Assembly (NCBI GenBank): GCA_018260755.1 | Contig: JAGTWP010000020.1 | Span: forward strand, 11,748-21,234 | DNA from: Candidatus Altarchaeum sp. | Lineage (GTDB): Archaea; Altiarchaeota; Altiarchaeia; Altiarchaeales; Altiarchaeaceae | Length of the DNA: 9,487 bases | Direction of reading: 5' to 3' | Shown: in pieces, positions 1-9,487 of the stretch | Position numbering within the stretch: position 1 is the first letter of the stretch | Layout of the letters: every line of letters begins with the position of its first letter | The notes under the pieces: generated by a model | Told to the model about the DNA's origin: nothing | Database searches by the model: none | What the model saw: only the letters and a program-made list of their open reading frames with translations | Made by a program: the position numbers and the translations under genes

Positions 1-380
1 AATCCGTCAAGCATATCTTTTTCTATAGGAATGCCTGATAGATATCTTCCTGCCAATACAAGTGCCTTTTTAGCGAGCTTTTCACCTTTTTCAGTTAATT
101 TTTCAGAGATTTCTTTTCTTTTAACTTTAAATAATACCCTCACAAATCCGCCGTATTCTTTTATGAGTTTTCCCCGCAGATTTATGTAGAAAACAACATA
201 TTTGTCTTTTGGCAAATCCTCAATCAATTTCTGAATTAAAGTCGTCTTTCCTGAATTTATCGGTCCATAAATGAAATTGAGCAGTTGCGGCTTTACTTTT
301 AAAATGTTTAGAATTTCCTGTTTTTCCTTTTCCCTGTCAAAAAATTCTACACTATATTCAAATTTTTTAGTTGTATTCAT
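1..380 (-). CDS. Archaeal-type P-loop ATPase, N-terminal part (runs off window)
   Basis: Reading the minus strand from the ATG at 380-378 gives 126 open codons to the window edge. After a short lead (MNTTKKFEYSVEFFDREKEK) comes a Walker A motif in the context FIYGPINSGKTTL at about residues 39-51, directly after a beta-strand-like stretch. The 'F-x-R-E-x-E' opening before the P-loop and the following 'KYVVFYINLRGK' strand are typical of the archaeal ATPase family (PF01637, STAND-like AAA+ ATPases). Walker B and the C-terminal domain lie outside the window. Many such proteins in archaea have no known substrate, and nothing here points to one. It is divergent from the methyltransferase at 588, and the intervening DNA carries a palindromic repeat. 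The family call is fairly sure; the function is unknown. Confidence 0.8.
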   Translation of the reverse strand, partial: MNTTKKFEYSVEFFDREKEKQEILNILKVKPQLLNFIYGPINSGKTTLIQKLIEDLPKDKYVVFYINLRGKLIKEYGGFVRVLFKVKRKEISEKLTEKGEKLAKKALVLAGRYLSGIPIEKDMLDG

Positions 381-397
381 TTTAAAAACTTGTTTAA

Positions 398-477
398 ATA
401 CTGAAAATCTACAATATTTTCAATCTTACAAAATGTTTCAAACAGTTTGTAAATGTGCGAACGAAGTGAAGTCATTT
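398..477 (-). repeat. Dispersed palindromic element, single reverse-oriented copy
   Basis: Positions 398-451 are, by eye, the reverse complement of 5272-5325 with about four differences over 54 bases. It contains two hairpins: arms TGAAAAT/ATTTTCA (400-420) and a near-perfect pair beginning TACAAAATG and ending CAGTTTGTA (427-451). The adjoining 451-477 (starting AAATGTGCGAACG, ending GTCATTT) resembles, in reverse, the GC-richer palindrome that precedes the array at 4931-4958. The module order H0-H1-H2 is therefore the same here as at the main array. It lies between two divergent genes. I infer a dispersed repeat family. Confidence 0.8.
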
Positions 478-556
478 TATCAGCAATAACTTCATTGCGG
501 CAATCAATGAATTTTTCATTTTTCTGCCATTTTAAAAATTTGTTTTTGAAACATAA

Positions 557-567
557 ATTTATAATAC
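557..567 (+). promoter_or_regulatory. TATA-like box for the methyltransferase gene
   Basis: The run ATTTATAATAC is centred about 26 bases before the ATG at 588. In archaea transcription starts about 25-27 bases after the TATA box, so the message would start at or next to the ATG (leaderless). No Shine-Dalgarno is visible before 588, which agrees. This also favours the start at 588 over an upstream in-frame ATG at 453 that falls in repeat DNA. Confidence 0.5.
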
Positions 568-587
568 AAAACTCAAATTTACAACAA

Positions 588-1274
588 ATGGATGCCCTTA
601 AAATTGACTCAAACGAATGGAAAAATTTAGAAAATGTTCTGGAAGGAATGATGCCTAGTTACGATAACATAAATTCAAGAATGACCTTAGGAAGGGACAA
701 AAAATGGAGAAAAATTTTAATAAATGAAAGCAGCAACAAGGATATTGCGGTTGAAATCGGTTCGGGGCCCGGAACATTAGCAATGATGCTTAAATCCAGA
801 AAAATTTTTTGCGTTGACCCGAGTGATAAAATGCATAAAATCGCAGGAGAGAGAATTAAGCAGGCAAAAATTCCTTTGGAAAAATTTGAATTTATAACCG
901 CTCCCGCTGAAAGCATCCCTGTAAATAATGATGTTGCCGATTTTGTGTGCTGTGCATTTGCATTCAGGGATTTTTATGATAAAAAGAAGGCATTAACGGA
1001 AATTTACAGAATACTGAAAAACAACGGAAAATTTATGATTTTAGATATTGCAAAACACAATAACATTTACGGAACACTGATATACAATTACATAAAGTAC
1101 ATTGCACCGGTAATTACGGGTTCGGATGCTCCGAAGATGTTGGCAAAGACATATAAATCGTTCGGAACTCCTAAATATTATGCGGATATTATGAAAGAAA
1201 CCGGATTCAGGAATATAAAAATCATGCCTTTAAATTTAAGAACAATATTCATATTGAGTGCTGAAAAGATTTAA
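588..1274 (+). CDS. UbiE/COQ5-family SAM-dependent methyltransferase
   Basis: A 228-residue class I methyltransferase. The N-terminal signature YDNINSRMTLGRDKKWRK (about 25-42) matches the 'YD-xN-x-x(S/T)-x-G-x-x-x-x-W' start of UbiE/MenG proteins. SAM-binding motif I is VEIGSGPGTLA (55-65). An acidic residue follows strand 2 (CVDPSDKM, 75-82), and the UbiE-like FRDFYDKKKALTEIYRILKNNG block lies at about 126-147. Family members C-methylate the quinone ring in menaquinone or ubiquinone synthesis, but many archaeal homologues act on unknown substrates, so no gene symbol is given. The frame is open upstream to 453, but that part encodes repeat DNA and a TATA box sits at 557-567, so 588 is preferred. 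No quinone genes are nearby to settle the substrate. Confidence 0.85.
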   Translation: MDALKIDSNEWKNLENVLEGMMPSYDNINSRMTLGRDKKWRKILINESSNKDIAVEIGSGPGTLAMMLKSRKIFCVDPSDKMHKIAGERIKQAKIPLEKFEFITAPAESIPVNNDVADFVCCAFAFRDFYDKKKALTEIYRILKNNGKFMILDIAKHNNIYGTLIYNYIKYIAPVITGSDAPKMLAKTYKSFGTPKYYADIMKETGFRNIKIMPLNLRTIFILSAEKI

Positions 1275-1336
1275 AAATGAATTTAAATTTATTTTAATGT
1301 GTGTATAATTGTTGAACATAATTGAACTTATTTAAT

Positions 1337-1349
1337 AAAAATATAAATT
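1337..1349 (+). promoter_or_regulatory. TATA-like box before the ferredoxin cluster
   Basis: AAAATATAAATT lies in an AT-rich spacer after the methyltransferase stop. A start about 25 bases downstream would leave a leader of roughly 50 bases before the ferredoxin ATG at 1422. This is the likeliest promoter for the redox cluster beginning there. The background is very AT-rich, so the match is weak by itself. Confidence 0.35.
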
Positions 1350-1380
1350 ATTAACCTAATTTATTAAACAAAAATTAAAA

Positions 1381-1421
1381 ATAAGTAAAAGCAAATAAGT
1401 AAACAAATAAGTAAAAGCAAA
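1381..1421 (+). repeat. Short direct repeat in the ferredoxin leader
   Basis: ATAAGTAAAAGCAAA occurs at 1381-1395 and again at 1407-1421, with a degenerate copy between them. The second copy ends at the base before the ferredoxin ATG. It would lie in the 5' leader of the transcript. It may be simple-sequence slippage in AT-rich DNA or a protein- or RNA-binding site; nothing here decides. Confidence 0.5.
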
Positions 1422-1643
1422 ATGGCAAAAGTAGAGATAAACCACAACAGGTGCGGAGGAGCAGGAGAATGCATAGATATTTGTCCAAATGGTGTATGGG
1501 TATGGGAAAAGATAAAAGTTAAGACATTCGGAATGTTTGAAAGCGAAAGGAAAATGCCGGTTCCGAAATATCAGGAAAAATGTACTGGCTGTATGAAATG
1601 TTATAATATTTGCCCTACCGGATGTATTAAAATAACCAAATAA
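1422..1643 (+). CDS. Small ferredoxin with a [3Fe-4S]-type first motif
   Basis: A 73-residue cytosolic ferredoxin with two cluster motifs. The second is canonical, CTGCMKCYNICP (C54, C57, C60, C64). The first is RCGGAGECIDICP: C11, C17 and C21 are present, but the position expected to hold the second Cys is Ala14. In ferredoxins with this pattern the first cluster is commonly [3Fe-4S], or a [4Fe-4S] with a non-Cys ligand. An insert of about 30 residues containing VWVWEKIKVKTFGMFE separates the motifs, so the protein is longer than the roughly 55-60 residue clostridial type. A further Cys (C68) follows the second motif. It is the first gene of the redox cluster, and the next gene starts 22 bases after its stop. 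Its electron donor and acceptor are unknown; the nearby thioredoxin reductase is one candidate partner. Confidence 0.88.
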   Translation: MAKVEINHNRCGGAGECIDICPNGVWVWEKIKVKTFGMFESERKMPVPKYQEKCTGCMKCYNICPTGCIKITK

Positions 1644-1665
1644 ATACAATAAATATATAAATAAA

Positions 1666-1923
1666 ATGACAGAAGATACAAAAAAGGCAGATACAAAAAA
1701 GACAGAGGATACAAAAAAGACAAAGGCAGATGCAAAGAAAATAGATGTAAAAGAGATAGAGTGTTACAGTTGTGGAAAGGAAATAAACGAAGATGAAGCA
1801 ATTTCATATACTATTCCAAGTTGTTGCGGAATAGATGAAATAAAAGTATGCAAGAAATGTTCCGAAGAATTAATAAAAGAAGAAAATGAAAAATGCGGAT
1901 GGGGATGTGACAGCTGCAGATAA
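1666..1923 (+). CDS. Small cysteine-rich protein with Lys-rich repeat tail, unknown function
   Basis: 85 residues in two parts. Residues 1-28 are a low-complexity hydrophilic tail built from D-T-K-K-like units (DNA unit GATACAAAAAAG three times). Residues 33-85 hold nine cysteines: CYSC (33, 36), a CC pair (53-54), CKKC (62, 65) and C77, C81, C84 near the end in CGWGCDSC. The CxxC...CxxC spacing suggests a zinc ribbon or another metal/thiol site. No signal peptide or membrane segment is visible. It sits between a ferredoxin and a thioredoxin, and its 3' end overlaps the longest reading of the thioredoxin gene, which fits co-translation. I do not recognise the family. It could be a metal chaperone, a thioredoxin client or a redox regulator. 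Confidence 0.72.
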   Translation: MTEDTKKADTKKTEDTKKTKADAKKIDVKEIECYSCGKEINEDEAISYTIPSCCGIDEIKVCKKCSEELIKEENEKCGWGCDSCR

Positions 1924-2359
1924 TACTGATAATGAATTAGAACGAATTAAAAAGAAAAAATTAGAAGAAATGATAAAAGAAGTTCAAAATAAACAAAATT
2001 TAAAAAATTTAAATAAAGGTGAATCAAAAATGGAAAGTATAAGTAAGCCAATTGAAGTAAATGACAGCAATTTTGGAGAAATAGTAAAAAAATATCCTGT
2101 TGTAGTAGTAGATTGTTGGGCGGAATGGTGCGGACCGTGCAGAATGATTGCTCCAATAGTTGAAGAATTAGCAAAGGATTATGCAGGAAAAATTGTATTT
2201 GGAGAACTGAATGTTGATAATAATCAGCAAATTCCTGCACAATATGGAATAATGGGGATTCCGACGCTTCTCATATTTAAGAACGGGCAGAATGTTGATA
2301 AAATTGTAGGTGCTGCACCAAAAAGCATGCTTGAAGCAAAGATAAAAAGATATATTTAA
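1886..2359 (+). CDS. Thioredoxin (WCGPC) with N-terminal charged extension
   Basis: Thioredoxin fold with active site WCGPC (C82, C85 in the 157-residue reading), preceded by the buried-Asp strand VVVVDCWAE and followed by the cis-proline GIPTLLIFKNG (P126). It has an extra Cys (C77), where Phe is usual. The cytosolic protein would be reduced by a thioredoxin reductase, probably the one at 5536. The start is uncertain. A Shine-Dalgarno (2015-2022) favours ATG 2030, giving a 109-residue protein of normal size. The upstream frame nevertheless encodes a protein-like helix, DNELERIKKKKLEEMIKEV (17-33), of a kind I have the impression occurs at the N-terminus of some archaeal thioredoxins. That would need GTG 1907 or ATG 1886, both inside the preceding gene. 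I give the long form; the core domain is certain. Confidence 0.92.
   Translation: MKNADGDVTAADNTDNELERIKKKKLEEMIKEVQNKQNLKNLNKGESKMESISKPIEVNDSNFGEIVKKYPVVVVDCWAEWCGPCRMIAPIVEELAKDYAGKIVFGELNVDNNQQIPAQYGIMGIPTLLIFKNGQNVDKIVGAAPKSMLEAKIKRYI
2015..2022 (+). promoter_or_regulatory. Shine-Dalgarno-like site before thioredoxin ATG 2030
   Basis: AAAGGTGA ends seven bases before the in-frame ATG at 2030. It is the best ribosome-binding site in the window, where most genes show none. It supports a 109-residue thioredoxin, either as the main product or as an internal second start of the longer form. Confidence 0.5.
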
Positions 2360-2414
2360 AAATTTCAGATAAAATTAGGAAATAATAAAATTTAAAAATT
2401 TTTAAGGCAGATAA

Positions 2415-2810
2415 ATGGCTACTGTGCTAATAGAGGTCTTTACAAGTCCTACCTGTCCGCATTGTCCTGCAGCAGTCAAAGCAACAAAAGAACTTTTCCA
2501 GAAACACGAGGAATTAAAGAAAGATGTTGCATGGAAGGAAATGAGTACAGGAACACCTGCAGGTTACAACAAAGCCAGAACTTATGGAATTTCGTCTGTT
2601 CCGACAATTATCCTTACAAATTTAAAGACAAATGAACGATTTGGTGTTGGCGGAGCGCCCAGTGATAAGAAATACATGGATATGATTTATAAGGTATTAG
2701 GAAAGTTACCCGAAAAGGATGCTTATAAAGAGATTAAGAAAGAACATAGCGAGAATAAATCAAACAATGAAGGTGGCTTAATTGACAAATTTGCAAATTT
2801 ATTCAGATAA
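2415..2810 (+). CDS. Thioredoxin/glutaredoxin-like protein (CPHC), MJ0307-like
   Basis: 131 residues. The N-terminal 95 residues are a compact thioredoxin fold with FTSPTCPHCPAAV (C14, C17) and the cis-proline ISSVPTIIL (P63). The CPHC site right after a short first strand matches the small archaeal thioredoxins of the MJ0307/MTH807 group rather than bacterial thioredoxin. A Lys/Glu-rich linker (about 98-118) leads to a short amphipathic end, GGLIDKFANLF (120-130), which could be a docking helix. No signal peptide is seen, so it should be cytosolic. Together with the WCGPC thioredoxin just upstream, it gives the cluster two dithiol carriers of different type. In Methanocaldococcus a protein of this group is reduced by a flavin reductase that uses F420H2, which is relevant to the reductase at 5536. 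Confidence 0.88.
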   Translation: MATVLIEVFTSPTCPHCPAAVKATKELFQKHEELKKDVAWKEMSTGTPAGYNKARTYGISSVPTIILTNLKTNERFGVGGAPSDKKYMDMIYKVLGKLPEKDAYKEIKKEHSENKSNNEGGLIDKFANLFR

Positions 2811-2857
2811 AATTTTAAAATTTAATAAAAATAAAAAATAAAATTATAAAACATAAG

Positions 2858-3025
2858 ATGAAAACAAAAATATCTTTGTGCGGGTTAAAGAGTTGTTGTC
2901 CGGCAATTGAAATTGAAAACGATGTCGTGAAGGTAGGAGAAGAAGGAAATTTATGTGTGCTGAAAAAGGATGAATGGAATTTATTAGTTGATTTGATTTC
3001 GGATAAAAAGCTGAAAAAAATTTAA
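2858..3025 (+). CDS. Small 4-Cys protein (55 residues), unknown function
   Basis: A short frame of 55 codons from ATG 2858 to TAA 3023-3025. The protein begins MKTKISLCGLKSCCPAIEI and has cysteines at 8, 13, 14 and 33, then a VKVGEEGNLCVL strand pair and the helix KKDEWNLLVDLIS. The composition is clearly protein-like, and the C-x4-CCP motif near the N-terminus suggests a metal or Fe-S/thiol site. The 'GEEGN...DEW...L' pattern gives the impression of a compact beta-beta-alpha fold, but I cannot name a family. It lies 47 bases after the CPHC thioredoxin and 21 bases before the CBS-like gene, on the same strand, so it is probably co-transcribed. Small gene callers could easily miss it. Confidence 0.72.
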   Translation: MKTKISLCGLKSCCPAIEIENDVVKVGEEGNLCVLKKDEWNLLVDLISDKKLKKI

Positions 3026-3046
3026 ATAAGTAATAGGAAAAACAGG

Positions 3047-3520
3047 ATGGAAGATAGCGAAATAATTAAGAATATCAAATTAGTTGAAGTAAAGGATATA
3101 TGGATGAGCAGAGGAGTCAGGACGGTTGATATAAACGATGACTGTAAGATATTGAAGGAAATTTTTGATAACGGAAGCAAAGGAGTCCTTGTAAAAGATA
3201 TTTCTGAGTTCGGCGATGAGGAAATTGTTGGCTGGATTACAAAGGATAAATTTGAAAATTTTAAAGAAAACCGCGACTGTAAAGCTGGAGATATTATAAC
3301 CTCGCTTCGTTCGGATATTCCAAAATCTGGTGATTTTGAAATGAACAAAAATTTTGACAGAATTCATCCTGCATCAACAGTACTTGCTGCAGAATTAAAA
3401 TTAAAAAATACGAATGCCTTTGCACTTCCGATTATTGCGGTTCATTTCGGAAGGGAAATAGGTATGGGTTATTTAACAATTGAGGATATAGAAAATATAA
3501 AAAGAATGTATAAGAAATAG
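3047..3520 (+). CDS. Probable CBS-pair domain protein
   Basis: 157 residues, soluble. Two diverged halves look like CBS motifs. Residues 14-85 have 'VKDIWMSRGVRTVDINDDCKI...GSKGVLVKD...EIVGWITKDKFE...AGDII'; residues 104-150 have 'RIHPASTVLAAELKLKNTNAFALPII...GMGYLTIEDIE'. The strand-helix-strand plus 'G-(W/Y)-(I/L)-T-x-(D/E)' endings are characteristic. CBS pairs bind adenosyl ligands (AMP, ATP, SAM, NADH) and regulate partner proteins. No catalytic domain is attached. It is followed two bases later by a ferredoxin start, so the two are very likely translationally coupled. It may sense adenylate or redox cofactor state for the cluster (inference). Confidence 0.6.
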   Translation: MEDSEIIKNIKLVEVKDIWMSRGVRTVDINDDCKILKEIFDNGSKGVLVKDISEFGDEEIVGWITKDKFENFKENRDCKAGDIITSLRSDIPKSGDFEMNKNFDRIHPASTVLAAELKLKNTNAFALPIIAVHFGREIGMGYLTIEDIENIKRMYKK

Positions 3521-3522
3521 GA

Positions 3523-3750
3523 ATGGCTCAAATTGAGATTGATTATGAAAGATGTAAGGGCTGCGGGAAATGTGTCCATTCATGCAATTATGGTGTCTTA
3601 GAAATTTTAGATGACATAATTGTTATTGCATCGCCGGGAAAATGTGCAATTTGTATGAAATGTATGGATGTCTGCCCGTTAAATCCGCCTGCAATCAAAA
3701 TTATCGGAGAAAGAACAGGAGCTAGTTGCACTATGCACAAAAAAGGATAA
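3523..3750 (+). CDS. 2[4Fe-4S] ferredoxin
   Basis: 75 residues with two full cluster motifs: CKGCGKCVHSC (C11, C14, C17, C21) and CAICMKCMDVCP (C41, C44, C47, C51). The first CP proline is replaced by Asn. It should carry two [4Fe-4S] clusters and act as a low-potential cytosolic electron carrier. The C-terminal tail ERTGASCTMHKKG adds another Cys. The ATG lies two bases after the stop of the CBS-like gene, so translation is likely coupled. It differs from the first ferredoxin of the cluster in having all eight ligands, so the two probably have different potentials and partners. Confidence 0.9.
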   Translation: MAQIEIDYERCKGCGKCVHSCNYGVLEILDDIIVIASPGKCAICMKCMDVCPLNPPAIKIIGERTGASCTMHKKG

Positions 3751-3760
3751 ATTTAGGGAA

Positions 3761-3970
3761 TTGACCGATGAAGAACAAAAGGATTTATGTTTTAAGAGAA
3801 TAGCAACCGCGAAGAACGATACATCAATTTGTGAAAACATATTAATAATTAATAGTGATAAACATAGAGGGTGTGTTAAGGAAATTGCATATAATCTTGA
3901 AGATACAGCAGTATGTGACAAAATATCCGATGCGAAATTCAGAGATGAGTGTGTTTTATATGTTATTTAA
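3761..3970 (+). CDS. Cys-periodic helical-repeat protein, TTG start or remnant
   Basis: 69 residues from TTG 3761, the only usual start codon in the frame. Cysteines fall at 10, 24, 38, 52 and 64, so four are spaced exactly 14 apart. The pattern alternates C-x-(K/R)-x-I-A-x-x-x-x-D-(T)-x-(I/V)-C-(E/D)-K/N-I. This C...A...D.xxC.kI...(R)D.C layout resembles a helical-pair repeat that I recall from scattered archaeal secreted and hypothetical proteins. The frame is open back to 3683, overlapping the ferredoxin end, and the overlap also reads protein-like (KLSEKEQELVALCTKKDKF), but has no ATG or GTG. There is no signal peptide in the short form. It could be a genuine small gene with a weak start, or the tail of a longer gene that lost its N-terminus. 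Confidence 0.55.
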   Translation: MTDEEQKDLCFKRIATAKNDTSICENILIINSDKHRGCVKEIAYNLEDTAVCDKISDAKFRDECVLYVI

Positions 3971-4027
3971 TTAATTTGCATTGCTCACCTGTAAAATTTA
4001 AAAAATTAAAATTTAATTAAAATTTAA

Positions 4028-4837
4028 ATGAGCTCAAAAACAAAAATTTTAGCTGTGGTAGGAATTTTAGCTGTAATCGGAATTCTTTTGCTCAGCGGAT
4101 GCATAGATACAGAAGATAAAAATATACTTGATACGTCTTACAATAATACAACCATTAACAATTCAAACACAACTGTGAATACATCAAACACAACCGAACA
4201 AATAAGCAACAACACAAATAAAACAGATAATATAACAATTAACACGACCAATACGACCACCAATATAACAACTTCAATTAGCAACACAACAATAAACAAC
4301 ACAATGAACAACGCAACAAGCCACAACACAATGAACAACGCAACAAGCCACAACACAATGAACAACGCAACAAGCCACAACACAATGAACAACGCAAACA
4401 ACAAAACAGATGACACTGCTGCAAATACATCTTCAAATAAAAATATAACAAATACACCAATCTCAACAAATACACCTGAAACATCAGTACAAACAACAAC
4501 GATAAAAACAACAATAAAAAACATAGATGCAGAAGAGGCACACAAATTAATAGAAGAAAATTCAGATAATGAAAATTTTATAATAATAGATATAAGAACA
4601 CTATCGGAATTTAATTCCGGTCACATAAAAGACGCAATAAATATTGACTACTACGATAATGATTTTGTTGAACGACTGAATGATTTGGATAAAAGCAAAA
4701 CATATCTTGTTTATTGCCGAAGCGGGCATAGAAGCGGATCAGCAATGGAAAATTTTCAACAACTTAAATTCGGATTGGTTTATAACATGCTTGGAGGTAT
4801 AAATTCCTGGAGGTCAAATGGTTTTTCTGTTCAATAA
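4028..4837 (+). CDS. Membrane-anchored rhodanese-domain lipoprotein with Asn/Thr-rich linker
   Basis: 269 residues. A signal peptide (charged SSKTK, hydrophobic 7-22) ends in the lipobox LSGC with C25, so the protein is probably lipid-anchored on the outer face of the cytoplasmic membrane. Residues about 35-160 are a low-complexity Asn/Thr linker with about twenty N-x-S/T sequons, likely heavily N-glycosylated in an archaeon. It includes three and two-thirds copies of a nine-residue unit starting NTMNNATSH. Residues about 165-269 form one rhodanese domain: IIIDIRTLSEFNSGHI (185-200), active-site loop CRSGHRS with C230, and the closing LGGINSWRSNGF. The six-residue loop starting with Cys is that of active single-domain sulfurtransferases. 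The partner may be CcdA-delivered reductant or a sulfur carrier (inference). It is the last gene before the repeat block. Confidence 0.92.
   Translation: MSSKTKILAVVGILAVIGILLLSGCIDTEDKNILDTSYNNTTINNSNTTVNTSNTTEQISNNTNKTDNITINTTNTTTNITTSISNTTINNTMNNATSHNTMNNATSHNTMNNATSHNTMNNANNKTDDTAANTSSNKNITNTPISTNTPETSVQTTTIKTTIKNIDAEEAHKLIEENSDNENFIIIDIRTLSEFNSGHIKDAINIDYYDNDFVERLNDLDKSKTYLVYCRSGHRSGSAMENFQQLKFGLVYNMLGGINSWRSNGFSVQ
4298..4396 (+). repeat. 27-bp in-frame tandem repeat in the lipoprotein linker
   Basis: Three complete units (4298-4324, 4325-4351, 4352-4378) and an 18-base partial unit (4379-4396) are identical at DNA level. Each encodes the nine residues NTMNNATSH with one sequon (NAT). 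The DNA identity implies recent expansion. Copy number probably varies between strains, changing linker length and glycosylation without breaking the frame. Confidence 0.9.
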
Positions 4838-4889
4838 TAAATTTGTATTTGTTTATCTACTTAAAAAATTAAGTGTGAAAAGTGTGAAA

Positions 4890-4958
4890 AAATCACCTTG
4901 TTTCATTCGGAGATTTTTAAATAAATTTAAAAATCACCTCGCTGTTGCTCGGAGATTT
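4890..4958 (+). repeat. Two copies of a GC-richer imperfect palindrome (H0)
   Basis: Copies at 4890-4916 and 4931-4958 both begin AAATCACCT and end TCGGAGATTT, with diverged middles. In the second, 9 of 12 arm positions pair and the mismatches fall at the same places in the first. The second copy abuts the first TACAAAATG hairpin of the array. Similar DNA is at 5350-5379 and, reversed, at 451-477, each time next to a H1-type hairpin. The stretch 4838-4889 holds no gene. Confidence 0.65.
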
Positions 4959-5346
4959 ACAAAATGCTTTGCATTTTGTAAGATTGAAAATCTGAATATT
5001 TTCAGTATTACAAAATGTTCCAAACATTTTGTAAGATTGAAAATCTGAATATTTTCAGTATTACAAAATGTTCCAAACATTTTGTAAGATTGAAAATCTG
5101 AATATTTTCAGTATTACAAAATGTTCCAAACATTTTGTAAGATTGAAAATCTGAATATTTTCAGTATTACAAAATGTTCCAAACATTTTGTAAGATTGAA
5201 AATCTGAATATTTTCAGTATTACAAAATGTTCCAAACATTTTGTAAGATTGAAATCAAAAGATTTCAGTATTACAAAATGTTCCAAACATTTTGTAAGAT
5301 TGAAAATCTTGTAGATTTTCAGTATTTCAAAACTCTGGGTTTTGAA
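4958..5346 (+). repeat. Tandem array of alternating palindromes, 53-bp period
   Basis: A repeated pair of hairpins. H1 has 11-base arms TACAAAATGTT/AACATTTTGTA around a CCA loop; H2 has arms TGAAAAT/ATTTTCA around CTGAAT, joined by AGAT and CAGTAT. H1 is present identically at 5009, 5062, 5115, 5168, 5221 and 5272 (25 bases each), with a shorter variant at 4958-4980 (arms TACAAAATGC/GCATTTTGTA). H2 is identical at 4981, 5034, 5087, 5140 and 5193; variants at 5246-5271 (TGAAATC/GATTTCA) and 5297-5325 (TGAAAATC/GATTTTCA) keep pairing with different bases and loops. A further hairpin with arms TTCAAAAC/GTTTTGAA follows at 5326-5346. There are no unique spacers and no coding. Confidence 0.95.
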
Positions 5347-5349
5347 AAT

Positions 5350-5480
5350 AATTACAAGAGCAAATATGACGAGGTAATTTTAAAATTTCATAAATTTTAA
5401 AAGATTGAAAACTCATTTAAAAATGCTCCAGGTATTTTAAAAGATTAAAACCCTATATGTTTCAGTATAGTTTTCAGTAA
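5350..5480 (+). repeat. Diverged module with a second unit nested in its H2 loop
   Basis: An H0-like palindrome (arms AATTAC/GTAATT, 5350-5379) leads into an H1-type hairpin with perfect 11-base arms TTTTAAAATTT/AAATTTTAAAA around CAT (5378-5402). A H2 then starts (TGAAAACT, 5406-5413) but its pairing arm AGTTTTCA comes only at 5469-5476. Between them, 5414-5468 reads as another H1-like plus H2-like unit ending, like the array copies, in TTTCAGTAT. This is best read as insertion of one unit into the loop of another. The remaining bases to 5535 hold only the trxR promoter region. Confidence 0.7.
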
Positions 5481-5508
5481 AATCCAATTAACTAATCAAA
5501 TACATAAA

Positions 5509-5518
5509 TTTTATATTT
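5509..5518 (+). promoter_or_regulatory. TATA-like box for thioredoxin reductase
   Basis: TTTTATATTT is centred about 22 bases upstream of ATG 5536 with no Shine-Dalgarno between, consistent with a leaderless or near-leaderless message. It lies just after the repeat block, so the repeats would be upstream of this promoter rather than in the leader. Confidence 0.4.
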
Positions 5519-5535
5519 TAAAATTAAATTTTAAA

Positions 5536-6477
5536 ATGAACGAAATAGATGTGGCAATTATAGGTGCAGGTCCGGCGGGCTTAACCGCAGGAATATATGC
5601 TGGAAGAAGCAAATTAAATGTTAAAATTTTTGATACAGGTGTTGGCGGGGGTATGATGGCAACTGCTCATGCGATTGAAAATTATCCTGGATTTGAAAGT
5701 ATAAGCGGAATGGAACTTGCGGAAAGGATGCTCAACCAGTGCAAAAAATATGCCGAAATAGAGGAAATAGAAACGGTTGAAAGAATAGAAATTGAAAGAA
5801 ATAATTTAAAGAAAATAAAAACAGAGAATAATGAATATACTGCAAAGGCAGTAATTATTGCAACCGGCTTAACACACAAAAAGTTAAACATTAAAGGTGA
5901 AAAGGAATTTTTGGGAAGGGGTGTGAGTTATTGTGCAACATGTGACGGAATGTTTTTTAAAGGCAAAAATGTCCTTGTTGTCGGAAAAGGACGCACAGCT
6001 GTAAGTGATGCATTATATTTATCGGATCTTGCTTCTGTCGTTTATATTGCAAATAACGGGGATGTATTTACCGGGGAACAAATTGATATTGATGCATTGA
6101 ACTCAAAGAAAAACATTAAAATTTTTTACAACGCTTACTTGAGGGAAATAAAAGGCGAGAAATTAGTCAAAAAGGCACTAATTAATGTGAATGAGAAAGA
6201 TAATATGGAAAGGGAATTGGATCTTGATGTTGACGGGGTTTTTATAGCCGCAGGTGAAATTGCAAACACAGAAATTTTTAAAGTCATCGGATTAAATTTA
6301 AATGAAAAAGAAAACATTATTGTTGATTCATTACAGAGGACAAACATTGATGGGATATTTGCCGCAGGAGATGTTACAAATAGTATTGTAAAGCAGATCT
6401 CGGTTGCTGTCGGGAGCGGGGCAATTGCGGGTTTGGAAGCGTATAAATATGTAAAGAAATTTGAAAAAGTAAAATAA
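5536..6477 (+). CDS. Thioredoxin reductase (flavoprotein) with non-canonical pyridine-nucleotide site
   Basis: 313 residues, the usual length for low-Mr TrxR. The FAD-binding GAGPAGLTAGIYAGR (10-24), redox-active CATCDG (C133, C136), and second FAD motif GIFAAGDV (273-280) are all present, so it should be a dithiol-active flavoenzyme that reduces thioredoxin. The NADPH domain has GKGRTAVSDALYL (150-162) in place of the usual GGGDSA. After strand 2 it reads YIANNGDVF (170-178), where NADPH enzymes have HRRxxxR, so the phosphate-binding arginines are missing. Relatives lacking this motif include archaeal F420H2-dependent and bacterial ferredoxin-dependent reductases, as well as NADH users. Thirteen bases separate it from the CoA-binding gene, and CcdA follows, suggesting one operon. 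The family is certain; the electron donor is open, so I give no symbol. Confidence 0.93.
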   Translation: MNEIDVAIIGAGPAGLTAGIYAGRSKLNVKIFDTGVGGGMMATAHAIENYPGFESISGMELAERMLNQCKKYAEIEEIETVERIEIERNNLKKIKTENNEYTAKAVIIATGLTHKKLNIKGEKEFLGRGVSYCATCDGMFFKGKNVLVVGKGRTAVSDALYLSDLASVVYIANNGDVFTGEQIDIDALNSKKNIKIFYNAYLREIKGEKLVKKALINVNEKDNMERELDLDVDGVFIAAGEIANTEIFKVIGLNLNEKENIIVDSLQRTNIDGIFAAGDVTNSIVKQISVAVGSGAIAGLEAYKYVKKFEKVK

Positions 6478-6490
6478 ATATAAAATAAAT

Positions 6491-6880
6491 ATGAATAATA
6501 TAAACGATTTAAATAACAAAGTAATTGCAGTAATAGGCGTTTCAAAAGATGAGAGTAAGTATGGATTTAAGGTATTTAAGGACTTAATGAGTAAAAATTT
6601 AAGGGTTTATGGAGTAAATCCTAATGCTGATTTTGTGTTAAACAGAAAAATTTATAAAAAAATTTCTGAAATTCCTGAAAAGGTTGTTCTTGTTGTTACG
6701 GTTGTTCCTCCGAAAATTACTGAAAAGATAATTGACGAATGCAAATCCCTTTCAATCAACGAAATATGGATGCAGCCAGGAAGTGAAAGCGAGGAAGCAA
6801 TAAGAAAGGCGGAAAATTTTGGAATGAAAGTTATATATAATGTTTGTATTATGATAGAAACAGAAAAGAAAGAATCATAA
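6491..6880 (+). CDS. CoA-binding (Rossmann) domain protein, YccU-like
   Basis: 129 residues forming one CoA-binding domain (PF13380 type). The Rossmann start VIAVIGVSKDESKYGFKVFKDL (11-32), the strand LRVYGVNPNADF with the conserved NP (43-44), and the late motif EIWMQPGSESEEAIRKAE (91-108) are diagnostic. Family members bind CoA or nucleotide in the cytosol; the physiological role is mostly unknown. It lies between thioredoxin reductase and CcdA with gaps of 13 and 15 bases. A link to CoA disulfide or CoA-thiol redox is an attractive inference from this position, but nothing in the sequence proves it. Confidence 0.87.
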   Translation: MNNINDLNNKVIAVIGVSKDESKYGFKVFKDLMSKNLRVYGVNPNADFVLNRKIYKKISEIPEKVVLVVTVVPPKITEKIIDECKSLSINEIWMQPGSESEEAIRKAENFGMKVIYNVCIMIETEKKES

Positions 6881-6895
6881 AAATTTAAAATTATT

Positions 6896-7801
6896 ATGGA
6901 CATATTTTCATTTTTCACCCCTTTGCTGGCGGGAATTTTGGCCTCATTCACTCCGTGTGTCATTGTTTTATTCCCGATTACTTTGTACCGGTTCATATCT
7001 GCAGAAAAAGTAAATTTTAAGGATTATGGTTTGTATGCTGCCGGATTTTTATTTGCATTTGTTTTGCTCGGTCTGTCTTTTCAGAAAATTTTTGAGTCCG
7101 AGATTGGAAACGGAATAAAATTAGGAATCGCAATTAGTTTAATTGTATTAGGAATACTTCAGTTGCTACATAAAGTGAATCCGTTAAATTTACCTGTGGT
7201 TAAAAATACATTCGCTTTTGGGGTGCTCTTTGCACTCGCAATAGGAATAAATCCCTGCACTCTGCCTTTTATCGGTTCGGTATTTGCTTTCTCATCCACT
7301 GAAATTTTGATAAATTTAACGCTCTTTGGAATTGGAATATTGGTTGCTCCGACATTGTTTTTGTTATTTGGAAGGAAATTTTTGGCTTATGGCAAAAACT
7401 TTTCATCCAAGTTGGGAAGAATAGAGAAATTTTTGGCAGTTTTGCTTATTCTGGCGGGATTATATATGGGGGGGAATGTGCTTACATTGACAACAACCGA
7501 TGTCATTTTTAGTTCTCTGTTTATCCTATTTACTATATTGCTCATTTTAAAAATTTTCCTCATTGAGCATTCTTTTAAAGAGTTATTGACAATTCCACGA
7601 CTTTTGCTTATTATCTCGCTGCTTATTATATGGTTTGTTATCACATATCATTGTTACGGAAGTGTTGAAGTTGGAATGCAGGAAGCAGTATGTTCTATGA
7701 GTTGTTATATTTGTAAGCAGTGCCTGATTCTTTTCGGTATTTCTGCGGTTATCGGAATTGCAGGGGTTTTGATTTTAAATAAATTTGAGAAAAGAAGGTA
7801 A
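6896..7801 (+). CDS. CcdA/DsbD-type thiol transporter with extra Cys-rich C-terminus
   Basis: 301-residue membrane protein. The DsbD/CcdA domain (PF02683) covers about residues 5-200 with the paired conserved cysteines in FTPCVIVLFPI (C21) and INPCTLPFIG (C121), spaced as expected for transmembrane helices 1 and 4. Such proteins pass electrons from cytoplasmic thioredoxin to the outer face of the membrane. The usual family length is about 220 residues. Here an extra part of about 100 residues has hydrophobic segments near 203-223, 234-251 and 277-295. Before the last segment is the cluster C266-x3-C270-x2-C273-x2-C276, plus C253. I know of no standard CcdA with this tail. It could be a metal or Fe-S site or an added relay. 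Placement after thioredoxin reductase fits its role. The start at 6896 puts TM1 at the very N-terminus, as is normal for CcdA. Confidence 0.88.
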   Translation: MDIFSFFTPLLAGILASFTPCVIVLFPITLYRFISAEKVNFKDYGLYAAGFLFAFVLLGLSFQKIFESEIGNGIKLGIAISLIVLGILQLLHKVNPLNLPVVKNTFAFGVLFALAIGINPCTLPFIGSVFAFSSTEILINLTLFGIGILVAPTLFLLFGRKFLAYGKNFSSKLGRIEKFLAVLLILAGLYMGGNVLTLTTTDVIFSSLFILFTILLILKIFLIEHSFKELLTIPRLLLIISLLIIWFVITYHCYGSVEVGMQEAVCSMSCYICKQCLILFGISAVIGIAGVLILNKFEKRR

Positions 7802-7969
7802 ATTTTGGTGATTGCAGGCAAACATAATGACTGATATTAAATGTCAATCCGGTTAACACTCTCTTAAATTTTTGATTTTATTTCTTCAACAGGCTGTAAG
7901 AGAATTACCAAAAATAAACCCCTGCTATTGTGACAATATGGAATTATCATTTATTAGGTTTTCATTCTC

Positions 7970-7979
7970 TTAATATAAA
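7970..7979 (+). promoter_or_regulatory. TATA-like box upstream of the split LarB region
   Basis: TTAATATAAA lies in the 213-base spacer after ccdA. A start about 25 bases on would fall at 7998-8005, just before ATG 8015, so the transcript would include the small frame at 8015 as well as the gene at 8139. The rest of the spacer (7802-7969) shows no gene; CTCTTA and TAAGAG form a loose inverted pair there. Confidence 0.4.
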
Positions 7980-8014
7980 TTAGTAAATAAGAATAAATAA
8001 AAAACTTACGATTT

Positions 8015-8152
8015 ATGAGTTTAAGTTATTTCGCAACATGTCTAAGGATTGGTATCATAAAAAATTTTGCAGACAGGATAAAATCAGTTATTAAAGAGGA
8101 AATTGAAAAGGAAAAAATAAAACTCACGGAACTAAAATATGAAAATTTCTAA
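8015..8152 (+). pseudogene. Short frame resembling the displaced N-terminus of LarB
   Basis: 45 codons from ATG 8015 to TAA 8150-8152, overlapping the start of the LarB gene by 14 bases in another frame. The end reads IKLTELKYENF, after a charged helix DRIKSVIKEEIEKEK. LarB proteins usually begin with such a helix followed by a 'L-x-Y-E-x-(L/F)...K-(I/V)-D-x-x-R' passage, and the LarB frame resumes with SKIDMGRKKR. A single +1 shift at about 8150 would join KYENF to KIDMGR. It is therefore either the N-terminal piece of a gene broken by a small indel, a split gene read by coupled translation, or a site of frameshifting. A sequencing error is also possible. As an isolated peptide it has no recognisable function. 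Confidence 0.5.
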
Positions 8153-8846
8153 GATAGATATGGGTAGGAAAAAAAGGTGTGGCATTCCGGAAATTGTATT
8201 CGGAGAAAAAGATGGTAATGACTTGGTGAAAATAATAATTGAAATTTTAGATAATGATAGGAAAGTAATAATAACCCGACTTGATAAAACGAAAAAGGAA
8301 AAAATTTTAAATGAATTGAATAAAAAAAATATAAATTTTAAATTTAAATATAATGAAAGAGGAAGAGTGCTTACAATATATAAAGAAAAATCCGATGGCA
8401 CAAAAGATATTGAAATCGTTGGAAAAATAGGAATAATAACCGCAGGAACATCTGACATTAATGTAGCCGAAGAAGCAAAAGAGACGGCTTTGCAATTGGG
8501 CTGTGAGGTTGTAGAAGAGTATGATGTCGGAATTGCGGGCTTATACAGGGCAATAAACGCAGTTGAAAAGATGAAAAAAAGCAATGTCCGGTGTATTATT
8601 GTTATTGCAGGAATGGAAGGTGCTTTGCCTTCGGTAATTTCCGGATTAACAAACATTCCCGTAATTGCGGTGCCTACTTCCGTTGGTTATGGTACCGGAG
8701 AAAAAGGACTTGCGGCAATTATGACTATGTTAAATTCATGCACATCTGTTGCGGTTATGAATATTGACAACGGATTTGGAGCTGCTGTGATGGCGTATAA
8801 AATTTTAAGTATAAATTTAAGTATAAATGTGAATAAAGAAAAATAA
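8139..8846 (+). CDS. larB: LarB-type pyridinium-3,5-biscarboxylate mononucleotide synthase (PurE-like)
   Basis: 235 residues. LarB carboxylates and hydrolyses nicotinic acid adenine dinucleotide in the first step of nickel-pincer nucleotide synthesis, the cofactor of lactate racemase and relatives. The conserved opening IDMGRKKRCGIPEIVFGE (6-23) is followed by a diverged middle and the PurE-like domain (about 95-220). That domain contains GIITAGTSDINVAEEA, VEEYDVGIAGLYRA, VIAGMEGALPSVISGL and PTSVGYGTGEKG. The late LNSCTSVAVMNIDNGFGAA carries C201, matching the catalytic Cys region of LarB. The usual N-terminal helix (about 30 residues) is absent from this frame and seems to sit in the overlapping frame at 8015-8152; an in-frame stop lies just before ATG 8139. 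No larC or larE is visible in the window. The C-terminus has a small duplication (ILSINLSINV). Confidence 0.88.
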   Translation: MKISKIDMGRKKRCGIPEIVFGEKDGNDLVKIIIEILDNDRKVIITRLDKTKKEKILNELNKKNINFKFKYNERGRVLTIYKEKSDGTKDIEIVGKIGIITAGTSDINVAEEAKETALQLGCEVVEEYDVGIAGLYRAINAVEKMKKSNVRCIIVIAGMEGALPSVISGLTNIPVIAVPTSVGYGTGEKGLAAIMTMLNSCTSVAVMNIDNGFGAAVMAYKILSINLSINVNKEK

Positions 8847-8900
8847 CACAAAGACAATGTTATTGTTCGCTCATATGCCTATGAACATTGAACTTTTGTG
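8847..8900 (+). terminator. Inverted repeat after larB, possible terminator or processing hairpin
   Basis: CACAAA (8847-8852) and CAATGTT (8855-8861) pair with AACATTG (8884-8890) and TTTGTG (8895-8900), giving an interrupted stem with a loop of about 22 bases immediately after the larB stop. Downstream DNA to 9027 is T-rich and carries short repeats of TTTGAA(C/T)TTGT. It lies between convergent genes, so a bidirectional 3'-end signal is plausible, but archaeal terminators are usually plain oligo-T runs. Confidence 0.35.
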
Positions 8901-9027
8901 TTTTGCATTTTATAGTGTATTTGAACTTGTATTTATATTTGAATTTGTGCTTGAATTTTAAAATTTGCAAAACTTCAACAATGTATTTGAACTCCATCTG
9001 TGAAAATCAACATAAGAGCGATAAAAT

Positions 9028-9487
9028 TTATTTTCTAACTCCAAATTTTTCGATTTCTTCTGTTAAGTCAAAAATTTCTCTTTCAAATTTCAGCCCTCTA
9101 ATCCGTTCCTTCATTGTTTCAAATTTCCATGTTAATTGGTATCCTTTATTTTCTCTTATAAAACTTAAAAAGTTGTCCTTTTCTTTCTTGCACTCTCTTT
9201 CCAAAGCAATTAAATTTATCAAAACCAAAAACCTTGAAATTACTTTGTCTTTAATTTCTTTTGAAATTTCTAATGATTTTTCAGCATATTCCGATGATTT
9301 TTCATAGTTTTTAATAACAAAATAAAGTTCAAATTATTATGTGCTTCAGCAAGATTCGGATTTAGCCGTATTGCTTCTCTGTATTCTTTCTCTGCTTCTT
9401 CATAGCGTTTTAAATCTTGCAATAAAAATCCTAAATTATAATGTGCTTCAGCAAGATTCGGATTTAGTCGTATTGCTTCTCTGTATT
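9028..9487 (-). pseudogene. TPR-repeat protein C-terminal part, interrupted by a frameshift
   Basis: On the minus strand the window edge enters in TPR units: YREAIRLNPNLAEAHYNLGF, then LLQDLKRYEEAEKEYREAIR and LNPNLAEAHNNL. The repeat period is 34 residues, or 102 bases at DNA level (9341 and 9443 start near-identical copies). After NNL the frame runs out into LNFILLLKTMKNH and stops at 9272-9270. From about 9330 another frame continues naturally as ELYFVIKNYEKSSEYAEKSLEIS and runs to a stop at 9030-9028. Aligning it to the TPR consensus suggests loss of about four bases at the Gly of the third unit. The post-shift part has about 100 residues, helical and charged. The gene is either a pseudogene or affected by assembly error. 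TPR proteins mediate protein-protein contacts. Confidence 0.75.

Follow-up and report, generated by a model that had tools for sequence, protein, structure and literature searches.

The locus and its mobile element

The window (the whole stretch of 9,487 nucleotides analysed) belongs to a 1.32 Mb Altiarchaeum draft genome of 78 contigs (G000), and contains a rhodanese gene and a thioredoxin reductase gene (trxB), both checked for their gene domains, with an element of MITE family B lying between them (Table 1). The element landed directly after the stop codon of the rhodanese gene, separating two neighbouring genes. In another Altiarchaeum species (genome G003), the orthologous locus (L256) is a precise empty site with one copy of ATAAATTT and about 30 bp from the rhodanese stop to the trxB start, which identifies the window element as a MITE that jumped in. 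In the window, the left ATAAATTT copy overlaps the rhodanese stop codon by one base, its first. The first-pass annotation had placed the array before the promoter of trxB, a picture not supported by the empty ortholog, where the two genes are spaced as they would be in an operon. The element also has the inverted ends (GTATTTGTTTA../..CAAATAC) and the lack of coding capacity of a MITE; its outer ends are common to other copies in the genome, and other family B copies are likewise accompanied by 8-bp duplications (TGAAAATT, TAATTTTT, AAAAGATT and AAAAATTT). As a separate feature of the locus, the rhodanese protein includes a Thr/Asn/Ser-rich linker encoded by a 27-bp tandem repeat (window 4267-4405).

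Table 1. Features of the family B MITE and its insertion site (window coordinates)
Feature	Position	Strand	Remarks
Left target-site duplication, 8 bp	4837..4844		ATAAATTT; basis: single copy in empty ortholog L256
MITE, family B	4845..5503	+	659 bp; no ORF of at least 80 aa
Left terminal inverted repeat	4845..4857	+	GTATTTGTTTATC (family consensus GTATTTGTTTAGC)
H3-type hairpin	4890..4916	+	AAATCACCTTGTTTCATTCGGAGATTT
H3-type hairpin	4931..4958	+	AAATCACCTCGCTGTTGCTCGGAGATTT; frozen internal mismatches
First H1 hairpin, variant	4959..4979	+	ACAAAATGCTTTGCATTTTGT
Tandem array	4980..5326	+	seven H2 alternating with six exact H1; linkers AAGATTG...CAGTATT
Closing H1-type hairpin	5327..5345	+	TCAAAACTCTGGGTTTTGA
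Second cassette	5377..5479	+	at GAGGTA^AAATTC of the 101-bp base MITE; ends CAGTA
Right terminal inverted repeat	5491..5503	-	ACTAATCAAATAC (family consensus GCTAAACAAATAC)
Right target-site duplication, 8 bp	5504..5511		ATAAATTT

Make-up of the hairpin array

The array is built from two hairpins, H1 (ACAAAATGTTCCAAACATTTTGT) and H2 (AAGATTGAAAATCTGAATATTTTCAGTATT). Six exact copies of H1 (starts 5010, 5063, 5116, 5169, 5222 and 5273) and five of H2 (starts 4980, 5033, 5086, 5139 and 5192) are present, as the first-pass annotation had counted. Its strict 53-base period applies to five successive spacings of the H2-type starts (the five above, then 5245 and 5296), the last spacing being 51. TRF, run on the window, gives a period of 53 with 6.8 copies and 96% matches (4972-5332), a unit number that is uncertain in a draft assembly with perfect 53-bp repeats, assemblies breaking at such arrays. 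Folded as single-stranded DNA, the array stretch lies far below its shuffles on both strands (z = -18 on the + strand, -17 on the - strand). AAGATTG and its near-inverse CAGTATT alternate all along the arrays, the alternating orientation familiar from REP/BIME repeats, and the array has no match in Rfam at the gathering score.

The commonest H2 of the window is imperfect (AAAATC/ATATTTT, with one broken pair, in AAAATCTGAATATTTT), and the rarer "variant" copies are the perfectly paired ones, which inverts the initial view of a regular H2 and its altered derivatives. The variant hairpins AAATCAAAAGATTT, AAAATCTTGTAGATTTT and ACAAAATGCTTTGCATTTTGT recur as whole units at many other loci. The window variants are thus whole hairpins and not point compensations made in place, and hairpin exchange between copies explains the local picture. 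A further H2-type hairpin (TACTGAAAATCTACAATATTTTCAATC) lies outside the array, on the minus strand (window 399-425).

Hairpin cassettes within MITEs

The array is cargo of the MITE, a point missed by the first-pass annotation together with the dispersal of the hairpins through the genus. The simplest family B copies, 100-101 bp long and hairpin-free, were found in G001 and G002, and alignment of 22 copies to the 101-bp base placed the inserts at a few fixed points. The insert at GAGGTA^AAATTC has the form [H1][AAGATTG-stem-CAGTA], with stems that vary between copies (AAAAC..GTTTT, AAACC..GGTTT), while that at AAAAAAT^AACTAC consists of H3 (ACCTC..TCGGAG) and H1, to which a series of H1-H2 pairs is added in some copies. 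H1 in these cassettes is a perfect palindrome, and H2 is AAGATTG-stem-CAGTA. The window copy is the longest of the family B copies aligned, its H1-H2 pair having been multiplied in tandem; its second cassette, the H2 of which holds a further nested insert, occupies an insertion point common to about ten other MITE copies. Arrays of the same grammar with other stems are present in CG2 and G002, which are possibly one genome.

The same kind of cassette occurs in several MITE families with differing ends. Family A MITEs (ends GTAACTATTCAG) carry related hairpins, and in G001 an IS66-type transposase gene with an internal stop lies between the same ends. A MITE with GTAACTACTCAC ends has an 8-bp duplication (TAAATAAC) and an empty site in the form of a duplicated gene region without the MITE; this internal empty site is seen on comparing L082 2440-2590 with 8380-8480. 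One family B MITE of G001 contains an IS630-like element (DDE_3, ends TAGTGTCTTGACAACTTAA) nested at TA (L299 469-1849).

Distribution in the genus

A search by pattern, which carried out genome-wide the check first suggested for H1 and H2, shows that the hairpins belong to a family of small palindromic repeats that is scattered through the genus and specific to it. The H2 pattern AAGATTGAAA N TTTCAGTA has 96, 37, 172 and 202 copies in four Altiarchaeum genomes, which are drafts of 65-87% completeness (65% for the genome with 37 copies), and one match among 97 other archaeal genomes; the reversed pattern, used as a control, has none in the four Altiarchaeum genomes, and with this control the pattern counts were judged sufficiently specific to be used in place of a covariance model. 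The related pattern AAGATTGAAA N TTTCAGTATT matches records of CG2_30_32_3053, HURL_140 and Altiarchaeales A3. The location search for H1 and H2, the H2 counts, the check for repaired H2 and the counts of MITE ends were genome-wide, while the distinct-hairpin, H3, gene-position and own-genome repaired-form counts were made on regions retrieved mainly near canonical hairpins. None of the 62 hairpin clusters in the stretches taken lies inside a naive ORF, and the repeats are, like REP/BIME sequences, imperfect palindromes of 20-40 bp in high copy at intergenic sites. Phage records gave no match to the hairpins; viral contigs gave 26 pattern matches (23-49 bp, each on a contig of its own, with no array reported), among which one contig (L242) was inspected.

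Two observations concern coding sequence. An in-frame insert of 45 bp (window about 3293-3340) adds 15 aa, about ITSLRSDIPKSGDFE, to the CBS-domain ORF of the window (3047-3520) and is missing from the orthologs in G002 and G003. The insert holds one hairpin of H3 type (CCTCGCTTCGTTCGG) and one of H1 type (CAAAATCTGGTGATTTTG) and has the appearance of a hairpin cassette within a coding gene, reminiscent of the Rickettsia palindromic elements. At L295 2989-3648, the N-terminal part (KISEQSEVISKSKDFKISEQSEV) of an ORF resembling Sua5/TsaC by sequence resembles a translation of two H3 hairpins. As a feature of the assembly, about 17 contig ends of G000, read from coordinates, lie in or beside H1/H2 hairpins (e.g. 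contigs C7, C8, C13, C16, C21, C32, C42, C43, C45, C47, C52, C63, C66, C72 and C78).

Search for the mover

The mover is not a detectable Y1 (RAYT) transposase. The Y1 domain (PF01797) was found in none of the four Altiarchaeum drafts (65-87% complete), the control genomes being positive, and this candidate was rejected. IS605 TnpB (PF07282) is encoded eight times in G003 and once in G001, although no Y1 TnpA was found in either draft, and is lacking in G000 and G002; neither an H2 hairpin nor a MITE end adjoins the three tnpB genes inspected, and TnpB was also set aside. The IS66 transposase (PF03050), present in two relatives, has ends that match family A and not family B, and no family B ends were seen beside the ISAzo13 transposase gene in L082. 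No transposase with family B ends was found; the one long copy, L299, at first resembled an autonomous family B element but is the IS630-like insertion at TA inside a MITE.

Comparison with known systems

The Altiarchaeum repeats resemble the REP/BIME sequences associated with RAYT transposases (PMC2817692, PMC3733652) in being short intergenic hairpins with more than 100 copies per genome, arranged in tandem mosaic arrays of alternating inverted motifs, in which the stems change and the palindromes are kept. Nunvar et al. (2010, PMC2817692) described palindromes maintained among BIME copies and wrote of 'selection for complementary mutations', and RAYT cleavage in E. coli depends on conserved unpaired bases (PMC3733652). 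By contrast, the Altiarchaeum cassettes are AT-rich and archaeal, comprise three hairpin classes, are hosted in MITEs with 8-bp duplications, and have no GTAG/CGTC terminal tag, the conserved linkers AAGATTG and CAGTA (CAGTATT) standing in its place. Given the absence of both the tag and a Y1 transposase, the system is called REP-like, and is not REP proper. REPINs (PMC3116915) are likewise mobile miniature hairpin units in inverted pairs with preserved palindromes, but are RAYT-dependent and of GTAG type, and the Altiarchaeum cassettes are neither.

The host elements correspond to IS-derived MITEs in their inverted ends, 8-bp target duplication, non-coding interior and empty ortholog, and family A corresponds to IS66-type MITEs through the match of its ends to the element in G001; family B differs in that its interior is a growing string of hairpin cassettes common to other MITE families. 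Rickettsia palindromic elements (RPEs), which end in CGTC (PMC3733652), are also palindromes able to sit in frame in genes, as in the CBS-domain insert, but are unrelated in sequence, and most Altiarchaeum copies lie outside genes. A literature search, itself incomplete, found no published description of the Altiarchaeum repeats.

Covarying stems

The first-pass annotation had read the variants as keeping their arms complementary. Within the window this comes down to whole swapped modules, but across the genus the stems do covary, the arms changing in matched pairs. In 71 distinct H2 hairpins from the fetched regions, the outer five arm positions are 94.1% paired, compared with 78.4 +/- 1.5% when the arms are reshuffled and a maximum of 83.9% in 2000 shuffles; in 37 distinct H1 hairpins the value is 91.6%, against 79.1 +/- 1.8% reshuffled. 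Shared ancestry of the copies inflates this test, and the number of distinct states weighs more than the z-score. Several stem pairs take three Watson-Crick states: the inner two pairs of H3 are GC/GC in 57 hairpins, AC/GT in 50, AT/AT in 15 and GC/GT in 5, with other combinations seen once. Pairs were counted from both ends of the hairpin, because MAFFT misplaced the left arm of H2 variants of unequal length.

Frozen mismatches and competing explanations

The H2 linkers AAGATTG/CAGTATT pair across the stem except for one G.A and one T.G, and H3 keeps A.A, T.C and C.T in 94 copies (T.T and tandem G.A on the other strand); in both hairpins the mismatches are flanked on each side by paired, partly covarying positions. 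Repaired H2 (GATTGAAA..TTTCAATC) was found at two places genus-wide, one a real hairpin and one a chance match, versus 507 canonical copies, and was not seen in the own-genome stretches; repaired H3 was found in none of the pooled fetched stretches, versus 94 copies with the mismatches.

This bears on template switching (quasipalindrome correction), in which one arm is copied onto the other and palindromes regenerate without selection, the MITE and the tandem expansion being unchanged. The mechanism is established for imperfect inverted repeats, where it homogenises the arms (PMC8604942, PMC7202029), and it would accommodate both the matched changes in the stems and the change of whole loops along with the arms. 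However, a switch spanning the stem would repair the two H2 and three H3 mismatches, and the near-absence of repaired forms already strains this explanation, which we consider unlikely. Of the initial alternatives, selection on the folded form fits better than a copier that regenerates palindromes. The frozen mismatches in otherwise paired stems disfavour template-switch homogenisation and favour recognition of a folded strand, as with REP/BIME repeats; that this would be single-stranded DNA read by a protein is our inference from the mismatches together with the strand preference and gene orientations given below.

The closing G-C pair of H2 appears as G.T in 17 distinct hairpins versus A.C in 6 (binomial p about 0.03; hairpins from the fetched regions), and this preference for G.T suggests folding of the AAGATTG strand rather than its complement. 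The same preference would suit an RNA role, in which transcribed hairpin strings act in message stability, processing or termination, or in protein binding, with selection acting on the RNA fold. The predicted RNA fold of single H2 modules is below that of shuffles on the G.T-tolerating strand, and the window element sits within what is a two-gene run in the ortholog. Against this, the orientation of the hairpins to flanking tandem genes is unbiased (9 same, 14 opposite), an argument against any general role in messenger RNA; the mismatches of H3 fit the other strand better, the array matches no Rfam family, and presence at the locus is not conserved between species. An RNA role comes next in probability and is likewise improbable.

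A third explanation treats the hairpins as passive repeats, carried by MITEs and shuffled by homologous recombination through their shared linkers, the compensated stems being old alleles and the fold going unrecognised. The recurrence of the window variants as whole modules elsewhere agrees with it, as do the homologous cassettes that carry different stems at one MITE junction. It does not account for the near-complete pairing of distinct stems in four species alongside freely varying loops, nor for the three complementary states of the H3 inner pair, and is very unlikely. A CRISPR-like array or an assembly artefact, suggested by a tandem array with conserved GATTGAAA-like bases and by the contig ends at such hairpins, which make the copy number uncertain, can practically be dismissed: the hairpins adjoin directly without unique spacers and H1 and H2 are both repeated, as was noted at the outset, other Altiarchaeum assemblies hold independent arrays built on the same grammar, and the assembly resolves both the unique flanks of the MITE and its target duplication.

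The best explanation, and a probable one, is that the array consists of expanded REP/BIME-like hairpin cassettes within a non-autonomous DNA transposon (MITE), the cassettes having spread as recognised, folded single-stranded DNA. The hairpin-free form of the MITE would be ancestral, and cassettes would have entered it as folded single strands. A putative protein would recognise the hairpin through the frozen linker bases and mismatches, leaving the rest of the stem only to pair; stems could then drift by compensated steps, or be swapped whole by recombination between the shared linkers. The homologous flanks of neighbouring cassettes would permit unequal exchange or slippage, and with it expansion of the array. 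A bolder proposal, conceivable but doubtful, posits a system in Altiarchaeum that works without RAYT: it would mobilise and amplify the hairpin cassettes in the form of folded single-stranded DNA, under a recognition rule of its own that combines frozen linker mismatches with a free but paired stem, and insert them into transposons, intergenic DNA and even genes.

Significance

REP/BIME biology has been described in bacteria, where it is tied to RAYT enzymes. The Altiarchaeum hairpins are a real REP/BIME-like cassette system in Archaea, a dense and genus-specific family in an uncultivated archaeon. With no detectable RAYT, they make it possible to test cleanly whether repeats of this kind depend on that enzyme, and their matched stem changes and frozen mismatches offer a test of what reads the fold. 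The repeats also explain part of the fragmentation of Altiarchaeum assemblies, and their arrays provide strain markers for this dominant subsurface organism.
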